Below are positions 1 through 64,000 of a DNA stretch of 64,000 bases, in pieces. Below the pieces are notes generated by a model. It was not told the DNA's origin. It saw nothing but the letters and a program-made list of their open reading frames with translations, and made no database searches. This DNA is from Fibrobacter sp. (GTDB lineage Bacteria > Fibrobacterota > Fibrobacteria > Fibrobacterales > Fibrobacteraceae), in contig JAGCPZ010000058.1 in the NCBI GenBank assembly GCA_017965445.1, positions 1 to 64,000 of the forward strand, read 5' to 3'. A program made the position numbers and the translations under genes. Positions within the stretch are counted from its first letter, which is position 1, and each line of letters starts with the position of its first letter.

Positions 1-83
1 CGAAGCAGTTTCATCACCACATCAACCTTCAATCCATGAGCATCAGCCCAATCCTTAGGTTTCATTTGAGATTCATTCGTCAT
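1..83 (-). CDS. infB: Translation initiation factor IF-2, N-terminal fragment
   Basis: Only the first 27 codons are present; the gene runs off the left edge. The ATG is at 83 and the peptide begins MTNESQMKPKDWADAHG, then continues to a VVMKLLR-like end. This resembles the small N-terminal IF2_N motif, where a helix of the form 'A..G...V...L' recurs. The position directly downstream of nusA on the same strand matches the common rimP-nusA-infB order. IF-2 is the GTPase that places initiator tRNA on the ribosome. The assignment rests on context plus a short peptide, so the GTPase domain itself is unseen. Confidence 0.7.
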   Translation of the reverse strand, partial: MTNESQMKPKDWADAHGLKVDVVMKLL

Positions 84-145
84 GAATAGCCTATTCAATT
101 CCTTTTCTTATTCTTCCGTTAAACTATTGCCCTGCGCAAAAGTTT

Positions 146-1366
146 TTAAGCGTTAACGTCCTTACCTGCAGCAGCTTTTGCCTTTCTGTCTTCGTCAGCG
201 CGCTTCGCTCTCATTCTTCTTTCATCCTCATAATTGCTCATGAGAATCTTGTTCTTGGATTCTTCGTCCATCTGTGACCATTCCTGCTCACCATGGACAT
301 CGAGCTTGCGATCCACGAGGCGACCGGCAAGTTCCACGTTCTGGCCACCCTTACCGATAGCCTGAGCGAGATTTTCGTCATCGACGATAATCACGATACG
401 GTCCGTATCCGGAACCGGGAACATCTTGAGGACAGAAGCCGGAGCTAAGGAACGTTGTACGAACACGTCGAAATTTTCGTCCCAGTGGACGATATCGATA
501 CGTTCGTTGCCAAGTTCGCGAACAATCGTCTGAACGCGGGCACCCTTCATGCCGACGCAAGCGCCGACCGGGTCAATCTTTTCGTCACGAGAATAGACGG
601 CAATCTTTGCACGGCGATTCTTGGAGTCACGGGCCACAGCCTTGATTTCGACAGTGCCTTCGTAAATTTCAGGAACTTCCTGGCGGAGGAGCGCCCTGAG
701 GAAGTCTGCGTTCGCTCTGGACAAAATAACCTGGGCACCGCTTTTGGTCGATTCTTCGACGCGAGCGATGACGGCCTTCACAGAAGCGCCCTGAGTCAAG
801 CGTTCGTGCGGAATCTGTTCGCGAGCCGGGAGTTCGGCTTCAATCTTGTTACCCAAATCCACGATGACGTTACGTTGTTCCAAGCGAAGCACCGTACCGT
901 TGATAATCGTACCGATGCGGCTGCGGTAGATGTCCATGATGCGCTGGCATTCGGCACTGCGGATGTGCTGCGTCAAAAGTTGTTTTGCCGTTTGGATAGC
1001 CTGACGACCGAAGGAGGACGTCGGGAGTTCCATGTAAAGGCTGTCGCCAGCCTGAGCGTCTTCGTTGAAGTCGCGGGCTTCTTCGACAAGCATGTAGCCT
1101 TCATCCAATTCAGCCACTTCATCGGCAGTCATGTTCGGATCGTAGTCCGGATAATCATCGACAACTTCGACGTTCAAGAACACATGGACTTCGTTTGTTT
1201 CCATGTCGATATCGACGTTGATTTTCTTTTCGATGTGCAAGTACTTGCGAGCCGCAGAAATGAGAGCCTTCTTGAGGGCGTCCAAAATCACGGAATCATC
1301 GACACTCTTGTCTTCAACGACTTCCTTGAGCACGTCGAGCAAGCTAATTTTCGGTTCGTTCTTCAT
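146..1366 (-). CDS. nusA: Transcription termination/antitermination factor NusA
   Basis: The 406-residue product has the NusA order: an N-terminal RNA-polymerase-binding domain (about 1-135), an S1 domain (about 145-215) and two KH domains. The second half shows the diagnostic KH1 stretch 'DPVGACVGMKGARVQTI' and the KH2 loop 'AIGKGGQNVELA'. NusA binds RNA polymerase and nascent RNA to modulate pausing, termination and antitermination. It is shorter than the E. coli protein because it stops soon after KH2 in a charged Lys/Glu/Arg tail, without the C-terminal acidic repeats; this is common outside Proteobacteria. It lies 15 bp after rimP and before infB, so the three are probably cotranscribed. 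Confidence 0.96.
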   Translation of the reverse strand: MKNEPKISLLDVLKEVVEDKSVDDSVILDALKKALISAARKYLHIEKKINVDIDMETNEVHVFLNVEVVDDYPDYDPNMTADEVAELDEGYMLVEEARDFNEDAQAGDSLYMELPTSSFGRQAIQTAKQLLTQHIRSAECQRIMDIYRSRIGTIINGTVLRLEQRNVIVDLGNKIEAELPAREQIPHERLTQGASVKAVIARVEESTKSGAQVILSRANADFLRALLRQEVPEIYEGTVEIKAVARDSKNRRAKIAVYSRDEKIDPVGACVGMKGARVQTIVRELGNERIDIVHWDENFDVFVQRSLAPASVLKMFPVPDTDRIVIIVDDENLAQAIGKGGQNVELAGRLVDRKLDVHGEQEWSQMDEESKNKILMSNYEDERRMRAKRADEDRKAKAAAGKDVNA

Positions 1367-1381
1367 AAGTTGACCTTCCTA

Positions 1382-1831
1382 TTAAATTTTCACTTCGACC
1401 TTGGCCGAAAGCACTTCGGACCGAGGTATGACGATATCGCCGGCATTGCCCTTGAGCTTGAGCGTCAAATTTTCTTCGTCGGCATCTTTAAGTTCACCCG
1501 TCACAGTCTTGCCTGTCGAACGGTTCACGCGAAGCAGACGGCCCTTGTTCCTCAAAAAGTCAGCCAAAGACTTGAGGGGGCGGTCCAATCCCGGTGATGA
1601 AACTTCTAGCGTATAAGCGCCCTCAATCAACTCGGGATCCAAGTCCAACGCATCCGAAAGGAAATGACTCACGTTCGTGCAGTCATCGATAGAAACGCCT
1701 TCGGGCTTGTCGATATAGATCCGCAATGTCTTGCGCTTGCCGGCACGGAACATATCAGCTTCCACAAGCGTCACGGATGCGGACTTGCATGCCTCGGCAA
1801 TCAGAGAATTCAGTTTTTCTTGGACGACCAA
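1382..1831 (-). CDS. rimP: Ribosome maturation factor RimP
   Basis: This 149-residue protein matches RimP in size and layout. The N-terminal alpha/beta domain has 'IYIDKPEGVSIDDCTNVS' followed by 'LSDALDLDPELIEG' and 'YTLEVSSPGLDRPLKS', the family signature. The C-terminal SH3-like domain contains 'NLTLKLKGNAGDIVIP'. RimP assists late assembly of the 30S subunit. The start is a TTG at 1831, preceded by an AGAGG ribosome-binding site five bases upstream; no better ATG fits the conserved N-terminus. It heads the rimP-nusA-infB operon, and a TAGTATAAG-like -10 element lies just upstream on the minus strand. Confidence 0.93.
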   Translation of the reverse strand: MVVQEKLNSLIAEACKSASVTLVEADMFRAGKRKTLRIYIDKPEGVSIDDCTNVSHFLSDALDLDPELIEGAYTLEVSSPGLDRPLKSLADFLRNKGRLLRVNRSTGKTVTGELKDADEENLTLKLKGNAGDIVIPRSEVLSAKVEVKI

Positions 1832-2029
1832 ATAAACCTCTTATACTAAAATAGACGTTCGCTTACGGACCTTCTCCAGAAACCTTTTGGACCAAAATCC
1901 GGGGTTTCAGCGGAAAAAATCCACGAACAGTCTAAAAACCGATACAAATAGAGAAAAATTTTAGGTTTTGTTCAACCCTGTACATGCAATCTATAGGGAA
2001 TTTGAGGGGGATTTTGTTTTTTAAACCCA

Positions 2030-2063
2030 TAAAAAACGCCTGCAAGCAATCCGGCTTCCAGGC
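2030..2063 (-). terminator. Rho-independent terminator of the 2092-3219 lipoprotein gene
   Basis: Read on the minus strand, GCCTGGAAGC and GCTTGCAGGC form a ten-position stem with one mismatch around a six-base loop, followed by GTTTTTTAT. It lies 29 bp after the stop codon. Confidence 0.9.
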
Positions 2064-2091
2064 ATTAATTTATTTACAATGTTTTTTATAT

Positions 2092-3219
2092 TCAGTTACA
2101 AGTACTAGGACAAGCGCCATTGTACGGGCCGATGGCACAAATGTTAAAGCCATAGGATGATCCCGAGGACCCCTGTATCTGGAATTTTAGGGTAACGAGT
2201 CGTTTGGCGGCAGCAGTACCATCAATCGTGGCGGATCCCTTGTACCAAGCAGGCTGCTTAAAGGCGGACCACGCAATGTTTCTCATGGTTCCGGCAGAAG
2301 CTTTCGCAAGGGACACACTTGGAACGGCATATTCGATTTGAGTATCATAATCACCGAGACCGAGTTGAAGGGTCGCTGAGTAGTCAGATTTATAGGTAAT
2401 GCAAACACCTCCCCAGGCAGAGGCGTCAGCGGCAGCCAGAGAATTGCCTTTATGCCCGGCAACGTCAAAGGCTATTCCCACGAACGGTTCATAAACCAAA
2501 GTACCCCTATCAAGGAGAGCTGTACCGCAAATACCGCCGCAATGCAAAACAACGTTGTCGAGAGCAAGGTCGCTGTATTCGTTACCGATTGGTACAGGCC
2601 ATATAACCTCAGACTTACCACCATCTGCATCATCGGTGTAAGTATACCAGTATCCCGAATCATCCATGCCAGCATCGAGACGCGTATCCACTCGCGTAAG
2701 ACCATCACGTCCTAACCAAGTCGGGAACGCATTAGAACGTTTAACCGAACTACTCGAGGCTCTTACCACGCTAGACGACGATTTCGCCTTGCTAGACGAG
2801 GACTTCGCTACGCTGTTCGAAGACTTCACAGTCGTATTCTTGGACGAAGAACTTGGAACAGTTGGCGTTGTACAAATAGGTTCACCATAGACAACCCAAG
2901 CATTGTTGAGACAAAGGAAGTTCGTGATGCACGAACCATTGACAACAGACGTTCCGACACCTTCATCACAGATTCTCTGCTGCTGGACATTATTGCAGAC
3001 ATAATCTTGCGGAACCCAAGCATTGTTCATACAAAGGAAACTCATAACACAATTATTCTCATCTGTAACGGCCGTCGTCGCCATTTCCTCGCAAACAAGG
3101 ACGTTCGTGGGAGCCGAGTTTCCCGTAAAAGCCGTGCCGTATTGGTCATCCCACTGGCCTACGTAATCCGTACATCCCCACATTGCAGCAATCAGTAAAA
3201 GCGCAAAAATCTTTTTCAT
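2092..3219 (-). CDS. Serine-linker surface lipoprotein with repeated Cys-rich motifs
   Basis: The protein starts MKKIFALLLIAAMWGC, a signal peptide with a lipobox ending in Cys. Two similar segments follow, each with two cysteines and ending in 'FLCMNNAWV' or 'FLCLNNAWV', then a roughly 40-residue Ser/Lys linker of SSSS blocks, then a C-terminal domain of about 200 residues with several Cys and many aromatic residues. The linker style is typical of Fibrobacter cell-surface proteins, and the C-terminal domain may be a beta-sandwich such as a carbohydrate-binding module, but I do not recognise a family. The MKK start is preferred over an ATG 15 bases upstream (at 3234, in a TAATG overlap with the preceding gene) because it gives a proper signal peptide. 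Confidence 0.8.
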   Translation of the reverse strand: MKKIFALLLIAAMWGCTDYVGQWDDQYGTAFTGNSAPTNVLVCEEMATTAVTDENNCVMSFLCMNNAWVPQDYVCNNVQQQRICDEGVGTSVVNGSCITNFLCLNNAWVVYGEPICTTPTVPSSSSKNTTVKSSNSVAKSSSSKAKSSSSVVRASSSSVKRSNAFPTWLGRDGLTRVDTRLDAGMDDSGYWYTYTDDADGGKSEVIWPVPIGNEYSDLALDNVVLHCGGICGTALLDRGTLVYEPFVGIAFDVAGHKGNSLAAADASAWGGVCITYKSDYSATLQLGLGDYDTQIEYAVPSVSLAKASAGTMRNIAWSAFKQPAWYKGSATIDGTAAAKRLVTLKFQIQGSSGSSYGFNICAIGPYNGACPSTCN

Positions 3220-3233
3220 ATCGCTAGCCCCCA

Positions 3234-4769
3234 TTAAAAAAGGAATGTAACGCCGACGCCCACAAGTCCGGCGGCCATCAAGCCCAGTGAAACATTTCGA
3301 AGAGTCTGGTTTTTCTTGGCATCGTCATGCCCCTTCTGGAACTCCTGCTGATTTCTCGGAGGAGTCGCCGTGGCATCCTTAGCCTTCTTGTTAAATACAA
3401 ACGCCATAGCACCGCCAACAACGGCAACGCCACCAGATATCGCAATCGGGATCCAATGGATTTTCTTGCCCTTTCCGCCCTGCGCTGCATCGCTTGCCGC
3501 ATCGCTCGCCTGGTCCTGCTTGGCATTACCGTTCGCATTTACGTCACCCACCACAGCAACACCTTCAGGCGTATGAGAAAGTTTATGCGTCACCTGCACG
3601 ACCTCGTGCCACTTGGGCTGCACGTTGACCTTCTCCGTCCAGCCATCTCCCTTGAGCATCACCTCAGCGCAAAGAGGCACCTCGCCCGCATACGGCGTGC
3701 TCCCCACTTCTACGCCATCGATAACGACAGCCACAGCCTGAGGTTCGCCCTTGTATTCCACATTGAGTTCAAGGCCGCCCTTGCCGCGAGGGATTTCTTG
3801 ATTGAAAATTTCAGTCTTGTTCTTCGCAATCGAGACGTTGAACTCCGCCGGATCGTAGCACGGGTGTGTCAGCAAGACCTTGTGCATTCCGGCTTCCAAA
3901 TCGATTTTCTGTTCGTCCTTGCGCACTCCATCGACTGTCACGTTAAGCACACCGCGCTTTGCAGCAGGCCCAGCAAGCACAGGCTTCATTTCGAGCCAGC
4001 CAAAATTCGGCGTAAGCGTGAGTTCCACTTTTTGGTTGTTGCTCTTGATATCCACAAGCGTTTCCGCATCTTCATAACGGTCGAACGAAGCTACGATTCT
4101 GTGGTTGCCTTCTTCGACTTGAACCTTACACGGAGTGCTCAGGCACTTGGGAACAGCCTTGCCGTCAATCGTCGGCACGGCTCCTGCTGGTGTCGAAGTG
4201 ATTTCCACGATAAACTTCTGTTTGCCGCCATAGCTAAAACTACCGGTATTGCCAATCGCACCAATTCCACCAACACCGGCAAATCCGCCGCCACCCTTGA
4301 CCTGGCGGAAAAACTCCGGGGACTTCTGCTTGATTAAATCCAGAAGTTCCTCGACGTTCGCGCCACGGCCGTTGAAACTGGCGATAAGCTTGTTACCCGC
4401 CGTCTCGTAAAGTTCCGCCGAAAGCGTCAGCGACGTACCGAACATGCCCACGCGCGCCTGGCAAATGTAGTCGGCAGCGATGTTCTTGCCAGTTTCTACA
4501 AGGCAACTGCCTTCGCAGTCTTCAATAGCCTTGCCCGGCGGCAACATCTGCTGGATGTTTTCTCGGGTCATGATGGTGTAGTTCTGCACCGCGGGCAATT
4601 CCTTGACGGCCTGTTCACGCAATACGTTCGTAAGGTACTGGCGGTCCGAAAGCGATACATTGTCTTTTGCGCTTCCATCGGCTCCTGTTTCAAGCACGGC
4701 CACATACGTAGCAAAAGAACTTGTCGCCAACAAACACAAAATTGAAAAGAAAAGAAATAACGATTTCAT
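3234..4769 (-). CDS. CsgG-like plus PEGA-repeat envelope protein
   Basis: A signal peptide (MKSLFLFFSILCLLATSSFA) precedes a roughly 130-residue alpha/beta domain, 'YVAVLETGADG...IMTRENI...IAADYICQARVG', resembling the CsgG/TolB-N fold that scans a protein for paralogous envelope sensors. Three PEGA-like beta repeats follow (about residues 185-415; for example 'ITSTPAGAVPTIDGKAV' and 'VVIDGVEVGSTPYAGEV'), then an Asp/Ala linker, a transmembrane helix ('IPIAISGGVAVVGGAMAFVF') and a second hydrophobic helix at the C-terminus. The N-terminal domain is nearly repeated in the gene at 6535-7395. Its stop overlaps an ATG of the next gene (TAATG). PEGA domains usually act at the cell surface; a precise role is not evident. 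The ATG at 4769 is chosen over a TTG two codons upstream. Confidence 0.8.
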   Translation of the reverse strand: MKSLFLFFSILCLLATSSFATYVAVLETGADGSAKDNVSLSDRQYLTNVLREQAVKELPAVQNYTIMTRENIQQMLPPGKAIEDCEGSCLVETGKNIAADYICQARVGMFGTSLTLSAELYETAGNKLIASFNGRGANVEELLDLIKQKSPEFFRQVKGGGGFAGVGGIGAIGNTGSFSYGGKQKFIVEITSTPAGAVPTIDGKAVPKCLSTPCKVQVEEGNHRIVASFDRYEDAETLVDIKSNNQKVELTLTPNFGWLEMKPVLAGPAAKRGVLNVTVDGVRKDEQKIDLEAGMHKVLLTHPCYDPAEFNVSIAKNKTEIFNQEIPRGKGGLELNVEYKGEPQAVAVVIDGVEVGSTPYAGEVPLCAEVMLKGDGWTEKVNVQPKWHEVVQVTHKLSHTPEGVAVVGDVNANGNAKQDQASDAASDAAQGGKGKKIHWIPIAISGGVAVVGGAMAFVFNKKAKDATATPPRNQQEFQKGHDDAKKNQTLRNVSLGLMAAGLVGVGVTFLF

Positions 4770-4843
4770 GGTCAAAATGTAATGTTTTCTTTAATGCAAG
4801 TCAATAAAGAACCATGAAAAACGTCCGACCTACTCATGAGTAA

Positions 4844-4864
4844 CAAAAAAGCCCCCGGAGGGGC
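4844..4864 (-). terminator. Rho-independent terminator after the FISUMP lipoprotein gene
   Basis: On the minus strand GCCCC-TCCG-GGGGC forms a GC-rich hairpin followed by seven T residues. It lies about 33 bp after the stop of the gene ending at 4897. Confidence 0.9.
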
Positions 4865-4896
4865 ATTATTTAACAATCCGTTTTATGCAAAAACAA

Positions 4897-6522
4897 TTAA
4901 TTCTTCACGCAACGGACGGACAACCTGTAATTCTTTGAGCAGGAAGGTCCAACAGTCGCATTGAGATCATCCATCATCAAGTAATGAGCATTCTTATTAT
5001 CATTAACTTCAGTGGATGTCCAAAAATAGGCTCGCATCAACCACTGTCCGTAAGAACCATTCCAACGTCCTCCTGGGTATGCGCTAAACCCAGTCTTATT
5101 ATTAGCACGAGCATCCCAAGTTCCATTTACCCAAAGAACGTCCTGCGGTCTCGAATTACCATCCATTTGATTTGCATAATCCCATAAAATGGAAATATCG
5201 TCTTGCGAGGGCAATCTATAACCATCAGGACAAGCCGTCATCGCAGCATCCCACGTATAAAGTCTTCCATAGATTTCACAATTTGATTCCTGATCATCGT
5301 AACAATAGGAGTTTTCAGTCTTATAATTCAGATTTTCCGCCATCCAATACTGTTCACCGATTTGCACGACGGGATATTCATTTCCTGCACGATCTTTAAC
5401 TTTTCCCATTGAACTAGACGAGACCGTAGTTGACGACGATGATACGACTGACGAAGACGACTTCGCAGAACTGCTGGATTGAACGGAACTGCTCGATTTC
5501 GCAGAACTGCTGCTCAATAATCCCGCCCTCTTTATGCAACGAACGGATCTACGATCATTTATATTACCTTCTATAAATTCCGGATCGTTATTTTTCCAAT
5601 ATATATTCACAGACCACGCTTCAGTGTCACTTATTTTTTCATTTGTCCAAAAAACCGCGCCACTCGTCAAACTAGAATAGTACAAGACATCACCTGACAT
5701 TGAACCACCTCCAGCAGGAAACACAGAAAAGCCAACCGCATCGTCACCATTGCCGTTCGCATTAGAATCCCAGCCCGACGTTGCCTTGAGATGTGTTGCA
5801 GCATCCGTTCCCACCGACTTAAACAGTACAGCCCAGTCCGTCGAATCCGGCAAGCGCCAACCTTCGGGGCAAGCAGTCGTAGCGGCTTTCCACGAATAAA
5901 GGCGACCGCGCATATCGCAATATTTGGTAGAATCTTTATAACAGGAACTGCCAGACACTTCAAAATTCAAATTTTCAGCCATCCATTCCTGATCGCCGAT
6001 TGTGACCGTCCTATACTTTTGTCCTTTGTACTCAATCTCGCCATAATCTCCCGCTGGCGGATTGTAGCTAGACAACGGAGCTATCGAAGAAGACGAGGAC
6101 TTGGCCGAACTGCTCGATTCCGCAGAACTGCTAGATTCGACAGAACTGCTAGATTTCGCAGAACTACTGGACGATTTTTCAGAACTCTGAGTAGGGACGG
6201 TTTCAGAAGACATGGGGGCAGTTCCGCTCGATGCCGGAGCAACAGAAGACGAAGATTTCGCAGAACTGCTGGATTTTCCTTTGGACGAAGACAATTTGTC
6301 TGCACTGGAAGAAACTACCGTCTTTCCATCGGAACTTTCTGGAGCAGAATCGCTGGATTCATGCACATATTCCAACGCCCCGAACGCATTTTTGAACTCC
6401 TCTTGATAGTCCGTACAAGCGGTGAAAAAGACGAAAGACGAGAGACTAAAGACGAGAGATGCAAGTGTTACACTAAAACGCGTCCCAGTTCCTAATTCCG
6501 AATTCATAAATCCTAATTTCAT
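4897..6522 (-). CDS. Lipoprotein with two Fibrobacter major paralogous (FISUMP) domains
   Basis: The product has a lipoprotein signal peptide (lipobox near 'FFTAC'), a long serine-rich linker (about residues 50-155) with KSSSS/ESSSS repeats, then two copies of the FISUMP domain separated by another serine linker. Each copy shows the signature: 'VTIGDQEWMAENLN', a Cys-bracketed 'GRLYSWKAA', 'CPEGWRLP' and a final 'RSVRCIK' in copy 1; 'VQIGEQYWMAENLN', 'GRLYTWDAA', 'CPDGYRLP' and 'LSVRCVKN' in copy 2. The domain is massively expanded in Fibrobacter and its function is unknown. A strong AGGAGG site precedes the ATG. Part of the signal peptide is encoded by a GACGAGAGACGAAAG-type repeat that also occurs inside larC. 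Confidence 0.92.
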   Translation of the reverse strand: MKLGFMNSELGTGTRFSVTLASLVFSLSSFVFFTACTDYQEEFKNAFGALEYVHESSDSAPESSDGKTVVSSSADKLSSSKGKSSSSAKSSSSVAPASSGTAPMSSETVPTQSSEKSSSSSAKSSSSVESSSSAESSSSAKSSSSSIAPLSSYNPPAGDYGEIEYKGQKYRTVTIGDQEWMAENLNFEVSGSSCYKDSTKYCDMRGRLYSWKAATTACPEGWRLPDSTDWAVLFKSVGTDAATHLKATSGWDSNANGNGDDAVGFSVFPAGGGSMSGDVLYYSSLTSGAVFWTNEKISDTEAWSVNIYWKNNDPEFIEGNINDRRSVRCIKRAGLLSSSSAKSSSSVQSSSSAKSSSSVVSSSSTTVSSSSMGKVKDRAGNEYPVVQIGEQYWMAENLNYKTENSYCYDDQESNCEIYGRLYTWDAAMTACPDGYRLPSQDDISILWDYANQMDGNSRPQDVLWVNGTWDARANNKTGFSAYPGGRWNGSYGQWLMRAYFWTSTEVNDNKNAHYLMMDDLNATVGPSCSKNYRLSVRCVKN

Positions 6523-6534
6523 CAGCCACTCCTC

Positions 6535-7395
6535 CTAAAACGCAAAACTCAAGCCAACGCCAATGCCACCGGCAATCGCAATGCCAATACCCACCGCACG
6601 CATGGTCTGGTAAGTCCCGATATCGTCGTGACGCTTGTTGTATTCATCTTGCGAGGCGGGCTTTTTCTCGCTTTCGCTCTTCGCCTTGCTGTTCCCGACC
6701 ACGGCAAGCACCACGCCCGTCACAGTCGCTACAGCGCTGATGGAAAGCGGTACCCAATGGATACCCTTCTTTGATGGTGTCGCGGCACTGGCATCCACGT
6801 TCGCAGGAACGCTCTCGCCCACATTGCTAACCTTATCATCAATTTTACGTTCGACATTGACCTTATCGGCTTTAGATAAATCGACAGGCGCACTTGTTTC
6901 TACCGGCTGCGTCATTTCACGAATAGCGTTAAAGAATTCATGCGACTTGTTTTCGATAAGCACAAGAAGTTCCTCGACATTTTGCCCACGGCCATTGAAA
7001 CTTGCGATAAGTTTGTTCCCGGCAGTCTCGTAAAGTTCCGCAGAAAGCGTAAGCGAAGTCCCGAAGCGCCCCACACGCGCCTGGCAAATGTAATCGGCGG
7101 CGATATTCTTGCCGGTCTCCACAAGGCAACTGCCTTCGCAATCCTCAATTGCCTTACCGGGGGGCAACATCTGCAAGATATTCTCGCGGGTCATGATAGT
7201 GAAATTCTCTTTCGCAGGGAGTTCCTTGACAGCCTGTTCACGCAAAACATTCGTTAAATACTGACGGTCTAAAAGAGGGACGCTGTCCTTGGCAATGCCA
7301 TCGGCACCCGTTTCAAGGACCGCCACAAACGTAGCAAAGGCATTTACGGTCAACAACAAGACAGAGAAAGCAAAAAATAATCGTTTCATACTCAT
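6535..7395 (-). CDS. CsgG-like envelope protein, paralogue of the 3234-4769 product
   Basis: The first 150 residues almost duplicate the N-terminal domain of the 3234-4769 gene: signal peptide, 'FVAVLETGADG', 'IMTRENILQMLPPGKAIEDCEG' split across a conserved Cys pair, 'AADYICQARVGRFG' and 'NVEELL'. It lacks the PEGA repeats and goes straight to a charged linker, a hydrophobic helix ('VPLSISAVATVTGVVLAVVG') and a second C-terminal hydrophobic segment. The start MSMKRLFF is chosen because it opens a normal signal peptide; an in-frame start 36 bases upstream would add a polar leader. It sits 12 bp before the FISUMP lipoprotein gene and is probably cotranscribed with it. Function unknown; envelope location inferred. 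Confidence 0.8.
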   Translation of the reverse strand: MSMKRLFFAFSVLLLTVNAFATFVAVLETGADGIAKDSVPLLDRQYLTNVLREQAVKELPAKENFTIMTRENILQMLPPGKAIEDCEGSCLVETGKNIAADYICQARVGRFGTSLTLSAELYETAGNKLIASFNGRGQNVEELLVLIENKSHEFFNAIREMTQPVETSAPVDLSKADKVNVERKIDDKVSNVGESVPANVDASAATPSKKGIHWVPLSISAVATVTGVVLAVVGNSKAKSESEKKPASQDEYNKRHDDIGTYQTMRAVGIGIAIAGGIGVGLSFAF

Positions 7396-7632
7396 AAAGT
7401 AACTATTTAAAGGATTCCCGTCAAACGACATTGCCTACAGGTTTGTTCTACATCACGTTATCATCTTAGGGCATGTTCTATATCACTTTTTTAAAGCACC
7501 ACAGTGGGTTTTGGCTAGGGGAAACAAGAGGCTAGACAAATGCGAAGTTCTACCAACAAAAACTTTACTGGATTTTTCGTCGTTTCGCGTCTCAAGATGA
7601 CGTCCCTAAGTTCTAATTATTATATTTATGAC

Positions 7633-7842
7633 ATGGCATACGTACTTCTCATCCTGATCAGTTTGGCAGGACTCGCACTTTGCGCGTTCTATCTCAAGAA
7701 AAATATTGTCCGTATCAAGGACAAGAACAAGAGTGAGCAAAGCAAGTACAAACGCGTTTGGAACTACGTTCCGACCGGTCTTTGGTACGGATACCTTATC
7801 CTGTTCTTTGCAGGACTTACAATTAACAATACGATTTTCTAA
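7633..7842 (+). CDS. Small membrane protein with two transmembrane helices
   Basis: The 69-residue product begins MAYVLLILISLAGLALCAFYL, has a basic middle segment ('KKNIVRIKDKNK...YKRVW') and a second hydrophobic helix ('LWYGYLILFFAGLTI'). An in-frame start at 7540 would add a polar leader, so the internal ATG at 7633 is preferred. It stands alone between divergent and convergent genes. No family recognised. Confidence 0.6.
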   Translation: MAYVLLILISLAGLALCAFYLKKNIVRIKDKNKSEQSKYKRVWNYVPTGLWYGYLILFFAGLTINNTIF

Positions 7843-7896
7843 ACAAACTGACAATAGGCAGTCAGCAGAATTTAAATGACGTAAAAACGTCATGCT

Positions 7897-7982
7897 GAGT
7901 GCAACGAAGCATCCAGTTAATTATTGCTCTAGATTCTTCACTTCCCCTATCGCTGCGCTCCAGGGTTCGTTCAGAATGACGG
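7897..7982. repeat. Dispersed intergenic repeat ('agaatgac' type)
   Basis: The stretch has the pattern 'gattcttcacttcccc', then a short palindromic middle, then 'gttcagaatgac'. Related stretches occur at 34510-34680, 43455-43550 and, unusually, inside hrpA. It abuts the stop of the Nudix gene. Confidence 0.6.
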
Positions 7983-8708
7983 TTATTCACTCATTTCTCG
8001 TCTAGACGCGAGCCAGCGTTCGTATAGGAATAACGCGATAAAGTTTTTTCCGTCGATAAACTTGTGCGCAGCCTCTTCATAAGGCAACACTTCCGTGCGA
8101 ATCCACTCGTTTTCGTCGGTATAGGTTTGATTTTTGCCGTCCATCGCATCGAGTTCTTCGCGGCTCACATTGCGTTCAATCGCATAAAGACGGATGCGTT
8201 CATCCAAAAGTCCGCAGCTCCCGGCAAAGCCGTCACTTGCGCCCTTGTACCAAAAGTCCATCAAGTCGATAAGTTCAGATTCATCTGCCTTGATTTGCGC
8301 CTCTTCTTCAAGTTCCGAGAGCGCCACCTTACGGTAATCGCCCGACCAGTCTAGAATCCCCGCCGGAATTTCCAGCGATGCAGTCTCCGAAATGGCAAAC
8401 CGCGGCTGGCGCACCAAGAGCAGATAACGTTTTCCCTCGCAATGCAGCACAACGAGCACGCCCACAGCATGACCGCGTACGAGCACAATCCCGTGCACAG
8501 GCTTGCCGTCCGGCAAAAAAGCGGTCGCATTCAACTTGATGAACAGCGGTTCATGGCGTTTATTGAAATAATCAACCGATGCAAAATGCACCTTCGTAAT
8601 CTTGAACTTTTTTTCGGTGGTTTCAAGCCATTGCTTGTAAATTTTGCTTTCCAGAATTACAGGTTTGTCTTCTTCGGGAATTTCAGCAGCAAAAGTGTAT
8701 TCAATCAT
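7983..8708 (-). CDS. Nudix hydrolase, ADP-sugar pyrophosphatase type
   Basis: The 241-residue protein carries a Nudix box at about 117-139: 'GILDWSGDYRKVALSELEEEAQI'-type spacing, with Ser instead of Arg before the ELxEE core. Just before it is 'LLLVRQPRFAISETASLEIPAG', the typical ADP-ribose or UDP-sugar pyrophosphatase context. These enzymes hydrolyse nucleoside diphosphates linked to a sugar. The N-terminal 80 residues form the extra domain common in this subgroup. It overlaps the upstream lipoprotein gene by four bases, so the two are translationally coupled. The RE to SE change in the box weakens confidence in catalysis but the acidic residues remain. Confidence 0.85.
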   Translation of the reverse strand: MIEYTFAAEIPEEDKPVILESKIYKQWLETTEKKFKITKVHFASVDYFNKRHEPLFIKLNATAFLPDGKPVHGIVLVRGHAVGVLVVLHCEGKRYLLLVRQPRFAISETASLEIPAGILDWSGDYRKVALSELEEEAQIKADESELIDLMDFWYKGASDGFAGSCGLLDERIRLYAIERNVSREELDAMDGKNQTYTDENEWIRTEVLPYEEAAHKFIDGKNFIALFLYERWLASRREMSE

Positions 8709-9814
8709 TTGGACTCCGTCGTATCGGCAACGAGCGTATCGGGCGCCACCGTCGCCGACTTCCAGATTTTATACAAACTATCTATAGGCGTTCCGTCTTC
8801 GCTTTCAAGCAAAACGCTATTTGTCGAGAAACTATAAACAAGCCAGTCCTTCTTTGTCGAAGGGCCGCAGGAACGTTCACTTTCGTCCGGCACAAAAAGC
8901 TCCCTTCCAAAAATAGCCGTTCTACCAAGATTAAGCCCTGTATAATTGAAAGCAGACATCCTGGCGCACGAAGGAATCTTTTCGATATAATACAAACTCG
9001 AATGCCAAACAGTATCCAGCCGCTCATTCACCTTCCCTAGCGAAGTCGAATCATACTCCCACTTGGAATTCAGGCAATAAACGGAATCCGGCGATGCACA
9101 AGCGTAGCGCACCGGAACAAGAGCCGTATCGTTGATATTCCAGCTAGTCGGATAGATGGTATCAGCAACGACGGAATCGCACTTATCCACCCGCATGGAG
9201 CATTTTGCACGGAGCGTTCTCCAAAGAAATTTCTGCGGAGTAATGGAATCGAGAACCCTCAATATCGATGGCGAGCCCTTTGTCCGTAACGGAAGCGCAG
9301 ACATATCATCAAAAGAAGAATCTACATAGATGCGAAACGTATCACGAACAAACTTGCCGCGACGGTACAGGATGGAACTCAAAAGAGTCTGTTCATCGTT
9401 CACGACAACGATTTCCGTCACTTTTTGGGGAATATCATCCAAGATAATCTTGAACGTCGTATCGGGCCGATACATCGGGGAAGGACAATCCTCTGTACTC
9501 ACCTTGATGTTTATCTTGGGCGAAAAGACGACAGTCGTGTCTTCGACACCGTAATCCATATCAATCGAAGTGAGCGAGCAATTCGAAAAGGACCAAATTT
9601 GCGAAAGGGTCACGTAAAGCGTGTCGTCCATCAAATGGATTGTCTTTCCGGAATCGAGCCTTGCTCCCAAAAAATATCCCTCACCTTCCACAGATTCCCC
9701 GTTCGGCATCACCTCAAGAGGGCCATCGCCATCCCACGAGCATGATGCAAAAAAAGTCATCAAAGAGAAGCACAAAAGAAACGGGACTAGCAACACTGCG
9801 GACTTACGCTTCAT
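8705..9814 (-). CDS. Lipoprotein of unknown function
   Basis: A signal peptide with lipobox (…FFASC at about residue 25) is followed by about 340 residues rich in Asp, Ser, Thr and Val without serine-block linkers. Several Cys are spaced through the middle and the sequence predicts mainly beta structure. I do not recognise a family. It is in a compact minus-strand group: the LytM-like gene lies 10 bp upstream and the Nudix gene overlaps its end by four bases. Confidence 0.75.
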   Translation of the reverse strand: MKRKSAVLLVPFLLCFSLMTFFASCSWDGDGPLEVMPNGESVEGEGYFLGARLDSGKTIHLMDDTLYVTLSQIWSFSNCSLTSIDMDYGVEDTTVVFSPKINIKVSTEDCPSPMYRPDTTFKIILDDIPQKVTEIVVVNDEQTLLSSILYRRGKFVRDTFRIYVDSSFDDMSALPLRTKGSPSILRVLDSITPQKFLWRTLRAKCSMRVDKCDSVVADTIYPTSWNINDTALVPVRYACASPDSVYCLNSKWEYDSTSLGKVNERLDTVWHSSLYYIEKIPSCARMSAFNYTGLNLGRTAIFGRELFVPDESERSCGPSTKKDWLVYSFSTNSVLLESEDGTPIDSLYKIWKSATVAPDTLVADTTESK

Positions 9815-9824
9815 ACAGACTCAC

Positions 9825-10742
9825 TCAAAAAGGCAAATTCTTTTTGAATATAGCAATTTGGGCTGAATCCACCGGATGCGTCGATTTGTAAAAATCCCTC
9901 CAGCGAACAAACAAACCGTTCTGGCGTACCGTCAAAAAGAACGAAGAACTATCCTGTGGCGAAAGGCGCCCCACTGCATCTTTCACGCCAAGAGTCCGGC
10001 CTACAACAGGCGCCATCTTCCATGAACCTATTCCGAACATGCGCGAAGTTATCCCGTTTCCATGATTGAGTTCGACAAACATGCCCAGCGAATCGCGCCC
10101 CGCCTCAAGCACAACTCCAGGTAGCACTGGGTAAATCGGAGCCTCGCCAAGCCCGGTAAACACGTCGGCAGAAAGCAATTCCTCCTGCCCTTCAAAGTCA
10201 AAGTTGTCCATAATAGAAAGCGCGGACCACCCCAGCGGAACATGCGGACAAGGACCTGGGAATAGGCAACCGTTCTTGCCCGAAATCCAGACCTTCGACG
10301 AATCCTCCCGCGACATGTGCAAAAACACGCTACGGGTCGAATCTTCAAGAACTACGAGGAGCGCCTCGCCAAAATCCTTCTTGGGAGCGACCCAATGGAT
10401 TTTAGCACCATTGGAAGCAAGGCTTTTGACATACCGCAAAAAAGAATTCGGCAGAACAAGGGAATCGTTTACAATCCAGGAGCATTGGGCAAAATCGTCC
10501 TTGAGTTCGAACGGAGTGCCGTTATACGACGTGCAGCCTTCAATCCATTCCTCGACAGCCACGCGTACGGGCTCTTCGTTGGCGGGCATCAGGAACTTGT
10601 CGTAGAGCATCCGGAACCAGCCGTTTGCATAAGCAACAACAATCAGGATGAAAAAGAAAACTATCCTCACCAACGGGAATTTATGCTGCAGGCGATTCTT
10701 TCTTTTTTTTCGTTGAATTTCTGTGGGGAACTCTACAGCCAT
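9825..10742 (-). CDS. Membrane-anchored degenerate LytM/M23-like protein
   Basis: A basic N-terminus and one transmembrane helix (about 25-45) precede a periplasmic region. Its last 110 residues follow the outline of an M23 peptidase: 'DVFTGLGEAPIYPVLPGVVLEAG', 'GMFVELNHGNGITSRMFGIG', 'VVGRTLGVKDAVGRL' and a final 'FFLTVRQNGLFVRWRDFY'. The zinc-binding HxxxD and HxH residues of active enzymes are missing (the HLHF position reads FFLT), so it is probably a non-catalytic regulator, as EnvC and NlpD are. It lies 3 bp after the STAS gene and 10 bp before a lipoprotein gene. The family call rests on pattern reading only. Confidence 0.65.
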   Translation of the reverse strand: MAVEFPTEIQRKKRKNRLQHKFPLVRIVFFFILIVVAYANGWFRMLYDKFLMPANEEPVRVAVEEWIEGCTSYNGTPFELKDDFAQCSWIVNDSLVLPNSFLRYVKSLASNGAKIHWVAPKKDFGEALLVVLEDSTRSVFLHMSREDSSKVWISGKNGCLFPGPCPHVPLGWSALSIMDNFDFEGQEELLSADVFTGLGEAPIYPVLPGVVLEAGRDSLGMFVELNHGNGITSRMFGIGSWKMAPVVGRTLGVKDAVGRLSPQDSSSFFLTVRQNGLFVRWRDFYKSTHPVDSAQIAIFKKNLPF

Positions 10743-10745
10743 CGG

Positions 10746-11375
10746 TTACATGAAGAAATAGGCGGCAACGGCAATCGCAATCAGGAGGACGACCACGACA
10801 AAGGCGCAACCACCCGAAGAAGACGAAGATTCGTCTTCAAGCGGGTTCTTATCCAAACCATGAAATTCAGGTTTCTTTTCAGGAGCGGCAGGCGTTGCAG
10901 GAGCCGTTTCCGTTACAGGCGCAGCAGGTGTAGCCGCAGCCGTCGTAGTCGTGGCCTCAGCCGGAATATTGGGCGATTTCAGTTCCGTCTCGTTCTTCGG
11001 CGGAGTTATGGAAATCTTGGAGGCATTGACCGGAACATAGGCCGCCATATCCTCTTCTCTGCTAAAGATACGGATAAAGCGTTCCAGCCCCACCTTTCTC
11101 AAGCTGCTCGCAAGCGAATCCATATCGGCAAGCACCGCGAACAATCCGTTCTTATTGGACAGTTCCTGATGGCATTGCATAAAAGCATTATAGGCATCGC
11201 TATAGACAAAATCGAGACCCGACAAATCGACAGCGATATACAGGGCTTCGGCGTTTGCGTCAACCAGTGATCGAAAGCTAGCCTTGAACGCTTCAGCGTC
11301 AAATGCCCCTATCGGATTGAGAGGAGCAGGAAGCACGAGGAATGAACCTATATTCTTTATATTTACTTGCGTCAT
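10746..11375 (-). CDS. Tail-anchored STAS-domain protein
   Basis: Residues 1-110 resemble an anti-sigma-factor antagonist (STAS) domain: a first strand 'FLVLPAPLNPIGAFDAEAF', then 'YIAVDLSGLDFVYSDAYNAFM', then 'GLFAVLADMDSLASSLRKVGLERFI'. The phosphorylatable Ser/Thr position falls in 'FVYSDAY'. A roughly 75-residue Ala/Pro/Thr linker leads to a short serine run and a C-terminal transmembrane helix ('CAFVVVVLLIAIAVAAYFFM') that ends the protein, so the STAS domain should face the cytoplasm. STAS proteins with a C-terminal membrane anchor are unusual. It heads the group LytM-like, lipoprotein, Nudix. Confidence 0.75.
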   Translation of the reverse strand: MTQVNIKNIGSFLVLPAPLNPIGAFDAEAFKASFRSLVDANAEALYIAVDLSGLDFVYSDAYNAFMQCHQELSNKNGLFAVLADMDSLASSLRKVGLERFIRIFSREEDMAAYVPVNASKISITPPKNETELKSPNIPAEATTTTAAATPAAPVTETAPATPAAPEKKPEFHGLDKNPLEDESSSSSGGCAFVVVVLLIAIAVAAYFFM

Positions 11376-11431
11376 GAAAACAAATATAAGCTATTGTTCG
11401 AGCAATATATCCGATTTTTTTGAAAAAGTTA

Positions 11432-12721
11432 CTATTCCAATATTTCGTCGTCAGTTTCGATAATCGGAGCTGGTTTCGATGTTGCAGGAGCGGCAGGAGC
11501 CGTCGTAGGTGTGGTGGAATTCACAGGAGCCGATTCCGTCACCGGCTTTTCCGCTGGCACCGCCGGAGTTTCAACCGGAGTCACGGGCGTTTCCTGGATG
11601 CTCTCTTCCACATATTCTTCGACAGGCAATTCTTCTGGGTCTTCCGTCACAAGTTTCCTTGATGCATCCGTCTTGTTCAGATGGCCTTCTTCCCTCGGTT
11701 TGTGGCCAAAGAGATACGGGCTAAAGCTAACGCTAACGCGGTGCACCGGCGAGAACACCGGATGCGATTCAAACGCGTAATCCACCACGAGGAAGTTCAT
11801 AATCGTTAGACCGGCACCCGCCGTCACACTTTTGAACGTCGTGAAACTGCTGAGACCAACCCGCAACTTGAGACCAAAGTCAAACGCGAACTCGACACCA
11901 CCGCGGCCGCCAGAAAGCCAGTCCAGCGGATCTTCCCAAATGCGTTCGCCACCGTGCGTATCTTCATCGAAGTCCAAATCCCTGGAATCGTGATGGAAAA
12001 ATCCCGCACTCTGCCAGTAGAAATTGAACTTGCCGTAGAGGTACGCCACAGGCAGTCCATAGCTCAACGCCACGTAAAACTCGGGAGCGGAATATTCAAA
12101 CTCGCCGGATTCCCAGGATGCAGCCGACGAAGTCCAGCCCTTCAAGAGTCCCGACACGTAAAAGTCGTCCATTATCTGGTAACGCGCACTTGCGTCACCA
12201 CGGAATCCCCAGCCGCTCTGGTCCATGTCGCGGTACAGCACATGGAAAGCAAGTCCCAAGTCCAAGCGGTCCATGATGCGGCGTCCCCACGATACGGAGA
12301 ACACCCAGTCCGCAATAGAGAGCGTGTTGTAGTCCGAACCCTCAGGCAACGGTTCACCTTCCCTAATGTAAGGGATGTCATCGGCACCGAACCTAGAAAA
12401 AGAAACACCTAGTCCCTGATTCTGTGAGAGCGGAATCACCATCGAAGCGTAATCGTACTTGGTATCTTCGTAATACGCGGTATGCGAGAACGACGCCCAC
12501 ATGTACTTCGCCTGCGAAAGCTGGTACGCATTGGTCATGAGTCCAAGATAATCGCCCTCGACAGCCAGAGTCGCAGAACCCAAGGCCGCAGAGCGTGCAC
12601 CCGGTTCAATATCAAGAGTTGCATTCGCGCCTACAACGCGGTCGGCAGCATAAGCCGCAGACGCAAGCGCACAGGCGTAAAAAACAGTCCGTAGAGTATA
12701 AAAATTTTTCAAAAAAGACAT
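11432..12721 (-). CDS. Outer-membrane protein, PorV/PorQ-like (type IX secretion type)
   Basis: After a signal peptide (start at 12721, MSFLKNFYTLR… to 'AYAADRV') comes 'GARSAALGSATLAVEGDYLGLMTNAYQLSQ', the characteristic opening of the PorV/PorQ-like outer-membrane barrel family, where strongly conserved Asn and Pro usually follow. The remaining 250 residues alternate aromatic and glycine residues as in a beta-barrel. The C-terminal 90 residues are a Pro/Thr/Glu-rich tail ending 'IIETDDEILE', probably outside the barrel. PorV-type proteins act in type IX secretion, which fits the CTD-like tail of the xylanase-like protein at 26373. A longer in-frame start gives no signal peptide. It diverges from the recombinase gene across 50 bp. 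Confidence 0.7.
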   Translation of the reverse strand: MSFLKNFYTLRTVFYACALASAAYAADRVVGANATLDIEPGARSAALGSATLAVEGDYLGLMTNAYQLSQAKYMWASFSHTAYYEDTKYDYASMVIPLSQNQGLGVSFSRFGADDIPYIREGEPLPEGSDYNTLSIADWVFSVSWGRRIMDRLDLGLAFHVLYRDMDQSGWGFRGDASARYQIMDDFYVSGLLKGWTSSAASWESGEFEYSAPEFYVALSYGLPVAYLYGKFNFYWQSAGFFHHDSRDLDFDEDTHGGERIWEDPLDWLSGGRGGVEFAFDFGLKLRVGLSSFTTFKSVTAGAGLTIMNFLVVDYAFESHPVFSPVHRVSVSFSPYLFGHKPREEGHLNKTDASRKLVTEDPEELPVEEYVEESIQETPVTPVETPAVPAEKPVTESAPVNSTTPTTAPAAPATSKPAPIIETDDEILE

Positions 12722-12771
12722 TTGGTGACAACTAAAATAGATATTTTTCTTCACGAAAACTATAAAAGACA

Positions 12772-13716
12772 ATGCTTTTAGACGAATACATCCAAAATTT
12801 CTTGATATACCTGCAAACACAGCGAAGGTATTCCGAAAAGACAGTCATCACATACCGGAAATCGCTCGAAAAATACTGTACTTCGATAGCCGGAAACGGT
12901 CCCGCAAATAAGAATGCGACACACGAAGCCACCTCGGCAAAGGCAATACCCCTCGCCGCATTCTCCGAAATGAGCGTCAAGAATTTTGTGTGGGATTTGA
13001 AAATCAAGCAAAAACTTGCCCCCACCAGCATCTGCGAGCACCTCGCCGCATTAAAAAGTTTCGGCAAGTACTTGGTCCGCTCAAAAATTTTGCAGAAAAA
13101 CCCCGCCGAAGCAGTCCCCATGCCAAAGCGTCCTAAACGACTCGTAAGCATACTCGGGCAAAAGGACCTCGTCGAAGAAAAATTCCCGGAGTTGCCCGAA
13201 AACCCGAAACTACCGCAAATCCGCGCACGGTTCCTGCTTGAACTCATCTACGGTTCCGGACTCCGCATCTCGGAATGCCAAAGCCTCTGCTGGAACCAGT
13301 TACGCACAAAAGAACACCTTGTCCGCGTCATCGGTAAAGGCAACAAGGAACGCATCGTCCCCATCACGGATTCGCTTATCACATGGCTTGAAAAATTCAG
13401 AGCCGCAGAAATCGAGGCCGGCCATGCACCGAGCGAAACGAGCTACGTGTTCCTGAGCGAAGACGGCAAGCCATTCTCCGTCCGCACACTCCGTAACGAC
13501 ATCCACGACCTGCTCCGTGAAATCGGCTGGGAAGGGAAAGCGAGCCCGCACGTGTTACGCCACAGTTTCGCCACGCACCTGCTCGAGAACGGTGCCGAAA
13601 TCATGAGCGTCAAGGAAATGCTCGGGCATTCAAACATCTCGACCACGCAAGTCTATACGCACGTGAACGCCGAACGCCTCCGCGAAGCCTTCAAGAAAAC
13701 ACACCCGCGAGCGTGA
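12772..13716 (+). CDS. Tyrosine recombinase XerC/XerD family
   Basis: The 314-residue protein has a SAM-like core-binding domain (1-115) and a catalytic domain with every active-site residue in place: Arg165 ('GSGLRISE'), Lys189 ('GKGNKERIVP'), His260 and Arg263 ('HVLRHSFATHLL'), His286 ('LGHSNIS') and Tyr295 ('TQVYTH'). Xer recombinases resolve chromosome dimers at dif. Length and motif spacing fit Xer rather than a phage integrase. No dif-like site was found nearby. It could be XerC, XerD or a single XerH-type enzyme, which the window cannot decide. Confidence 0.88.
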   Translation: MLLDEYIQNFLIYLQTQRRYSEKTVITYRKSLEKYCTSIAGNGPANKNATHEATSAKAIPLAAFSEMSVKNFVWDLKIKQKLAPTSICEHLAALKSFGKYLVRSKILQKNPAEAVPMPKRPKRLVSILGQKDLVEEKFPELPENPKLPQIRARFLLELIYGSGLRISECQSLCWNQLRTKEHLVRVIGKGNKERIVPITDSLITWLEKFRAAEIEAGHAPSETSYVFLSEDGKPFSVRTLRNDIHDLLREIGWEGKASPHVLRHSFATHLLENGAEIMSVKEMLGHSNISTTQVYTHVNAERLREAFKKTHPRA

Positions 13717-13874
13717 TTAGACGAAAGGACGCCCGCATCCGCGGGCTACAGACGAGAGACGAAAGAAAAATAATGGCACTACGTGCCTTTGAGAGATATA
13801 TTTTCAAAAAAAGCGTCTAAAGCCCAAAGCGAAGCGACCTCATAGCGCTTTAGCGCGACCTCATCGCTCACAAC

Positions 13875-15005
13875 CTAAAAGAAGCTTCCTTTCACACCGA
13901 CGGCAATCGTCCACTGCTGACCGATGTCGTTCCAGTCGGGAGCGTTCCACTTCTTCATCGGCTTTTCGCTGTATTCGTTCTTGGGATCAGCACCACCCGC
14001 CTTGTCGTGAATCGGCAACGAGAATGCCAGGAACACCGGGAAATCCGGATTCGAGAATTCAATGCCGTACACGAGCGACAGCGACCATGCTTGATGGTCA
14101 GGATCCGGCCTCGGGTCGTAAACACCATCGTTAGCCTGTTCCGAAGCAATCCATGCGACACCGAGCGGAATAGAGAAGTTCAAGCCAAACGATTGCACTA
14201 TGCCCGAACGCCCGCGATAACCATAAGCGATAGAACCGCCAATCGACGGCGGCGTAAACGCGCCAAGGTCGTTCTCGCCATACGGCTTGAAGCGGTACTT
14301 GAAACGGTCTCCATCCTTATTCTTGATATTCTTCCAATAGCTGTCGTTGAACTCGTTTTCACCCGAGAAAAGACGCATCGCAAACGGATGCGTGTAGCTC
14401 AAGCTGTAAAGCCAAATTCCCTTGTCCGTATCGCGGCTGTAGTCCCAACCCAGCGTGAGCGAATAAAGCCCACTCCCCTTCTGGAAACTGCTGGGCAAAA
14501 TTTCTTTTGAAGCGTCAATTCCGCGTTTGATGTCATACTGCCCCGTCGGGATCGTAAGCGAGGCCGAAAGCGAAGCCGCACCGCCACTGCCAATCGTCTT
14601 GGAAAAATCGAACGAAATGTCGCCAAGACCGCCCGTAGTGTAATCCTTTGGATTCTGGTTGCTGCGATACTGCACTTCGCCCTGATGGCTCATGAACGGA
14701 ATCGAAACGCCAACCTTCGTATCCCATGTGGGCTTAATCGAGAAATGCGGATTCACCGAGAACGCAGAAAAATTCTGCCCGACGTTGTACTTCGTAAAGA
14801 CTTCCGCTTCAAGGTAGCCACCCGAAGTTCCTTGACCAATCCACTTGATGCCGTCGCCGGAACCGCCACCGGAGCCGCCCGCTCCGCAGCCACCAATAGA
14901 CTCCCACGGAGTCGCAGGCACAACAGGCGAATTAAAGCCGGCATAAAAAGCAACCGCAACGAGCGAGACAATCGAACAGCCTTCAATCAAAAAATTCTTT
15001 TTCAT
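13875..15005 (-). CDS. Glycine-rich outer-membrane barrel protein
   Basis: A signal-like N-terminus (MKKNFLIEGCSIVSLVAVAFYAG) is followed by a glycine patch (GGCGAGGSGGGSG, about residues 42-54) and then about 300 residues with the alternating pattern and terminal aromatic of an outer-membrane beta-barrel ('SLTIPTGQYD', 'LYSLTLGWDY', 'WTIAVGVKGSFF'). The pattern resembles transporter-type barrels of the phenol-degradation MetA group but I cannot assign a substrate. The ATG at 15005 has GAGG five bases upstream; an upstream GTG at 15017 overlaps the stop of the preceding gene. The two genes are probably coupled. Confidence 0.75.
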   Translation of the reverse strand: MKKNFLIEGCSIVSLVAVAFYAGFNSPVVPATPWESIGGCGAGGSGGGSGDGIKWIGQGTSGGYLEAEVFTKYNVGQNFSAFSVNPHFSIKPTWDTKVGVSIPFMSHQGEVQYRSNQNPKDYTTGGLGDISFDFSKTIGSGGAASLSASLTIPTGQYDIKRGIDASKEILPSSFQKGSGLYSLTLGWDYSRDTDKGIWLYSLSYTHPFAMRLFSGENEFNDSYWKNIKNKDGDRFKYRFKPYGENDLGAFTPPSIGGSIAYGYRGRSGIVQSFGLNFSIPLGVAWIASEQANDGVYDPRPDPDHQAWSLSLVYGIEFSNPDFPVFLAFSLPIHDKAGGADPKNEYSEKPMKKWNAPDWNDIGQQWTIAVGVKGSFF

Positions 15006-15013
15006 GTCGAACC

Positions 15014-16204
15014 TCACGGGAGCTTAAGCAAATAGGCCGGGTTCGTTCCTGTAGCCAGGAACTTACCATCAGGAGTAATACCACCCGTCATAGGGACTGG
15101 AGCAATTTCAACGCCGTTACCATCCCATCCCACACTTTCATCATTAGTTTTTGGAAACGAGCGCATGCCACGCATCACCGTCCGACCTACAGAACCATTT
15201 TGGACAGACGTTTTTGTCAAATCATTTTTATTGAGCATCTGCGAACCCGCCGGAAATTCCGACCAAACCACAAACAAGTTGTATTCGATCTTATACCAAT
15301 GCGGTTGAGCCGGTTCCGACATCATATCCTTCGTGCGTTCGATCTTAAACGGTTCCGAATCTTCATTTATATACTGCAAATAAGCTTCCCAAGTCGTCGA
15401 ATTTTCATACATGTTATAAACAACATACCATCCGTTTGGCGAAATTAACGGACTATCAATTTTCCAATTTTTTCGATTCGATGGTTTCTTAAGTTTAAAG
15501 GTTTGGGGCTTACCCTTTTCAAGAGTTCCATATCTAGCAACCACGATATTTTGGTTCTTATCAACATAGGTAAGTATCACCTTATCCGATCCGAAGAAAC
15601 CCTCGACCGTTAAAGAATCTCCATATTCTTTAAATCCATCATCCGGTTCCCCCACCCACAAATGCGGAGTCGCTTCTTCAGGGATACCCTTCTTATCGAA
15701 CCAGAATTTCTTCTTGTCCGACATTCGCACCGCAAAAATGCCATAGTCCAGATTTTCGCAAGCTTTGCTGCCGTCAACATCATAACCGCGTAAAGCCACG
15801 ATAAAATTAGGATGCGTGCTCCATTCCGGGTCTTGGAACTGGCATTCGCCCGCAGAGGTATCGCGCATCAAGTACCACTTTACATTGTTCGCCGTATCCG
15901 AGACCGTCAAACGGTCATGCTGGAGCACCTTTTTCAGCGTAAAACCGGAATCAGGAGCATTCACATTAAGCGTCCCGCTAAAATTAAGCCACAGCATCGA
16001 AGCGGGATAGTTTACCGTATCCTGCGATGCCGACGGATTGCATGTTTGTTTTCCTCCGTTTAAAGAGTAAATCTTCCCCATTTCAGCACTGGTGTCCGTA
16101 TTGGAAGATTCATCCGAATACTCCGCTTCAAACGGTTCAGGCGAGTAGCACGCCATAAGCGTAAGGGCCAAAAGCCCCAAAGGTAAAAGCAACTTTTTCA
16201 TCAA
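15014..16204 (-). CDS. Lipoprotein with TolB-like beta-propeller character
   Basis: The lipobox is at 'LTLMAC', residue 19. After a short Ser/Asp linker the 370-residue mature part contains repeated strands with motifs such as 'PLISPNGWYVVYNMYEN', 'AQPHWYKIEYNLFVVWSEF' and 'GGITPDGKFLATG', which recall TolB-type propeller blades (S-PDG-x-VAF). It probably sits in the periplasm on a membrane. It shares an operon with the outer-membrane barrel gene downstream. Substrate and partner are unknown. Confidence 0.72.
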   Translation of the reverse strand: MMKKLLLPLGLLALTLMACYSPEPFEAEYSDESSNTDTSAEMGKIYSLNGGKQTCNPSASQDTVNYPASMLWLNFSGTLNVNAPDSGFTLKKVLQHDRLTVSDTANNVKWYLMRDTSAGECQFQDPEWSTHPNFIVALRGYDVDGSKACENLDYGIFAVRMSDKKKFWFDKKGIPEEATPHLWVGEPDDGFKEYGDSLTVEGFFGSDKVILTYVDKNQNIVVARYGTLEKGKPQTFKLKKPSNRKNWKIDSPLISPNGWYVVYNMYENSTTWEAYLQYINEDSEPFKIERTKDMMSEPAQPHWYKIEYNLFVVWSEFPAGSQMLNKNDLTKTSVQNGSVGRTVMRGMRSFPKTNDESVGWDGNGVEIAPVPMTGGITPDGKFLATGTNPAYLLKLP

Positions 16205-16214
16205 TATGCAATAT

Positions 16215-16370
16215 AGTTATTAGAAGATGATAGTTAATGGAATTTAGTTACCAGATACTAGTTATTAGTTACTAGAAATTGCAATAAGAACATTTCTAGT
16301 AACTCAGAACTCATAACTGCAAGGAAGTCGCCCTAGTAACTCGTAACTTAGTACTCATAACTCAAAAATT
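16215..16370. repeat. TTAGTTACTAG-type dispersed intergenic repeat
   Basis: Short A/T-rich units such as 'tagttattag', 'tagttactag' and 'gtaactcgtaac' recur in both orientations and can pair with each other. The same style of sequence occurs at 18980-19010, 42212-42394, 52629-52700, 54424-54612, 55845-55866 and 56815-56872. It lies between divergent genes. Confidence 0.55.
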
Positions 16371-16400
16371 GTATATATTATATGATACTGGGAGTACTCT

Positions 16401-16757
16401 ATGAAAATTGAAAAAAGCAAGCTAATAAAAAATCGCGAATGGTCCGAAACCACAAGAACGCGTCTTGCGGCAGCACTCGGCATATCCGCCCTCGTCTCGC
16501 TGACCTCTTGCACCAAGGCTCCCGCTCCCGGTCTCGAAGCATCACCGGAACCGTCCGTCACAAGCGAGGCCGCCGGAGAAACCCCGAGCAACCCGCTCCC
16601 GGCACAGCAATCCGAAGCCGGAGCCACAACCGAAACTCCGCTTTCGTCTAGCAGCATTTCCAGTTCCTCGGAAGAAGACCCGGGACCGACAGCCGGCATG
16701 CCCTACTACGATTACGAAGAAGAACGGCAACGGCAACAGCAAGAGTTGCAAAAATAA
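16401..16757 (+). CDS. Small proline/serine-rich lipoprotein
   Basis: The 118-residue product has a charged N-terminus and a hydrophobic core ending in the lipobox 'LTSC' (about residue 37), then a low-complexity Pro/Ser/Glu segment with one SSSSISSSS block, and a glutamine/arginine-rich tail. A TATATTATAT -10-like sequence and GGGAG precede the ATG. No conserved domain is visible; it may be a small tethered spacer protein. Confidence 0.65.
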   Translation: MKIEKSKLIKNREWSETTRTRLAAALGISALVSLTSCTKAPAPGLEASPEPSVTSEAAGETPSNPLPAQQSEAGATTETPLSSSSISSSSEEDPGPTAGMPYYDYEEERQRQQQELQK

Positions 16758-16843
16758 TTTGTTCTCAGTTACGCCGTCGAAAGAGCTGCATTGACGAGAC
16801 TCAAACAGTATTTTTCAAATTAACGGCGAAAACGAAGGATTTT

Positions 16844-16874
16844 AGGGACGTAAAGCCAAAAACGTCCCTTTTTC
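16844..16874 (+). terminator. Rho-independent terminator between the small lipoprotein gene and parE
   Basis: AGGGACGT and ACGTCCCT form a perfect eight-base stem around a ten-base loop, followed by a run of T. The gap 16758-17119 otherwise holds the parE leader. Confidence 0.8.
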
Positions 16875-16875
16875 A

Positions 16876-16894
16876 TTGCCCTAATGTGCAGTAA
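16876..16894 (+). promoter_or_regulatory. 19-bp motif shared with the parC leader
   Basis: TTGCCCTAATGNGCANTAA occurs here and at 31904-31922, matching at 17 of 19 positions. It lies 225 bp before parE and 39 bp before parC. It may be a shared regulatory site for the two topoisomerase genes. Confidence 0.4.
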
Positions 16895-16929
16895 TCAAAA
16901 TTTTTATATATTTGTTACGGTTTATTAAA

Positions 16930-17085
16930 ACGATAGCTTGGGAGGCTCAAAAAATTTGCTTTGAAGAAAAAAATTGAGCGAAACCGAGTGCAGGCAGGAA
17001 TGAAAAGTGGTGAATACTGGAAGTCTTTACCACTTTGAATGACGAACCTGCACGATGTGTTGCAGCCAATTTTTTGAAAATGAAA
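16930..17085 (+). promoter_or_regulatory. Structured parE leader with nested hairpin
   Basis: GTGCAGG (16988-16994) pairs with CCTGCAC (17047-17053), and inside it AAAGTGGT (17004-17011) pairs with ACCACTTT (17029-17036). A separate GGCTCAA/TTGAGC pair lies upstream. No short coding region with a credible start is visible here. It may be a 5' UTR element, but no known riboswitch is recognised. Confidence 0.45.
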
Positions 17086-17119
17086 TTTTTTGAGACGACC
17101 TAATAAAAGAGATTGATTA

Positions 17120-18964
17120 ATGGCAGCTACGAAATATACAGAAGAAAGCATCAAGTCCCTCGAATGGCATGAACATATCCGCCTCCGCCCCGGCATGTAC
17201 ATCGGTAAGCTCGGCGATGGACAGAGCCCGGACGACGGCATCTACGTGCTCGTCAAGGAAATTATCGACAACTCCATCGACGAATTCGTCATGGGTGCGG
17301 GCAAGAAGATTGAAATTGACATCGAAGACCGCGCGGCCCGCGTGCGCGACTACGGCCGCGGCATTCCGCTGGGCAAGGTCATCGACTGCGTATCGAAGAT
17401 CAACACAGGCGGCAAGTACGATTCCGAAGCTTTCCAGAAGTCGGTAGGCTTGAACGGCGTGGGTACAAAGGCGGTGAACGCCCTCTCCACCAAGTTTATC
17501 GTCAAGAGTTTCCGCGATGGCCGCATGAAGCAGGCCGAATTCTGCCGCGGTGTTCTGGTGAAAGACTACAAGGAATGCGCTACGAACGAGAAGAACGGCA
17601 CAGAAATCTACTTCGAACCGGACGCCGACATTTTCAAGAACTACCGTTTTCTTCCGGCCTACATGGAAGAAAAGGTCTGGAACTACGCCTACCTGAACAA
17701 CGGTCTCTCGCTCATCATGAACGGCAAGGTCTATACAAGCCCGAACGGACTTTTGGACCTTTTGAACAAGCACGTTGACGACACCATACGCTATCCGGTC
17801 ATCCACTTCAAGGACAAGGATATCGAATGCGCATTCACCCACGGCAACCAGTACGGCGAACATTACTACAGCTTTGTGAACGGCCAGCACACCACGCAGG
17901 GCGGTACGCACCAGCAGGCATTCCGCGAAGGTATCGTCAAGGGCGCCCGCGACCACTTCAAGAAGGACCTCGATCCGTCGGACGTCCGCAACTGCATTAT
18001 CGGAGCCGTATCCGTCCGCATCCAGGAACCCGTTTTCGAATCACAGACAAAGACAAAACTCGGTTCTACGACGGTTTCGCCAGGCGGCGCACAACTGCGT
18101 TCCTGGGTCGTCGATTACGTCGCAAGCCAGTTCGACAACTACTTGCACAAGAATCCCGAAACCGAAAAGGCGCTCCTCAACCGCATCACGCAGAACGAAC
18201 GTGAACGCAAGGAAATCGCGGGCATCAAGAAGCTTGCGAACGAACGCGCCAAGAAGGCGAACCTGCACAACCGCAAACTCCGCGACTGCAAGATCCACCT
18301 CACCGACGTCAAGAACGCGCTCAACCGCGAATCGATGATTTTCATTACAGAAGGTGACTCCGCATCCGGCTCCATCACCAAGGCCCGTAACGTGCAGACG
18401 CAAGCCGTGTTCAGCTTGCGCGGTAAGCCGCTCAACAGCTTCGGCATGACCAAAAAGGTCGTCTATGAGAACGAAGAATTTAACTTGTTGCAGCATGCGC
18501 TCGATATCGAAAACGGTCTCGAAAACTTGCGCTACGACAAAGTCATTATCGCGACCGATGCTGATGTGGATGGTATGCACATCCGCCTTTTGCTCATGAC
18601 GTTCTTCTTGCAGTTCTTCCCGGAACTCGTGGAACAGAAGCACTTGTACATCTTGCAGACGCCGCTTTTCCGCGTGCGTAACAAGCAAGTGACCAAGTAC
18701 TGCTACGACGAAACCGAACGCGACAAGGCTGCCAAGGAAATCGGCAAGACCGGTCTCGAAATCACACGATTCAAAGGTCTTGGCGAAATCAGCCCGGAAG
18801 AATTCGGACAGTTCATCAACGAGGACATGCGCCTTGAAACGGTCAGCATTCCTCCCGACGCAACACTCGGCAAGATGCTGGAATACTACATGGGCAACAA
18901 CACGCCGAGCCGCCAGGAGCACATCGTGCAGAATTTGCGTGCTGAAGCGGTGGAAGAACTGTAG
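17120..18964 (+). CDS. parE: Type IIA DNA topoisomerase subunit B (topoisomerase IV ParE type)
   Basis: The 614-residue protein starts with the GHKL ATPase: 'RLRPGMYIG', '[11 protein letters not shown]', '[10 protein letters not shown]' and '[12 protein letters not shown]'. The transducer domain and then the TOPRIM domain follow, with '[12 protein letters not shown]' and '[14 protein letters not shown]', and finally '[13 protein letters not shown]'. Together with the ParC-like subunit it relaxes and decatenates DNA using ATP. The TOPRIM Glu and DxD are intact; the usual EGDSAGGS reads EGDSASGS, as in Bacteroidota ParE. It is separated from its likely partner parC (31962) by about 13 kb of accessory genes. 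A gyrase B role cannot be excluded, but the sequence is of the ParE type seen with this ParC. Confidence 0.88.
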
Positions 18965-19012
18965 GCACCGGAGGCGCAGTTACTAGTTAATAGAACTTAG
19001 TCACTAGCTTTT

Positions 19013-19055
19013 AATGTCATTCTAGAGCTACTAGCGATAGAATGACATTTTTATT
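19013..19055 (+). terminator. Rho-independent terminator of parE
   Basis: AATGTCATTCTA and TAGAATGACATT form a perfect twelve-base stem with a 13-base loop, followed by TTTATTTT. It begins 48 bp after the stop codon. Confidence 0.9.
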
Positions 19056-19106
19056 TTCTCCAAAATTCCATAAAAATCTATATTTATAATGTAAAATAGA
19101 GTTTTT

Positions 19107-19158
19107 GCTCTTGTTCTCCATCTGAAAACTAGACACTTTCAAGGCTATGGAGAATAAG
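19107..19158. repeat. Direct repeat copy A, about 52 bp
   Basis: GCTCTTGTTCT, then CATCTGAAAACTAGACACTT, then CAAGGCTAT and AGAATAAG, recurs almost identically at 19393-19443. The 18965-19727 interval holds no convincing gene other than these repeats and the parE terminator. Confidence 0.75.
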
Positions 19159-19392
19159 GCGAACGCTCACGTCTGCGACCGGCTTAGGCCTGCCGCATCG
19201 TTTTGGTACATGCATATTTGATAAATCTGCCTGTAGGCAAACGGCCATTATGGGGCGTGAGTTGTTTGTGCTTATTATAGCCAGGCAGTCTAGGCCTTCA
19301 GATGGTAAGTGCATTCAACTTCACGCCTTTTTTGTATCCAGAAAATGCTTGGAAGAGTCTGCAAGAACGAGGGTGAACGCTCGTTGAGTATC

Positions 19393-19443
19393 GCTCTTGT
19401 TCTTCATCTGAAAACTAGACACTTTCAAGGCTATAAGAATAAG
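19393..19443. repeat. Direct repeat copy B, about 51 bp
   Basis: This is the second copy of the unit at 19107-19158, 286 bp further on, differing by about two substitutions and a two-to-one base change near the end. Both sit upstream of the restriction-modification genes. Confidence 0.75.
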
Positions 19444-19727
19444 ACAATGACTCGCCATCGCCCGTGGGCTGCATGGGCGTAGTGTATCCTGGGCGGACTG
19501 TATCCGCTCGGGATTGTTTTGCAACGTCATTGCGAACCCTGAAAGGGTGAAGCAATCCATTGCAAGATTATGCGGGTGTATTGTATTCTTTTGAAAATGT
19601 CACGCTTTTAGGCGAGGAGTGAGTCGGCTCCCCGCCCTTTCTTTTTTTGTCCGCACCCCGGCCAAGCGAATCGGCCAGAACCGCTCCCGCGAGAGTGAAC
19701 TCGTTCACTTTCAACACGGAGCGAATA

Positions 19728-20717
19728 GTGGCAAAAGCAGCTCTTAAAATAGTCTCTCTCTTCTCGGGATGCGGTGGACTAGACAAAGGTTTTGAAAACG
19801 CTGGATTTAAAATCATATGGGCAAACGAATATGACAAATCCATATGGGCAACTTTCGAAGCCAATTATCCTAACGTTCCTTTAGATCATAGAAGTATAAC
19901 GGATATTTCTGAAAACGAAATTCCAGATTGCGACGGTATTCTCGGTGGACCTCCTTGCCAAAGTTGGAGCGAAGCTGGAGCAGGGAGAGGAATTAACGAC
20001 AAACGAGGTCAGCTCTTCTATGATTACATTCGCGTATTAAAAGCGAAACAACCCAAATTTTTCTTATGCGAAAATGTTTCAGGGATTCTTAGCTCTAGAC
20101 ATTATAAGTCTTTCCAAGAGTTTTTAAACAAATTTGAAGAAGCTGGATACAATGTTTCTTGGAAGCTCGTTAATGCAAATGATTACAACGTTCCCGAAGA
20201 CAGAGAACGAGTCATCATCGTTGGCTACAGAAAAGAATTAAACAAAAAATTCATTCATCCAGAACCTTTAGAACATAAACCTAATCTAAAAGAAGCTATT
20301 GGCGATTTGCCAGAAGCCGTTCCCGCCCAAAAATTCAACAAAGCAAATAAAGACCTAAGCATCCCCAATCATGAATATATGACTGGTGGGTTTTCTCCCA
20401 TATTCATGTCACGTAATAGAGTGCGAAGCTGGGACGAACCTTCATTTACGATTCAAGCGGGAGGACGACAAGCACCGCTTCACCCCAAAGCGCCCAAAAT
20501 GGTCAAAGTCGAAAAGAACAAGCAAATTTTTGCACCGGGTCACGAATCTGAATATAGACGATTAAGCGTTCGTGAATGCGCAAGAATTCAAACATTCCCA
20601 GATGATTACAAGTTTGTTTATAACGATGTTTCTGTCGGTTATAAAGTTATCGGCAATGCCGTTCCTGTCAACCTTGCCTATGCCATGGCAATGCAAATCA
20701 AAAAGGATTTGAAATGA
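19728..20717 (+). CDS. DNA (cytosine-5-)-methyltransferase, M.NgoPII/M.HaeIII-like
   Basis: The 329-residue enzyme has the C5-methyltransferase motifs in order: 'LFSGCGGLDKGFE' (motif I, S-adenosylmethionine), 'GGPPCQSWSEAGAG' (motif IV with catalytic Cys77), 'FFLCENVSG' (motif VI), 'PEDRERVIIVG' (motif VIII) and 'RECARIQTFPD' plus 'GNAVPVNLAYAMA' (IX-X). It closely resembles what I know of M.NgoPII, which methylates GGCC. The start is the GTG at 19728, with GGAG upstream; an in-frame start at 19647 adds a non-conserved leader. It overlaps the endonuclease gene by four bases. Both genes are visibly A/T-richer than parE, suggesting transfer. Confidence 0.93.
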   Translation: MAKAALKIVSLFSGCGGLDKGFENAGFKIIWANEYDKSIWATFEANYPNVPLDHRSITDISENEIPDCDGILGGPPCQSWSEAGAGRGINDKRGQLFYDYIRVLKAKQPKFFLCENVSGILSSRHYKSFQEFLNKFEEAGYNVSWKLVNANDYNVPEDRERVIIVGYRKELNKKFIHPEPLEHKPNLKEAIGDLPEAVPAQKFNKANKDLSIPNHEYMTGGFSPIFMSRNRVRSWDEPSFTIQAGGRQAPLHPKAPKMVKVEKNKQIFAPGHESEYRRLSVRECARIQTFPDDYKFVYNDVSVGYKVIGNAVPVNLAYAMAMQIKKDLK

Positions 20718-21556
20718 GCAATATCATTGATGCAATCATCAACCTCGTGAATTACAAAAGCAATTCACTTCTCGAAAATACAGCAGGAAACAACAGAGCT
20801 AACAATTCCGGCGATGGTTTGGAAGAATACGTCAAAGACCTTTTTGCAGGAACATTCAATATAGACGGTGCGCAACGACTAGAAAAAATCAGCAACACGT
20901 TCTCTTATCTTGGAAACAATTCAAACCCACCAGACGCCATGTTACGGGAAGGAGACGCGATTGAAGTCAAGAAAATTGAAAGTCCAAATTCAGCATTAGC
21001 ATTAAATAGTAGCTATCCCAAAAACAAACTACAAGCCAATAGCCCCATGATCAGTCAAGCTTGCAAAGATGCTGAAATTTGGAAAAGCAAAGATATTATG
21101 TACATTGTGGGCTTTGTGCAAAGCAACCGACTAAAACAATTGAGTATTGTCTATGGCATGGATTACTGTGCGGACGAATCCTGTTATTTAAGAATTAAAA
21201 ATACTATCAAGGAATCCGTCGAGAGCATTCCTTCAATTGAATTTGCAGAATCACGGGAACTTGGTCACATCAATAAAGTCGACCCTCTTGGCATAACATA
21301 TATGCGAGTCCGTGGAATGTGGGGTATAGAAAATCCATGGAAAGTTTTCTCTTACGTTTACAACCGATCTTTTAATAAACAATTCTCATTCATGTGCATC
21401 ATCAATAATGAAAAATGGGCCACGTTAGGAAACACTTTGTCTTTGACACGTTTAGCAAAAGTAGAAAACAACTTAACAATATCTGACATTCGCATCAAAG
21501 ATCCAAACAATCCAGCTCATTTACGGGATGCAAAACTAATTTCATTTAGTTTTTAA
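20714..21556 (+). CDS. Type II restriction endonuclease, NgoPII family (predicted GGCC)
   Basis: The 280-residue protein shows the NgoPII family pattern: 'NNSGDGLEEYVKDLFAG', 'FSYLGNNSNPPDAMLREGDAIEVKKIE' split by a putative D…ExK nuclease motif ('PDAML' then 'EVKK'), 'DIMYIVGFV' and 'YMRVRGMWGIENPW'. The family cuts GGCC, so the pair should act as a HaeIII isoschizomer with the preceding methyltransferase. The ATGA overlap couples endonuclease to methyltransferase translation, so modification is made first. No controller protein is evident. Specificity is inferred from resemblance and not from experiment. Confidence 0.9.
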   Translation: MSNIIDAIINLVNYKSNSLLENTAGNNRANNSGDGLEEYVKDLFAGTFNIDGAQRLEKISNTFSYLGNNSNPPDAMLREGDAIEVKKIESPNSALALNSSYPKNKLQANSPMISQACKDAEIWKSKDIMYIVGFVQSNRLKQLSIVYGMDYCADESCYLRIKNTIKESVESIPSIEFAESRELGHINKVDPLGITYMRVRGMWGIENPWKVFSYVYNRSFNKQFSFMCIINNEKWATLGNTLSLTRLAKVENNLTISDIRIKDPNNPAHLRDAKLISFSF

Positions 21557-21779
21557 ATCCAACAAATTCTAATCCCAAAGAACAAGCAATATTATCAAGC
21601 ATTTGGAATTCATCATCTAGTTCCAAATGCAATTTTTTATTCGTGGCTCCACAATACGAGAACCGCCCACCCATTGAGACATACTTTTCAAGAACCTCTG
21701 GTAAAAATTCCGGTTCAGCAGTATAGCCGAGTTCTTTTAAAGATTTTTCAATAATTTTTATTTTTTCATTCATATCCAT
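21546..21779 (-). CDS. Small hypothetical protein, convergent with the endonuclease
   Basis: The 77-residue product starts MDMNEKIKIIEKSLKELG; AGGA lies five bases upstream of the ATG. It is mixed charged and hydrophobic with a 'GGRFSYCGATNKKLHLELDDE' core that suggests an alpha/beta domain, no membrane segment and one Cys pair. Its last codons overlap the endonuclease gene's end by 11 bp on the other strand. Function unknown. Confidence 0.55.
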   Translation of the reverse strand: MDMNEKIKIIEKSLKELGYTAEPEFLPEVLEKYVSMGGRFSYCGATNKKLHLELDDEFQMLDNIACSLGLEFVGFKN

Positions 21780-21858
21780 TAAATTCCTATTCAATAATAG
21801 TTAAAGTAAATGTCATAAAAAGACATTTAATCTAAAACCGTCACTTTCTTATTCATAA

Positions 21859-22857
21859 TCAGGAAGCATCACTATTCTCCAAAGACTTTTGTTCCGAAAT
21901 TTCATTACTTTTCTTCAAGACCTCATCCAAAGTAAAATCTTCCTTACTAAAAAAGAAAGTGTTAGCACCTAAATCTTTAAGAGACGCACCAAAATGATAT
22001 GCGGTATCGTCTATAAACAGGAATCGATCATGCATTCCATAACTGGGTAAAATTTGAATTGGACAATCAGCATATTGAGCATTGTAAGTCGCCAAATCAA
22101 CCTCAAAAACTTTACTTTTATCATAGGTATAAATAGTTACAGAAACACCCTTTTCTCGTTTAAGCATCATTGCCAAAGTTTTTTCATCCACATATCGATC
22201 GACAAGAACAATTTTCTTCTTCGCTTGCCGGATTAGACCGCACACAAATACATAGGCATCAAAAATCTGATTATTGTAAAACAATCCCTTTGACTGCAAT
22301 TCACCTCTATCCATAGCTTCGAAAACCTCGTCAAATTTGCGGTCATGTTCATGTATTTTCTCATTTTGCACAAGCATCTGTTTATCTTGCTCAATAATTT
22401 TTGCTTCTACATTTGAAAGACGATTGACAAAACCACCGTTTTGCATCATAAAATGACGCATAGCGACGAAGGCATCCATAATCTGAAGAGAGACTCGAAT
22501 AGCAGTTTCGCTATGCAAAACGGATGCCAGCATAGCAACCCCTTGTTCAGTAAATGCAAAAGGCATTTTTTTAACATGCAAACCACGCTTATTACCACTT
22601 TCGTTTAAAATCACAATCTGTGATTTTAAAGAATCAGGCAATTCATCTTTTGTCAATTGGAAACAGTTCCTTTCAGGAAATCGTTCTATATTGCGTTTAA
22701 CCGCCTGATTTATTGTTCTTGTTTCCACCCCATAAAGTACAGCCAAGTCTCGATCAAGCAACACTTGCTTATCGCGAATGACTAGAATCATCTTTTCAAT
22801 TCCAGTTGCCATCAATGGATTTAACGAGACGACCTCATTACTTTCATTCTTTTTCAT
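21859..22857 (-). CDS. ORF6N-domain protein with C-terminal PLD-like domain
   Basis: Residues about 15-125 form an ORF6N (KilA-N-related) DNA-binding domain: 'VIRDKQVLLDRDLAVLYGVETRTINQAVKRN', 'NCFQLTKDE' and 'AFTEQGVAMLASVLHSETA'. A coiled-coil follows (about 140-180), then a roughly 130-residue domain with 'IFDAYVFVCGLIRQAKKKIVLVDRYVDE' and a final 'HDRFLFIDDTAYHFGASLKDLG', which resembles the second half of a phospholipase-D-like site (H-x-R/K…D). Such proteins are common in phage-related and mobile regions. The ATG at 22857 has GGGAG five bases upstream. Confidence 0.8.
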   Translation of the reverse strand: MKKNESNEVVSLNPLMATGIEKMILVIRDKQVLLDRDLAVLYGVETRTINQAVKRNIERFPERNCFQLTKDELPDSLKSQIVILNESGNKRGLHVKKMPFAFTEQGVAMLASVLHSETAIRVSLQIMDAFVAMRHFMMQNGGFVNRLSNVEAKIIEQDKQMLVQNEKIHEHDRKFDEVFEAMDRGELQSKGLFYNNQIFDAYVFVCGLIRQAKKKIVLVDRYVDEKTLAMMLKREKGVSVTIYTYDKSKVFEVDLATYNAQYADCPIQILPSYGMHDRFLFIDDTAYHFGASLKDLGANTFFFSKEDFTLDEVLKKSNEISEQKSLENSDAS

Positions 22858-22870
22858 TTTCGCTCCCACA

Positions 22871-22909
22871 AAAAAAGCCGGCTTTTATATTTTCATATAA
22901 AAAACCGGC
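22871..22909 (-). terminator. Rho-independent terminator of the 22987-23361 gene
   Basis: On the minus strand GCCGG and an A/T-rich extension pair with its complement through CCGGC, followed by TTTTTTTG. It also lies directly upstream of the ORF6N gene, whose transcription therefore must start after it or read through. Confidence 0.85.
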
Positions 22910-22986
22910 AATTTGACAACTCTTTAGTTTTTTTAGGGTGAATCATTCACCTATTTCTAATATACAAAAATTGATCAAAAAAGCAA

Positions 22987-23361
22987 CTAGTAGGCAAGTG
23001 CATTCAGCCAATAGCAAACCGCTACGACAACCGAAAGCAAAGCCAAAACGATTTGCCCCTTTTTGCCTTTCGAAAGAAATCCGGGAAGGCAACCCAAGGT
23101 TAAATAAACCGCAACAACAATGCCTACGATTTTAGTTATGTTGTGCGAGAACCACGGAGACATCTTATGGCCGAGCTGTAAAAGGAGAATGGCAAAGAAA
23201 ACCTGCAATAGCAGATGAACCACAAACATCGCACGACCTTTAGCCGTGGCCAGTTTGAACATTCCTCCCGAGGTGAGAGACTTTACCGGATGTTTAAGAA
23301 TCATAACAACGCTCATCACAACGACGAGGATTAGCAAAACAGCACCGATTATTGCAGTCAT
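22987..23361 (-). CDS. Four-helix membrane protein, paralogue 1
   Basis: The 124-residue protein starts MTAIIGAVLLILVVVMSVVMIL and has four hydrophobic helices, with 'VVHLLLQVFFAILLLQLGH', 'SHNITKIVGIVVAVYLTLGC' and a last 'CYWLNALAY'. It shares these blocks with the product of 29812-30186, so the two are paralogues. No Pfam family comes to mind. Both copies are transcribed in the same direction and bracket the CotH-GH10-lipoprotein block. Confidence 0.75.
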   Translation of the reverse strand: MTAIIGAVLLILVVVMSVVMILKHPVKSLTSGGMFKLATAKGRAMFVVHLLLQVFFAILLLQLGHKMSPWFSHNITKIVGIVVAVYLTLGCLPGFLSKGKKGQIVLALLSVVVAVCYWLNALAY

Positions 23362-23482
23362 TATTTTCTCCTGATAGTTTTTTGTGGTTCAATTTGCCAT
23401 TTTTGTCAAATGGATTACTTCAAATATAAATCCAAAAGAAAAATAAAAGCATATCCGCCATTTAAAATATATATTCAAATAC

Positions 23483-26257
23483 ATGGTGTATTGGCGGTTT
23501 TCACAGTTAAGCTTTATTGTTGCGCTCTCTGCGCTGTTGTCATCGTGTTCCGATGAAAGCGCTACGCCCAGTTTTGCGATTCCCGCCGCCGGCAGTTCGG
23601 ACAGTTCCGGGCCATCCCTCCCGTTTGTGGGCGGTACCGTGATGTTCACCGAGGTAGATCCGGTCAACATTTCTTACAAGGACCATGAAGGAGACGATGA
23701 CGGCTGGATAGAACTGTTCAACACGTCGAACGATACCGTAGATTTATCGGGAATGCACTTGACGGATTCTCTGGCAGTACCGTTTAAATGGACCTTCGGG
23801 AACGTAAAAATCCCGCCGCAGTCATTTATGCTCGTTTATCTTTCGGGCAAGAACATTCCAGACTTTGTGGCGCCGCACGATTCAACCAACATGATTGGGC
23901 CAGGATGCTGGACATGGACCGACGCCCAAAGCGATCCGCCGGGCTACAGCTATGCGAACCCGCTTGACGGCAAATCGAAAAACTGCTTTAAAGAAAGCGG
24001 AGCAGGCCGATTCGGCGCCGTCATGCAATTGGGAGAAAACGAGGAACTGGGCTGGTCATCCATCTCGGTTTTCGTTGGCACAGGGAGTTCTGCAAAAGAG
24101 GACGTAGTCGATATATCAAGTACAAACGAAATTTTGATTCAAGCGTTCATCACGCAGGGCAGAAAAGTTTCGTTTCGGCTGACGCAACCGAATATCGATG
24201 ACTGGAAAGGCTACGAAATCGTGCTGACGGGAACAGGAGATTCTTCGACCGTCTATCGCACCGCCATTCCGACGGGAACAACTTTTCCCGACCTTAAAAA
24301 CATCTACGGTACCCGCATGAGTCCTGCCGCGAACGAGACACAAGAAGTGACAGTCAAAGTGTTCAGCTACACTGCACGAAATCGAGGGCATGAGCCTCAT
24401 ACGAATTTCAAGCTGAAAAAGTCTGGCGGGAGTTTGTACTTAATCAACGCCAATGCAACCATCGCAGATTCGGTCGCCTACCCCGACATGCCGCATGGAC
24501 AAAGCTGGAATTTCGGCACATTGCCTGACGGTTCCGTAGGTTTTGGATATGCAGAACCGACCCCATACGGACTCACGTCAACCCCCATCGTGCAGTCGTA
24601 TTCGCCATCGCTAGACACGCTTGCAGAATTTCCTCCATCCGGCTTTTACTCTACGCCTTTTGCCGTAGCGTTGCCGGAAAATGCTGCTGTTCGTTGCGAG
24701 CTAGGGGGATTTGCACCTACAGCAACCACCCCCGTAACAACAACATTGCAAATAATCAAGACGACCGTACTCCGGTGCGCCAGCTTTGTCGCGGGAGCTC
24801 ATCCCAGCAATGAACTCAGCCGTACATACATATTCGAAGAACCTCCGACTGTTCCTGCGATATTCCTGACAGCAAACCCGAATTCGCTATTCCATCCCGA
24901 CACAGGAATCTACATGGAAGGAAATTTCGCACAAGAGAAGGAACCGCATTTCGGCGCAAATTACTGGCTTGACAAAGAAATCCCCGTGACCGTGGCACTG
25001 CTGGAATCGGGCGCGAGCAGGCCTGCGTTCGAAAAACAAGCAGGACTGAAAATTTTCGGGAATTACAGCCGTCAAAGCCCCAAAAAATCCGTGACAATCA
25101 CGTTCCGCGAGAAATATGGCGATAAACGCCTTAAGTACCCCCTGTTCCCCGAATTTCCAGAACTCAAAAGTTTCAAGGTGTTCATCTTGCGGAACAACGG
25201 CAGCAATTACGAGAACGACTACATCCGCGACAGACTCGCAAGTTCTTTAAGCGAAGGACTCGGGGTCGATTACCAGCGCGGGCGTTTTGCCATCGTATAT
25301 TACAACGGCGAATACTTCGGCATTCATGACCTCCGCGAACGCTCCACCGAATACTACTTCGAAACCCATTACGGGATAGACCCAGACGCCATAGACCTGA
25401 TCAAAGCAGACAACACCGTTACGGCAGGCTCTTCCGTCGATTACGTGGCCCTCATGGACTGGCTAGAAACGCACCACCTCGACAACGAAGAAAATTACAG
25501 TTATGTCGAATCAAAAATCGATGTTGACAACTTCATCAATTACATTCAAACAGAACTCTACGCAAACAACCGGGACTGGCCGGCAAACAACATCAAGAAA
25601 TGGCGTTCGACAAGCCCGAACACGAAATGGAAATGGTTCCTGTACGATCTCGATTTTGGCATGGGAAACGATTACAGCGATTACACAAACAACATATTTG
25701 AATTTGCAACAGCCGAAGATGGAGAGGGTTGGCCGAACGGCCCCGAACATACGCTGTTGTTGCGTCGCATGCTCGAAAACGAAAATTTCAAGACCGCGTT
25801 CGTGAACCGCATGGCCGTACTATTGCAGATGAACTTCGAAAGTTCACGAGTCCTCGCCCGCATCGAAAAAATGATGGCCGAAATCGAAGCCGAAATTCCG
25901 CGAGACCAGAAACGCTGGGGACTAAGCAAGAGCCGCATGGAAAAACAGCTCAACATAATAAAGGATTTTGCCAAGGAACGTCCCAACGTTGTCTATAACG
26001 AACTCCGGGAATACTTCAAGCTTGGGGTTGCAACACAAATGACGCTTTCCGCAAACGGCCCCGGAACAGTAGCCGTTCACGGGCTCAAGCTGGATGTACC
26101 GACGCTCACGATTCCTTTCTTCGCGGGCACCCCCGTGACGATTACGGCAGAAGCCTCCGCAAACGGCACTTGGGCCGGCTGGAACGACGGAATCACGGAG
26201 CAAACGCGGACAGTCCTCCCCGGCGAAATCGCCACATTAATAGCAAATTTCAAGTAA
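23483..26257 (+). CDS. Lipoprotein with lamin-tail and CotH domains
   Basis: The 924-residue protein has a lipobox ('ALLSSC'), a short Ser/Gly linker, a lamin-tail-like domain (about 52-120: 'MFTEVDPVN', 'GWIELFNTSNDTVDLSGMHLTD', 'LVYLSGKN'), a chitobiase-type C-terminal beta-sandwich ('GFYSTPFAVALPENAAVRCEL'), then a CotH kinase-like domain from about 480 ('RPAFEKQAGLKIFGNYSRQSPKKS', 'YFGIHDLRE', 'NNIKKWRS', 'WKWFLYDLDFGMG') and a final 70-residue beta repeat. CotH proteins phosphorylate coat proteins in spores; in cellulolytic bacteria they are surface proteins of unknown target. It is followed 115 bp later by the GH10 gene. Confidence 0.87.
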   Translation: MVYWRFSQLSFIVALSALLSSCSDESATPSFAIPAAGSSDSSGPSLPFVGGTVMFTEVDPVNISYKDHEGDDDGWIELFNTSNDTVDLSGMHLTDSLAVPFKWTFGNVKIPPQSFMLVYLSGKNIPDFVAPHDSTNMIGPGCWTWTDAQSDPPGYSYANPLDGKSKNCFKESGAGRFGAVMQLGENEELGWSSISVFVGTGSSAKEDVVDISSTNEILIQAFITQGRKVSFRLTQPNIDDWKGYEIVLTGTGDSSTVYRTAIPTGTTFPDLKNIYGTRMSPAANETQEVTVKVFSYTARNRGHEPHTNFKLKKSGGSLYLINANATIADSVAYPDMPHGQSWNFGTLPDGSVGFGYAEPTPYGLTSTPIVQSYSPSLDTLAEFPPSGFYSTPFAVALPENAAVRCELGGFAPTATTPVTTTLQIIKTTVLRCASFVAGAHPSNELSRTYIFEEPPTVPAIFLTANPNSLFHPDTGIYMEGNFAQEKEPHFGANYWLDKEIPVTVALLESGASRPAFEKQAGLKIFGNYSRQSPKKSVTITFREKYGDKRLKYPLFPEFPELKSFKVFILRNNGSNYENDYIRDRLASSLSEGLGVDYQRGRFAIVYYNGEYFGIHDLRERSTEYYFETHYGIDPDAIDLIKADNTVTAGSSVDYVALMDWLETHHLDNEENYSYVESKIDVDNFINYIQTELYANNRDWPANNIKKWRSTSPNTKWKWFLYDLDFGMGNDYSDYTNNIFEFATAEDGEGWPNGPEHTLLLRRMLENENFKTAFVNRMAVLLQMNFESSRVLARIEKMMAEIEAEIPRDQKRWGLSKSRMEKQLNIIKDFAKERPNVVYNELREYFKLGVATQMTLSANGPGTVAVHGLKLDVPTLTIPFFAGTPVTITAEASANGTWAGWNDGITEQTRTVLPGEIATLIANFK

Positions 26258-26372
26258 AAAGACAACCATAGATATTTTGTCAATGATATTAATCGCTCCC
26301 ATGAGCAATATCCGCATATTATCGAATAGATTTATTATTACGTGCTGTAACCTAAAAAAATCTGGAGTCGCA

Positions 26373-28643
26373 ATGAGTGTGTTTTCAAAAATATTTAAGG
26401 CTTTGACATTTGTTCTTGCGGTATCGACATTTTCTTTTGCCGCCTTGGCCGACAGCGCGTCCAAGTTTTTGGGCAACATTCCCGTTTTTGGCGAAATCCC
26501 CGAAGATTACGGCACCTACTGGAATCAGATTACTGCCGAGAACGGGTGCGTTTGGGGCTATGTCGAAAAAACACGTGGTGAATACGATTGGACCGGTTGC
26601 GACCTCGCCTATAACTGGGCAAAAAAGAATCATGCGCATTTTACGTACCACACCCTGTTGTGGGGATCGCAAAATCCACAATGGTTAAGCAAACTCGATG
26701 TTGACGAAACCAAAAAAGCTTGGACAGATTGGATAGACTCCGTTAAAGAGCATTACCCCGACCTCGAAATGATTGAAGTAGTAAACGAGGCAGTCAAAAA
26801 CGGCAACAGCTATCATTCCAGTTTTTCCAACAACAAACTGATTGAGGCGCTAGGCGGCGATAGCGGAAACTACGAATTCGTGGTCACGGCGTTCAAAATG
26901 GCACGTGAACGCTGGCCCAAAGCCATCCTAATTTACAATGACTACAATACAATCCAATGGAATAAGGAGCAAGCCATAGACCTTATTAAGAAAATCAAGG
27001 CCCAGGGTGCGCCGATTGATGCCTTTGGAATGCAGTTTCACGAAACAACCGCACAAGGGAGCGGCAAACGCAAGTGCTTGCATTTCTCCGTCCTCAAACG
27101 CGCACTTAACGATGCACACGAACAAACAGGCCTTCCCATATACATTACACAATACGATGTCGGAGACAAGGACGATAATCTTCAGAAAAAGTGCTACATA
27201 GAGCATATTCCGCTCTTGATGGAAACAGAATACGTGAAGGGCATTACCCTTTGGGGCTACATTTACGGCAAAACTTGGTTGGAGGAGGGTAATTCCGGCC
27301 TTATCAAAGACGGCGTTGACCGCCCGGCAATGACTTGGCTCAAGGAATATTTCAAGGATTCGAGAGTTCGTCGCTATATGCTAGGCCTTGCCAACGGTGC
27401 AGAAAAACGTCTAGGTAATGTCATTGTCGATGATCAATCCATTCCCGAAGATTATGAGGACTACTGGAATGAAATTACTACGGATAACGCGTGCACATGG
27501 ATTGCCGTCGAAAAGGAACGCGGCAATTACGATTTTTCAAAATGCGATGCCGTTCATCAGTGGACTGTTTTAAATCGATGGGATACTCGCATGCCCTTCA
27601 AGTTCCGCAATCTGCTGAAAGGGACGCATTTACCACATTGGCTGAATGGGCTCGACGTGAACGAAACCAAGGAAGCCATTACGGCTTGGTTTGACGCTGT
27701 TGCCAAGCATTATCCCGAAATTTACCAGATTGAAGTTGTCGATGGAGCCGTCCGTAATAGCACAGGTCACTATCATTCCGGATTTGATGCCTACAACAAC
27801 GTAATTGAGGCTCTCGGCGGCGATGATGGCGACTACAAGTTTGTAGCCACGGCCTTCAATATGGCTCGTAAACGCTGGCCTTATGCGACCCTGATTTACA
27901 ACGATTATGACGAAATGCGTTGGGAAAACGATCCGACGGTTAATCTCATTCTGAAACTTCAAGAACAAAATGCGGCTATCGATGCATTTGGATTGCAGGC
28001 AGCAAACTGGATGATCCAAGGTTCAGGCCCTGAGATAAAGTGCATTGCCGGAAGTACAATACGGGACGGCATTCAAAAAATTTACGACAAGATAAAGATT
28101 CCCTTGCTCATTACAGAATACAGCATCGGTACGGATGATGACAACCTTCAGAAAGCTTGCTTTGCAGAACATATTCCCGTCTTCATGGAATCGGAATATG
28201 TTGCGGGAGTCACTCTGTGGGGCTACATTTACGGGGAAACGCCGCGGATGAGCCCCACAAATACAGGCCTCATCAAAAATGGAAATAATCGCCCCGCTAT
28301 GGACTGGCTTGAACAATATTTCATTAAGCACTGGGCAGACAGCAAGAACATGTGGTCCCGGGGCATTCCGACACACCCACTAGACTCGTTAGATTCAATC
28401 GCTTTGGAAAATCCAAATGCATTTGACAGAAAAATCGGTAACAGGATTCGCCTAGAGCAGAACACGCTCCAGAATTACGATGTATTCGATGTGCAAGGCG
28501 TGCACTTGAGCAAGCTCTCGGCATACGGCTTTAAAGATGCAGCCGCCAAGTTCAAGTCCACAAGCACCGCGAAGTCATCGGGAATCTACTTCTTGCGCAG
28601 CCGCACCACCGGCAAGATGAAGAGCGTTAGAGTCATGAGATAG
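26373..28643 (+). CDS. Tandem GH10 xylanase-like protein with reciprocal catalytic loss
   Basis: The 756-residue secreted protein has a signal peptide (MSVFSKIFKAL… to 'FAALAD'), two GH10-fold domains (about 29-340 and 345-670) and a roughly 65-residue C-terminal tail ('NYDVFDVQGVHLSKL', 'GIYFLRSRTTGKMKSVRVM') like type IX sorting domains. In domain 1 the acid/base Glu139 ('EVVNEAV') is kept but the nucleophile position reads 'YITQYDV', Gln260. In domain 2 the acid/base site reads 'EVVDGAV' (Asp457-Gly458), while Glu582 ('LITEYSI') remains; it also lacks the Trp of 'LLWG' and the His of 'MQFH'. Neither domain should hydrolyse xylan by the retaining mechanism. GGAG precedes the ATG. Confidence 0.9.
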   Translation: MSVFSKIFKALTFVLAVSTFSFAALADSASKFLGNIPVFGEIPEDYGTYWNQITAENGCVWGYVEKTRGEYDWTGCDLAYNWAKKNHAHFTYHTLLWGSQNPQWLSKLDVDETKKAWTDWIDSVKEHYPDLEMIEVVNEAVKNGNSYHSSFSNNKLIEALGGDSGNYEFVVTAFKMARERWPKAILIYNDYNTIQWNKEQAIDLIKKIKAQGAPIDAFGMQFHETTAQGSGKRKCLHFSVLKRALNDAHEQTGLPIYITQYDVGDKDDNLQKKCYIEHIPLLMETEYVKGITLWGYIYGKTWLEEGNSGLIKDGVDRPAMTWLKEYFKDSRVRRYMLGLANGAEKRLGNVIVDDQSIPEDYEDYWNEITTDNACTWIAVEKERGNYDFSKCDAVHQWTVLNRWDTRMPFKFRNLLKGTHLPHWLNGLDVNETKEAITAWFDAVAKHYPEIYQIEVVDGAVRNSTGHYHSGFDAYNNVIEALGGDDGDYKFVATAFNMARKRWPYATLIYNDYDEMRWENDPTVNLILKLQEQNAAIDAFGLQAANWMIQGSGPEIKCIAGSTIRDGIQKIYDKIKIPLLITEYSIGTDDDNLQKACFAEHIPVFMESEYVAGVTLWGYIYGETPRMSPTNTGLIKNGNNRPAMDWLEQYFIKHWADSKNMWSRGIPTHPLDSLDSIALENPNAFDRKIGNRIRLEQNTLQNYDVFDVQGVHLSKLSAYGFKDAAAKFKSTSTAKSSGIYFLRSRTTGKMKSVRVMR

Positions 28644-28651
28644 AAAGTCTG

Positions 28652-29788
28652 TTATCGTTTTTTCACACGACCTATATACGTTCCGTCTTTTTTGAGCAAG
28701 CTATTGTAATCGACCACCATTAGATGGTCTGCATGTTCCAATTCATCGACTACAAAGGAAAAATCCTTTAAGTCAAAACGGTATAGCACAAGAAATCCTT
28801 TTTTATCCTCGGCATTATCGTTTCTGCGGACCAAGGCATACAATTCGCTGCAACGCTTTCCATCTTGAGATACGCAAAAATGCTTGCTAGACACTCCGCC
28901 TAACGCAAAATCATCTATCATTAAGCTTTTTTGGTAAGTCACGGCGACCAAAGTATCTCCTTCATTTTCAACAAGCTTTTTTACACGGAAGTATGCTTTT
29001 TTAGACAAATCGCAGGGAATAGCGAAGCCATTTGCATAGCACATTTCAAAAGGAATAATGGAACTTTCATTTTCCTTGATAAATCGGCTAGCTAAACGTG
29101 TTTCGTAAATTGATGAAAATACATCTTCTATTCTATACTTATCGATAACATCCGATTCTTCAATACGCACGTCCATTCCATTTGTTGGCCAAGCAACAAG
29201 GAACTCTGCTAAAACATTTTCAGGGAAAAGCTTTTTTGAAACGGAAACATGCACATAAAGGTTATCACACTCTAGCCCATCCTTTGCTAAACATTCGGAT
29301 TCAAGAGATCCATCCTCGTTCAAATAGATTTCAGAATATTCGGCATACTCATCAGATTCCGAATACGCCATGAAGTCAACCTTTACTTTCACGCCCTTCA
29401 GGGAATCATTATAATTTAACTTTTTCACAAGGCTCACCAGCAAGGAAGAATCTAGCGAACAAGGATGCCTTAGCACAAAGCCATCTACATCGGAAAAACA
29501 AACTTTGTAATAAATCTGTTGATTTTCACGAACGGTCAATTTCCGTACATCTTTAAGCACCTTGTCTATTTCAGAACTGAATTTTCTATTTCTGAACACG
29601 CTCCATGCATTATCCAAATCAAAAAAATCATTGAGTCTTGTCGAATCCATTACGCTATAGGTTTTCAAAGAAACCGGACCCGAGAAAACCGCATTGGCTG
29701 AGGCCGTATTTTTAGATACCGGCTCGCTTTTTTGACCACATCCGACCAAAAGAACTATAACAAAAAAAACTAAAATTCTAAACAACAC
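28652..29788 (-). CDS. Lipoprotein of unknown function
   Basis: The lipobox 'LLVGC' follows a hydrophobic core, then about 360 residues rich in Val, Asp and Lys without serine blocks or obvious repeats. A long in-frame extension reaches 29917 over the preceding membrane-protein gene; I prefer the GTG at 29788 because it leaves a normal-length signal peptide, with a TTG at 29815 as an alternative. The gene is convergent with the xylanase gene, only eight bases apart. No family recognised. The start is uncertain by about 30 codons. Confidence 0.65.
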   Translation of the reverse strand: MLFRILVFFVIVLLVGCGQKSEPVSKNTASANAVFSGPVSLKTYSVMDSTRLNDFFDLDNAWSVFRNRKFSSEIDKVLKDVRKLTVRENQQIYYKVCFSDVDGFVLRHPCSLDSSLLVSLVKKLNYNDSLKGVKVKVDFMAYSESDEYAEYSEIYLNEDGSLESECLAKDGLECDNLYVHVSVSKKLFPENVLAEFLVAWPTNGMDVRIEESDVIDKYRIEDVFSSIYETRLASRFIKENESSIIPFEMCYANGFAIPCDLSKKAYFRVKKLVENEGDTLVAVTYQKSLMIDDFALGGVSSKHFCVSQDGKRCSELYALVRRNDNAEDKKGFLVLYRFDLKDFSFVVDELEHADHLMVVDYNSLLKKDGTYIGRVKKR

Positions 29789-29811
29789 TCTATTCGAGGA
29801 CTCGCAAAAAA

Positions 29812-30186
29812 TCAAAACGCAATGACGTTCACCCAATAACAGAATGCAGTCACAGCCGAAAGCGGAGTCATTACAAATCGCTCTTTCTTGCTTTTGGAAA
29901 AAAGATTGCCAAGGCAATTAAGCGACAAATAAACGGCAAAAAAAATCCCGATGATTTTAGTCACTTTATGGGAAAACCAAAGCGGGTAAACATGACCTAA
30001 TTGCAAAAGAACGATGGCAAAGAACACTTGCAACAACAACTGGGTCACAAGCACAAAACGCAATTTTGCCGGAAAGACTTTAAAGCGCCCTCCCAAGGTA
30101 AATTCGCCAAGTGGCACCCCCAGAATCAAGGCAATGCTCATGACAACCACGAGCAAAAGCAAAACGGCACCGATTATCGCAGTCAT
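29812..30186 (-). CDS. Four-helix membrane protein, paralogue 2
   Basis: MTAIIGAVLLLLVVVMSIALIL, 'LLLQVFFAIVLLQLGHVYPLWFSH', 'VTKIIGIFFAVYLSLNC' and 'CYWVNVIAF' match the product of 22987-23361 block for block. Both have 124 residues. The next gene downstream, a lipoprotein, may be cotranscribed with it. Function unknown. Confidence 0.75.
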   Translation of the reverse strand: MTAIIGAVLLLLVVVMSIALILGVPLGEFTLGGRFKVFPAKLRFVLVTQLLLQVFFAIVLLQLGHVYPLWFSHKVTKIIGIFFAVYLSLNCLGNLFSKSKKERFVMTPLSAVTAFCYWVNVIAF

Positions 30187-30236
30187 AAAAACCTCCAAAT
30201 AAAGTATAATGAAATTTCAGAAGAAGCGTCCGAAAT

Positions 30237-30539
30237 TTATTTCTTGTAGAGGTCGGAATGCGTCCCGGTATCTACCAACTCAAGAATCAAAATGTTTTCT
30301 TCAATTTTGTAGATGAGCAAAAGATCCGGTAGAACAAGGCATTCTCTGTGGCCAATCCAATTCCCTACTAATGCATGATCCTTAAATCGTGCGTCAAGAG
30401 ATTCACCTTTTTGCAACAAATTCACAACATCTTTGATTTTTCTAACGTTGTCCAAGTTTCTTTTGGCAATTAGTTTAAGATGTTTCTTGAAGCGGTTTGT
30501 AATCCGTAAATTATACTTGAACCCGTCTTTAGTACTCAT
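30237..30539 (-). CDS. YafQ/RelE-family mRNA interferase toxin
   Basis: The 100-residue toxin shows the YafQ pattern: 'RFKKHLKLIAKRN', 'FKDHALVGNWIGHRECLVLPDLLLIYKIE' with its histidines, and the C-terminal 'ELVDTGTHSDLYKK'. These toxins cleave mRNA in the ribosome A site. The start overlaps the antitoxin stop by four bases. The gene order (antitoxin then toxin) is the classical one. Confidence in the family is high; activity is inferred from intact HALVG and THSDL motifs. Confidence 0.9.
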   Translation of the reverse strand: MSTKDGFKYNLRITNRFKKHLKLIAKRNLDNVRKIKDVVNLLQKGESLDARFKDHALVGNWIGHRECLVLPDLLLIYKIEENILILELVDTGTHSDLYKK

Positions 30540-30811
30540 ACCTTTATATCCAACTCATCAAGCAATTCATCAAACGACGCATACGTCTTGGCGTTAGGAT
30601 CGTGAGCGAGTTCTTCGCCTTCCTTTATCGCTTCGAGGAGTTCTTTGGACGGAGGTCTAGTAACGGCAAACGGCAAGCCGTGGTGCAAAATGGCCTGTTT
30701 CAGAAAAACGGTAAACGCCTGGGAAAGAGTCAGTCCCAAGTCGTTGAAGAGTTCTGTTGCCTGAGCCTTAAGCTCTTTATCAATTCGAATATTTGTTACC
30801 ACGGTGCTCAT
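30536..30811 (-). CDS. RelB/DinJ-family antitoxin
   Basis: The 91-residue protein starts MSTVVTNIRIDKELKAQATELFNDLG and continues 'LTLSQAFTVFLKQAILHHGLPFAV', the ribbon-helix-helix of RelB/DinJ antitoxins, then a basic-to-acidic tail that wraps the toxin. It neutralises the YafQ-type toxin and represses its own operon. A start 78 bases upstream would add a non-conserved leader. The partner overlap is ATGA. Confidence 0.88.
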   Translation of the reverse strand: MSTVVTNIRIDKELKAQATELFNDLGLTLSQAFTVFLKQAILHHGLPFAVTRPPSKELLEAIKEGEELAHDPNAKTYASFDELLDELDIKV

Positions 30812-30915
30812 ACCCCTAAATATACCACAAAAAGTTGCTTTTGTAAAGCGATTGTTGTGTTTATGTTGCGAAACTATCGATTTCGTCATTTTTTCCCAAT
30901 TCCTCGAATTTTATC

Positions 30916-30971
30916 AAAGATAAAACAGGAATGAGCCGTAGCGTGCAACCGGTTGGTTGCAAAATTTTACA
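30916..30971. repeat. 56-bp direct repeat, left copy
   Basis: Starts AAAGATAAAACAGGAA and ends GTTGGTTGCAAAATTTTACA. It matches 31722-31777 at 49 of 56 positions, with no gap. The two copies flank the DUF4258 toxin-antitoxin pair. Confidence 0.85.
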
Positions 30972-31080
30972 CTAAAAAGCAAGTCCAAACGTCTCGTTAA
31001 TGCGTGTATATATAATGGTAGGGAAAGTTTCTCTATCGCCATACGGGGGCGTTCCCGATTTATGGTCAAAACTCTAAAAC

Positions 31081-31112
31081 GTATTGACAAAGTCAATACT
31101 GTAGAGTATATT
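31081..31112 (+). promoter_or_regulatory. Promoter and operator of the DUF4258 toxin-antitoxin pair
   Basis: TTGACA (31084-31089), 17 bases, then TATATT (31107-31112) is a consensus-type sigma-70 promoter. A perfect inverted repeat GTATTGAC-AAA-GTCAATAC (31081-31099) covers the -35 box. The toxin ATG is at 31117, four bases after the -10 element. Confidence 0.75.
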
Positions 31113-31116
31113 ATAT

Positions 31117-31341
31117 ATGAACATAAAAATAAGCGAACATGCAGCTAAAAGGATGGCAGAACGGAATATACCCGAAGATGTTATCCGAAATGCTTTCGAT
31201 GCCGAGGATTGGGAATCTTACGACGTGTCCGAAGTTGACGAATCCGCCATAATCGTGACAAAGACAATCAACGGGAAAAAATGGTGTTTCGTTTTTAACT
31301 GGGAAACGAAAACTCTTATCACCTGCTATCCGAGGAGGTAA
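31117..31341 (+). CDS. DUF4258-type toxin (RelE-like fold)
   Basis: The 74-residue protein reads 'ISEHAAKRMAERNIPEDVIRNAF', a small alpha/beta domain, and ends 'WCFVFNWETKTLITCYPRR', the pattern of DUF4258 proteins, small putative ribonuclease toxins. It is followed three bases later by an antitoxin-like gene, the reversed toxin-first order also seen in BrnTA. Its ATG sits so near the -10 box that the mRNA is probably leaderless. Toxicity is inferred from family and context. Confidence 0.78.
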   Translation: MNIKISEHAAKRMAERNIPEDVIRNAFDAEDWESYDVSEVDESAIIVTKTINGKKWCFVFNWETKTLITCYPRR

Positions 31342-31344
31342 CCA

Positions 31345-31668
31345 ATGTACAAAGGACTTACCGAAAAAGAAATTAAAATCGCCAAGCACTACGAGAATAT
31401 GACGGAAGCCGAAGCTAATGCGGAACATGAATGGGCTAAGGCAAATGGCCTGTCTTTTTCTGGACCAGGAGCGATGTCCAAAGTCATAGCGGCAGCAAAG
31501 ACCCGATCCGAGAACAAAGCCCGTATGGTGTCTATCCGCATGGACTGCGAGGACATCGAGGGCATCAAGGCCAAGGCTGCACGGATGGGGGTAAACTACC
31601 AGACGCTCATCAAAACGCTGGTCCACCGATATCTTAACGGCACTGTGACATTCTCTGAACTGTTTTAA
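31345..31668 (+). CDS. Antitoxin, BrnA/CopG-like ribbon-helix-helix protein
   Basis: The 107-residue product ends with 'ARMVSIRMDCEDIEGIKAKAARMGVNYQTLIKTLVHRYLNG', a ribbon-helix-helix DNA-binding element; the N-terminal half ('MTEAEANAEHEWAKANGL') is acidic and likely contacts the toxin. GGAGG lies just upstream, inside the toxin stop region ('AGGAGGTAACC'). It probably represses the operon at the palindrome 31081-31099. Confidence 0.8.
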   Translation: MYKGLTEKEIKIAKHYENMTEAEANAEHEWAKANGLSFSGPGAMSKVIAAAKTRSENKARMVSIRMDCEDIEGIKAKAARMGVNYQTLIKTLVHRYLNGTVTFSELF

Positions 31669-31721
31669 TGTTTGATGACTTCGGCCCGCCCTATGACGGG
31701 CTTTGTTTTTCAACGAATTAT

Positions 31722-31777
31722 AAAGATAAAACAGGAACGGGCTCTAGCGTGCAGTCAGTTGGTTGCAAAATTTTACA
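31722..31777. repeat. 56-bp direct repeat, right copy
   Basis: Second copy of 30916-30971 (49 of 56 identical). It lies between the antitoxin gene and the GC-rich element ahead of parC. Confidence 0.85.
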
Positions 31778-31784
31778 AGCATTT

Positions 31785-31899
31785 GCGTTAGGGATGGAAG
31801 CCCGCAAGGGTTAGGACTCGCGTAGCGAGGCTTAACGAACAGCGAGCAAGCGAGCTGATAGCGCGACAGCCCGACCCGGCGTAAGCCGGGGAACGCCCT
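31785..31899. other. GC-rich structured element upstream of parC
   Basis: GCGTTAGGGATGGAAGCCC opens and CCGGCGTAAGCCGGGGAACG leads to a closing CCCTA. The ends can pair (TAGGG/CCCTA), an inner CCCGGC-GTAA-GCCGGG hairpin is perfect, and 'GCGAGCAAGCGAGCTG' forms a middle stem. The base composition differs sharply from the A/T-rich flanks. It has no credible start codon; it is either a repeat or a folded RNA. Confidence 0.5.
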
Positions 31900-31903
31900 A
31901 TTT

Positions 31904-31922
31904 TTGCCCTAATGAGCACTAA
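31904..31922 (+). promoter_or_regulatory. 19-bp motif shared with the parE leader
   Basis: Second occurrence of TTGCCCTAATGNGCANTAA (see 16876-16894), 39 bp before the parC ATG. Confidence 0.4.
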
Positions 31923-31961
31923 ATTTTTTCTTCGCGGGAAAATTTTACTACATTTCGAGCC

Positions 31962-34502
31962 ATGAATCAAGAAACACCCGATACTACTCTAGGTTTATCT
32001 AACGTCAATCACCTAGAACGACTTTACGATGGTTGGTTCCTCGATTACGCCAGCTATGTGATTTTGGACCGTGCGGTCCCATATTTTGAAGATGGCCTGA
32101 AGCCTGTTCAGCGCCGTATTTTGCATTCCATGTTCGAAAACCACGATGGTCGTTACCAGAAGGTGGCAACGATTGTCGGTCGAACGATGGCTTACCACCC
32201 GCATGGCGATGCGTCCATTGGCGATGCTCTTGTGGGCCTCGGCCAGAAGAATTTGCTCATCGACACCCAGGGTAACTGGGGCAACCCTTACACGGGCGAC
32301 CGCGCTGCCGCACCCCGTTATATCGAAGGCCGCCTCACGCCGTTCGCTGTCGATGTCGTGTTCAACCCCGAAACGACGGAATGGATCCCGAGTTACGATG
32401 GCCGTAGCGAAGAACCGGTCACGCTCCCAGTCAAGTTTCCGCTGCTTTTGGCTCAGGGCGTCGACGGTATCGCAGTCGGTCTCTCGACTTCCATCCTCCC
32501 CCACAACTTCCGCGAACTCTGCGAGGCTAGCATTGCCTGCCTGCGCGGCAAGAAGTTTACGCTTTACCCGGATTTTTTCACGGGCGGCATCATCGACGTG
32601 ACCGACTACAACGACGGTCAACGCGGGGGCAAGGTCAAGGTCCGCGCAAAGATCGAGAAGGTCGATAACAAGACGCTCGCGATTCGCGAAATCCCGTACG
32701 GCACCACGACGGTGAGCCTTATCGAAAGCATCGTGAAGGCAAACGACAAGGGCAAAATCAAGATCAAGCACGTGGATGACAACACGAGTCAGGGCGTCGA
32801 AATTCTCGTGCACTTGCAGCCGGGGACGGACCCGCAGGTGGCCATCGATGCTCTCTACGCCTTTACGGACTGCGAAAAGTCGCTTTCTCCGTGCACTTGC
32901 GTCATTATCGACAAGCACCCGAAATTTGTCGGTGTTTCTGACATTTTGAAGCTCAACACGGAACACACCGTGAAGCTTTTGGAATGGGAACTCGCCAACG
33001 AGCTCAAGCACCTCGAAGACAAGTGGCACATGACCACGCTCGAAAAAATATTCATCGAGAAAGAAGTCTATGAGGTTATCAAGAAGGCGAAGGACCGTGA
33101 ACAAATTATTAGCCTCGTTCGCGAAGGCCTCACGCCGTACCTCAAGCGTCTGCACCGCAAGGAGGTTACAGACGAAGAAATTGGCAAGCTCATCGAAATC
33201 CCGATCCGCCGTATAAGCCATTACGACCGCGAAAAGGCCGACCAGCTTTTAAAGGAACTGGAAGAAAGCATTGCGACTTGCAAGTACAACCAGGAACACA
33301 TTATCGATTACGCCGTGAACCACTTCAAGAACATCTTGAAGAAGTACGGCGAAGGCAAGGAACGCCGCACGCAGATTGCCGAATTCGGTAAGGTGAACGC
33401 CGTGCACGTGGCTCTTGCAAACCAGAAACTTTACGTGAACCGCAAGGAAGGTTTCGTAGGCACGGGCATGAAGAAGGAAGAATACCTCTTCGACGTGTCG
33501 GAATACGATGACCTGATTGTGTTCAAGGCCGACGGCAGCTACAAGATTGTGAAAGTCAGCGACAAGGACTTTGTCGGTAAGGACATCATTCTCGTTGAAA
33601 AGTTCAACAAGGACGACGAACGCCATATTTACAACGTCATCCACCAGGACGGCAAGGACGGCTACGCTTATATCAAGCGTTTCAACGTCGGCGGCGTGAC
33701 TCGCGACAAGGATTACTACATGGGCAAGAACAAGCCCGGTAGCAAGATTCTTTACATGTCGAGCAACTTAAACGGCGAAGCCGAAGTCGTCGAAGTTATC
33801 TTGAAGCCGCGTCCGCGTATCAAGCTGAATTTTGAAGTCGATTTTAGCGAAGTCGAAGTCAAGGGACGTGGCGCCATTGGCAACATCGTTTCTAAGTACC
33901 CGATTAAGACGGTCAAGAGGCTGCGCAAGGGCGTTTCGACACTTGGTGCAAGAGTGCTTTACTTCGATGCTCCGAGCGGAATCGTCTCGACACAGAAGAA
34001 GGGCGATTGCCTCGGTGAATTTGGCGAAAACGATAAGCTCCTGATTATCAAGCAAGACGGTAGCGCCCGCGTGCACAACATGGCAGACCCGATTCTCGTG
34101 GGTTCGAACATCAAGTATCTGCACAAGTACGACCCCGCACAGGTCTTTACGGTGCTCTACTTCGAAGGCTCGAATTTCAACTACATGGTCAAGCGTTTCA
34201 ACCTCGAAGGTTGCCCCATGACGACGGAATTCAGCGTGGTTTCCGACCACAAGGACACGAAGCTCATCGAGCTCTTTGCAACTGATGACGCACGCGAACT
34301 GATGGAATACCAGGTCGGTCGCGAAGTCCAGAAGGAAGAACTCGACTTGACGGAAATTGCGGAAGTCAAGGGCTACAAGGCTCTCGGCAGCAAGTTCACC
34401 GCCAAGAAGATCAAGCGCGTGAGCCGCATTTCGCCGGCGGACCCGTTCAGCGACGGGAGCGGTGAAAGCGACAGCGAACTCGAAGAACCGAGTTTGTTCT
34501 AG
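31962..34502 (+). CDS. parC: Type IIA DNA topoisomerase subunit A (topoisomerase IV ParC type)
   Basis: The 846-residue subunit has the winged-helix core with 'RAVPYFEDGLKPVQRRIL', 'YHPHGDASIGDALVG', 'QGNWGNPYTGDRAAAPRY' and the catalytic Tyr120 (in 'AAPRYIEGRL'). The tower, coiled-coil gate and a C-terminal domain follow ('GFVGTGMKKEEYLFDV', 'VGGVTRDKDYYMGKN'), of the degenerate beta-pinwheel type found in Bacteroidota ParC. The usual Ser in the QRDR region ('HPHGDASIG') is present in that context. It partners ParE at 17120. The last 30 residues are an acidic Ser/Glu tail. Confidence 0.9.
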   Translation: MNQETPDTTLGLSNVNHLERLYDGWFLDYASYVILDRAVPYFEDGLKPVQRRILHSMFENHDGRYQKVATIVGRTMAYHPHGDASIGDALVGLGQKNLLIDTQGNWGNPYTGDRAAAPRYIEGRLTPFAVDVVFNPETTEWIPSYDGRSEEPVTLPVKFPLLLAQGVDGIAVGLSTSILPHNFRELCEASIACLRGKKFTLYPDFFTGGIIDVTDYNDGQRGGKVKVRAKIEKVDNKTLAIREIPYGTTTVSLIESIVKANDKGKIKIKHVDDNTSQGVEILVHLQPGTDPQVAIDALYAFTDCEKSLSPCTCVIIDKHPKFVGVSDILKLNTEHTVKLLEWELANELKHLEDKWHMTTLEKIFIEKEVYEVIKKAKDREQIISLVREGLTPYLKRLHRKEVTDEEIGKLIEIPIRRISHYDREKADQLLKELEESIATCKYNQEHIIDYAVNHFKNILKKYGEGKERRTQIAEFGKVNAVHVALANQKLYVNRKEGFVGTGMKKEEYLFDVSEYDDLIVFKADGSYKIVKVSDKDFVGKDIILVEKFNKDDERHIYNVIHQDGKDGYAYIKRFNVGGVTRDKDYYMGKNKPGSKILYMSSNLNGEAEVVEVILKPRPRIKLNFEVDFSEVEVKGRGAIGNIVSKYPIKTVKRLRKGVSTLGARVLYFDAPSGIVSTQKKGDCLGEFGENDKLLIIKQDGSARVHNMADPILVGSNIKYLHKYDPAQVFTVLYFEGSNFNYMVKRFNLEGCPMTTEFSVVSDHKDTKLIELFATDDARELMEYQVGREVQKEELDLTEIAEVKGYKALGSKFTAKKIKRVSRISPADPFSDGSGESDSELEEPSLF

Positions 34503-34509
34503 GGAATTC

Positions 34510-34680
34510 ATGGATCCTTCGCAACGCTCAGGATGACAACGGAATGGTAAGCTGTCATCCCGAATGCAATGAGGGATCCAGTTAAATTAATAACTGTGAC
34601 TGGATTCTTCGAGGCCTACGGCCTCTCAGAATGACGAAGCCCCAAAAGGAGGCCCCGGAATAAATCCGGGGTGACAGTAT
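34510..34680. repeat. Cluster of dispersed intergenic repeats after parC
   Basis: Three related blocks: 'ggatccttcgcaacgctcaggatgac', a reversed 'tgtcatcccgaatgcaatgagggatcc', and 'ggattcttcgaggcctacggcctctcagaatgacg'. Each is an imperfect palindrome. 'ccccggaataaatccgggg' makes a further stem. Confidence 0.65.
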
Positions 34681-34687
34681 AAAAAAA

Positions 34688-34714
34688 CAGGCCAGTGGTG
34701 AGCCGGTCTTTTTG
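34688..34714. terminator. Bidirectional terminator between parC and the 34735 gene
   Basis: AGGCC and GGTCT form a five-pair stem with one G-T pair around a GTGGTGA-type loop; a T-run follows on both strands. It can serve the convergent genes on either side. Confidence 0.65.
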
Positions 34715-34734
34715 CATTTAAGAAAATACGTTAT

Positions 34735-35373
34735 TTAAAATTTTGAATCACTAAAATCTCGATCAATCCATCCGAAAGAAACTTTCAGATAAAAACGTGG
34801 ACCCCTTTTAAGTTCGTATGTATCCGTAACCACATAAGCATACGATGCAGAAACTCTTAAGAGCACTAAATTGACGTTCAAATCGGCATGTGGCCTGAAA
34901 TAAAACCTACGACCGGGACTAAAAGCAAACCAGTCCATCTTGTAGCCCACACTCACCGATACAGGAACCCAACCCTTCCAAAAGAAATATTCCACCGTCG
35001 GATTCAATAAGAAAAGCGATCCAAAAAAAACGTTCATCAGAACATCATCATCGCGGTGACCTTCACCACGCAACACAACAAACGGAAGGAAAGCAAAAGA
35101 AACAAACGAGTTTATTCCTGATACTCTATGGTCAAAATGACTCGTATCACTTCTATCCGAAATCATGTGGTAACTAAAAACATCAGCATTCAGATAAAGA
35201 TTTTTCCCAACCGGAATTCCCCCTTCCAAGGTCATACTTAAATCTTCATTATAAACCGCTTTATCATTGACATGAGCAGTCCATCCCGTACCTTCACCTC
35301 CAAAAAAAAAGCCATCAGCAAAAGCATGGGAACAGAAGAACACCAAACAACATAGAACCACTATTCGATGCAT
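34735..35373 (-). CDS. Secreted outer-membrane barrel-like protein
   Basis: The signal peptide MHRIVVLCCLVFFCSHAFA is followed by about 190 residues with alternating hydrophobics and aromatics ('LYLNADVFSYHM', 'FVSFAFLPFVVLRG', 'VSVSVGYKMDWFAF', 'FYLKVSFGWI'), as in a small outer-membrane barrel. It is located just downstream of ftsE on the same strand. No family recognised. Confidence 0.6.
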   Translation of the reverse strand: MHRIVVLCCLVFFCSHAFADGFFFGGEGTGWTAHVNDKAVYNEDLSMTLEGGIPVGKNLYLNADVFSYHMISDRSDTSHFDHRVSGINSFVSFAFLPFVVLRGEGHRDDDVLMNVFFGSLFLLNPTVEYFFWKGWVPVSVSVGYKMDWFAFSPGRRFYFRPHADLNVNLVLLRVSASYAYVVTDTYELKRGPRFYLKVSFGWIDRDFSDSKF

Positions 35374-35409
35374 AAATCATACCCTCCAAAATTTCCACAC
35401 AAGATACTG

Positions 35410-36099
35410 TTAAAGAATATCTCTGTTCAAAAGTTCGCCGTGGCTGAGTTCCAAACGGCGGAAGGGGCTGTTCAGATAGAAGTCCGGGTTATGCGTTGCC
35501 ATGAGGATGGTCGTTCCGCGGGCGTTGATTTCCTTGAAGATGCAGAACACTTCTTCGGCGTTTTTCGGGTCCAAGTTACCAGTCGGTTCGTCCGCCAAAA
35601 GCAAATACGGGTTGTGCACCATCGCACGGGCAATCGCCACGCGTTGTTGCTCACCGCCCGAAAGCGTATAAGGCATCGCAAAGCGCTTTTGCGTAATCCC
35701 CACAAGCGCAAGCGCGTCAAAGACAGCCGAATTAATCTTGTTGCTCGGAGTCCCCACAATGCGGAGCGCAAGCGCCACGTTTTCAAAAACGTTCCGGTCC
35801 GGCAAAAGTTTAAAGTCCTGGAAAATAATCCCCATCTTACGACGGAGCGCCTGGATTCTATCGTCCGGAGTGTTCTTGCTATCGTACAAAACGTTGTCCG
35901 AAAACTTGACCATCACCTGGCCACCGCGTTCATCGTCCGGGCGTTCGTCCATATAAATGAGTTTGAGCACCGTCGATTTTCCAGCACCGGAATGCCCCGT
36001 CAAGAAAACAAACTCGCCTTTGTTTATACGGAAGGTGACGTTGTTCAACGCCTTCCAGTTGGCTTCGTAAGATTTCGTGACATGGGTGAAATGAATCAT
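35410..36099 (-). CDS. ftsE: Cell-division ABC transporter ATPase FtsE
   Basis: The 229-residue ATPase has Walker A '[14 protein letters not shown]', Q-loop '[21 protein letters not shown]', signature '[14 protein letters not shown]', Walker B '[12 protein letters not shown]' and His switch 'ATHNPDF'. The '[17 protein letters not shown]' stretch distinguishes FtsE from other ABC ATPases. FtsEX links the divisome to peptidoglycan hydrolases. No ftsX follows: the next gene downstream is an outer-membrane protein, and the gene just upstream is the SurA-like one (1 bp apart). Confidence 0.9.
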
Positions 36100-36100
36100 A

Positions 36101-37384
36101 TTATTCCGTCATTCTGATTTCGACGAGAACTTCCTTGCGCCATTTCTTGATGAGCTTTTCGAGCTTTTCGTTTTCCAAATGCGTCGCCGCCATCATCTCA
36201 ATCTTGCCGTAATCTTCTTCGAGCGTAAGTTCGCGGACCTGGCGAGAATCGTCCAAGCGGAACAAGTGATAAGCCCCATCAATCAAGACCGGCTCCGAAA
36301 TTTCACCGACATTCAAGTTCGCGACAGGATCGACATAAGCGGGTTCCATTTCATTGCGCTGGAACCAGCCGAGCAAACCGCCCTGGAAGTTGCTGGACTT
36401 GTCCTCGCTATAGGTCTTTGCGGCGGCAGCAAACTGTTCCTTGCTCTTGATACTTTTACGGAGAGAATCGGCGAGAGCAACAACAGCCGCAGTATCCTTT
36501 GATGTCGGAATCGTACGCAAGAGAATTTGTGCAGAACGGACACCGTCTTCTTTACGGCCAAGCACGCGGGCAATGTGCCAGCCCAAGTCCGTCTTGACCG
36601 GAGTCGATGCATAATGGCCGTTTTTCAAACGTTCAATAGCCTTTTCAAAAGCCGGGTCCAAAAGACCACGCTTGAAATAACCGAGGTCTCCCCCCTTGGC
36701 GGCAGTACTATCCTGCGAATGGTTCTTGGCCAAAAGTTCAAAACTGATTCCAAGGTTCAAACTATCAATCAACGACTCGGCCACATGCTTCACGGAATCC
36801 ACAATCATGGAATCCGGCTTCACCGGAATCTGGATGTGGCTCAGCAATACGCAGTTGAACTGGCGCGGCAGGGAATCCTTGTAATCCTTGTAGAAAAGGT
36901 CCACCTCTTTTTTCGTCGGGTGGATCGAGCCCACATGGAGCTGACGCACGCGGGAAATTTCCATGTGGTTGCGAATTTGCTTGCCAAGCTGCTCGCGGTA
37001 CTGGATCATCGAAAGTCCAAGCTGCGCACGCACCGCCTTTTCGAGAGTCGCCATGTCAATCTTCTGGCTTGCTGCAATGGACTGGAGATGCGCCGTCACG
37101 CGCTGGTCCACTTCGGATTCCGTAATAACGATGGAATCGCGGTCGATGCGGCTGAGCAAAACTTTTTCTTCAATCATGCGGTCCAGCACAGCTTCTTTCT
37201 GCTGCTGTTCAGTCATGTTCGCTGCTTCGGGCGTATCCTGAAACCTGTAAAGGTTGTTCATGAATTCCGAACGCATAATCGGCTTGCCATCCACGACAGC
37301 CGCAATGCCTTCCATCAACACGGGTTCGGCAAAGCAGGCGACAGACAGAGCAAAAACAAGAGAGGCAATTCGATTACTAATCAT
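36101..37384 (-). CDS. SurA-like periplasmic peptidyl-prolyl isomerase
   Basis: A signal peptide and a SurA N-terminal domain ('LMEGIAAVVDGKPIMRSEF', 'EKVLLSRIDRDSIVITESEVD', 'LGLSMIQYREQLGKQI') precede two parvulin domains (about 174-270 and 275-375; 'SQDSTAAKGGDLGYFKRG' and 'SEDKSSNFQGGLLGWFQRNEM'). SurA assists outer-membrane-protein folding, which fits a barrel-rich genome. It overlaps the upstream gene by one base (shared at 37384). The family-typical Gly-Gly-x-Leu-Gly in each parvulin repeat is kept. It could be named surA, but two SurA-like genes are adjacent. Confidence 0.85.
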   Translation of the reverse strand: MISNRIASLVFALSVACFAEPVLMEGIAAVVDGKPIMRSEFMNNLYRFQDTPEAANMTEQQQKEAVLDRMIEEKVLLSRIDRDSIVITESEVDQRVTAHLQSIAASQKIDMATLEKAVRAQLGLSMIQYREQLGKQIRNHMEISRVRQLHVGSIHPTKKEVDLFYKDYKDSLPRQFNCVLLSHIQIPVKPDSMIVDSVKHVAESLIDSLNLGISFELLAKNHSQDSTAAKGGDLGYFKRGLLDPAFEKAIERLKNGHYASTPVKTDLGWHIARVLGRKEDGVRSAQILLRTIPTSKDTAAVVALADSLRKSIKSKEQFAAAAKTYSEDKSSNFQGGLLGWFQRNEMEPAYVDPVANLNVGEISEPVLIDGAYHLFRLDDSRQVRELTLEEDYGKIEMMAATHLENEKLEKLIKKWRKEVLVEIRMTE

Positions 37385-38187
37385 TATTTTTCCTTTTCGC
37401 TAAGAACATTCATCTTCGTAATTATGGGAATACCCGTTTTCCATTCGTCCTTGAGTCGTTTCAAGACCACATTCTGATGTTCCACCCAAGCCCGCATAGA
37501 AACATCTTCAATGACTTCGTCGAGCGGTCGAGCATCGGCGGAATCCAAACGGCTTGTCACAATGGCAATTTTGGCAGCGCCATCGCAAACCTTCATCGGT
37601 GAAATGCGACCCACCACGGCACGTCTAATCGAAGGAATCATGCACGGATCCGGTGTTTTATCGACACCATCAAATTCCCTCATGCGCTTAATCAAACGAT
37701 GGTTAGGCGGAATAGACTCAAACTTGGTATTCTTGAATTCCTTGTAATAAATAACTGCAGACTTCCAGTCGGCAAAAGAAAGAATGGCGCCGGAGACCGA
37801 GGTTTTACCGTTCAAGTACAAATTTTGGTTTTTATTATAAAAGTCAATTTTTTCGCCATCGCTCACCAACATCGTATCAAGGAACGTCTGCATGTAGTAA
37901 TCGGCCACGATTTTCCGCTTTGTGCGTTCCAGCACGCGAACAAGCGTCGAATCCTTCAATATACCGTTTTTCACGGCCTGTTGGTAAATAAGTTCTTCGT
38001 CAATCCAACGTTGCAAAAACAAGATACGTTCGTTATCGCCCCAAGAATCCCAATCTGGAGCATACGTGTATATCTCCGACTGGTGCAACTTGGAATCACC
38101 CACCGTAACGATGACGGGGTCTTTTGTCTTGCAAGCGGCCAAAAACACCAGACAGAAGGCAAGAAATATACGGATAAGAGATTTCAT
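37384..38187 (-). CDS. PrsA/SurA-like lipoprotein without clear parvulin domain
   Basis: The start MKSLIRIFLAFCLVFLAAC gives a lipobox at residue 19; an in-frame start 51 bases upstream overlaps the end of hrpA. The mature part has an opening like the SurA/PrsA N-terminal domain ('VGDSKLHQSEIYTY', 'ERILFLQRWIDEELIYQQAVKNGI', 'ERTKRKIVADYYMQTFLD') and a second half with little similarity to parvulins. It is probably a periplasmic folding factor working with the adjacent SurA-like protein. The region ends ATGA against that gene. Confidence 0.72.
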   Translation of the reverse strand: MKSLIRIFLAFCLVFLAACKTKDPVIVTVGDSKLHQSEIYTYAPDWDSWGDNERILFLQRWIDEELIYQQAVKNGILKDSTLVRVLERTKRKIVADYYMQTFLDTMLVSDGEKIDFYNKNQNLYLNGKTSVSGAILSFADWKSAVIYYKEFKNTKFESIPPNHRLIKRMREFDGVDKTPDPCMIPSIRRAVVGRISPMKVCDGAAKIAIVTSRLDSADARPLDEVIEDVSMRAWVEHQNVVLKRLKDEWKTGIPIITKMNVLSEKEK

Positions 38188-38224
38188 TGCGACAAATTTA
38201 GAAAATTCGAGGCCAAGAAAGTAG

Positions 38225-41200
38225 TTAAAGCCTTCCAAAACGGCCTTTCAACCTCGCCAAATCGTCTTCTTCCACGACATCCTCAGCGTCGTTGCCCTTG
38301 CGCTTGTACCGCAAAATTTCAAAGTCCTCAAGCAAGGCCTTCGCTTGAAGATACAAATCGGCATATTCATCGTTATCAGTCGGGGTGCGGTCAATTTTTC
38401 CAAGGAGTTCACGAGCATTTTTGAGTTCGTGATCCTTAAGGTAACGGGCCTTCAAGTACGGGCGGAAAAATTCGCGGAGAGTATTGGCAGAACGGTTTGA
38501 TTTATCGCGAGACGGGTCCATATTGAGTATAGCATGAGAATCGCCAGTGCCGTCCTGCGGTAAAGTCATATCTAAAGCATCCGCAACGGAAAGCAATCTT
38601 TCAAACAAAGTAGATTCTTTTTGGTATGCGGAGTGAACCGTTATTATTATTTTATTTCGGATTAGAGGTTTTCCGCTCACATTACGCATGTTTACGCTAA
38701 AATCTTTAAGCAGGTTCCAGCATTTCACAAACGCATCTGCTCCAACGAGCCCTGCCTCGTAGGTTGCACGAACAAGCGAAAGGCGGATTTCTTCGTCTTC
38801 GCTGCGGGCATTCGCTGCTAGACTCTTGAAGTCGCGAATCTTTTTGCCACGCGAGAATTCCAGCCCCGTAAAACGGACGCAGCGGTTGGCGTCAAGAGCA
38901 TCGGCGGCAAGCGATTTTGCCACCCAAATTTTCAGCACCGTTTCAAAGCCATCGGAATAAAGCCCGCCCGTTTCGAGCATGTTCAAACGGTCGGCAATAA
39001 GCTGCTTCTTGTCTTCGGCCACTTGTACTTTGCTGTTTTCCAGACGTTTGCGGAACCCTTGCCAAAAACGAGATTCTTCAGCGTCCATCAACGCAGATTC
39101 ACCGAGACGCCAGCCAAAGCGCATATCTTCGAGCGGAAAATCTATACCAAACGTAACCACAGCCGGACGCACCGCAAGGAACATGCGATAAGATCCCCAT
39201 TCTGGGCTTATTTCAAGTTTGTACGGTTCTGAAAATCCAGGTTTCGAAACCACCAAATGCAATCGCAAATGATTTTCCTTATCTGGATTTACAGTCGGAA
39301 CATCGATACTTGCGCCATTTGCGCCAGAGCGGATTTCCTTCGTATTCGAAAGGACTTCGTAAAGGAGCAACAGCGGAGCCTTATGCGGGAAGTTTTCGAG
39401 CGCAGCGTAAAATTCATCGTCAATAACAGTTCGCTTGGCTTCCAGCGATTTCTTGACTGTTTTCGGCATTTCACGAATCACAGATTCAATCATCCATTCG
39501 CGCCACTGCGAAATGGACATCGCGAATTTCGCCGGAGAAATCTCTGTCAAAAGTTCATAAGGCAAGTTGAGCGTGATGCCGTCGCAATCGCGAGTCGCGT
39601 CAAAGACCATTTCTCCAACGACAACGCGGTCGCCAATGCGGAAATGCTCGATGGAGCCGCCGAGCTGCGGAACAGGGGCATTTCCACGCTTGTCAATCCC
39701 GACTTGATCGGGATTCTCCTTTCTTTGCCGAGAAGGCGATTCCGGGACGATGCTCGGAATGACAATACGGTTCGAGAATCCGCTGTCACCCATCGCTGCA
39801 ACACTCACGCCATTTCCGTTCATCGAAATCCAGTAGGCTTCATCGAATTTGAGGAATTGGTCGGTGTGCTCGCGAATGTAATCCTTGAGCGTTTTGATAG
39901 AATTGACTTTACCTGCAATTCGCGTGTAGTATTCCACAAGCGCATCTTCGCTTGGTGCAAGCCCAAACTGACGCTTACGTGCTTCCAGCGCATGGAGATT
40001 TTCGACAACACGGTCGTTATGCGTCATGAACGGGAAAGGTCGTGCCACCTCGCCCATCACCACCGCTTCGCGCCAGAAAATCTGGGCGCAATCCTCGGGA
40101 TTCACGCGGGCGTAATCGATACGATGACCACGGCTAATCACAAGCCCTCTAAAGCTCACTTCTTCAACGGCTTCCACAAAACCGCGTTCCTTATTCCACG
40201 TGGGTTCAAACCAGCGACGCGTACAGAACTGTTCCGCCACCTGCATAATCCATTCCGGCTTGATTTCAGCAGCTTTCGTGAGGAAAATGCGGCTAGTTTC
40301 GCGGACTTCGGCACTGAAAAGCCACTCCACGCTTTTCGCATAAAGGTCGCTACCCGGGAAAACATGGGTTTCGCGTCCGCTCACCAAACGATAACAACCA
40401 TTTTCGATATCGCGGTGCGCCACCCCGCCCAAGAATCCCGAAAGGAGCGCTATGTGCAAATTGTCGCGATGGAACGAATCAAATGGACAAATTTTATTTT
40501 CGAATTTTACATCGAGAATACGGCTGAACTGTTCGTACAAATCCACCCATTCGCGCAAGCGCAAAAAGTGCATGCTGTTCTTGTCGCAGAACTTACGGAG
40601 TTTATTCCAAGACTTACCATCCCATTCATCGCAGAACGCATTCCACATCGCAACATAAACGAGAAAATCGCTCTTGTGACCGCAGAATTTACGGTGCAGC
40701 TGACGGATGCGAGTGCGTTCAGGTTCATCGTTCGGCACCACACGCGGATCTTGGATGCTAAGCGCCGAGCACACGATAAGCGCAGGCTGCAACACGCCTG
40801 ATTCACGGGCACGGAGCAATACCGCCGAAAGCGAAACGTCCATCGGGAGCCGCGTCATTTCGCGACCGAGCTTTGTCACATGGCCGCTGGAATTGTCCGC
40901 CGTGAGCGCACCCAGTTCAAACAACGTCTTATAAGCGCCACGGAATGCCGAATGCGGTGGCGACTGCAAGAACGGGAAGTTTTCCATTTCGAGGCCAAGG
41001 CTTCGCAACTGCAACACGACATTCGCCAAATTGCTTCGGCGAATTTCAGGCTCCGTAAATTCATCGCGGGCTTCAAAATTCTCGGGAGAATAAAGACGAA
41101 TGCACACGCCGGGCTTCACGCGCCCCGCGCGTCCAGTGCGCTGCCGCGCGCTGGCCTTCGAAATCTCTTCGACGGGAAGCCCTTGGATTCTCGCCTGCGC

Positions 41201-42211
41201 ATTGTAACGCGAGATACGCGCCATGCCGGTATCCACAACGTAAGCAATCCCCGGAATCGTAAGGGACGTTTCGGCAATGTTTGTCGCCAAGACCACACGC
41301 GTTTTGCTCGTGTGCTTGAAAATGCGACGCTGTTCCTCGGGACTCATGCGTCCGTACAACGGGAGCACATCGAACGTCGCCGCATCCAGCTCGTGGGCCA
41401 GTTCACCCGCCAAATCCTGGATGTCGCGTTCCGTCGGCAAAAAGCAGAGCAAGTGGTCGCGGTGCCGCGTTTCCAAATCGAGAATCGCATCACGAGCCTC
41501 TTCAATCAAACCCGAATCACCCTTGCCGGAGATATCACGGTCATGCCCAGGATCCTTCGACTCATTTCCCTTCGACAAGCTCAGGGAACTGAAGGTCGGT
41601 GAGCCTGCCGAACCGCCGAAATAATATTCCACATCCACAGGATACGTGCGGCCTTCGGCCTCCATCACGCAACTGTTGTCATAAAATTCTTCAAAAAGTT
41701 TTGCATCCAGCGTCGCCGATGCGACAATCAACTTGAAATCTGGACGCCGCGCAAGAACCGTCTTGAAAATGCCAAGCAAAATATCGATGTTCAACGAGCG
41801 TTCGTGCGCTTCGTCAATCATAATCGCATTGTACTGCCGGAACAAGCGGTCCTTACGGAACTCCTGCAACAGAATACCGTCCGTCATCACCTTGATGGGG
41901 GCCTCGTTCGTGCCTTGCTCCCAAAAGCGAATTTTCGTGCTGACTAAATTTTCGTCCTTGAGTTCTTCGCGCAAGCGGTCAGCAATGGAAATCGCCGCCA
42001 AACGCCGAGGCTCAGTAACGCCAATTTTAAAGGGAGACTCCGCGCGGCAAAACCATTCCAGCAAAAACTTCGGCAACTGCGTCGATTTGCCGGAACCCGT
42101 ATCCGCCTTGACAATGATAACTTGATGTTTTTCTAAAAGCTCAAAAAACTCCTCCCGATGTTCAACAACGGGAAGCTCTGGGTATTCAATCTTTAAATCA
42201 GACAAAACCAT
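38225..42211 (-). CDS. hrpA: ATP-dependent RNA helicase HrpA
   Basis: The 1,328-residue DEAH helicase shows Walker A 'ADTGSGKSTQLP', 'TEPRRLAAIS', the DEAH box 'MIDEAHERSLNID', 'ASATLDAKLF', 'LPLYGRMSPEEQRRIF', and 'RQRTGRAGRVKPGVCIRLY', then the HA2/OB-type domains and a C-terminal DUF3418 region. HrpA-type helicases act on mRNA and ribosomes. Two intergenic-type repeats appear inside the reading frame without breaking it: about residues 195-222 ('SLSLSKGNESKDPG') and 808-842 ('IPSIVPESPSRQRKENPD'). The stop lies 37 bases before the next gene's ATG. Confidence 0.92.
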   Translation of the reverse strand: MVLSDLKIEYPELPVVEHREEFFELLEKHQVIIVKADTGSGKSTQLPKFLLEWFCRAESPFKIGVTEPRRLAAISIADRLREELKDENLVSTKIRFWEQGTNEAPIKVMTDGILLQEFRKDRLFRQYNAIMIDEAHERSLNIDILLGIFKTVLARRPDFKLIVASATLDAKLFEEFYDNSCVMEAEGRTYPVDVEYYFGGSAGSPTFSSLSLSKGNESKDPGHDRDISGKGDSGLIEEARDAILDLETRHRDHLLCFLPTERDIQDLAGELAHELDAATFDVLPLYGRMSPEEQRRIFKHTSKTRVVLATNIAETSLTIPGIAYVVDTGMARISRYNAQARIQGLPVEEISKASARQRTGRAGRVKPGVCIRLYSPENFEARDEFTEPEIRRSNLANVVLQLRSLGLEMENFPFLQSPPHSAFRGAYKTLFELGALTADNSSGHVTKLGREMTRLPMDVSLSAVLLRARESGVLQPALIVCSALSIQDPRVVPNDEPERTRIRQLHRKFCGHKSDFLVYVAMWNAFCDEWDGKSWNKLRKFCDKNSMHFLRLREWVDLYEQFSRILDVKFENKICPFDSFHRDNLHIALLSGFLGGVAHRDIENGCYRLVSGRETHVFPGSDLYAKSVEWLFSAEVRETSRIFLTKAAEIKPEWIMQVAEQFCTRRWFEPTWNKERGFVEAVEEVSFRGLVISRGHRIDYARVNPEDCAQIFWREAVVMGEVARPFPFMTHNDRVVENLHALEARKRQFGLAPSEDALVEYYTRIAGKVNSIKTLKDYIREHTDQFLKFDEAYWISMNGNGVSVAAMGDSGFSNRIVIPSIVPESPSRQRKENPDQVGIDKRGNAPVPQLGGSIEHFRIGDRVVVGEMVFDATRDCDGITLNLPYELLTEISPAKFAMSISQWREWMIESVIREMPKTVKKSLEAKRTVIDDEFYAALENFPHKAPLLLLYEVLSNTKEIRSGANGASIDVPTVNPDKENHLRLHLVVSKPGFSEPYKLEISPEWGSYRMFLAVRPAVVTFGIDFPLEDMRFGWRLGESALMDAEESRFWQGFRKRLENSKVQVAEDKKQLIADRLNMLETGGLYSDGFETVLKIWVAKSLAADALDANRCVRFTGLEFSRGKKIRDFKSLAANARSEDEEIRLSLVRATYEAGLVGADAFVKCWNLLKDFSVNMRNVSGKPLIRNKIIITVHSAYQKESTLFERLLSVADALDMTLPQDGTGDSHAILNMDPSRDKSNRSANTLREFFRPYLKARYLKDHELKNARELLGKIDRTPTDNDEYADLYLQAKALLEDFEILRYKRKGNDAEDVVEEDDLARLKGRFGRL
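39690..39780. repeat. Intergenic-type repeat inside hrpA (copy 2)
   Basis: 'gtcaatcccgacttgatcgg' leads into 'gattctcc', then 'ccgggacgatgctcggaatgac', the kind of palindromic element seen between genes elsewhere. It is in frame and encodes residues 808-842 of HrpA. Confidence 0.7.
41555..41625. repeat. Intergenic-type repeat inside hrpA (copy 1)
   Basis: 'cccttcgacaagctcaggg' is followed by 'aactgaaggtcggtgagcc', a stretch with internal palindromes. It encodes residues 195-222 of HrpA with no stop or frame change. Confidence 0.7.
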
Positions 42212-42394
42212 AAAAGTGGTTAGTGATTAGTGGTTGGTGGTTAGGGCGACTTCGTCGCAGCTTGCAGTAAACAGTGATTAATGGTTCGGGATTAAATTAA
42301 AAATGAATAATTAAGAATCGAATTACCATTTTTAATCTTTCACTTTTAATTTTTCATTTTATTATCCTGTTTACTAACCACTGTTTACTAGCCA
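42212..42394. repeat. Paired TTAGTGGTTAGT / ACTAACCACTG repeats
   Basis: A G/T-rich arm ('gtggttagtgattagtggtt') at the left faces a C/A-rich arm ('tttactaaccactgtttact') at the right, so the two can pair across about 100 bases. This fills the space between hrpA and the zinc-ribbon gene. Confidence 0.65.
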
Positions 42395-42535
42395 CTACTC
42401 TTTAATATGCCCGCATTTGTCGCAGGTGAGTTTGTAGCTGTTATCGGGGTCAACTACCATCACGCCGTCACATTCCGGCACTTCGCACGGGAGTTCCCCC
42501 GGCATCACTTCTCTGTAAGTCTTTTTTTCTTCCAT
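42395..42535 (-). CDS. 46-residue zinc-ribbon protein
   Basis: Reading from the ATG at 42535 gives a 46-residue protein beginning MEEKKTYREVMPGELPC and ending 'CDKCGHIKE'. Four cysteines are arranged CxxxxC (17, 22) and CxxC (38, 41), a zinc-ribbon layout. Spacing and codon use look like a real gene. It lies 60 bp from the divergent thioesterase gene. Confidence 0.75.
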   Translation of the reverse strand: MEEKKTYREVMPGELPCEVPECDGVMVVDPDNSYKLTCDKCGHIKE

Positions 42536-42595
42536 AATGCCCCGAATATAGAAATTCACCGCCCCGCCACTTCCTACAATATCTATTTTTCAGAC

Positions 42596-43081
42596 ATGGA
42601 AAACGCAAAGACAGTCAAACAATCGCAAGTAGAAACCCGCGACATCGTTCATCCCTCCGATGTAAACGCCTACAATTTCGTTTTCGGCGGACACATGATG
42701 TCACTCCTCGACAAAGCCGCCTGCATTGCCGCCTACACGCACGCAAAGCGCAGAGTCACGACGATTTCCATCGACAACGTGCGTTTTTTCAAGCCTGCAA
42801 CTATCGGCACCATTCTCACCATCAAGGCTTCCGTAAACCGCGTGTTCAACACGTCCCTGGAAGTCGGTCTCAAAGTCGTAGGAGTCCATCCGCAAGTGTC
42901 TTGGCAACCCGAAGTCATCTGCCACGCCTACATGACATTCGTCGCTCTCGATGAAAACGGCAAACCGACAGCGATACCTTCGATTATTCCCGAAACCGAA
43001 GACGAAATCCGCCGTTTCGAAGAAGCCGGTATCCGCCGTGACGCACGAAAAAAACTCGCAGAACAACTATCAAGCAAGTAA
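42596..43081 (+). CDS. Acyl-CoA thioesterase (hotdog fold)
   Basis: The 161-residue enzyme has the acyl-CoA hydrolase pattern 'HPSDVNAYNFVFGGHMMSLLDKAACIAAYTHA' (conserved Asn/Gly-Gly), 'VTTISIDNVRFFKPATIG' and 'EVGLKVVG'. It hydrolyses acyl-CoA to free acid and CoA. A longer in-frame start reaches 42407 through the zinc-ribbon gene on the opposite strand; the ATG at 42596 matches the family N-terminus. Confidence 0.88.
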   Translation: MENAKTVKQSQVETRDIVHPSDVNAYNFVFGGHMMSLLDKAACIAAYTHAKRRVTTISIDNVRFFKPATIGTILTIKASVNRVFNTSLEVGLKVVGVHPQVSWQPEVICHAYMTFVALDENGKPTAIPSIIPETEDEIRRFEEAGIRRDARKKLAEQLSSK

Positions 43082-43113
43082 AAGTCAATTTTTTAGCCCG
43101 ATTTTATCCACCC

Positions 43114-43152
43114 GTACCTATAAAAAGACGATAAGCCGCATTTTATAGGTAC
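43114..43152. repeat. 39-bp inverted repeat, copy 1
   Basis: GTACCTATAAAA and TTTTATAGGTAC are perfect 12-base arms around a 15-base variable centre. Copies 2 and 3 have the same total length. The 43082-43689 gap holds no credible gene. Confidence 0.9.
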
Positions 43153-43281
43153 GATTCGGTGAAAAAAAACTCTCCTACTCTGGTTTACAACAAAACAAGA
43201 AGCATATAAAACAAAAAAAACTTAAAACATATGCATTTTTCACTAAACTTCAGCGTTTTTTAGAGCAGATAAACTAACAAA

Positions 43282-43320
43282 ATACCTATAAAAAGACATT
43301 TTTTCCAATTTTATAGGTAC
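43282..43320. repeat. 39-bp inverted repeat, copy 2
   Basis: ATACCTATAAAA and TTTTATAGGTAC, with only the first base different from copy 1; the 15-base centre differs. Confidence 0.9.
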
Positions 43321-43344
43321 ACAAGTTCAAATGCAACGAGAACA

Positions 43345-43383
43345 GTACCTATAAAAAACACATTATTTCAGTTTTATAGGTAC
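43345..43383. repeat. 39-bp inverted repeat, copy 3
   Basis: GTACCTATAAAA and TTTTATAGGTAC again, with a third centre sequence. It begins 24 bp after copy 2. Confidence 0.9.
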
Positions 43384-43454
43384 CCCCAGCACAAAAAACA
43401 CAGCAAGTCGCCACGAGACACATCGCGAAGCAACCACATCTTTCAACTCTAGTC

Positions 43455-43550
43455 ACCGTCATTCCGAACATAGCGAAGTTGTTACTTTTTATTCCAATTC
43501 AAGACTTAACTGGATCCTTCGGGGGAATCCCCTCAGGATGACAAAAGAGC
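43455..43550. repeat. Dispersed 'ggatcc…aggatgac' intergenic repeat
   Basis: 'actggatccttcgggggaat' precedes 'cccctcaggatgac', the same family as at 7897 and 34510. It lies between the palindromes and the MATE gene. Confidence 0.6.
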
Positions 43551-43689
43551 ATCTCCCGTTCGCTCGTCTGCATCAATCGTCTTTAGTCAGTACTCTCTCG
43601 TCTAATTAGAACACTGGTTACACCTGAAAACATTTTCATAAAAAAGACCCTTTGAGGCCGTTTTCAACGTTTCTAATTTTTTCCGACAA

Positions 43690-45024
43690 ATGCAAAAGGT
43701 TCAAGTCAAGGATCGTTCGCTGATAAGCCTCTCGTGGCCGCTTATCCTCACGTTTGCCGTGGGCATGATTCAGCCCATGATGGACAGCTGGTTCTTGTCG
43801 CGCACTTCCGAAACCGCAGCCGCAGGCGTCGGCGCCATGCTCCCCATTCTCGGAGCGCTTTTCACCGCCCTCCACGCCTTCTCGCAATCCGGCGCAAGCA
43901 TCGTCTCGCAGTACATCGGCGCCAAGCAAAACAGCCATGCCAACAGCACACAGACCATGGTCCTCTTCGGGAGCGTCCTGCTCGGTATTTCGCTCACACT
44001 TATCGTCTATCCGCTCTCCGGCTCAATTCCTCGCTGGATGGGACTCACCGAAGCCCCCGCCGTTTACGCGCAACAGTTCCTCAGCGTTGTCTCGTTCGGG
44101 TTTGCATTCCGCGCTCTGCAAACCATCCTCACCGCCCTCATCGCCACCCACGGACTTACTATCTGGAACCTCGTCGGCAACACGCTCACCATAGCAAGCA
44201 ACGCAGCACTGAACGTCGTGTTTCTCGAAGGATACTTTGGAATCCCTAAAATGGGCGTACACGGAGTCGCTCTCGCTACAGCGCTTTCGTGGCTCATTTC
44301 TTCGATTATTCTCTGGTTGGTGCTCAAGTTCAAGGTTCACCACCACAGCCATTCCCGCGACTGGAAGCGTTCCCGCATTCTTCTTCCCGACTGGATTCGC
44401 ATAGGCCTCCCCGCCGCCGCAGAACCCATCAGTTTTCAGCTTTTCCAAGTATTCCTCACCGCGATGGTCGTCTATGTCGGCACCACCGCCATGACCGCCC
44501 GCGTGTTCGCCGGGAACTTCGCGGCACTCTCCGTCATTCTCGGCGTCGGCCTCGGCAGCGGAAACCAAATTCTCGTAGCGCACCTCGTCGGTGCCCACGA
44601 TTACGACAAGGCTAACCGCCGCGTACGCCAAACGCTCACCATCGGCATCATCAGCGGACTTTTACTCGCCATTATCGTAGCGCTCCTCGGCGAGCACCTG
44701 CTCAGGCTCTACACCGACAACCCCGAAGTTCTCAAACTCGGCCGGATATGCCTCTGGTGCGATGTCGCCGTGCAACCCTTCAAAGCCGTAAACTTTATCG
44801 TCACCACATCGCTCCGTGCTGCAGGCGATTCCAAATTCCCGGCCATTGTCGGCAGCGGCATGATGTGGACTCTCGGAGTCGCCACTTCGCTCATCCTCGC
44901 ATTCGTCGTAGGGCTAGGCCTCCCCGGACTCTGGCTAGGCATGGCCGCAGACGAATTCTACCGTTCCATCGTGAACATTTGGCGTTGGAGAAGCGGCCGC
45001 TGGAAAAGCAAGGCCGTAGTTTAG
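43690..45024 (+). CDS. MATE-family efflux transporter
   Basis: The 444-residue protein has about twelve transmembrane helices and the MATE signatures 'LISLSWPLILTFAVGMIQPMMDSWFLSR', 'SQYIGAK' and 'GVGLGSGNQILVAHLVGAHDYDKA' (second-half repeat). MATE proteins export drugs or metabolites by Na+ or H+ antiport. It is monocistronic. The gene is G/C-richer than the palindrome-bearing DNA before it. Confidence 0.9.
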   Translation: MQKVQVKDRSLISLSWPLILTFAVGMIQPMMDSWFLSRTSETAAAGVGAMLPILGALFTALHAFSQSGASIVSQYIGAKQNSHANSTQTMVLFGSVLLGISLTLIVYPLSGSIPRWMGLTEAPAVYAQQFLSVVSFGFAFRALQTILTALIATHGLTIWNLVGNTLTIASNAALNVVFLEGYFGIPKMGVHGVALATALSWLISSIILWLVLKFKVHHHSHSRDWKRSRILLPDWIRIGLPAAAEPISFQLFQVFLTAMVVYVGTTAMTARVFAGNFAALSVILGVGLGSGNQILVAHLVGAHDYDKANRRVRQTLTIGIISGLLLAIIVALLGEHLLRLYTDNPEVLKLGRICLWCDVAVQPFKAVNFIVTTSLRAAGDSKFPAIVGSGMMWTLGVATSLILAFVVGLGLPGLWLGMAADEFYRSIVNIWRWRSGRWKSKAVV

Positions 45025-45159
45025 TCCTTTATAGTACGGATACAAGCCCTATATAGGACAACATCACGCGAACTTCGACATGAAATTCGCCGACATACTC
45101 CGGCACGCGACAAAAATGTATATTCATAGAACAGTCGCCCTCGCCAGAAGCAATTGCAC

Positions 45160-45735
45160 ATGAAAAAATTTGACCTATCCAAAATTGTATTCCTTGTCGT
45201 CGCCTTGATGCTGACAATCGTTAGCGTCGTCCAAAGCGAAGACGAACTAAGCTATGGTGAAGTCGAAAAAAACGTCAACATGATTCTACTCCGCAACGGC
45301 AAACATTACTTTGCCTACATGGAAAATAATAAATGGATTGGCATAGATTATGTAGATTCTTCGGCCGTTCATTTGGATGACGGAGGAATTGCCTCTGTCA
45401 ATGTAGATTTCGTGAGACTGTACGGGGGAATCGTCGGTCATGAAGGCACGCCGAGCATCACGGCAATTCGCGACCCGCAAGCAATTTCTTTTGACGAACT
45501 CGTCGGCAGCGGCAAAATTGCAGATTACGACCCCGAAAAACGCATATTCTTTGGGCCTCGCCTTATAAAAACAAAAAGCGCGACGTATTGCGTAACAAGG
45601 TACAGATACGGAGACTATCGTTTATATAAAAACGGAAAATTTTTAGGAAGCTACAAGACATCGCAGGAATTTGAACATGCAGCCGGATTCAATACGTTAA
45701 AGAAACCAAATGTTAATAGACGGGAAATACAATAG
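45160..45735 (+). CDS. Hypothetical secreted protein
   Basis: The start MKKFDLSKIVFLVVALMLTIVSVV gives a signal peptide or anchor; TTG at 45154 is in frame but unlikely. The mature part (about 165 residues) has short beta-like repeats ('NGKHYFAYMENNKWIGIDYV', 'YGDYRLYKNGKFLGSYKT'). No family recognised. It stands between the MATE and ABM genes on the same strand. Confidence 0.55.
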   Translation: MKKFDLSKIVFLVVALMLTIVSVVQSEDELSYGEVEKNVNMILLRNGKHYFAYMENNKWIGIDYVDSSAVHLDDGGIASVNVDFVRLYGGIVGHEGTPSITAIRDPQAISFDELVGSGKIADYDPEKRIFFGPRLIKTKSATYCVTRYRYGDYRLYKNGKFLGSYKTSQEFEHAAGFNTLKKPNVNRREIQ

Positions 45736-45903
45736 CGTTTCGAAAGTCGATAAAGCTATTAAAATGAAGAATTGATTACATAACAAAATCGGGTGAAACA
45801 AGCCCGTATGCAAACCTGCTGAAGCAGCGGTGTGGCAAAGAAAATATTACTTCACTATGCGTCTAACGCATACTGAGCATGAAAATTAAGCATTTTGAGC
45901 ATG

Positions 45904-45942
45904 CTCCGAAAATATTTATATTATATGCAAAGCATTTCGGAG
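45904..45942 (+). promoter_or_regulatory. Inverted repeat upstream of the ABM gene
   Basis: CTCCGAAAA (45904-45912) pairs with TTTCGGAG (45935-45942). The right arm includes the GGAG ribosome-binding site. A TATATTATAT sequence lies in the loop and could be a -10 element. Confidence 0.4.
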
Positions 45943-45949
45943 TGGTAAA

Positions 45950-46351
45950 ATGAAACTCAAGTTTTTAACACTGTTTTCAATCCTTGCGCTCGCTGCGAGC
46001 GTGTTTGCGGAGAGCGCCATGAGCAACATTACGGTAAACCTGCGCTATACGGGTAAGAACGGGGCGGCAAAGAAGTTCGCCGAAGAGATGGTTTCTAGCG
46101 GGACGGTGGCAAAGATCCGTGCCGAGAAGGGCAATATCCGCTACGAATATTTCCAGTCGCTGGACGATCCCGAGACCATCCTGCTGATTGACGCATGGGA
46201 AAGCCAGGCAGCCATCGATGAGCACCATGCTTCGCCCATGATGAAGACGATTGCGAAACTCCGCGACAAGTACGACCTGAAAATGACTGTCGAACGCTAC
46301 ACGCCCGACAACACCATGCCCAAGACTGACGAAAAGTTCATCAGGAAGTAA
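45950..46351 (+). CDS. Periplasmic ABM-fold monooxygenase-like protein
   Basis: A cleavable signal peptide (to 'SVFAES') leads into a roughly 100-residue dimeric alpha/beta ABM fold: 'VNLRYTGKNGAAKKFAEEMV', 'GNIRYEYFQSLDDPETILLIDAWES' and 'HHASPMMKTIAKL'. The YgiN group oxidises quinols or acts on small aromatics; most are cytoplasmic, so export is unusual. It converges with the LysR gene. Substrate unknown. Confidence 0.8.
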   Translation: MKLKFLTLFSILALAASVFAESAMSNITVNLRYTGKNGAAKKFAEEMVSSGTVAKIRAEKGNIRYEYFQSLDDPETILLIDAWESQAAIDEHHASPMMKTIAKLRDKYDLKMTVERYTPDNTMPKTDEKFIRK

Positions 46352-46410
46352 GTCGCGACAATGCAACGCCCGCGCGCTGTTTGGCGATAGGGCGACCAGC
46401 GGGAAACAGC

Positions 46411-47214
46411 CTACGCCAGCGTCACCTTGAAAAATTCCACGTTCATTTCGCGGTCGGCGAGCGGCACAATCTTGCGACTCTTGGGAATGTCGTAATCGAA
46501 CTTCTGGTCCGAAACGAACGTCAACAGCGAAGACTGTTCGATGAGTTTTGAAATGCCCTTTGCGCTGTCGTGCTTGATGAAGGTGACATCGGGAATCTTT
46601 TTGCGCTTGACCTGCTCCCAGAAACCCACGTTACTGCGCTGGATGATGGTTTCGCCCCTGAGTTCACGGAGCCGTATGGACTTGCGATTGGCGAGCGGGT
46701 GTTTTTTCGGAAGCGCAATCGAAAGCCGCTCCTGCATATACCTTTCGGCGCGGTATTTCTTTGCGCGCGGGGCCTTGAGCGTGATGCCGATATCCGCCGT
46801 GCCTTCGTTCAATGCCTTCAGTACGCCCGCCTCGTTGTCGATAATCTCGTAAGTGACCTGCGCACCGGGGTATTTCTCCTGCAGTTCCTGCACCATCCGC
46901 ATGGCCGGGAGAATGGCCACCGACGCGATGGAAAACATGCGCGTACCCGCTCCCTGCGGGCTTACCTTTTCCATCATTTCGCCCTGCAATTCCATGATGC
47001 GTTTCGCGTATTCGGCGACAGTGCGACCTTTCTCGTTCAGCTCGATGCGGTTCTTTTTGCGCTCAAAGAGCGGAGCTCCGATTTCGTCTTCCAACTTCTT
47101 GAATGCGCGGCTCACCGCCGGCTGCGAAGTGTAGAGCTTGTCCGCAACGGCCGAAAGCGTCCCGTATTCCAGGAACCCGGCCAGCAATCGCAAAATGTAG
47201 GTCTCGACAAACAT
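46411..47214 (-). CDS. LysR-family transcriptional regulator
   Basis: The 267-residue protein has a winged helix-turn-helix (about 1-60; 'LLAGFLEYGTLSAVADKLYTSQPAVSRAFKKLEDEIG') and a LysR effector-binding domain ('VTYEIIDNEAGVLKALNEGTADIGITL', 'SIALPKKHPLANR'). It lies downstream of larE on the same strand, with a 41-bp palindrome in the 328-bp gap. It may regulate the lar-tat operon or the convergent ABM gene; the sequence does not show which. Confidence 0.88.
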   Translation of the reverse strand: MFVETYILRLLAGFLEYGTLSAVADKLYTSQPAVSRAFKKLEDEIGAPLFERKKNRIELNEKGRTVAEYAKRIMELQGEMMEKVSPQGAGTRMFSIASVAILPAMRMVQELQEKYPGAQVTYEIIDNEAGVLKALNEGTADIGITLKAPRAKKYRAERYMQERLSIALPKKHPLANRKSIRLRELRGETIIQRSNVGFWEQVKRKKIPDVTFIKHDSAKGISKLIEQSSLLTFVSDQKFDYDIPKSRKIVPLADREMNVEFFKVTLA

Positions 47215-47311
47215 AAAAAGCCCCTTTTGGGGGGAATATAATAAATCTGCTATGCGTCAAGTGAATAGTGGGAGTTTAAAACTTACCCACAGGAACAACC
47301 TTGATGGTGTA

Positions 47312-47352
47312 GCCTTTTTATTCAATAAATGCACTGTATTGGATAAAAAGGC
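47312..47352. promoter_or_regulatory. 41-bp palindrome between larE and the LysR gene
   Basis: GCCTTTTTATTCAATA and TATTGGATAAAAAGGC are 16-base arms with 15 of 16 matches around a nine-base loop. It has no T-run, so it is unlikely to be a terminator. The rest of 47215-47542 is A/T-rich without a credible gene. Confidence 0.6.
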
Positions 47353-47542
47353 ACTTTTTTATCCAGTTTGATTAAATTATTGTACGTTTTTCGGGGGTAA
47401 CTCCACTCCCTAAAACCCTTCAAAAAATAGAAAATTGACATAAATTGCATGAGTGACCATATCCCCAAAAATTATTTCTAGTGATGACGAAACGGAAACT
47501 AACTGCGGTATTATTGGGGCGCGATGACGGTCGCGACCACGA

Positions 47543-48349
47543 TCAGGAATGGAGCAGAGTCTCGTTCATGCTGCCGGTTCGGTAGCCCTGCAGGTCCAGC
47601 GACACGTACGCAAACCCGATGTTCTTGAAAGTCGCGAAAATCTGTTCGCGATTTTTTAGTACCGTATCGAAATTTTCGGGCAGCACCTCGATGCGAGCGA
47701 CGTTTTCGCCGTGGATGCGCACCCGCAGTTGCTTTATTCCCAATGTCCGCAAGAATTCTTCGCCTTTTTCTACCATACGGAGTTTCTGTTCCGTGATGGT
47801 TTCGCCATATACAAAACGGCTGGAAAGGCATGCGAACGAGGGCTTTTCGGCGGTCGGCAAGTTCAACTGCCTGGAAAGTTCCCGGATATTCGCCTTTGAA
47901 AACCCGCAGTCCCGCAGGGGGCTCCTGATTCCCAGTTCGGCGATGGCGCGGTGGCCCGGCCTGTAATCGCGATTGTCGTCGGTGTTGGAGCCTTCGCAGA
48001 TGTAGCGGAGCGAAAGCTCGTCGGCGACTTGCCCGATTAGGCCGAATACGGATTTCTTGCAGAGGTAGCAGCGGTCCTTGGGATTCTGCGCGAAGCCTTC
48101 GATTGAAAGTTCGTCGTGTTCGCGGACAACGTGGGCGATGTTTTCGCGGGCGCAAAAATCCTCGGATTCCCGCAGTTCCCTTTCCGGGAAGGATCTCTGC
48201 CGTACGGTCACGGCAACGGCGCGGTCGCCCAGCACATCGTGGGCGACTTTCAGCAGGAACGTGGAATCCACACCGCCAGAGAAAGCCACAGCGACGCTTT
48301 CCAGATTCTGCAGGTATGTTTTAAGCCGCTCTAGTTTTTCCTGAAGCAT
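47543..48349 (-). CDS. larE: ATP-dependent sacrificial sulfur transferase LarE
   Basis: LarE has a PP-loop (SGGVDS at about 24-29), the 'CYLCK' pair, 'YICEGSNTDDNRDYRPG', 'SPLRDCGFSK' and 'KPSFACLSSRFVYGETIT', the last with the cysteine that donates sulfur in Lar biosynthesis. It adds sulfur to the pyridine precursor of the nickel-pincer nucleotide. The ATG at 48349 overlaps the stop of the upstream aldo-keto reductase gene (TAATG). It is the last lar gene of the operon. Confidence 0.92.
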   Translation of the reverse strand: MLQEKLERLKTYLQNLESVAVAFSGGVDSTFLLKVAHDVLGDRAVAVTVRQRSFPERELRESEDFCARENIAHVVREHDELSIEGFAQNPKDRCYLCKKSVFGLIGQVADELSLRYICEGSNTDDNRDYRPGHRAIAELGIRSPLRDCGFSKANIRELSRQLNLPTAEKPSFACLSSRFVYGETITEQKLRMVEKGEEFLRTLGIKQLRVRIHGENVARIEVLPENFDTVLKNREQIFATFKNIGFAYVSLDLQGYRTGSMNETLLHS

Positions 48350-49776
48350 TAGCCACCGACCCGCTTCAAACTTTCGACATACGCGTCTATCTTGCGCAGT
48401 TCTTCGGGGATGTTCAGCCCCTGCGGGCACTTGGGACTGCACTGGTTGCAACCGGTGCAGTGGTTCGCCTGTCGCAGTTTCGGCACGCTTCTGTCGTAGC
48501 CTACCAGGAATTCCTTGCGGGCCTTGCGATAGTTTTCGTCATGGACGCCCGATGCGATACGGCCCTCGTTTACGCACTTGTTGTAGTGCACGAATATTCC
48601 CGGGATGTCGATGCCGTAGGGGCAGGGCATGCAGTACTTGCAATCGTTGCAGTTTACCGTGGGGTATTGCATCATCAGGTCCGCCGTGTCGAACAGGAAC
48701 TTGAGTTCTTCGTCGTTCAGGGGTTTTAACGGCGAATAGGTGCAGAGGTTATCCTGCAGGTGTTCCATGTAGGTCATGCCCGAAAGCACCGAGAGCACCT
48801 TGGGGTATGTTCCCGCGAATCGGAAAGCCCAGCTCGCCACGCTCGCTTCGGGGGCGCGCTGCTTGAGGCGTGCCACCACGTGGTCGTGGACGTTCGAGAG
48901 ACGCCCTCCCAGCAAGGGTTCCATGATGACTGAGGGAATATTGCGTTTCGCCAGTTCGTCGTAAAGGTATTCCGCGTTCACGTTGGCTGTCCAGCCCTTG
49001 TTTTCGGCGGCGTGTTTCCAGTCTAGGTAGTTCAGCTGAATTTGTACAAAATCCCAGTGGATTTCGTTGTGGAGACTGAGCAGGTAATCGAATACTTCCA
49101 CCTTGCCGTGGAACGAGAATCCGAGATTGCGGATGCGTCCTGCTTCGCGTTCCTTTTTCAGGAACTCGATGAGTCCGCAGTCGAAAAAGCGCTGCTTCAA
49201 AAAGGGAATGCCCGTGTCGCCGCCTACGTTGTGCATCAGGTAATAGTCGATGTAGTCCGTCTTCAGTTTTTTCATGGAGGTGCGGTACATTTCTACCGAG
49301 GCGTTGTAGAGTTCCTTACCCGTAAGGCCCGAGAGCGCCATCCTGTGGTTGCTCATCTTGGTGGCAATGTAGTAGCTGCTTCGCGGGTGGCGGCTGAGAG
49401 CGATGCCGGTAGCGTCTTCGGATTTGCCCTTCATGTAGGGTGGAGCCGTGTCAAAGTAGTTCACGCCGTGGGCAAGTGCGTAATCCACGAGTTTGTTCAC
49501 CATTTCCTGGTCGATTTCGCCCTCGTCGTTTGTGGGCAGGCGCATCATGCCGTAACCGAGTATTGATACCTTGTCGCCCTTTTCGGTCGTGCGGTAGGTC
49601 ATGGGGCCCGTGGGTTCCATGTTCGGCTTGGGGGCAGAGGCGGCGTCCTTCTCGTTTGCGAAAAAATTGCAGCCCTGTAGCAGGGTGGAACCCGCGAGTC
49701 CAGCGCCCAGCGTGCCGACTCCAGCCAGCTTGAGAAATTCGCGACGGTTGATTCCGTTGTTTTTTTCTTCGGCCAT
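48349..49776 (-). CDS. Tat-signal aldo-keto reductase with two [4Fe-4S] motifs, predicted lipoprotein
   Basis: The N-terminus 'GINRREFLKLAGVGTLGAG' is a twin-arginine motif (Asn for the usual Ser/Thr), followed by the lipobox 'LLQGC' at Cys36. An aldo-keto reductase barrel follows ('VNYFDTAPPYMKGKSEDATGIALS', 'DYIDYYLMHNVGG', 'GRIRNLGFSFHGKVEVFDYLL'), then Cys-rich segments 'CNDCKYCMPCPYGIDIPG' and 'CTGCNQCSPKCPQGLNIPEE'. A periplasmic location would deprive it of NADPH, so electrons may come through its clusters from the polyferredoxin encoded 12 bp upstream. Substrate unknown. The lipid anchor is inferred. Confidence 0.85.
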   Translation of the reverse strand: MAEEKNNGINRREFLKLAGVGTLGAGLAGSTLLQGCNFFANEKDAASAPKPNMEPTGPMTYRTTEKGDKVSILGYGMMRLPTNDEGEIDQEMVNKLVDYALAHGVNYFDTAPPYMKGKSEDATGIALSRHPRSSYYIATKMSNHRMALSGLTGKELYNASVEMYRTSMKKLKTDYIDYYLMHNVGGDTGIPFLKQRFFDCGLIEFLKKEREAGRIRNLGFSFHGKVEVFDYLLSLHNEIHWDFVQIQLNYLDWKHAAENKGWTANVNAEYLYDELAKRNIPSVIMEPLLGGRLSNVHDHVVARLKQRAPEASVASWAFRFAGTYPKVLSVLSGMTYMEHLQDNLCTYSPLKPLNDEELKFLFDTADLMMQYPTVNCNDCKYCMPCPYGIDIPGIFVHYNKCVNEGRIASGVHDENYRKARKEFLVGYDRSVPKLRQANHCTGCNQCSPKCPQGLNIPEELRKIDAYVESLKRVGG

Positions 49777-49788
49777 AAAAATCTCCTG

Positions 49789-51297
49789 TTACACCTTGCG
49801 GTGCATTTCGTGGCCTTCCACGTAAATCGCGCTTACGGGGCGGGCGGGGCAAAGGTTTTCGCAGGCGCCGCATCCGATGCAGCGTTCCGTGTTCACTACG
49901 GGAATCTTGCGGGAATTCGGATCGTCAGGATCCTGGGCCACCATCTGGATGGCTCCCGTGGGGCAGTGCCTTGCGCAGTTGCCGCATTCCTGATGGTCCC
50001 TGTTCACGATGCACAGGTCGAATTGCCATACGGCGTGGCCTATCTGCGTGGAAGACTTGTCGGCGAGGGGAATTTCGCGGATGGCCCCAGCCGGGCAGAC
50101 GGTGGAACAGCGGTTGCATTCGGGGCGGCAGTAGCCCTTCTCGTAACTCATAAACGGCTTGAGGTCGCGGCCCGCAAAAAGCACGTTGTTCTCGCAGTTC
50201 GCGATGCAGAGCCCGCAGGCGGTGCAATGGCTTTGCAGGTTCGCGTAGCTCTGGGCACCCGGCGGTACGATTTTGCCGAAACGTTCCGGCGCGACCTTGT
50301 CTTGAATCGGGGCGAGTCCGCCTTCGCCCTCGTCTTCGAGATTCACCTTGGCGCTGTCCTGTGCGCGAACGCCCGCAATCGAGCCTGCGGCAAGGACGGT
50401 GGCTAGTCCCAGGAATTTGCGGCGGGAAGTATCGACCTGCGGGGCTGAAGTTTTTTCGTCGCGCTTGTGGCCCGGGATTACGGGTGTCAGGCGGAGAGCG
50501 CCCTTGTTGCAGTTGCCGATGCAATCCATGCAGACGACACAGCGGCTATAATCAAATGTCCCGGACTTGGAATCGATGCAGGAACTCTTGCACTTGCGTT
50601 CGCACATCCCGCAGTGAATGCACTTGGATGTATCGACGACCGGGCGGAAGATGGCGAAACGGGAGATGAGCCCCAAGAAAGTCCCCACGGGGCAAACCGT
50701 GTTACAGTAGGCGCGTCCCTTGAAAAACGCCACGGCACCGATAATCACGAAGGTGGCGATAGCGATGCCCAAGGCGATGCCGCCTTTCAGCAAGACGTCC
50801 ACCTCATAGAACATGTAGCTGTCGAGGCGTTCGGCCATATAGGCAAGACCGTTGTTCGCAAGCTTGTAAATCGGCGAAAGGATGTAGGTGGCGATGCGTC
50901 CGTAGGCGCTATAGGGAGCGATGAGCGCTGCCGCCGGGAACGATGTTGCAATTCCTACGACAAACAGTGCGAAAATCCCGTAGCGGGGAATGCGTTTTTC
51001 GTTACTGAACTTGAACTTGCCGCGCTTGCCTTTTTTACCGCGGTTCCCGAGCCAGGAAAAGATATCCTGGAACACTCCCAGCGGGCAAATGACCGAGCAG
51101 TAGAGACGCCCGCATAGGAGCGTAAGCACCACTACGAATAAAATAGCGGCCACGTTCAGCGCGAGCACGGCGGGCAGAAACTGCACCTTGGCGAGCACGC
51201 CGAAATATCCCTGAAGGACTCCCGTGAAATCCAAAAACAGGAGCGTCACCAGCGTAAAGCAGATGAGCGCGAGGGTAATCCTGATTTTTCTCAGCAT
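49789..51297 (-). CDS. Membrane polyferredoxin, NapH/NapG-like fusion with internal Tat motif
   Basis: The first 220 residues resemble NapH/CcoG-type membrane ferredoxins: transmembrane helices and the repeated 'CGRLYCSVICPLG' and 'CNTVCPVG' loops. Two [4Fe-4S] motifs follow (Cys226-236, 253-263). At 291-297 stands SRRKFLG, a twin-arginine motif, followed by a hydrophobic segment ending 'AGVRAQ'. Four further Cys clusters lie at 358-368, 390-401, 438-445 and 473-483. This looks like NapH fused to a NapG-like periplasmic ferredoxin, probably moving electrons from the quinone pool. It overlaps larC by seven bases. Confidence 0.82.
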   Translation of the reverse strand: MLRKIRITLALICFTLVTLLFLDFTGVLQGYFGVLAKVQFLPAVLALNVAAILFVVVLTLLCGRLYCSVICPLGVFQDIFSWLGNRGKKGKRGKFKFSNEKRIPRYGIFALFVVGIATSFPAAALIAPYSAYGRIATYILSPIYKLANNGLAYMAERLDSYMFYEVDVLLKGGIALGIAIATFVIIGAVAFFKGRAYCNTVCPVGTFLGLISRFAIFRPVVDTSKCIHCGMCERKCKSSCIDSKSGTFDYSRCVVCMDCIGNCNKGALRLTPVIPGHKRDEKTSAPQVDTSRRKFLGLATVLAAGSIAGVRAQDSAKVNLEDEGEGGLAPIQDKVAPERFGKIVPPGAQSYANLQSHCTACGLCIANCENNVLFAGRDLKPFMSYEKGYCRPECNRCSTVCPAGAIREIPLADKSSTQIGHAVWQFDLCIVNRDHQECGNCARHCPTGAIQMVAQDPDDPNSRKIPVVNTERCIGCGACENLCPARPVSAIYVEGHEMHRKV

Positions 51298-52619
51298 TTG
51301 TCCTCCCGGTGGAACTTGCGCATGACCAGGTCGTGCATGTCGCGGATGGAAGTTTTGGCTTTTTCGGCCAGGGCCTTTACGTCGTCGAATTCGGGCTTTA
51401 CCCGCACCACGTTCCCGGTCGAAGACTTTTTGACGCGTGCCTTGCCGTATTCGGTTTCCACCTCGAAGAATTCCCGGTCCATGCAGTTCCGCTGTACGGG
51501 AATGCGACGGAGCCCTACCGTGGAGGTGTGCGTGAATATGGCGGTCTCGATTTGCGAAAGATGTTCACCGTCGGCGATGGCACGCAGAAGCACGCCGGGG
51601 CGGTTCTTCTTCATGAAGCAGGGAATGTAATGCACGTCGCGAGCGCCCGCCTCGAAAAGCTTTTCCATGGCGTACCCCAGTTCTTCGGGAGTGGAGTCGT
51701 CGATGTTTGCTTCCAATGCGTAAACGCTACAATCCGCGGGGCCGGAACCCTTGCCGGATTCCTCCTCGATAATCTGTACCCGCAAAAAATTCGCCCGGCC
51801 AAAGTCCCGCGTACCAAGCCCGATGCCGGTTTTTAGAATCTTGTAACCCGCGGGGAGCTTGTCGCTTGTCCGCAGTGCAGCCACGATGCCGATGCCCGTG
51901 GGCGTAACCATCTCGCCAGCCGTTTCTGTCGGGCGGAGAGCGATGCCGGCCGATTCCGCGATGTTCACCACCGCAGGCACGGGGACGGGCAACTTGCCGT
52001 GTTGCGTCTGCACGAATCCCGTACCTTCGTTCAGGCCCGTGACGATGCACCTGTCGATTCCCAGGTCATCTACCAGGACGGCTACGGACAAGATGTCGAT
52101 GATGGAATCGATTGCCCCGACCTCGTGAAAGTGAACTTCTTCGATTGCGACGCCGTGAGCCTTAGATTCGGCCTCGGCGATGATGCGGAAAATTTTCTTT
52201 GCGGTTTCAAGGGCACGAGGCGAAATTGCACCATTGTTTGCAGGGGATGCCGAAGTGCCTGCCGCACGGTCCAAAATCTCGTAAACCTCGGACAAATGGC
52301 GATGCTCATGATGATGGTGATGATGACCTTCATGACATTCTCTCGTCTCTCCTCTCTCGTCTTTCGTCTCGTTATGCTCCACATAACCTTCCTCGTGAGA
52401 ATGCACGTGGTCTGCGTCATGGCCGTGAACATGTACCGAAAACGATAGCCCCGCAATGCTGTAGCTGTTCGCGCGCTCCACATGGACGTGGACGCCATCC
52501 AGGTTCAGGCAGGCGATGGCCGCATCCAGTTTGTCGCGGGAAGCTCCCAATTCCAGAAGGGCGGCAACCGTCATGTCGCCGCTGATACCGCAAGAACCGT
52601 CGAGATAGAGTGTTTTCAT
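51291..52619 (-). CDS. larC: Nickel insertion protein LarC with His-rich insert
   Basis: LarC is a single 442-residue reading frame: 'YLDGSCGISGDMTVAALLELG', 'EEVHFHEVGAIDSIIDI', 'TPTGIGIVAAL', and the C-terminal 'NIDDSTPEELGYAMEKLFEAGARDV', so the frameshift known between larC1 and larC2 in lactobacilli is absent. It inserts nickel into the cofactor. Residues about 50-105 hold a His-rich run ending 'HHHHHHEHRHLSEV', partly encoded by a GACGAGAG-type repeat (52354-52369). The repeat is in frame; His enrichment could aid nickel binding. It is in the operon between larB and the polyferredoxin gene. Confidence 0.92.
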   Translation of the reverse strand: MKTLYLDGSCGISGDMTVAALLELGASRDKLDAAIACLNLDGVHVHVERANSYSIAGLSFSVHVHGHDADHVHSHEEGYVEHNETKDERGETRECHEGHHHHHHEHRHLSEVYEILDRAAGTSASPANNGAISPRALETAKKIFRIIAEAESKAHGVAIEEVHFHEVGAIDSIIDILSVAVLVDDLGIDRCIVTGLNEGTGFVQTQHGKLPVPVPAVVNIAESAGIALRPTETAGEMVTPTGIGIVAALRTSDKLPAGYKILKTGIGLGTRDFGRANFLRVQIIEEESGKGSGPADCSVYALEANIDDSTPEELGYAMEKLFEAGARDVHYIPCFMKKNRPGVLLRAIADGEHLSQIETAIFTHTSTVGLRRIPVQRNCMDREFFEVETEYGKARVKKSSTGNVVRVKPEFDDVKALAEKAKTSIRDMHDLVMRKFHREDKC

Positions 52620-52628
52620 AGGAGTGTG

Positions 52629-52700
52629 AAATGTGGAGTGTGGAGTGGTTGGTGGTTAGTGGTTGGGACCGAAGGCCGTTGGTTATCAGTGGTTGGTGAT
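52629..52700. repeat. GGTTGGTGGTTAGTGG repeat between larC and larB
   Basis: G/T-rich units like those at 54424 lie here. The larB-to-larC gap is 98 bp and filled by this repeat. It could weaken transcription through the operon. Confidence 0.55.
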
Positions 52701-52717
52701 GAGGACTGAGTGTCAGA

Positions 52718-53440
52718 TTATTTTATTTGCAGCATTCGGAGTGCGGCGATGGCGGCGCCAAAGCCGTTGTCTATATTCACGACGGTCACGCCCTCGGCAC
52801 AGGAATTCAGCATGGTGAGGAGTGCGCTAATCCCGTCAAAGGATGTACCGTACCCGACCGACGTAGGCACGGCAATGACGGGCGATTTCACGAGGCCCGC
52901 GATGACTCCCGGCAGGGCGCCTTCCATACCGGCGACAGCGATAACGATTTTCGATTTGCGGATATCCCCAATTTTGGAAAGCAGGCGGTGCAGCCCCGCA
53001 ATTCCCACGTCGAAATGGCGGTTGACCTTCACGCCGTAAAATTCCAGCGTCTGCGCGGCTTCTTCTGCGACGGGCAGGTCGGCTGTTCCTGCGCAGCATA
53101 CGGCTACGGGCCCGAGGTTCACGGCCCGTTTGAGCTTGCCAGCGGAGCGCCCGCGTTTCTGCTTGGCGGGAGCGTCACCCAAAAGCGAGATGACCCGCGA
53201 AATACTGTCGTACCGAATTTGTTCACCCGCATCGGTGATGAACTTTGCCTGCTCGGCGCTGCATTTTGTCCCGAGCACGCGGCAACCCTTTTCCCGGAAC
53301 TTCCGCAAAATCCTGAGCAACTGTTCGGGCGTCTTGCCTGCGCAATAAACGGCCTCGCCGGTCCCGGTACGCGCTTCGCGGTCAGTATCGAGCTTCGCAA
53401 AGCCCAGGTCTTCGTATTTCTGCTTTTGCTTCGGGGTCAT
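52718..53440 (-). CDS. larB: Pyridinium-3,5-biscarboxylic acid mononucleotide synthase LarB
   Basis: LarB has an N-terminal helical part ('KLDTDREARTGTGEAVYCAGKT') and a PurE/AIRC-like C-terminal domain ('VAVCCAGTADLPVAEEAAQTLEFYG', 'HRLLSKIGDIRKSKIVIAVAGMEGALPGVIAGLV', 'PVIAVPTSVGYG'). It carboxylates and hydrolyses nicotinate adenine dinucleotide in the first step of nickel-pincer synthesis. It lies 53 bp after tatC. Confidence 0.92.
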   Translation of the reverse strand: MTPKQKQKYEDLGFAKLDTDREARTGTGEAVYCAGKTPEQLLRILRKFREKGCRVLGTKCSAEQAKFITDAGEQIRYDSISRVISLLGDAPAKQKRGRSAGKLKRAVNLGPVAVCCAGTADLPVAEEAAQTLEFYGVKVNRHFDVGIAGLHRLLSKIGDIRKSKIVIAVAGMEGALPGVIAGLVKSPVIAVPTSVGYGTSFDGISALLTMLNSCAEGVTVVNIDNGFGAAIAALRMLQIK

Positions 53441-53493
53441 ATTTTAAATATATACAAATGGTAGGAATAAGGACGAAAAAAGAACTGTAACTT

Positions 53494-54423
53494 TTAGTAA
53501 GGTTTCCACTTGTCAGCGTCTTTTTCCGTACCGACCTGGAACTTGGAAGATGGCGCAGCAAAATCGATTTCGTCGGTTGCGGGGGCTGGCGTTTCGGCAA
53601 CGGCATTCGTTGCATCTGTCTGCGCAGGGTCTGATTCCGGCGCGGTTGATGTTGAATCGTTCCGTACAAGGTTCGGGGCGTTTTCGGGATGGACCTCTTT
53701 TTGCGAGCGTCCCTTGTACCGCCTTGCCGCGAGCAGTCCTGCTTCAAAAAGCAGGTAGGTGGGCGTGCCAAGCATCAGCTGGCTCACGATATCGGGCGGA
53801 GTGAGAAGCGCCGCGAGCACGAGAATCGCGACCACCACGTAGGGGCGCTTGCTGCATACGGTTTCGTAGCTCACGATGCTCGCACGGATAAGCGCGTAGG
53901 TCACCAGCGGAAACTGGAACATGCAACCGAAGGCAAGGGAAAGCCAGAGCGCGAGTGTCACCAGGTTCGATACGCCAAAGACGGGCTGCAACGATGTACC
54001 CGCGAAACTCATGCCGAACTGCACGATTAGCGGGAAACACACAATCAGGCAGAACGCGACACCCGCGATGAACAGGAGCGATGTCAGGCAAACGATGGAA
54101 CGGATAAAGCGTTTCTCGTTATCGTATAGCGCGGGGAGCACGAACTGCCACATGTTCCAAGCGATAACGGGCGAACAGACGACAACGTCCAGGAGGGCCG
54201 CAATTTTCAATTGCAGCAGGAACACTTCCATGGGGGAAAAATAGTGGAGCGTGAGCCCGCCCTGCAATGCAATCTGTTCGCAAAAAAAGTCCAGCAGGTA
54301 GGGAGATGCGATAAACAGCGGAACGATGCCAATGCCAAGAGCGATAAACGAACGGATTAGCGCCCGCCGGAGCGCCTCCAGGTGCGAAATCAGCGTCGCC
54401 TCTTGATCCTGCTTGCTGGTCAT
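53494..54423 (-). CDS. tatC: Twin-arginine translocase subunit TatC, with C-terminal extension
   Basis: The first 225 residues contain six transmembrane helices and TatC markers ('LISHLEALRRALIRSFIALG', 'YFSPMEVFLLQLKIAALLDVV', 'NMWQFVLPALYDNEKRF', 'LLTPPDIVSQLML'). TatC binds the twin-arginine motif. The last about 75 residues are a Pro/Ala/Asp-rich soluble tail ('STAPESDPAQTDATNAVAETPAPATDE'), not usual in TatC. It lies between tatA and larB, in an operon that encodes three Tat substrates, so a dedicated translocase is plausible. Confidence 0.9.
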   Translation of the reverse strand: MTSKQDQEATLISHLEALRRALIRSFIALGIGIVPLFIASPYLLDFFCEQIALQGGLTLHYFSPMEVFLLQLKIAALLDVVVCSPVIAWNMWQFVLPALYDNEKRFIRSIVCLTSLLFIAGVAFCLIVCFPLIVQFGMSFAGTSLQPVFGVSNLVTLALWLSLAFGCMFQFPLVTYALIRASIVSYETVCSKRPYVVVAILVLAALLTPPDIVSQLMLGTPTYLLFEAGLLAARRYKGRSQKEVHPENAPNLVRNDSTSTAPESDPAQTDATNAVAETPAPATDEIDFAAPSSKFQVGTEKDADKWKPY

Positions 54424-54612
54424 AGTGAGTGGTTAGTGATTAGTGGTTAGGATCGCGGTTACCGAGTCATCCTTCAAGTGGTTGGTGGTTAGTGGTTGGT
54501 GGTTAGGATTGCAAATAGAACGTTTTTTTACATTCCTGTTTACTAGCCTCTGTTTACTAACCACTAAATTCATTCCTGTTTACTAACCACTGTTTACTAG
54601 CCACTGTTTACT
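54424..54612. repeat. Paired GTTAGTGGTTGG / CTAACCACTG repeats between tatC and tatA
   Basis: A G/T-rich block (54424-54510) faces a C/A-rich block (54530-54612) with a short centre, so the gap can fold into one long hairpin. It separates tatC and tatA by 184 bp and reaches the tatA stop codon. Confidence 0.7.
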
Positions 54613-54805
54613 GCTCACTCTTTTCAGCGGCCTTCTCGGCCGTCTTCTGCAGGTCTTCGGCTTCTTCCTTTAGCGCTTCCTTCGCCTTCTTGTACTCATT
54701 TTGGGCCTTGCCCAATGAACGGGCCAGTTCCGGAATGCGCTTGGCCCCGAACAGGAGCAGAACAACGAGAACAATCAGGATAATTTCGGGGATTCCAAGT
54801 GACAT
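54608..54805 (-). CDS. tatA: Twin-arginine translocase subunit TatA
   Basis: The 65-residue protein has the TatA layout: hydrophobic helix 'IILIVLVVLLLFGAKRIPELARSLGKAQNEYKKA' split by the FGAKRIPEL hinge, then a long acidic-basic amphipathic helix. It polymerises around TatC to form the pore. It lies directly before the DUF362 gene, itself a predicted Tat substrate. Confidence 0.9.
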   Translation of the reverse strand: MSLGIPEIILIVLVVLLLFGAKRIPELARSLGKAQNEYKKAKEALKEEAEDLQKTAEKAAEKSEQ

Positions 54806-54835
54806 ATTGAACCTCTTTTTTCTGAATATAACAAC

Positions 54836-55840
54836 TTACAGTTCAATGATTCGGTACTTGCGGTTGCCCATCTTCAGTTTTTCCATGGCGGTCAGCTGGT
54901 GCAGGCCCTCGCGGGTCTCGATGCGCTCCTTAAGGTCATGAAGTTCCTTAGGCGGGAGTTTATAAACCATATCCACGCTGGCCTGGTCCACCGCCAGAAT
55001 GTCGGTGGAAGCGAGAATCCCGATGTCGCGGCACTTGGGTTCTTCAGCGGCAACGCCCGCGCAGTCACAATCCACGGACATGCGGCGCAGCACGTTGATA
55101 AAGCAGATGTGTCCCTTGAAAAAGTCGCAGGTCGCCTTCGCGGAATCGGCCATGGTTTCCATGAACAGGGCCCCGGTCGTTCTCCAGCCGGCTTCGCCGC
55201 CCGCTTCCATCTTGGTGGGGCCACCCTTTACGTACTCGTGAATCATCTTTTTCCCAAGCTGTCCGCCCGCGCAACCGATGGCGATGTTCTTCATGGAACC
55301 GCCGAAACCGCCCATGGTGTGGCCCTTGAAATGGGTGAGCACAATCATCGAATCGTAGTTCTTGATGTGTGCGCCCATGGACATTTCCTTGAAAATCAGG
55401 CCGTCCTTTACGGGGAGCATCACTTCGCCTTCTTCATCCATGATATCTACGTCGCAGAAGGTCCAGCCGTTCACCTTCAAGGTTTCGCGGTGCTGTTCAG
55501 TGGTGTAGCGGGCGCCCTCGTACCAGGTGTTGGTCTCCACAATTTTCGAATCCGGGACCTGCGCCTGAAATTCCTTGACCCACTCGCGGGGCAAGATGTT
55601 CGGGCCGTGAGGTTCGCCGGTGTGCAGCTTGATGGCCACGCGACCGGTAATGCCCTCGTTGATTTTCTTGTACAACTTGATAAGGCCAGCGGCACTCAGG
55701 TCCTTGGTGAAATAGACGTTCGAGACATCCTTGCCGCTCTCTTTCTGTTCCATGGAACCTCCTTTTGCAAAGGCGGGAGTGAATACAGCAGAAGCGAGTG
55801 CTGCTACGCCTGCGGTTTTTAAAAAGTCTCTTCTATCCAT
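54836..55840 (-). CDS. Tat-exported DUF362 protein, candidate nickel-pincer enzyme
   Basis: The N-terminus MDRRDFLKTAGVAALASAVFT is a Tat signal, ending near 'AFAKGG'. The DUF362 core contains 'AIKLHTGEPHGPNIL', 'IVLTHFKGHTMGGFGGSMKN' and 'DCDCAGVAAEEPKCRDIGIL'. His174 and Lys184 are ten residues apart, and His201 follows 17 later; in LarA (from memory) His174, Lys184 and His200 hold the nickel-pincer cofactor and active site. DUF362 proteins are usually assigned to Fe-S or unknown roles. The co-located larBCE and tatAC genes make a cofactor-loaded, exported enzyme plausible, but this is inference. Confidence 0.8.
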   Translation of the reverse strand: MDRRDFLKTAGVAALASAVFTPAFAKGGSMEQKESGKDVSNVYFTKDLSAAGLIKLYKKINEGITGRVAIKLHTGEPHGPNILPREWVKEFQAQVPDSKIVETNTWYEGARYTTEQHRETLKVNGWTFCDVDIMDEEGEVMLPVKDGLIFKEMSMGAHIKNYDSMIVLTHFKGHTMGGFGGSMKNIAIGCAGGQLGKKMIHEYVKGGPTKMEAGGEAGWRTTGALFMETMADSAKATCDFFKGHICFINVLRRMSVDCDCAGVAAEEPKCRDIGILASTDILAVDQASVDMVYKLPPKELHDLKERIETREGLHQLTAMEKLKMGNRKYRIIEL

Positions 55841-55851
55841 AAGGTTAGTGG

Positions 55852-56169
55852 CTAGTGATTAGTGGTTTGAGGCAATCTACGCCATTTGCCTTTCGGGTCT
55901 TTCCAGAGAAGCACGCCAAGCCAGATGACAAGCCCGAGCGCCACCACGGAGAACCCGAGGAAAGAGTCGTTCAGCATGTCGGCTGCGGCGGGCGTGAAGT
56001 ATTCCGCCTTGACTTCCGCGTATTCGAACACGGCGTCGATAAACCACATGAGAGATGCTCCCCAGTAGAGGTAGCACAGCGTGGAGATTTTCATTTCGTC
56101 CTTTGCACCTCCCCTGTACCAGAACACGGTGGCGACGACTGCGGCAAAAACGGTAATGAGTAAAGTCAT
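55852..56169 (-). CDS. Small membrane protein
   Basis: The 105-residue protein has three hydrophobic helices ('TLLITVFAAVVATVFWY', 'CYLYWGASLMWFIDAVFEY' and 'GFSVVALGLVIWLGVLLW') and a short basic C-terminus. It lies 11 bp before the DUF362 gene and 9 bp after the next membrane gene. No family recognised. The position suggests a membrane partner of the exported redox proteins. Confidence 0.7.
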   Translation of the reverse strand: MTLLITVFAAVVATVFWYRGGAKDEMKISTLCYLYWGASLMWFIDAVFEYAEVKAEYFTPAAADMLNDSFLGFSVVALGLVIWLGVLLWKDPKGKWRRLPQTTNH

Positions 56170-56178
56170 GGAAACCTC

Positions 56179-56589
56179 CTACTTGTCCTGGACCTTTACG
56201 GTGGCGGGTTCTGCCGAAACCATCCGGCTACGTACAAATTGCACCAACGCCCAGGAAAGTGTGACGAACGCGGCCATGGATGTGCCCACTGTCGCCATCT
56301 CGTGATAAACCTCACTCAGGGCTTCCGGGTCGGTAGCCGCCGTGAGGAACGGGTAGAACGGCTGGATTTCGCCATGCCACAGGTGTTCGAAGGCAAGCAG
56401 GACAGAACCACCCCACAAAAGCTTGGAAAGAGACTTTAGCTTGACGTAGAAAGGTTGGTGAGCGTCGGCGGAAATGGCTGTTTCCAGGGCCTTGCCTTGG
56501 GCTTCGACCTTTTTACTGCGGTGCTCCAGCACGATGTTGACGATTGTAACGATGGCAGCTTCGGCTGCGGGGACCACAAAACAGGCCAT
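56179..56589 (-). CDS. Membrane protein, first gene of the lar-tat operon
   Basis: The 136-residue protein starts MACFVVPAAEAAIVTIVNIVLEHRS, preceded by AAAGGAG, a strong ribosome-binding site. Hydrophobic segments include 'LLWGGSVLLAFEHLWHG' and 'GTSMAAFVTLSWALVQFV'. It is the first of about ten genes read in the same direction. A promoter should lie in 56590-56760, but I cannot assign it. No family recognised. Confidence 0.7.
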   Translation of the reverse strand: MACFVVPAAEAAIVTIVNIVLEHRSKKVEAQGKALETAISADAHQPFYVKLKSLSKLLWGGSVLLAFEHLWHGEIQPFYPFLTAATDPEALSEVYHEMATVGTSMAAFVTLSWALVQFVRSRMVSAEPATVKVQDK

Positions 56590-56814
56590 AGGAACTCCTT
56601 TCGTATAATTTCTGTAAGAAATATAATACTTAGAGTCAATCCCAGGTACATTTTTTTTGAAAAAACAACATAGCAAACCATTTCCCAAACGAATCATATA
56701 AACTATGTATATTCCAAAACAGTACAAAACAAAAACAAGACTACCATTTTTCATTTAAATTAAAGAGCTTTTCTATAAAAAAAATCTATATGACACATCT
56801 TGACGACCTTCGCG

Positions 56815-56872
56815 CCACTTCCTACTAACCACTAACCACCAACCACTAATCACTAACCACTATTTACTATCT
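56815..56872. repeat. CTAACCACCAACCACTAATC repeat ahead of dnaG
   Basis: Tandem C/A-rich units like the right arm at 54530. It lies just before the dnaG ATG and so is transcribed in its leader. Confidence 0.6.
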
Positions 56873-56879
56873 TTGTGCC

Positions 56880-59072
56880 ATGCCGTTCTACTCCGACGAA
56901 ATCATCCAAGAACTCAAGAACCAAGCGGATATTGCGTTGGTCATCCAGCAGTTCTTGCCGCTCAAAAAGAGCGGTGTCAATCGATACGTCGGCGTGTGCC
57001 CTTTCCACGATGACCACTCCCCATCCATGACGGTAAACTCCACGCTGGGTATTTACAAATGCTTTGCCTGCGGTGCCGGTGGGGATGTTTTCAAGTTCAT
57101 CGAGAATCACGAGAAACTGGATTTCAAAGGCGCTGTAGAATGGGTTGCGAACTTTGTAGGCTACGCGCTCCCGAACCTCGGCAACAACGCCAATACTGAA
57201 GTTCTTGAAGAACGCACGATGGTCCGCAAGCTGAACGAGCTTGCCTGCGCCTGGTTCGAGCAGCAACTGACGCTAAGCCCCAAGGCTCTTGAATATTTGA
57301 ATAAACGCCACGTTTCCGAAGCAACGCGAAAAGAGTTCCACATCGGGTATGCCCCGACAGGGCGCGAAGGATTTATCGGATTCGCTGCACGCAACGGGTT
57401 CTCACCGCGCGATTGCGTCAAGGCGGGGCTTGCCGTCGAAAAAGAGAACGGCGGTATTGCAGACAAGTTCCGTGACCGCCTGATGATAGCCATCCAGAAC
57501 CTCTCCGGAGTCGTCGTTGCCTTTGGCGGTCGAGATTTGAGCGACCCCGCCACGAATGGGAATTTCAAGCCGGCAAAGTACATGAACAGCCCGGAGACAG
57601 CCCTTTACAGCAAGCGAGATATTCTCTTTGGGCTGAACCACAGCCGTAATGCTATCATGAAGGAGAATGCGGTCATCATTGTCGAAGGATATTTTGACCT
57701 CATCAGCCTTTACCAGAGCGGCGTGCAGAACGTCGTGGCAGCCTCGGGAACTGCACTCACCGAGAATCATGCTAGCATTCTCGCCCGCTACGCAAAAACA
57801 GCTTACCTTGTATTTGACGGAGACGCAGCCGGCCAAAATGCAACACGACGCAGTCTCGAAATCGTGCTCCCCAAGGGCCTTTCGCCAAAAGTTTTTGCGC
57901 TCTCGCGGCCAGACGGCACCAAGATTGACCCGGACAACTTCGTAAATGAACAAGGCCCAGACGCTTTTAGGCAAGCGCTAAAGTCCGCCGAAGACTGGCT
58001 CAGCTATCTCGGTCGCACCATGCCAAACCGCAGTCCCGAAGACCGAGCTGCGTTTATCACGCAGGCAAAGACACTCATCAAGAGCATCGAGAACACGGAA
58101 CTTCGCAACCAGTATTTAAAGCTTGTTTCCGAGCGTTACAGCACGACGCGTTCCCTCGCAGGCATCAAGGTTTCGCACCCAAAGCGCGTCGAAAAAGCAA
58201 GCACGCCCGAGCAGCCCGCAGCACCACAAGTAAGCGTTCCGTGGGAACTCTTGTCGCCAATCGAAGTGCGCTTTGCAAACCTTCTTTATCGCAACCCCAC
58301 CCTTCTCGACCGTGCCGCAGAATACTTCGACATGGACTTTGCCGCCAGCGGAATCCAGATTTTTGATTCTCCGCTCATCGATGAATTTATCCAGTCGATT
58401 CTCGCGCAATATGCCGAAACAGGAGGGTTTTCGCCGAGAGCCTTGTACGAAACGCTATCGCCACAGCTGCAACTTTTCCTGGAGCAACTCCCCGAAGAAA
58501 CGTGGAAAACGCCGAATGAGATTCTCGAATTCTACGACACCCTTGCAGTACTTACGCTCCACCTTTGCGACCGCTACAAGAAACTCATCCCGCTCGATTC
58601 CGATGCCGGCATGAGACTCCGCATGCAGTTGAGCAAGTTCACGCAGAATATTCAAATTTTGGCGAAAAAACGTCGCATAATGACTATTACGCCGGACGTT
58701 TTCGCCGAGCAGATTATCCAGAGCAAGTCGCCGCTCATCGAGCTTTACACAGAAATTAACGAGCTAGCAATGAACGGAGGGAACGGTGCGCAGTACACTC
58801 AGCCCGCGCAGTTCTCGCAGCCAGCTCCCGCGCCAACCCCGGCGCAACCAAATTCGCCGCAGTCCGCAATTCCGCAAGCCGAAATGCCACCGGAGATGGA
58901 ATCGTCACCATACGATGGCGACAATCAATTTGCTGCAAGCGAACCTCCCGAAATGCCACCGGAAATGGAAGCCCCGCCGCCCTCATTCGACCAGGACGAA
59001 GAGCCCTATGTCCCTGACGAAGAACCCTACGTCCCCGATGACGATTTCGGTGCAAGTGACGACTTTGGCTAA
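56880..59072 (+). CDS. dnaG: DNA primase DnaG with long acidic proline tail
   Basis: A CHC2 zinc ribbon (Cys40, His43, Cys61, Cys64: 'CPFHDDHSP' and 'YKCFACGAGG') is followed by the TOPRIM primase core ('VIIVEGYFDLISLYQSG', 'LVFDGDAAGQNATRR') and a C-terminal helicase-binding region. The protein has 730 residues and ends in a roughly 100-residue Pro/Glu/Asp tail with two copies of 'EEPYVPD' and repeated 'MPPEME'. Such a tail is not usual in DnaG. It makes RNA primers for replication. Confidence 0.93.
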   Translation: MPFYSDEIIQELKNQADIALVIQQFLPLKKSGVNRYVGVCPFHDDHSPSMTVNSTLGIYKCFACGAGGDVFKFIENHEKLDFKGAVEWVANFVGYALPNLGNNANTEVLEERTMVRKLNELACAWFEQQLTLSPKALEYLNKRHVSEATRKEFHIGYAPTGREGFIGFAARNGFSPRDCVKAGLAVEKENGGIADKFRDRLMIAIQNLSGVVVAFGGRDLSDPATNGNFKPAKYMNSPETALYSKRDILFGLNHSRNAIMKENAVIIVEGYFDLISLYQSGVQNVVAASGTALTENHASILARYAKTAYLVFDGDAAGQNATRRSLEIVLPKGLSPKVFALSRPDGTKIDPDNFVNEQGPDAFRQALKSAEDWLSYLGRTMPNRSPEDRAAFITQAKTLIKSIENTELRNQYLKLVSERYSTTRSLAGIKVSHPKRVEKASTPEQPAAPQVSVPWELLSPIEVRFANLLYRNPTLLDRAAEYFDMDFAASGIQIFDSPLIDEFIQSILAQYAETGGFSPRALYETLSPQLQLFLEQLPEETWKTPNEILEFYDTLAVLTLHLCDRYKKLIPLDSDAGMRLRMQLSKFTQNIQILAKKRRIMTITPDVFAEQIIQSKSPLIELYTEINELAMNGGNGAQYTQPAQFSQPAPAPTPAQPNSPQSAIPQAEMPPEMESSPYDGDNQFAASEPPEMPPEMEAPPPSFDQDEEPYVPDEEPYVPDDDFGASDDFG

Positions 59073-59103
59073 GCCCGCAAGATTTTAAAATAAAAGAGGA
59101 AAT

Positions 59104-59850
59104 ATGTTATCCATCAAGAACCTTAAAGCAAGCATTGAAGACGGCACCCAGATCCTGAAGGGGATCAATCTTGAGGTCAAGCCGGGAGAAGTCCACGCCA
59201 TCATGGGCCCCAACGGCTCTGGCAAAAGCACGCTTTCCAAAGTGATTGCAGGCCACCCCGCTTACCGCGTGGATGGCGGTTCCGTGGAACTGGACGGCAA
59301 GAACTTGCTCGAAATGGAAATCAACGAGCGCGCCAACTCCGGCCTTTTCATAAGCACGCAGTACCCGACCGAAATTCCGGGCGTGAACAACGTGGAATTC
59401 TTGAAGATGGCGCTGAACAGCAAACGCGCCTTCCTCGGCCAGCCCGAAATGGGCGACGAAGATTTCAAGAAGCTCTGCGAAGAAAAGATGAACTTACTCG
59501 AAATGGACGAACGTTATCGTGAACGTGGCGTAAACGACGGCATGAGCGGTGGCGAAAAGAAACGTAACGAAATCCTCCAGATGGCGATTCTCGATCCAAA
59601 GGTGAGCTTCCTCGACGAAACAGACTCCGGTCTCGACATTGACGCCCTCCGCATTGTGGCAAACGGCATCAATCACATCATGTCGCCCGAAAAGGCGGTG
59701 ATTCTCGTAACGCATTACCAGCGCTTGCTGGACTACATCAAGCCTACTTACGTTCACGTGCTCCGTCACGGCAAAATCATCTTGAGCGGTGGCCCGGAAC
59801 TTGCCCTCAAGCTCGAAGACCAGGGTTACGACTGGATTGAGGAGAAATAA
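59104..59850 (+). CDS. sufC: Fe-S cluster assembly ATPase SufC
   Basis: SufC shows Walker A 'GPNGSGKSTLSKVI', 'GLFISTQYPTEIPGVNNVEFL', signature 'MSGGEKKRNEILQMA', Walker B 'SFLDETDSGLDIDAL' and 'VTHYQRLLDYI'. It powers SufBD scaffold changes. The stop overlaps sufD by one base (59850). Confidence 0.95.
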   Translation: MLSIKNLKASIEDGTQILKGINLEVKPGEVHAIMGPNGSGKSTLSKVIAGHPAYRVDGGSVELDGKNLLEMEINERANSGLFISTQYPTEIPGVNNVEFLKMALNSKRAFLGQPEMGDEDFKKLCEEKMNLLEMDERYRERGVNDGMSGGEKKRNEILQMAILDPKVSFLDETDSGLDIDALRIVANGINHIMSPEKAVILVTHYQRLLDYIKPTYVHVLRHGKIILSGGPELALKLEDQGYDWIEEK

Positions 59851-60824
59851 TGGACGCACTCACCCGTATTCGACAACTGGGAATGCCCCGCCGTAACAAC
59901 GAGCTGTGGACATTCTTCCCCGTAGCAAAAATCCCGACGCAGGAATTTCCGGACGCATGCGCTAGCGAAGATGATTTTTCTAAAGAGAATGACTTTGCGG
60001 CATTACTCCCGCTCGCCAAGAACGCACGCACAATGAAGCGGACGATTCCCGACGGCGCCGCCGAAATGGCCATGCTCAAGTGCAACAATGACTTTGGTCA
60101 CACCGTCTTAGACATCGGCAAAGGCGCCAAGGTGAGCCTCGAAATTCTCGACAACAAGGTCGCCCACGACATTGCCGCAGAACGCTTCGACTTGAACATC
60201 GCCGAAGACGCCGACGTGGAAATCTTCTTTGCAAACCCGGCCTGCGATTTGCCGCTCCGTTTCAGGCACTTCAACATCAACCAAGCCGCAGGCTCCACCG
60301 TCCGATTTTCCAGCATCTGCCGCGACACCGCCATCGGGCGCATAAGCGTTGAATGCCACCTCAAAGGTGAAGGTGCAAACTTCGATTATCGCAGCCTCCA
60401 TGTTCTCGATGGCGAAGCCTCGCAGCACAGCCGCCTCACCATCTACCACGAAGCACCGCGCACCACGAGCACCCAGCTCGCCCGCAACCTGCTTTCGGGG
60501 TCTGCACGCGTGAGCTACGACGGAAGCGTGATTGTCGGCTACGACTGCACGGGAGTGAACTCCAGCCAGCTCGTGAATACCATCCTCATGAGCGAAGATG
60601 CAAGCGTCTCCGTGAAGCCCGTCCTCAAGATTTATCACGACGACGTGGAATGCACCCACGGCAACACCGTCGGCGAACTCGATGCCGAACAAATGTTCTA
60701 TCTCGTGAGCCGCGGCATCCCGAAAAAAGCAGCCCAGGAAATGCTCATGCGCTCCTTTGCACAAGAGACGTTCCTCCCGCTCCCCGACAGCCCCGCCAAA
60801 AAACGGCTGATGGACAGTCTTTAA
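59850..60824 (+). CDS. sufD: Fe-S cluster assembly scaffold protein SufD
   Basis: The 324-residue protein belongs to SufB/SufD: a beta-helix core and the C-terminal 'HDDVECTHGNTVGELDAEQMFYLVSRGIPKKAAQEMLM'-type motif, in which the His of 'CTHG' fits SufD. A short N-terminal region contains 'MPRRNNELWTFFPVAK'. No sufB is present next to it, although sufB usually accompanies sufCD. A separate sufB elsewhere is assumed. Confidence 0.86.
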   Translation: MDALTRIRQLGMPRRNNELWTFFPVAKIPTQEFPDACASEDDFSKENDFAALLPLAKNARTMKRTIPDGAAEMAMLKCNNDFGHTVLDIGKGAKVSLEILDNKVAHDIAAERFDLNIAEDADVEIFFANPACDLPLRFRHFNINQAAGSTVRFSSICRDTAIGRISVECHLKGEGANFDYRSLHVLDGEASQHSRLTIYHEAPRTTSTQLARNLLSGSARVSYDGSVIVGYDCTGVNSSQLVNTILMSEDASVSVKPVLKIYHDDVECTHGNTVGELDAEQMFYLVSRGIPKKAAQEMLMRSFAQETFLPLPDSPAKKRLMDSL

Positions 60825-60851
60825 ACGAGAGAATCTCTTTGGGCTACAGAA

Positions 60852-60882
60852 AGAAAGGCGACGTTTGTCGCCTTCTTTTTTT
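60852..60882 (+). terminator. Rho-independent terminator of the sufCD operon
   Basis: AGAAAGGCGAC and GTCGCCTTCT form a stem around a TTT-type loop, followed by a run of seven T. It begins 28 bp after sufD. Confidence 0.92.
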
Positions 60883-61001
60883 GATAAGAGAGATACTTTA
60901 CCAAAGCCACATTTGCAAAGATATGTAAAATTTCATATAAAAATATTACGTAAAAACAACAAATATCTATATTTACCCAAAACCCTTAAACAGGAGTCTG
61001 T

Positions 61002-61490
61002 ATGAATCCTAACAAAATAGGTGTAGTCCTTGTCTTTTCTTTGAGCTTTGTTCTTACATCATGCTGGCCAACTGATTCTGATTCAAATTCAAGTAAATGT
61101 AATTTTGCGGAAACAGACAGCGAATGGGTTTACCAAACGTCCAGTAACTACGAAGACGGTTCCACTGAATCTGATGTCAAAGTCACAGTAACGGATACTG
61201 GAGCCGTAGAACATTACAAATCAGTCAAGCGCGGCTCATCACTTCATACAGGGTGCGATAACCTCATGCCATCTGTAATGGGTACTGAAGAAAATCCCCA
61301 AACATCGACTTCGGACAAGTTTACAGGTACATTTTACTGCAAAAACAGTGAATACCATTCTGAATTTGACTATTACATCAATTTTAAAGACGAAAGTAGC
61401 CAATACAAGTCTCGCAAACAATTGTTCGATAAACACATGGAATCTTGCAAAGCAGCCGGTAAATATTACGGCGGCGGCCCTTTTTTCTAG
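61002..61490 (+). CDS. Lipoprotein of unknown function
   Basis: A lipobox is present ('VLTSC', Cys at residue 21). The 140-residue mature part has Cys at several positions, aromatic and polar residues, and a final 'KYYGGGPFF'. A GGAG sequence precedes the ATG. No family recognised. It precedes another secreted protein gene by 80 bp. Confidence 0.68.
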   Translation: MNPNKIGVVLVFSLSFVLTSCWPTDSDSNSSKCNFAETDSEWVYQTSSNYEDGSTESDVKVTVTDTGAVEHYKSVKRGSSLHTGCDNLMPSVMGTEENPQTSTSDKFTGTFYCKNSEYHSEFDYYINFKDESSQYKSRKQLFDKHMESCKAAGKYYGGGPFF

Positions 61491-61570
61491 TAGTGTTTGT
61501 GCGCAAAGATGCTATATGACAATATTGCCGGAATGGTGAAAAACCTTTTGCAACATAGACCCATCTTTTT

Positions 61571-62419
61571 ATGAGAAAACTTATCCTTATCATTACTTTG
61601 GGAGCATTGAACGCATTCGCTATCGATTGCCTCCGTTCCACCTTTGACATTTTCGCCAAAGAATATCCAAATTCTAGTGAGCCTACAACAGCGATTTACA
61701 AAAATTTTTTTGTAGATAGCATTTACCTCCATTATGCGGACACAAGACACAGCACGGAGTTCGACAACAACAAGTATTACTACACAGGCACTCATGTTGA
61801 CAGCGCCAAGACCTACACCAAAGAACACGGCTCCGACGATTGGGAAATCAAAGTCCTAAGTCCAGAAGAGTTAACTCTTGAAGCCTATGGAGTCAAGACC
61901 ACCATTACACAAGAGGGCGATTTCAAAAGAGTCCGCCAAGAAGGCAAGGGCAATCCTCCAATCATTGAATACCTGATTTACGAAACAAAAGACTCCGTCT
62001 TTTACGTTGTTTCATATCTCGATTCATCAGGAAATAAAAGCCCCGATGGTCTAAACACCTATGTGCACACAGTTTACATCCGCAACGATACTTTATATCA
62101 ATCCGAAGACGGTTCCGGAAAATATATCGTTCGCGACTCAGCAAACGAAAACAAGTGTTACGAATATAACTCCTACCTCAAAAACGAAATTCACGCCACT
62201 TACGAATACGAAATGAGAGGTGACACGCTTACCGCCACCGAAAAGATTCTCGGAGGTTACCGAAGCACGTTCACCCTATTCTTCGTCCCCAATGAAAAAT
62301 ACTCCACAGCAATTATATCTGGCAAACGCCGCCCGAGGTTCAATCCGGCAAAATCAAGGGACCTCGACCTGCTCGGCCGCCCCGCCAAAAACAAGCATAA
62401 TTTCATAGTCAAGCACTAA
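61571..62419 (+). CDS. Secreted hypothetical protein
   Basis: The signal peptide MRKLILIITLGALNAFA leads a 265-residue mature chain with repeated beta-like segments ('KNFFVDSIYLHYADT', 'VHTVYIRNDTLYQSEDGSGKYIV') and a C-terminal 'LDLLGRPAKNKHNFIVKH', a tail style common in Fibrobacter secreted proteins ('LGRPA'). Function unknown. Confidence 0.68.
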   Translation: MRKLILIITLGALNAFAIDCLRSTFDIFAKEYPNSSEPTTAIYKNFFVDSIYLHYADTRHSTEFDNNKYYYTGTHVDSAKTYTKEHGSDDWEIKVLSPEELTLEAYGVKTTITQEGDFKRVRQEGKGNPPIIEYLIYETKDSVFYVVSYLDSSGNKSPDGLNTYVHTVYIRNDTLYQSEDGSGKYIVRDSANENKCYEYNSYLKNEIHATYEYEMRGDTLTATEKILGGYRSTFTLFFVPNEKYSTAIISGKRRPRFNPAKSRDLDLLGRPAKNKHNFIVKH

Positions 62420-62439
62420 AAACAGCCAATAGAAAAAAG

Positions 62440-62468
62440 AACCCGCCGGATCGCTCCGACGGGTTTTT
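62440..62468 (+). terminator. Rho-independent terminator of the 61571 gene
   Basis: ACCCGCCGGA and TCCGACGGGT form a nearly perfect ten-base stem around TCGC, followed by TTTT. Confidence 0.9.
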
Positions 62469-62469
62469 A

Positions 62470-62548
62470 GCATTGCTGTGATTTTTTCTCATTTCCACTC
62501 GTTAACCCAAATTGTAGCTTCAGCTACGTGTTAACTCACGAGCAATGC
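62470..62548. other. Triple nested inverted repeat
   Basis: Outer GCATTGCT/AGCAATGC, middle GTTAAC/GTTAAC and inner GTAGCT/AGCTAC are nested in order. It follows the terminator directly and has no coding potential that I can see. It may be a small structured RNA. The 62549-62760 stretch to the right shows nothing I can name. Confidence 0.45.
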
Positions 62549-62760
62549 TCCTTCTGACCCCAACACACCCAAACGATTATCTCGTCGCTTTCTCCTTCCT
62601 TGCCAATGGAGGCAACCATCGACTCCTTTAATGTACGTGATAAATCAGCAAATGTGAAAAAAAAATTTCAAATTTAAAGTCCAAATCGGAATAGTTTAAA
62701 ATATTTTACAATCTTCTTTCCCATCCAAGCCGAACCATTTGCTTACAGCATTTCCAGGGC

Positions 62761-62783
62761 AAAAAAAGCCGCGTAAAGCGGCC
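62761..62783 (-). terminator. Rho-independent terminator of the 42-residue membrane protein gene
   Basis: On the minus strand GCCGC-TTTAC-GCGGC forms a short GC-rich hairpin followed by seven T residues, 13 bp beyond the stop codon. Confidence 0.85.
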
Positions 62784-62795
62784 TATTTCAACGAC

Positions 62796-62924
62796 TTAGA
62801 TAAAATTCAAAAGGAACAAAAGCGCGCAGCCGCTAAAGGCCACGACAAAATTAACAACGAACTGCTCAAAGGAAGTTCGCTTCGGATCGTCTTCCGATAC
62901 ACGATTTTCGTCCCAATAACCCAT
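62796..62924 (-). CDS. 42-residue single-helix membrane protein
   Basis: From the ATG at 62924 the reading frame begins MGYWDENRVSEDDPKR and ends with a hydrophobic helix ('QFVVNFVVAFSGCALLFLLNFI'). A terminator lies immediately downstream, which supports a real gene. A purine-rich GAGAAGAG precedes the start. Function unknown. Confidence 0.62.
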   Translation of the reverse strand: MGYWDENRVSEDDPKRTSFEQFVVNFVVAFSGCALLFLLNFI

Positions 62925-63114
62925 TCTCTTCTCGTTATGTAGAATTCTATCTACATTTCATAATCTAATATATTTTTCCCAAAAGCAAATGTTTTTTTAA
63001 AATATCCTGTATGAGTCTGCAAGACAATTTGATTCATGTCACCCAAATATTTCGCACAAAACAACTTATTTCTTACAAACTTGTTCCATTATCAAAAAAA
63101 CGGAACAAAACATC

Positions 63115-64000
63115 CTAATTTTTGCTTTCTTCAATTTTCTTGATGGGTTCGTCCATCATGCGTTCGGCAATAACTTCCGGCGTTTCTTCTGCCACGGCGG
63201 CGTTCGATTCTTCTGGCATCCACGGTTTGTCGAGACTCTTTTCCCAAGACACCGTCGGAGCTTGAACATCTTCGTGAGATGCATCAACAATCGGGAGGCC
63301 CAAAAGTTCGCGGGCGCGGTTGAGGGCGGCATCGATATTACCGAGAGCATTCTCTTCGCCAAGTTGCTTGAGGACTCCAGCACGGGTCAACGCCACCACC
63401 GGTTGGGCATGCACACCGCTCAACAACAACTGCGTCCCCTCACGCTTGCTGCGGTTGAGCAAATCTTCAATCATCTGGATACCGGCGGCATCGATACTCG
63501 AAACACTGCGCATGCGCAAAATCAAAATCTTCGGCTTTTCCGAAATGCGGTTCATCGTTTCCTTGAACTTATCTACAGCGCCAAAGAATAGAGAACCAGC
63601 AAGTTCATAGACAACTACACCCTTCGGCACCTGACGAGAAAGTTCGTTGTGAGCAGCTTCTTCGTCGTCTTCCTTGAGAGCAGAAGTCACCGATTCCACT
63701 TCGGCCACATCAGACATTCGCTTGATAAAGAGCACTGCAGCAAGGAGCACGCCCACTTCAATAGCGACCGTAAGGTCGATAATCACCGTGAGGAAGAATG
63801 CCACAAGCATCACAGTCACGTCACTCTTCGGAGCCTTGAACATCTTGATGACGCTACGGTAACCGCACATGTTGAAAGCGACCTGGAAAAGCACAGCGGC
63901 AAGGGCTGCCATCGGAATCATTTCGGCATACTTGCCGAGCACGAGCATAATCAAAAGCAGAACAACAGCATGGACAAGGCCAGAAATCGGGCTCACGGCA
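63115..64000 (-). CDS. SulP-family anion transporter with STAS domain, N-terminus outside window
   Basis: The visible part has the last transmembrane helices ('GLVHAVVLLLIMLVLGKYAEMIPMAALAAVLFQVA', 'VTVMLVAFFLTVIIDLTVAIEVGVLLAAVLFIKRM') and a C-terminal STAS domain ('VVYELAGSLFFGAVDKFKETM', 'ILRMRSVSSIDAAGIQMIEDLL', 'LLLSGVHAQPV'). The frame continues past 64000, so the gene is cut by the window edge. SulP proteins transport sulfate, bicarbonate or other anions. The last 60 residues are a charged tail. Confidence 0.88.
   Translation of the reverse strand, partial: AVSPISGLVHAVVLLLIMLVLGKYAEMIPMAALAAVLFQVAFNMCGYRSVIKMFKAPKSDVTVMLVAFFLTVIIDLTVAIEVGVLLAAVLFIKRMSDVAEVESVTSALKEDDEEAAHNELSRQVPKGVVVYELAGSLFFGAVDKFKETMNRISEKPKILILRMRSVSSIDAAGIQMIEDLLNRSKREGTQLLLSGVHAQPVVALTRAGVLKQLGEENALGNIDAALNRARELLGLPIVDASHEDVQAPTVSWEKSLDKPWMPEESNAAVAEETPEVIAERMMDEPIKKIEESKN

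Follow-up and report, generated by a model that had tools for sequence, protein, structure and literature searches.

The minus strand of the window (the whole 64,000-nucleotide stretch of Fibrobacter sp. DNA analyzed here) encodes a polytopic polyferredoxin (PFD) that is a further member of the dual Sec/Tat polyferredoxins, likened to the described protein Q1NSB0 on the basis of architecture. As judged from the sequence and its surroundings, PFD is probably inserted by Sec and Tat in turn and serves as a relay between the membrane and exported Fe-S partners, chiefly a co-encoded aldo/keto reductase (AKR). The dual Sec/Tat polyferredoxin design itself was already published in 2017 (PMC5449189), and the interpretation offered as new in the earlier note was thus in print; what looks new is the conserved pairing of this class with Tat-exported redox proteins, the AKR here and a DUF362 protein elsewhere, along with the location of PFD among genes that may also produce and export a nickel-cofactor enzyme.

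Topology and motifs of the polyferredoxin

The earlier note had described an ORF carrying SRRKFLG at residues 291-297 after transmembrane helices and ferredoxin motifs; this is confirmed, the strand, which it did not state, being minus. The features of the gene are as follows.

49789..51297, minus strand: polytopic polyferredoxin (PFD), NapH-NapG-like fusion, 502 aa, ATG at 51297
51223..51291, minus strand: TM1, residues 3-25, predicted dG -1.90
51100..51168, minus strand: TM2, residues 44-66, predicted dG -2.15; CxxxCP (67-72) follows
50917..50985, minus strand: TM3, residues 105-127, predicted dG +0.06; a Lys/Arg-rich loop precedes
50722..50790, minus strand: TM4, residues 170-192, predicted dG -1.38; then CxxxCP (198-203)
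50509..50622, minus strand: cytoplasmic ferredoxin motifs, residues 226-263, from sequence and alignment
50407..50427, minus strand: internal twin-arginine motif SRRKFLG, residues 291-297, from sequence and alignment
50362..50424, minus strand: RR and TM5 (Tat-type helix), residues 292-312, predicted dG +1.29
49849..50226, minus strand: predicted exported NapG-like domain, four [4Fe-4S], residues 358-483, 16 invariant Cys

Helices were called with our own hydropathy and insertion-energy scans and charge bias, and a sanity series of Leu/Ala peptides was run alongside the energy scan. By these scans, a weakly hydrophobic helix (292-312) begins right at the RR motif. Cysteines ahead of RR lie at 62, 67, and 71, at 198 and 202, and in motifs at 226-240 and 253-263; after RR there are 16, in four motifs within residues 358-483. 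Seven Lys/Arg occur within 15 residues after the segment 65-83 and four within 15 residues before the TM5 core, and because of this placement we predict that the N terminus is inside and RR is cytoplasmic. A location of RR on the wrong side of the membrane had been set beforehand as a refuting test, and both the charge bias and the helix count place the motif in the cytoplasm. The 15 residues past the predicted TM5 hold a single Lys among several acidic residues, and one Arg lies inside the helix end.

The Pfam matches of PFD are solely to Fe-S families of the 4Fe-4S kind, and the best 60 of 153 matches in a PDB profile search were solely ferredoxin-type proteins. An AlphaFold model built from 18 sequences was poor (mean pLDDT 54.2). 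Two trivial origins of the motif or its domain were rejected. A chance origin is contradicted by the appearance of [STDN]RRxF[LIVM] in only 352 of 100,000 shuffles of PFD and by conservation of the RR column beside a variable linker; a separate NapG translated from an internal start would need a Met between residue 257 and RR, and there is none.

Conservation across homologues

PFD was aligned with homologues from its own phylum, from Bacteroidales, and from one other bacterium (L099); removal of matches of at most 95 bits or at most 300 aa, together with identical copies, reduced 72 sequences to 56, leaving out the split protein L016/L064 and the fragment L025. Non-conservation of RR was the other refuting test set in advance, and it brought no refutation: RR is kept in 50/56 homologues, and the remaining six (L020, L024, L029, L069, L070, and L072) have KR, with RR occurring one residue downstream in L020 and L070. 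All 16 exported cysteines are invariant in 56/56, and the cytoplasmic cysteine motifs (67-263) are nearly so, whereas the linker ahead of RR differs greatly in length. The predicted dG of TM5 is above zero in 54/56 homologues (median +1.81), and that of TM1 in just 2/53 (median -1.90); at least one Lys/Arg is present in the 15 residues past TM5 in every one of the 56.

In genome G043, a close homologue of PFD (L016/L064; L064:1714-3246, G043:C7) is broken by a TAG within the linker, and larB and larC follow it. Its NapG-like half has an ATG 12 bp past the TAG, with GGAG ahead, and reads MEKNQTQTNENLKTDTKTRREFVAG..., with TRREFVAG at its N terminus. The ribosome site and its position speak for two genes, although an assembly error is possible. 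The half shows the segment that is internal in PFD serving as what is predicted to be an ordinary N-terminal Tat signal peptide.

Comparison with known systems

By a genome search for polytopic proteins with RR before the last transmembrane domain (TMD), Tooke et al. (2017) found a polyferredoxin of delta proteobacterium MLMS-1 (Q1NSB0) and its homologues, termed it a NapH-NapG fusion and a dual Sec/Tat protein, and reported that export of MBP and AmiA reporters depended on RR and on Tat (PMC5449189). Q1NSB0 has five TMDs with RR directly before TMD5, three predicted cytoplasmic and four predicted exported [4Fe-4S] sites, an insertion energy that is positive for TMD5 and negative for TMD1, and a positive patch after TMD5 (PMC5449189). 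The window PFD likewise has four TMDs before RR and one after, with the N terminus predicted inside; its energies for TM5 (+1.29) and TM1 (-1.90) repeat the published pattern, and its cysteines fit three plus four putative cluster sites. It differs in that its positive patch after TM5 is weaker and in that it comes from another phylum than the proteins in Table 5 of Tooke et al., which lists Latescibacteria, Nitrospirae, Caldithrix, Thermoplasmatales, Anaerolinea, Anaeroarcus, and MLMS-1 (PMC5449189). A search of that paper for terms on AKR and operons found none. The proposal in the earlier note that the first half is inserted by Sec and the last ferredoxin domain exported by Tat is thus supported, the same reading having been tested on a protein of the same architecture (PMC5449189), and for PFD it stands as a prediction.

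The comparison with a NapH-NapG fusion, also made earlier, fits the architecture: NapH and NapG comprise the same two modules, a Sec-inserted four-helix Fe-S protein and a Tat-exported four-cluster ferredoxin, but the window PFD is one polypeptide and no nap reductase was found in the genome. The profile matches are ordered NapH-like then NapG-like, with best stretches at 173-270 (TIGR02163) and 331-493 (NF007012), and all are below their cut-offs, both for NapH (TIGR02163, 79.2 vs 213.05 bits; NF007013, 70.3 vs 234) and for NapG (NF007012, 54.5 vs 269 bits; TIGR00397, 49.5 vs 178.85). The actinobacterial Rieske protein QcrA (Sco2149) resembles what is predicted for PFD in using Sec and then Tat, with RR within a polytopic protein; unlike QcrA, PFD has no Rieske [2Fe-2S] domain, and its cargo is a ferredoxin.

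Gene neighborhood and origin of the PFD-AKR pair

The genes on the minus strand lie in the order DUF362, tatA, tatC, larB, larC, PFD, AKR, and larE.

54836..55840, minus strand: DUF362 protein with N-terminal Tat signal, candidate exported nickel-pincer enzyme (H174, K184, H201)
54608..54805, minus strand: TatA, 65 aa, adjoins tatC
53494..54423, minus strand: TatC, profile matches
52718..53440, minus strand: LarB, nickel-pincer cofactor synthesis, profile match
51291..52619, minus strand: LarC, profile match; stop overlaps PFD start (ATGCTGA)
48349..49776, minus strand: aldo/keto reductase (AKR) with N-terminal Tat signal, lipobox-like Cys36, and C-terminal ferredoxin domain, from profiles and alignment
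47543..48349, minus strand: LarE, profile match; start overlaps AKR stop (TAATG)

PFD and AKR are 12 bp apart, and the larC/PFD and AKR/larE frames overlap. The count of four genes from PFD to tatC given previously needs correction to three, larC and larB alone lying between. Beside DUF362, the small ORFs 55852-56169 and 56179-56754 have no Pfam match and may be further parts of the lar-tat locus; a relative of the former (63%) adjoins DUF362 in L049, and relatives of the latter (44-59%) do so in L036, L038, L040, L047, and L049.

Three members of the genus (G004, G012, and G016) have the same locus with larC-larE but without the PFD-AKR pair, and PFD is present in only 1/80 genus genomes, the window's own. 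The nearest copy (74%) is in G072, of the same family, at a similar locus. In a tree of 54 PFD rows (L021 and L096 having been dropped; L099 is the bacterium outside the phylum), the window and G072 proteins cluster with 22 Bacteroidales proteins, apart from the other members of their own phylum, with a group support of 92/93, which is under the program's mark of 95/80. The order PFD-then-AKR of the window and G072 is that of 12/14 Bacteroidales loci with AKR and is reversed in 14/14 other own-phylum loci with AKR. It is likely, on this sequence comparison, that the pair was gained horizontally. A misbinned contig was rejected as the explanation, relatives of DUF362-tatC-larB-larC-larE being found in the same order, 57-95% identical, in other genus members.

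Tat machinery

The genome containing the window has one TatC and, beside it, one TatA above the cut-off. Within a 150-genome sample of the phylum, TatC was found in 33/36 genomes with a PFD match (E<=1e-30) vs 75/114 others (Fisher P = 0.0025); the three PFD genomes in which it was not found (G041, G071, and G079) are all incomplete drafts. Among the genomes holding loci L076-L099, 23/24 have TatC. The tatC gene lies at most 5 kb from PFD in G000, G072, G095, G128, G113, and G013, and likewise in loci L076 and L099.

The aldo/keto reductase and other PFD branches

An AKR on the same strand adjoins PFD in 31/58 loci (30/57 by clustering). The N-terminal RRxF motif of these reductases is conserved, 30/31 have the lipobox-like Cys, and all eight ferredoxin cysteines are present in 31/31. 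The D/Y/K/H tetrad is also intact (D109 and Y114 in 31/31, K140 and H182 in 30/31), so the AKR could still use NAD(P)H. In a PDB search, aldo/keto reductases matched over its N-terminal part only. An adjacent AKR is absent from 15/46 loci of the AKR-type PFD branch, some of which have short flanks and many of which come from one Bacteroidales lineage, and the AKR is therefore not obligatory. A LysR-type regulator lies directly after PFD, with no adjacent AKR, in the Bacteroidales loci L079, L082, L083, L085, L086, L094, L096, and L098, and in L077 the adjacent AKR was called only as a fragment.

The other two PFD branches (12 loci) have an AKR in 0/12 and an adjacent same-strand Tat-signal DUF362 in 8/12 (L020, L069, L070, L072, L026, L029, L073, and L074), some with KR. 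In the distant bacterium RUG14173 (L099:6902-14384), AKR, PFD, tatC, larB, larC, and larE occur together, and no DUF362 was found there. In a literature search from which subscription journals were mostly absent, we found no earlier report in which an exported AKR is paired with a polyferredoxin.

DUF362 as a candidate nickel-pincer enzyme

The nickel-pincer cofactor on which LarA depends is the product of LarB, LarC, and LarE (PMC11796402). For LarA, a catalytic His174, a cofactor-bearing Lys184, and a Ni ligand His200 have been described (PMC7583248, PMC12611868), and DUF362 and LarA belong to a common Pfam clan (PMC11770544). LarA itself (Lar_N, PF09861) was found in 0/80 genus genomes; the window's own genome is 71.9% complete, so absence from it alone would be weak evidence. 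LarC is present in 18/80 genus genomes and Tat-signal DUF362 in 21/80, including 18/18 of the LarC genomes and only three others (Fisher P = 3.7e-15, a value that ignores relatedness). Tandem DUF362 copies, about 73-74% and 66-68% identical to that of the window, occur in the genus members G006, G010, G076, G082, and G156.

H174, K184, and H201 are invariant in 12/12 rows of a DUF362 alignment (A2), and DUF362 resembles LarA in having this H-x9-K-...-H motif. Profile comparison of all rows with LarA-family proteins of the phylum gave a probability of 93.9% (E 2.6e-8), H174 and K184 falling on the LarA His and Lys and the third His only approximately; 20 column shuffles scored no higher than 20.3, compared with 59.9 for the real profiles, and removal of the signal peptide left the score at 60.1. 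The three pairings built from fewer rows fell short of significance (1.0-2.4%), yet they set H174 and K184 on the same LarA residues. D72, R75, and H108 of LarA have no counterpart at the aligned DUF362 positions. DUF362 differs from LarA in its Tat signal and in the lack of a Lar_N (PF09861) match, Pfam giving only DUF362 and TAT_signal. No PDB sequence matched the DUF362 profile with an E value under 0.03; the 29 matches did not include LarA, and the best of them covered the Tat signal segment. An AlphaFold model from the single sequence (mean pLDDT 34.8) was too poor for use.

The tracking of larC, the H-K-H motif, and the absence of LarA from the genus suggest that DUF362 may be an exported nickel-pincer enzyme. 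We propose tentatively, giving it somewhat less than an even chance, that the products of this operon build a nickel-pincer enzyme outside the LarA family, supply it with its cofactor, and export it, with the horizontally gained PFD-AKR pair wired in. LarB, LarC, and LarE would build the cofactor, DUF362 would bind it via K184/H201, and the co-encoded TatA/TatC would export the folded protein; PFD and the lipoprotein AKR, inserted between larC and larE, would connect the membrane to a redox step outside the cytoplasm. No proposal of DUF362 as a nickel-pincer enzyme, or of a Tat-exported nickel-pincer, was found in the literature, subscription journals being mostly outside the search.

Proposed mechanism and alternatives

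Sec would insert TM1-4 of PFD with the N terminus inside, so that the NapH-like Cys motifs and the two ferredoxin motifs stay cytoplasmic. Sec would pass over TM5, which is weakly hydrophobic, and the C-terminal four-cluster domain would fold before Tat recognized the internal SRRKFL and exported it. The finished protein would most likely carry electrons across the membrane between the quinone pool or a cytoplasmic ferredoxin and exported Fe-S partners, of which the conserved pairing points to the Tat-lipoprotein AKR, with its own bis-[4Fe-4S] domain, as the chief. We infer this function because an exported, cluster-bearing reductase adjoins a transmembrane ferredoxin relay.

It is improbable that RR is incidental and PFD Sec-only, with the last ferredoxin domain remaining in the cytoplasm as an electron-input module. 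TM5 is weakly hydrophobic (+1.29) and might not span the membrane, and the CxxxCP regions may be miscalled as helices; nevertheless, RR or KR is kept in 56/56 homologues beside a variable linker, in the G043 relative this segment forms a predicted Tat signal at the N terminus, tatC co-occurs with and is linked to PFD, and the neighboring proteins bear Tat signals. A periplasmic nitrate reductase fed by PFD as a NapGH-like quinol dehydrogenase is hardly to be expected: no named families come closer to the two halves than NapH and NapG, but the scores are far under the cut-offs (79 vs 213 and 54.5 vs 269 bits), and the 71.9%-complete genome has no match to molybdopterin oxidoreductase (PF00384), on which count nitrate reductase was rejected as the partner.

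The identity of the partner allows more doubt. The true partner here could be the Tat-exported DUF362 of the lar-tat locus, the AKR being a second client or a passenger; PFD, AKR, and DUF362 all lie in one operon in the window, PFD of the other branches adjoins Tat-signal DUF362 in 8/12 loci and AKR in none, and LarB/LarC are also near PFD in G043 and L099. However, the genus members L038, L040, and L047 have the DUF362-tat-lar locus without PFD, and the window PFD falls in the AKR-paired branch. We regard DUF362 as a doubtful candidate for the role, though a serious one, and retain the AKR as the probable chief partner of the Sec/Tat-inserted relay.

Significance

With the window PFD and its homologues, the small, tested class of Sec-to-Tat proteins gains lineages and a naturally split form, and the candidate exported partners help in finding the function of the class. 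The lar-tat-DUF362 context may matter more than PFD itself. If DUF362 is indeed the client of LarB, LarC, and LarE, nickel-pincer chemistry would no longer be confined to LarA or to the cytoplasm, and the functionally uncharacterized DUF362 would become a second nickel-pincer enzyme family, exported and with a testable cofactor.

Follow-up and report, generated by a model that had tools for sequence, protein, structure and literature searches.

The window, a 64,000-nucleotide stretch of contig JAGCPZ010000058.1 (positions 1 to 64,000) from the rumen bacterium Fibrobacter sp. (assembly GCA_017965445.1; denoted G000), encodes on its minus strand a protein of 334 amino acids plus stop (54836..55840) that belongs to the DUF362 family (PF04015, E 1.2e-38; 133.7 bits against a gathering score of 24, residues 68-290) and is a candidate apoenzyme for the nickel-pincer cofactor (NPN). 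Its nearest named relatives come from Fibrobacter. The protein starts with MDRRDFLK and carries a predicted twin-arginine signal peptide, MDRRDFLKTAGVAALASAVFTPAFAK (55763..55840, minus strand), which was identified from the sequence and by Pfam and TIGR twin-arginine models (TAT_signal E 4e-5, over the cut-off); residues 1-35 are of low confidence in the structural model. The next gene encodes the translocase subunit TatC (53494..54423; PF00902 E 5.5e-54, TIGR00945 over the cut-off), and it is followed, all on the minus strand, by the genes for LarB, the pyridinium carboxylase of NPN biosynthesis (52718..53440; NF033503, 266 bits with a cut-off of 175); LarC, the nickel insertion protein, with LarC1 and LarC2 in a single frame (51291..52619; PF01969 E 7e-127, TIGR00299 and NF052512 over the cut-off); a NapH/NapG-like membrane polyferredoxin with several 4Fe-4S domains (49789..51297; NapH/MauN and NapG models below the cut-off); an aldo/keto reductase with C-terminal 4Fe-4S domains and a twin-arginine signal (48349..49776; PF00248 E 5e-37 plus Fer4, TIGR01409 over the cut-off); and LarE, the ATP-dependent sacrificial sulfur transferase (47543..48349; TIGR00268, 324 bits with a cut-off of 150), for which the start was set at an internal ATG, the TIGR00268 match spanning residues 38-296 of the longest frame. 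What LarB, LarC and LarE do in NPN synthesis is known from the literature, and this genome encodes all three.

Directly upstream of the DUF362 gene is a gene for a small membrane protein of 105 aa (55852..56169, minus strand) and, beyond it, a 191-aa frame for another membrane protein (56179..56754, minus strand) that is kept at several Fibrobacter DUF362 loci; neither was assigned to a family. A relative of the 105-aa protein (133 bits) adjoins the Clostridia DUF362 genes in L188 (2775-3281).

The first-pass annotation had singled out three residues of the DUF362 protein for their spacing, and the computed positions (H170, K172, H174, K184, K197 and H201) bear it out: K184 lies 10 residues after H174, and H201 lies 17 residues after K184. 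The LarA residues named there for comparison, H174, K184 and H200, agree with the literature (PMC7583248), and the glycine/lysine pattern described as LarA-like is common to both proteins in the form G-F/Y-x-G-G-x-K. In a profile alignment, His174 (codon at 55319..55321, minus strand) pairs with the catalytic His174 of LarA, Lys184 (55289..55291, minus strand) with the Lys184 that forms the thioamide link to NPN in LarA, and His201 (55238..55240, minus strand) with His200, a nickel ligand in LarA, with a one-residue gap before the last pair. That the two proteins share the numbers 174 and 184 is fortuitous, since the DUF362 protein is counted with its signal peptide. The spacing alone is weak evidence, since 4.4% of shuffled versions of the DUF362 protein and 5 of the 189 open frames of at least 100 aa in the window contain H-x9-K-x15/16-H; it gains meaning from homology to LarA, that is, from the Lar_N match, the profile alignment and the invariance of the residues.

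The homology is remote. DUF362 (PF04015) and DUF2088/LarA are placed in one Pfam clan, and in work on LarA the former has so far served solely as a tree outgroup (PMC11770544). A comparison by hhalign of a DUF362 profile built from 49 relatives with the LarA profile gave an E value of 2.6e-4. On the window protein itself, Lar_N (PF09861) matches below threshold at residues 153-193 (E 0.081, 12.6 bits against 23.3), and the NCBIfam models LarAH5 (14 bits against 462) and LarAH10 give below-cut-off matches in the same region; a sequence search of the PDB yielded no close relatives, with the malate racemase Mar2 appearing only at E 0.69. With the AlphaFold2 model (pLDDT 87.3, pTM 0.85) as query, all 17 Foldseek matches in the PDB at E <= 0.001 are LarA-type structures, the best being 6c1w (E 4e-7), though the superpositions are loose (TM scores 0.35-0.44; rmsd mostly about 12 A), possibly an effect of domain orientation. 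The proposal of LarA-like function, which the first-pass annotation had made dependent on similarity of fold, thus stands in this respect. Judged from the common clan, the profile alignment and the Foldseek matches, the relationship of the DUF362 protein to LarA is real.

Two residues of LarA, K184 (NPN attachment) and H200 (Ni ligand), have aligned counterparts in K184 and H201. Equivalents of LarA D72, R75 and H108, in contrast, are absent from the profile alignment, where their places are taken by L72, G75 (within KLHTGE) and Gly109, the latter with Tyr107 and Arg111 nearby; in LarA, D72 and H108 are catalytic and R75 binds NPN. Of the two catalytic histidines of LarA, H108 and H174, the DUF362 protein keeps only H174. 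By sequence tests, the window protein is therefore a member of DUF362 that falls outside the LarA family on both the curated cut-offs and the active-site residues, and it may work in a LarA-like mode.

The triad is invariant in 86 of the 87 relatives compared, the sole exception being a gap. N185 and K197 are equally unvaried save for one gap, whereas H170 shows a single variant; the subfamily also conserves KLHTGE and, nearly without exception, C-D-C at residues 258-260. Among six diverse ordinary DUF362 proteins, H-x9-K-x14-H is invariant. As far as these alignments go, the His/Lys/His triad is a trait of the clan and does not single out the window protein. The spacing was accordingly rejected as proof by itself, given its frequency in shuffled sequences and its presence in ordinary DUF362 proteins.

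We surveyed 41 genomes around that of the window, 25 of them from the same genus, G000 included. NPN is not known to be used by any enzyme family other than LarA, and a profile search detected Lar_N in none of these 25 genomes. True LarB is encoded in five (G000, G006, G008, G009 and G020), and DUF362 in the same five and in G012, so that both genes are present in 5 genomes, DUF362 alone in 1, and neither in 19. An ordinary LarA could lie in the unsequenced part of G000, which is 72% complete, with the DUF362 protein incidental to NPN; however, Lar_N is missing from all 24 other genomes of the genus, many of which are 94-100% complete, including the LarB-bearing congeners (96-100% complete, G006 with 8% contamination), and we regard a hidden LarA as very improbable. 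In a related genus (G032-G037, loci L171-L176), LarB is encoded with no DUF362, LarA or other queried lar gene adjoining.

Across the 50 genomes that encode the subfamily, LarB was found in 35, LarE over the cut-off in the same 35, and Lar_N over the cut-off in 22; 15 of the 50 combine LarB and LarE with a lack of LarA. Among LarA-less Negativicutes, drawn from 180 genomes, LarB is present in 9 of 9 genomes with the subfamily vs 5 of 33 without it (p 4.5e-6, a value that, like the next one, ignores shared ancestry). In Clostridia (118 genomes), the association of DUF362 with LarB is weak (p 0.014): LarA-less genomes include 12 with a DUF362 match and no LarB and 13 with the reverse. The Clostridia, only weakly positive, were not counted as independently replicating the strong co-occurrence in Negativicutes.

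A scan of a genome collection yielded 80 relatives, 77 of them outside Fibrobacter, and the loci of these 77 were retrieved regardless of the presence of lar genes. Near DUF362, larB was found at 5 of the loci, larC at 5 and larE at 4, whereas six genes of the window used as controls gave one occurrence of a single gene at these loci and none of the other five. DUF362 relatives belong to larBCE clusters in Fibrobacter, Alpha- and Betaproteobacteria, Desulfuromonadia, Clostridia and Negativicutes. Carriers of such a protein include the culturable anaerobe Mitsuokella jalaludinii. The alphaproteobacterial metagenome-assembled locus L142 encodes on one strand DUF362, an aldo/keto reductase, flavodoxin, LarB, LarC, LarE, a membrane protein, a polyferredoxin and TatC, a set close to that of the window. 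The gene order is DUF362-LarC-LarE-LarB in L071/L190, from a genome with no Lar_N match; in L082/L191, DUF362 is flanked by LarE and LarC, with LarB also in the cluster; in L187, a divergent Clostridia DUF362 precedes LarB-LarC-LarE; and further clusters were found in L135, L181 and L182. Three Negativicutes loci (L177-L179) share the order DUF362-TatC-LarE-LarB-LarC-CbiM (with PDGLE)-CbiQ-ABC ATPase, in which the genes directly after larC (1678-3437 in L177) encode, by Pfam match, a nickel/cobalt importer; LarB of L179 was placed by coordinates. These loci were fetched on coordinates that suggested linkage, and hence illustrate an arrangement, not its frequency. The genome of one of these operons (G250) gave no match to Lar_N. 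On the DUF362 tree, linked and unlinked copies are interleaved, and at least 8 changes of the linked state are required.

Additional DUF362 genes also occur: the larBCE cluster of L182 includes a polyferredoxin and a second, ordinary DUF362 with a twin-arginine-like start (11537-12511), and in one Fibrobacter genome a tandem pair of subfamily genes precedes TatC-LarB-LarC (L166, G009:C17, and L006).

An aldo/keto reductase is encoded along with DUF362 in the window as well as in L142, L180, L182, L183 and L191, and this raises the question of whether the DUF362 protein is instead a carrier of NPN or nickel, a storage protein or a loading chaperone, and catalysis is left to the exported aldo/keto reductase or to a different protein. 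The missing counterparts of LarA H108 and D72 would fit such a role. However, no 4Fe-4S aldo/keto reductase was found beside the larBCE-linked DUF362 of L177-L179, L181 and L187, and the DUF362 protein combines a predicted fold that loosely matches LarA with a conserved equivalent of H174; a carrier or chaperone role thus appears improbable.

Evidence in the other direction comes from copies in genomes that lack larBCE. Members of an Elusimicrobia clade (L084, L086, L091-L094) have lipoprotein or Sec-type signals and the full triad, and neither larB nor larE was detected in seven genomes of this clade with the Sec lipoprotein versions. The triad is likewise unchanged in reduced Alphaproteobacteria with no LarB or LarE, and L101 (Rickettsiales), a copy with a lipoprotein or Sec-type signal from a genome with no LarB or LarE, has all three residues too. 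Within Fibrobacter, G012 (L165, G012:C17) has retained DUF362 and TatC and lost larBCE, the gap being a near-clean deletion; a related contig (L067) shows the same loss, with about 3.2 kb of other DNA at that place. The G012 gene is strongly constrained (dN/dS 0.009 relative to a LarB-bearing relative). Because the triad is invariant both in relatives with no larB or larE and in the Fibrobacter lineage that lost larBCE, it is not diagnostic of NPN. Either these copies have another function, or the loss is recent, or the triad holds something other than NPN.

The last possibility can be extended to the whole family: the site would serve a ligand other than NPN, such as another metal or a nucleotide-like cofactor, everywhere, and larBCE would be a frequent companion in redox islands, making NPN for another protein. 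The triad of the Sec-exported Elusimicrobia proteins, of ordinary DUF362 proteins and of G012 after its loss of larBCE speaks for this reading. Against it, no other protein of the LarA clan was found in the genome of the window, and it is DUF362 that keeps recurring beside larBCE across unrelated phyla, in three cases together with a nickel/cobalt transporter. We consider a non-NPN site throughout the family unlikely, if less so than a carrier role.

A mixed family, in which only the copies in larBCE genomes hold NPN, is a narrower form of the NPN-apoenzyme reading and compatible with it; the Elusimicrobia-like copies would have lost NPN, kept another cofactor or taken up the NPN of neighbours, and the ancestral site would have accepted a broader class of ligands. 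Such a family would account for the interleaving of linked and unlinked copies and for the export signals, which, scored by eye, comprise 26 Tat and 2 Sec in LarB-positive genomes vs 4 Tat and 8 Sec in LarB-negative ones. These raw counts are suggestive; however, two LarB-positive genomes have Sec versions, and after correction for relatedness the correlation of Sec or lipoprotein export with the absence of larB is not significant (2 independent pairs), so it was set aside. We hold the mixed family to be a serious possibility that falls somewhat short of being probable.

Taken as a claim about the window genome, the first-pass annotation's choice of the DUF362 protein as the best NPN-user candidate is supported, mainly on account of context: LarA was detected neither in the genome nor in the genus, and the larBCE clusters recur in unrelated bacteria, three with a nickel/cobalt transporter. 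The spacing argument offered for it turned out weaker than claimed: the spacing is present and backed by homology, yet it is general in DUF362 and is kept where larB and larE are missing. Gene context is the stronger evidence of the two. On balance, we consider it fairly probable that the NPN made by the co-encoded LarB, LarC and LarE has the window protein as its apoenzyme. We infer that LarB, LarE and LarC would make NPN in the cytoplasm, where it would also be loaded onto the DUF362 protein. Lys184 is the probable attachment site, while His201 would coordinate the nickel and His174 would serve as acid/base. The folded holoprotein would then be exported by the Tat system and act outside the cytoplasm by hydride transfer, with a small substrate of the hydroxy-acid type. 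The Tat system transports folded, cofactor-loaded proteins, and the TatC genes within several of the operons fit this scheme. The ferredoxin-type neighbours suggest a redox role: because the polyferredoxin and the exported 4Fe-4S aldo/keto reductase are encoded nearby, the reaction might bring about a net redox change instead of plain racemisation.

Compared with LarA and its homologues (DUF2088/Lar_N, PF09861), the DUF362 protein shares the clan (CL0471), Foldseek matches of its predicted fold to LarA-type structures, equivalents of H174, K184 and H200, the G-F/Y-x-G-G-x-K motif, and clustering with larB, larC, larE and, at some loci, a nickel/cobalt transporter. It differs in belonging to PF04015, being shorter, not conserving D72, R75 and H108, carrying a Tat signal and having electron-carrier neighbours, and is to be seen as a candidate NPN binder. 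Another parallel is offered by the NPN-binding DUF2088 proteins that have the LarA fold and a single catalytic histidine; however, these lack the H174 equivalent (Asn in its place), whereas in the window protein H174 is retained and H108 is the missing one.

Some 15% of the genomes surveyed contain larB, larC and larE and no larA, LarBCE of the cyanobacterium Synechocystis makes NPN, and an additional NPN user with a different fold has been expected (PMC11796402). If DUF362 is such a user, it would be a distant relative of LarA rather than the different fold that the field anticipates. Beyond PMC11770544, with DUF362 as outgroup, the literature searched yielded nothing that links DUF362 with the nickel-pincer cofactor, and nothing that links this cofactor with the twin-arginine pathway or reports a Tat-exported NPN enzyme. 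We tentatively suggest that the entire LarA/DUF362 clan could be an NPN superfamily. DUF362 proteins would then supply the NPN users in genomes that have larBCE and lack larA (some 15%, among them cyanobacteria), and the window branch would be the first NPN enzyme to be exported, perhaps coupled to electron carriers of the membrane. The control genome of Synechococcus elongatus, with DUF362 present and no Lar_N, and the NPN synthesis by LarBCE of Synechocystis lend thin support to this broader suggestion. A Tat-exported NPN enzyme would place a hydride-transfer cofactor outside the cytoplasm, and the operons described here supply a named candidate that is well conserved, can be expressed and offers a specific residue for attachment.

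Ordinary DUF362 proteins and an Fe-S type of the family (L026) share with the window protein the family itself, the invariant H-x9-K and the downstream His. In contrast to the window subfamily, the few examined showed no link to larBCE, except for the co-encoded copy in L182. L026 contains 4Fe-4S motifs, whereas members of the window subfamily mostly have a Tat signal and the invariant C-D-C with no ferredoxin domain. The longer D-C-D-C at residues 257-260, near-invariant in the subfamily, is present also in L026.
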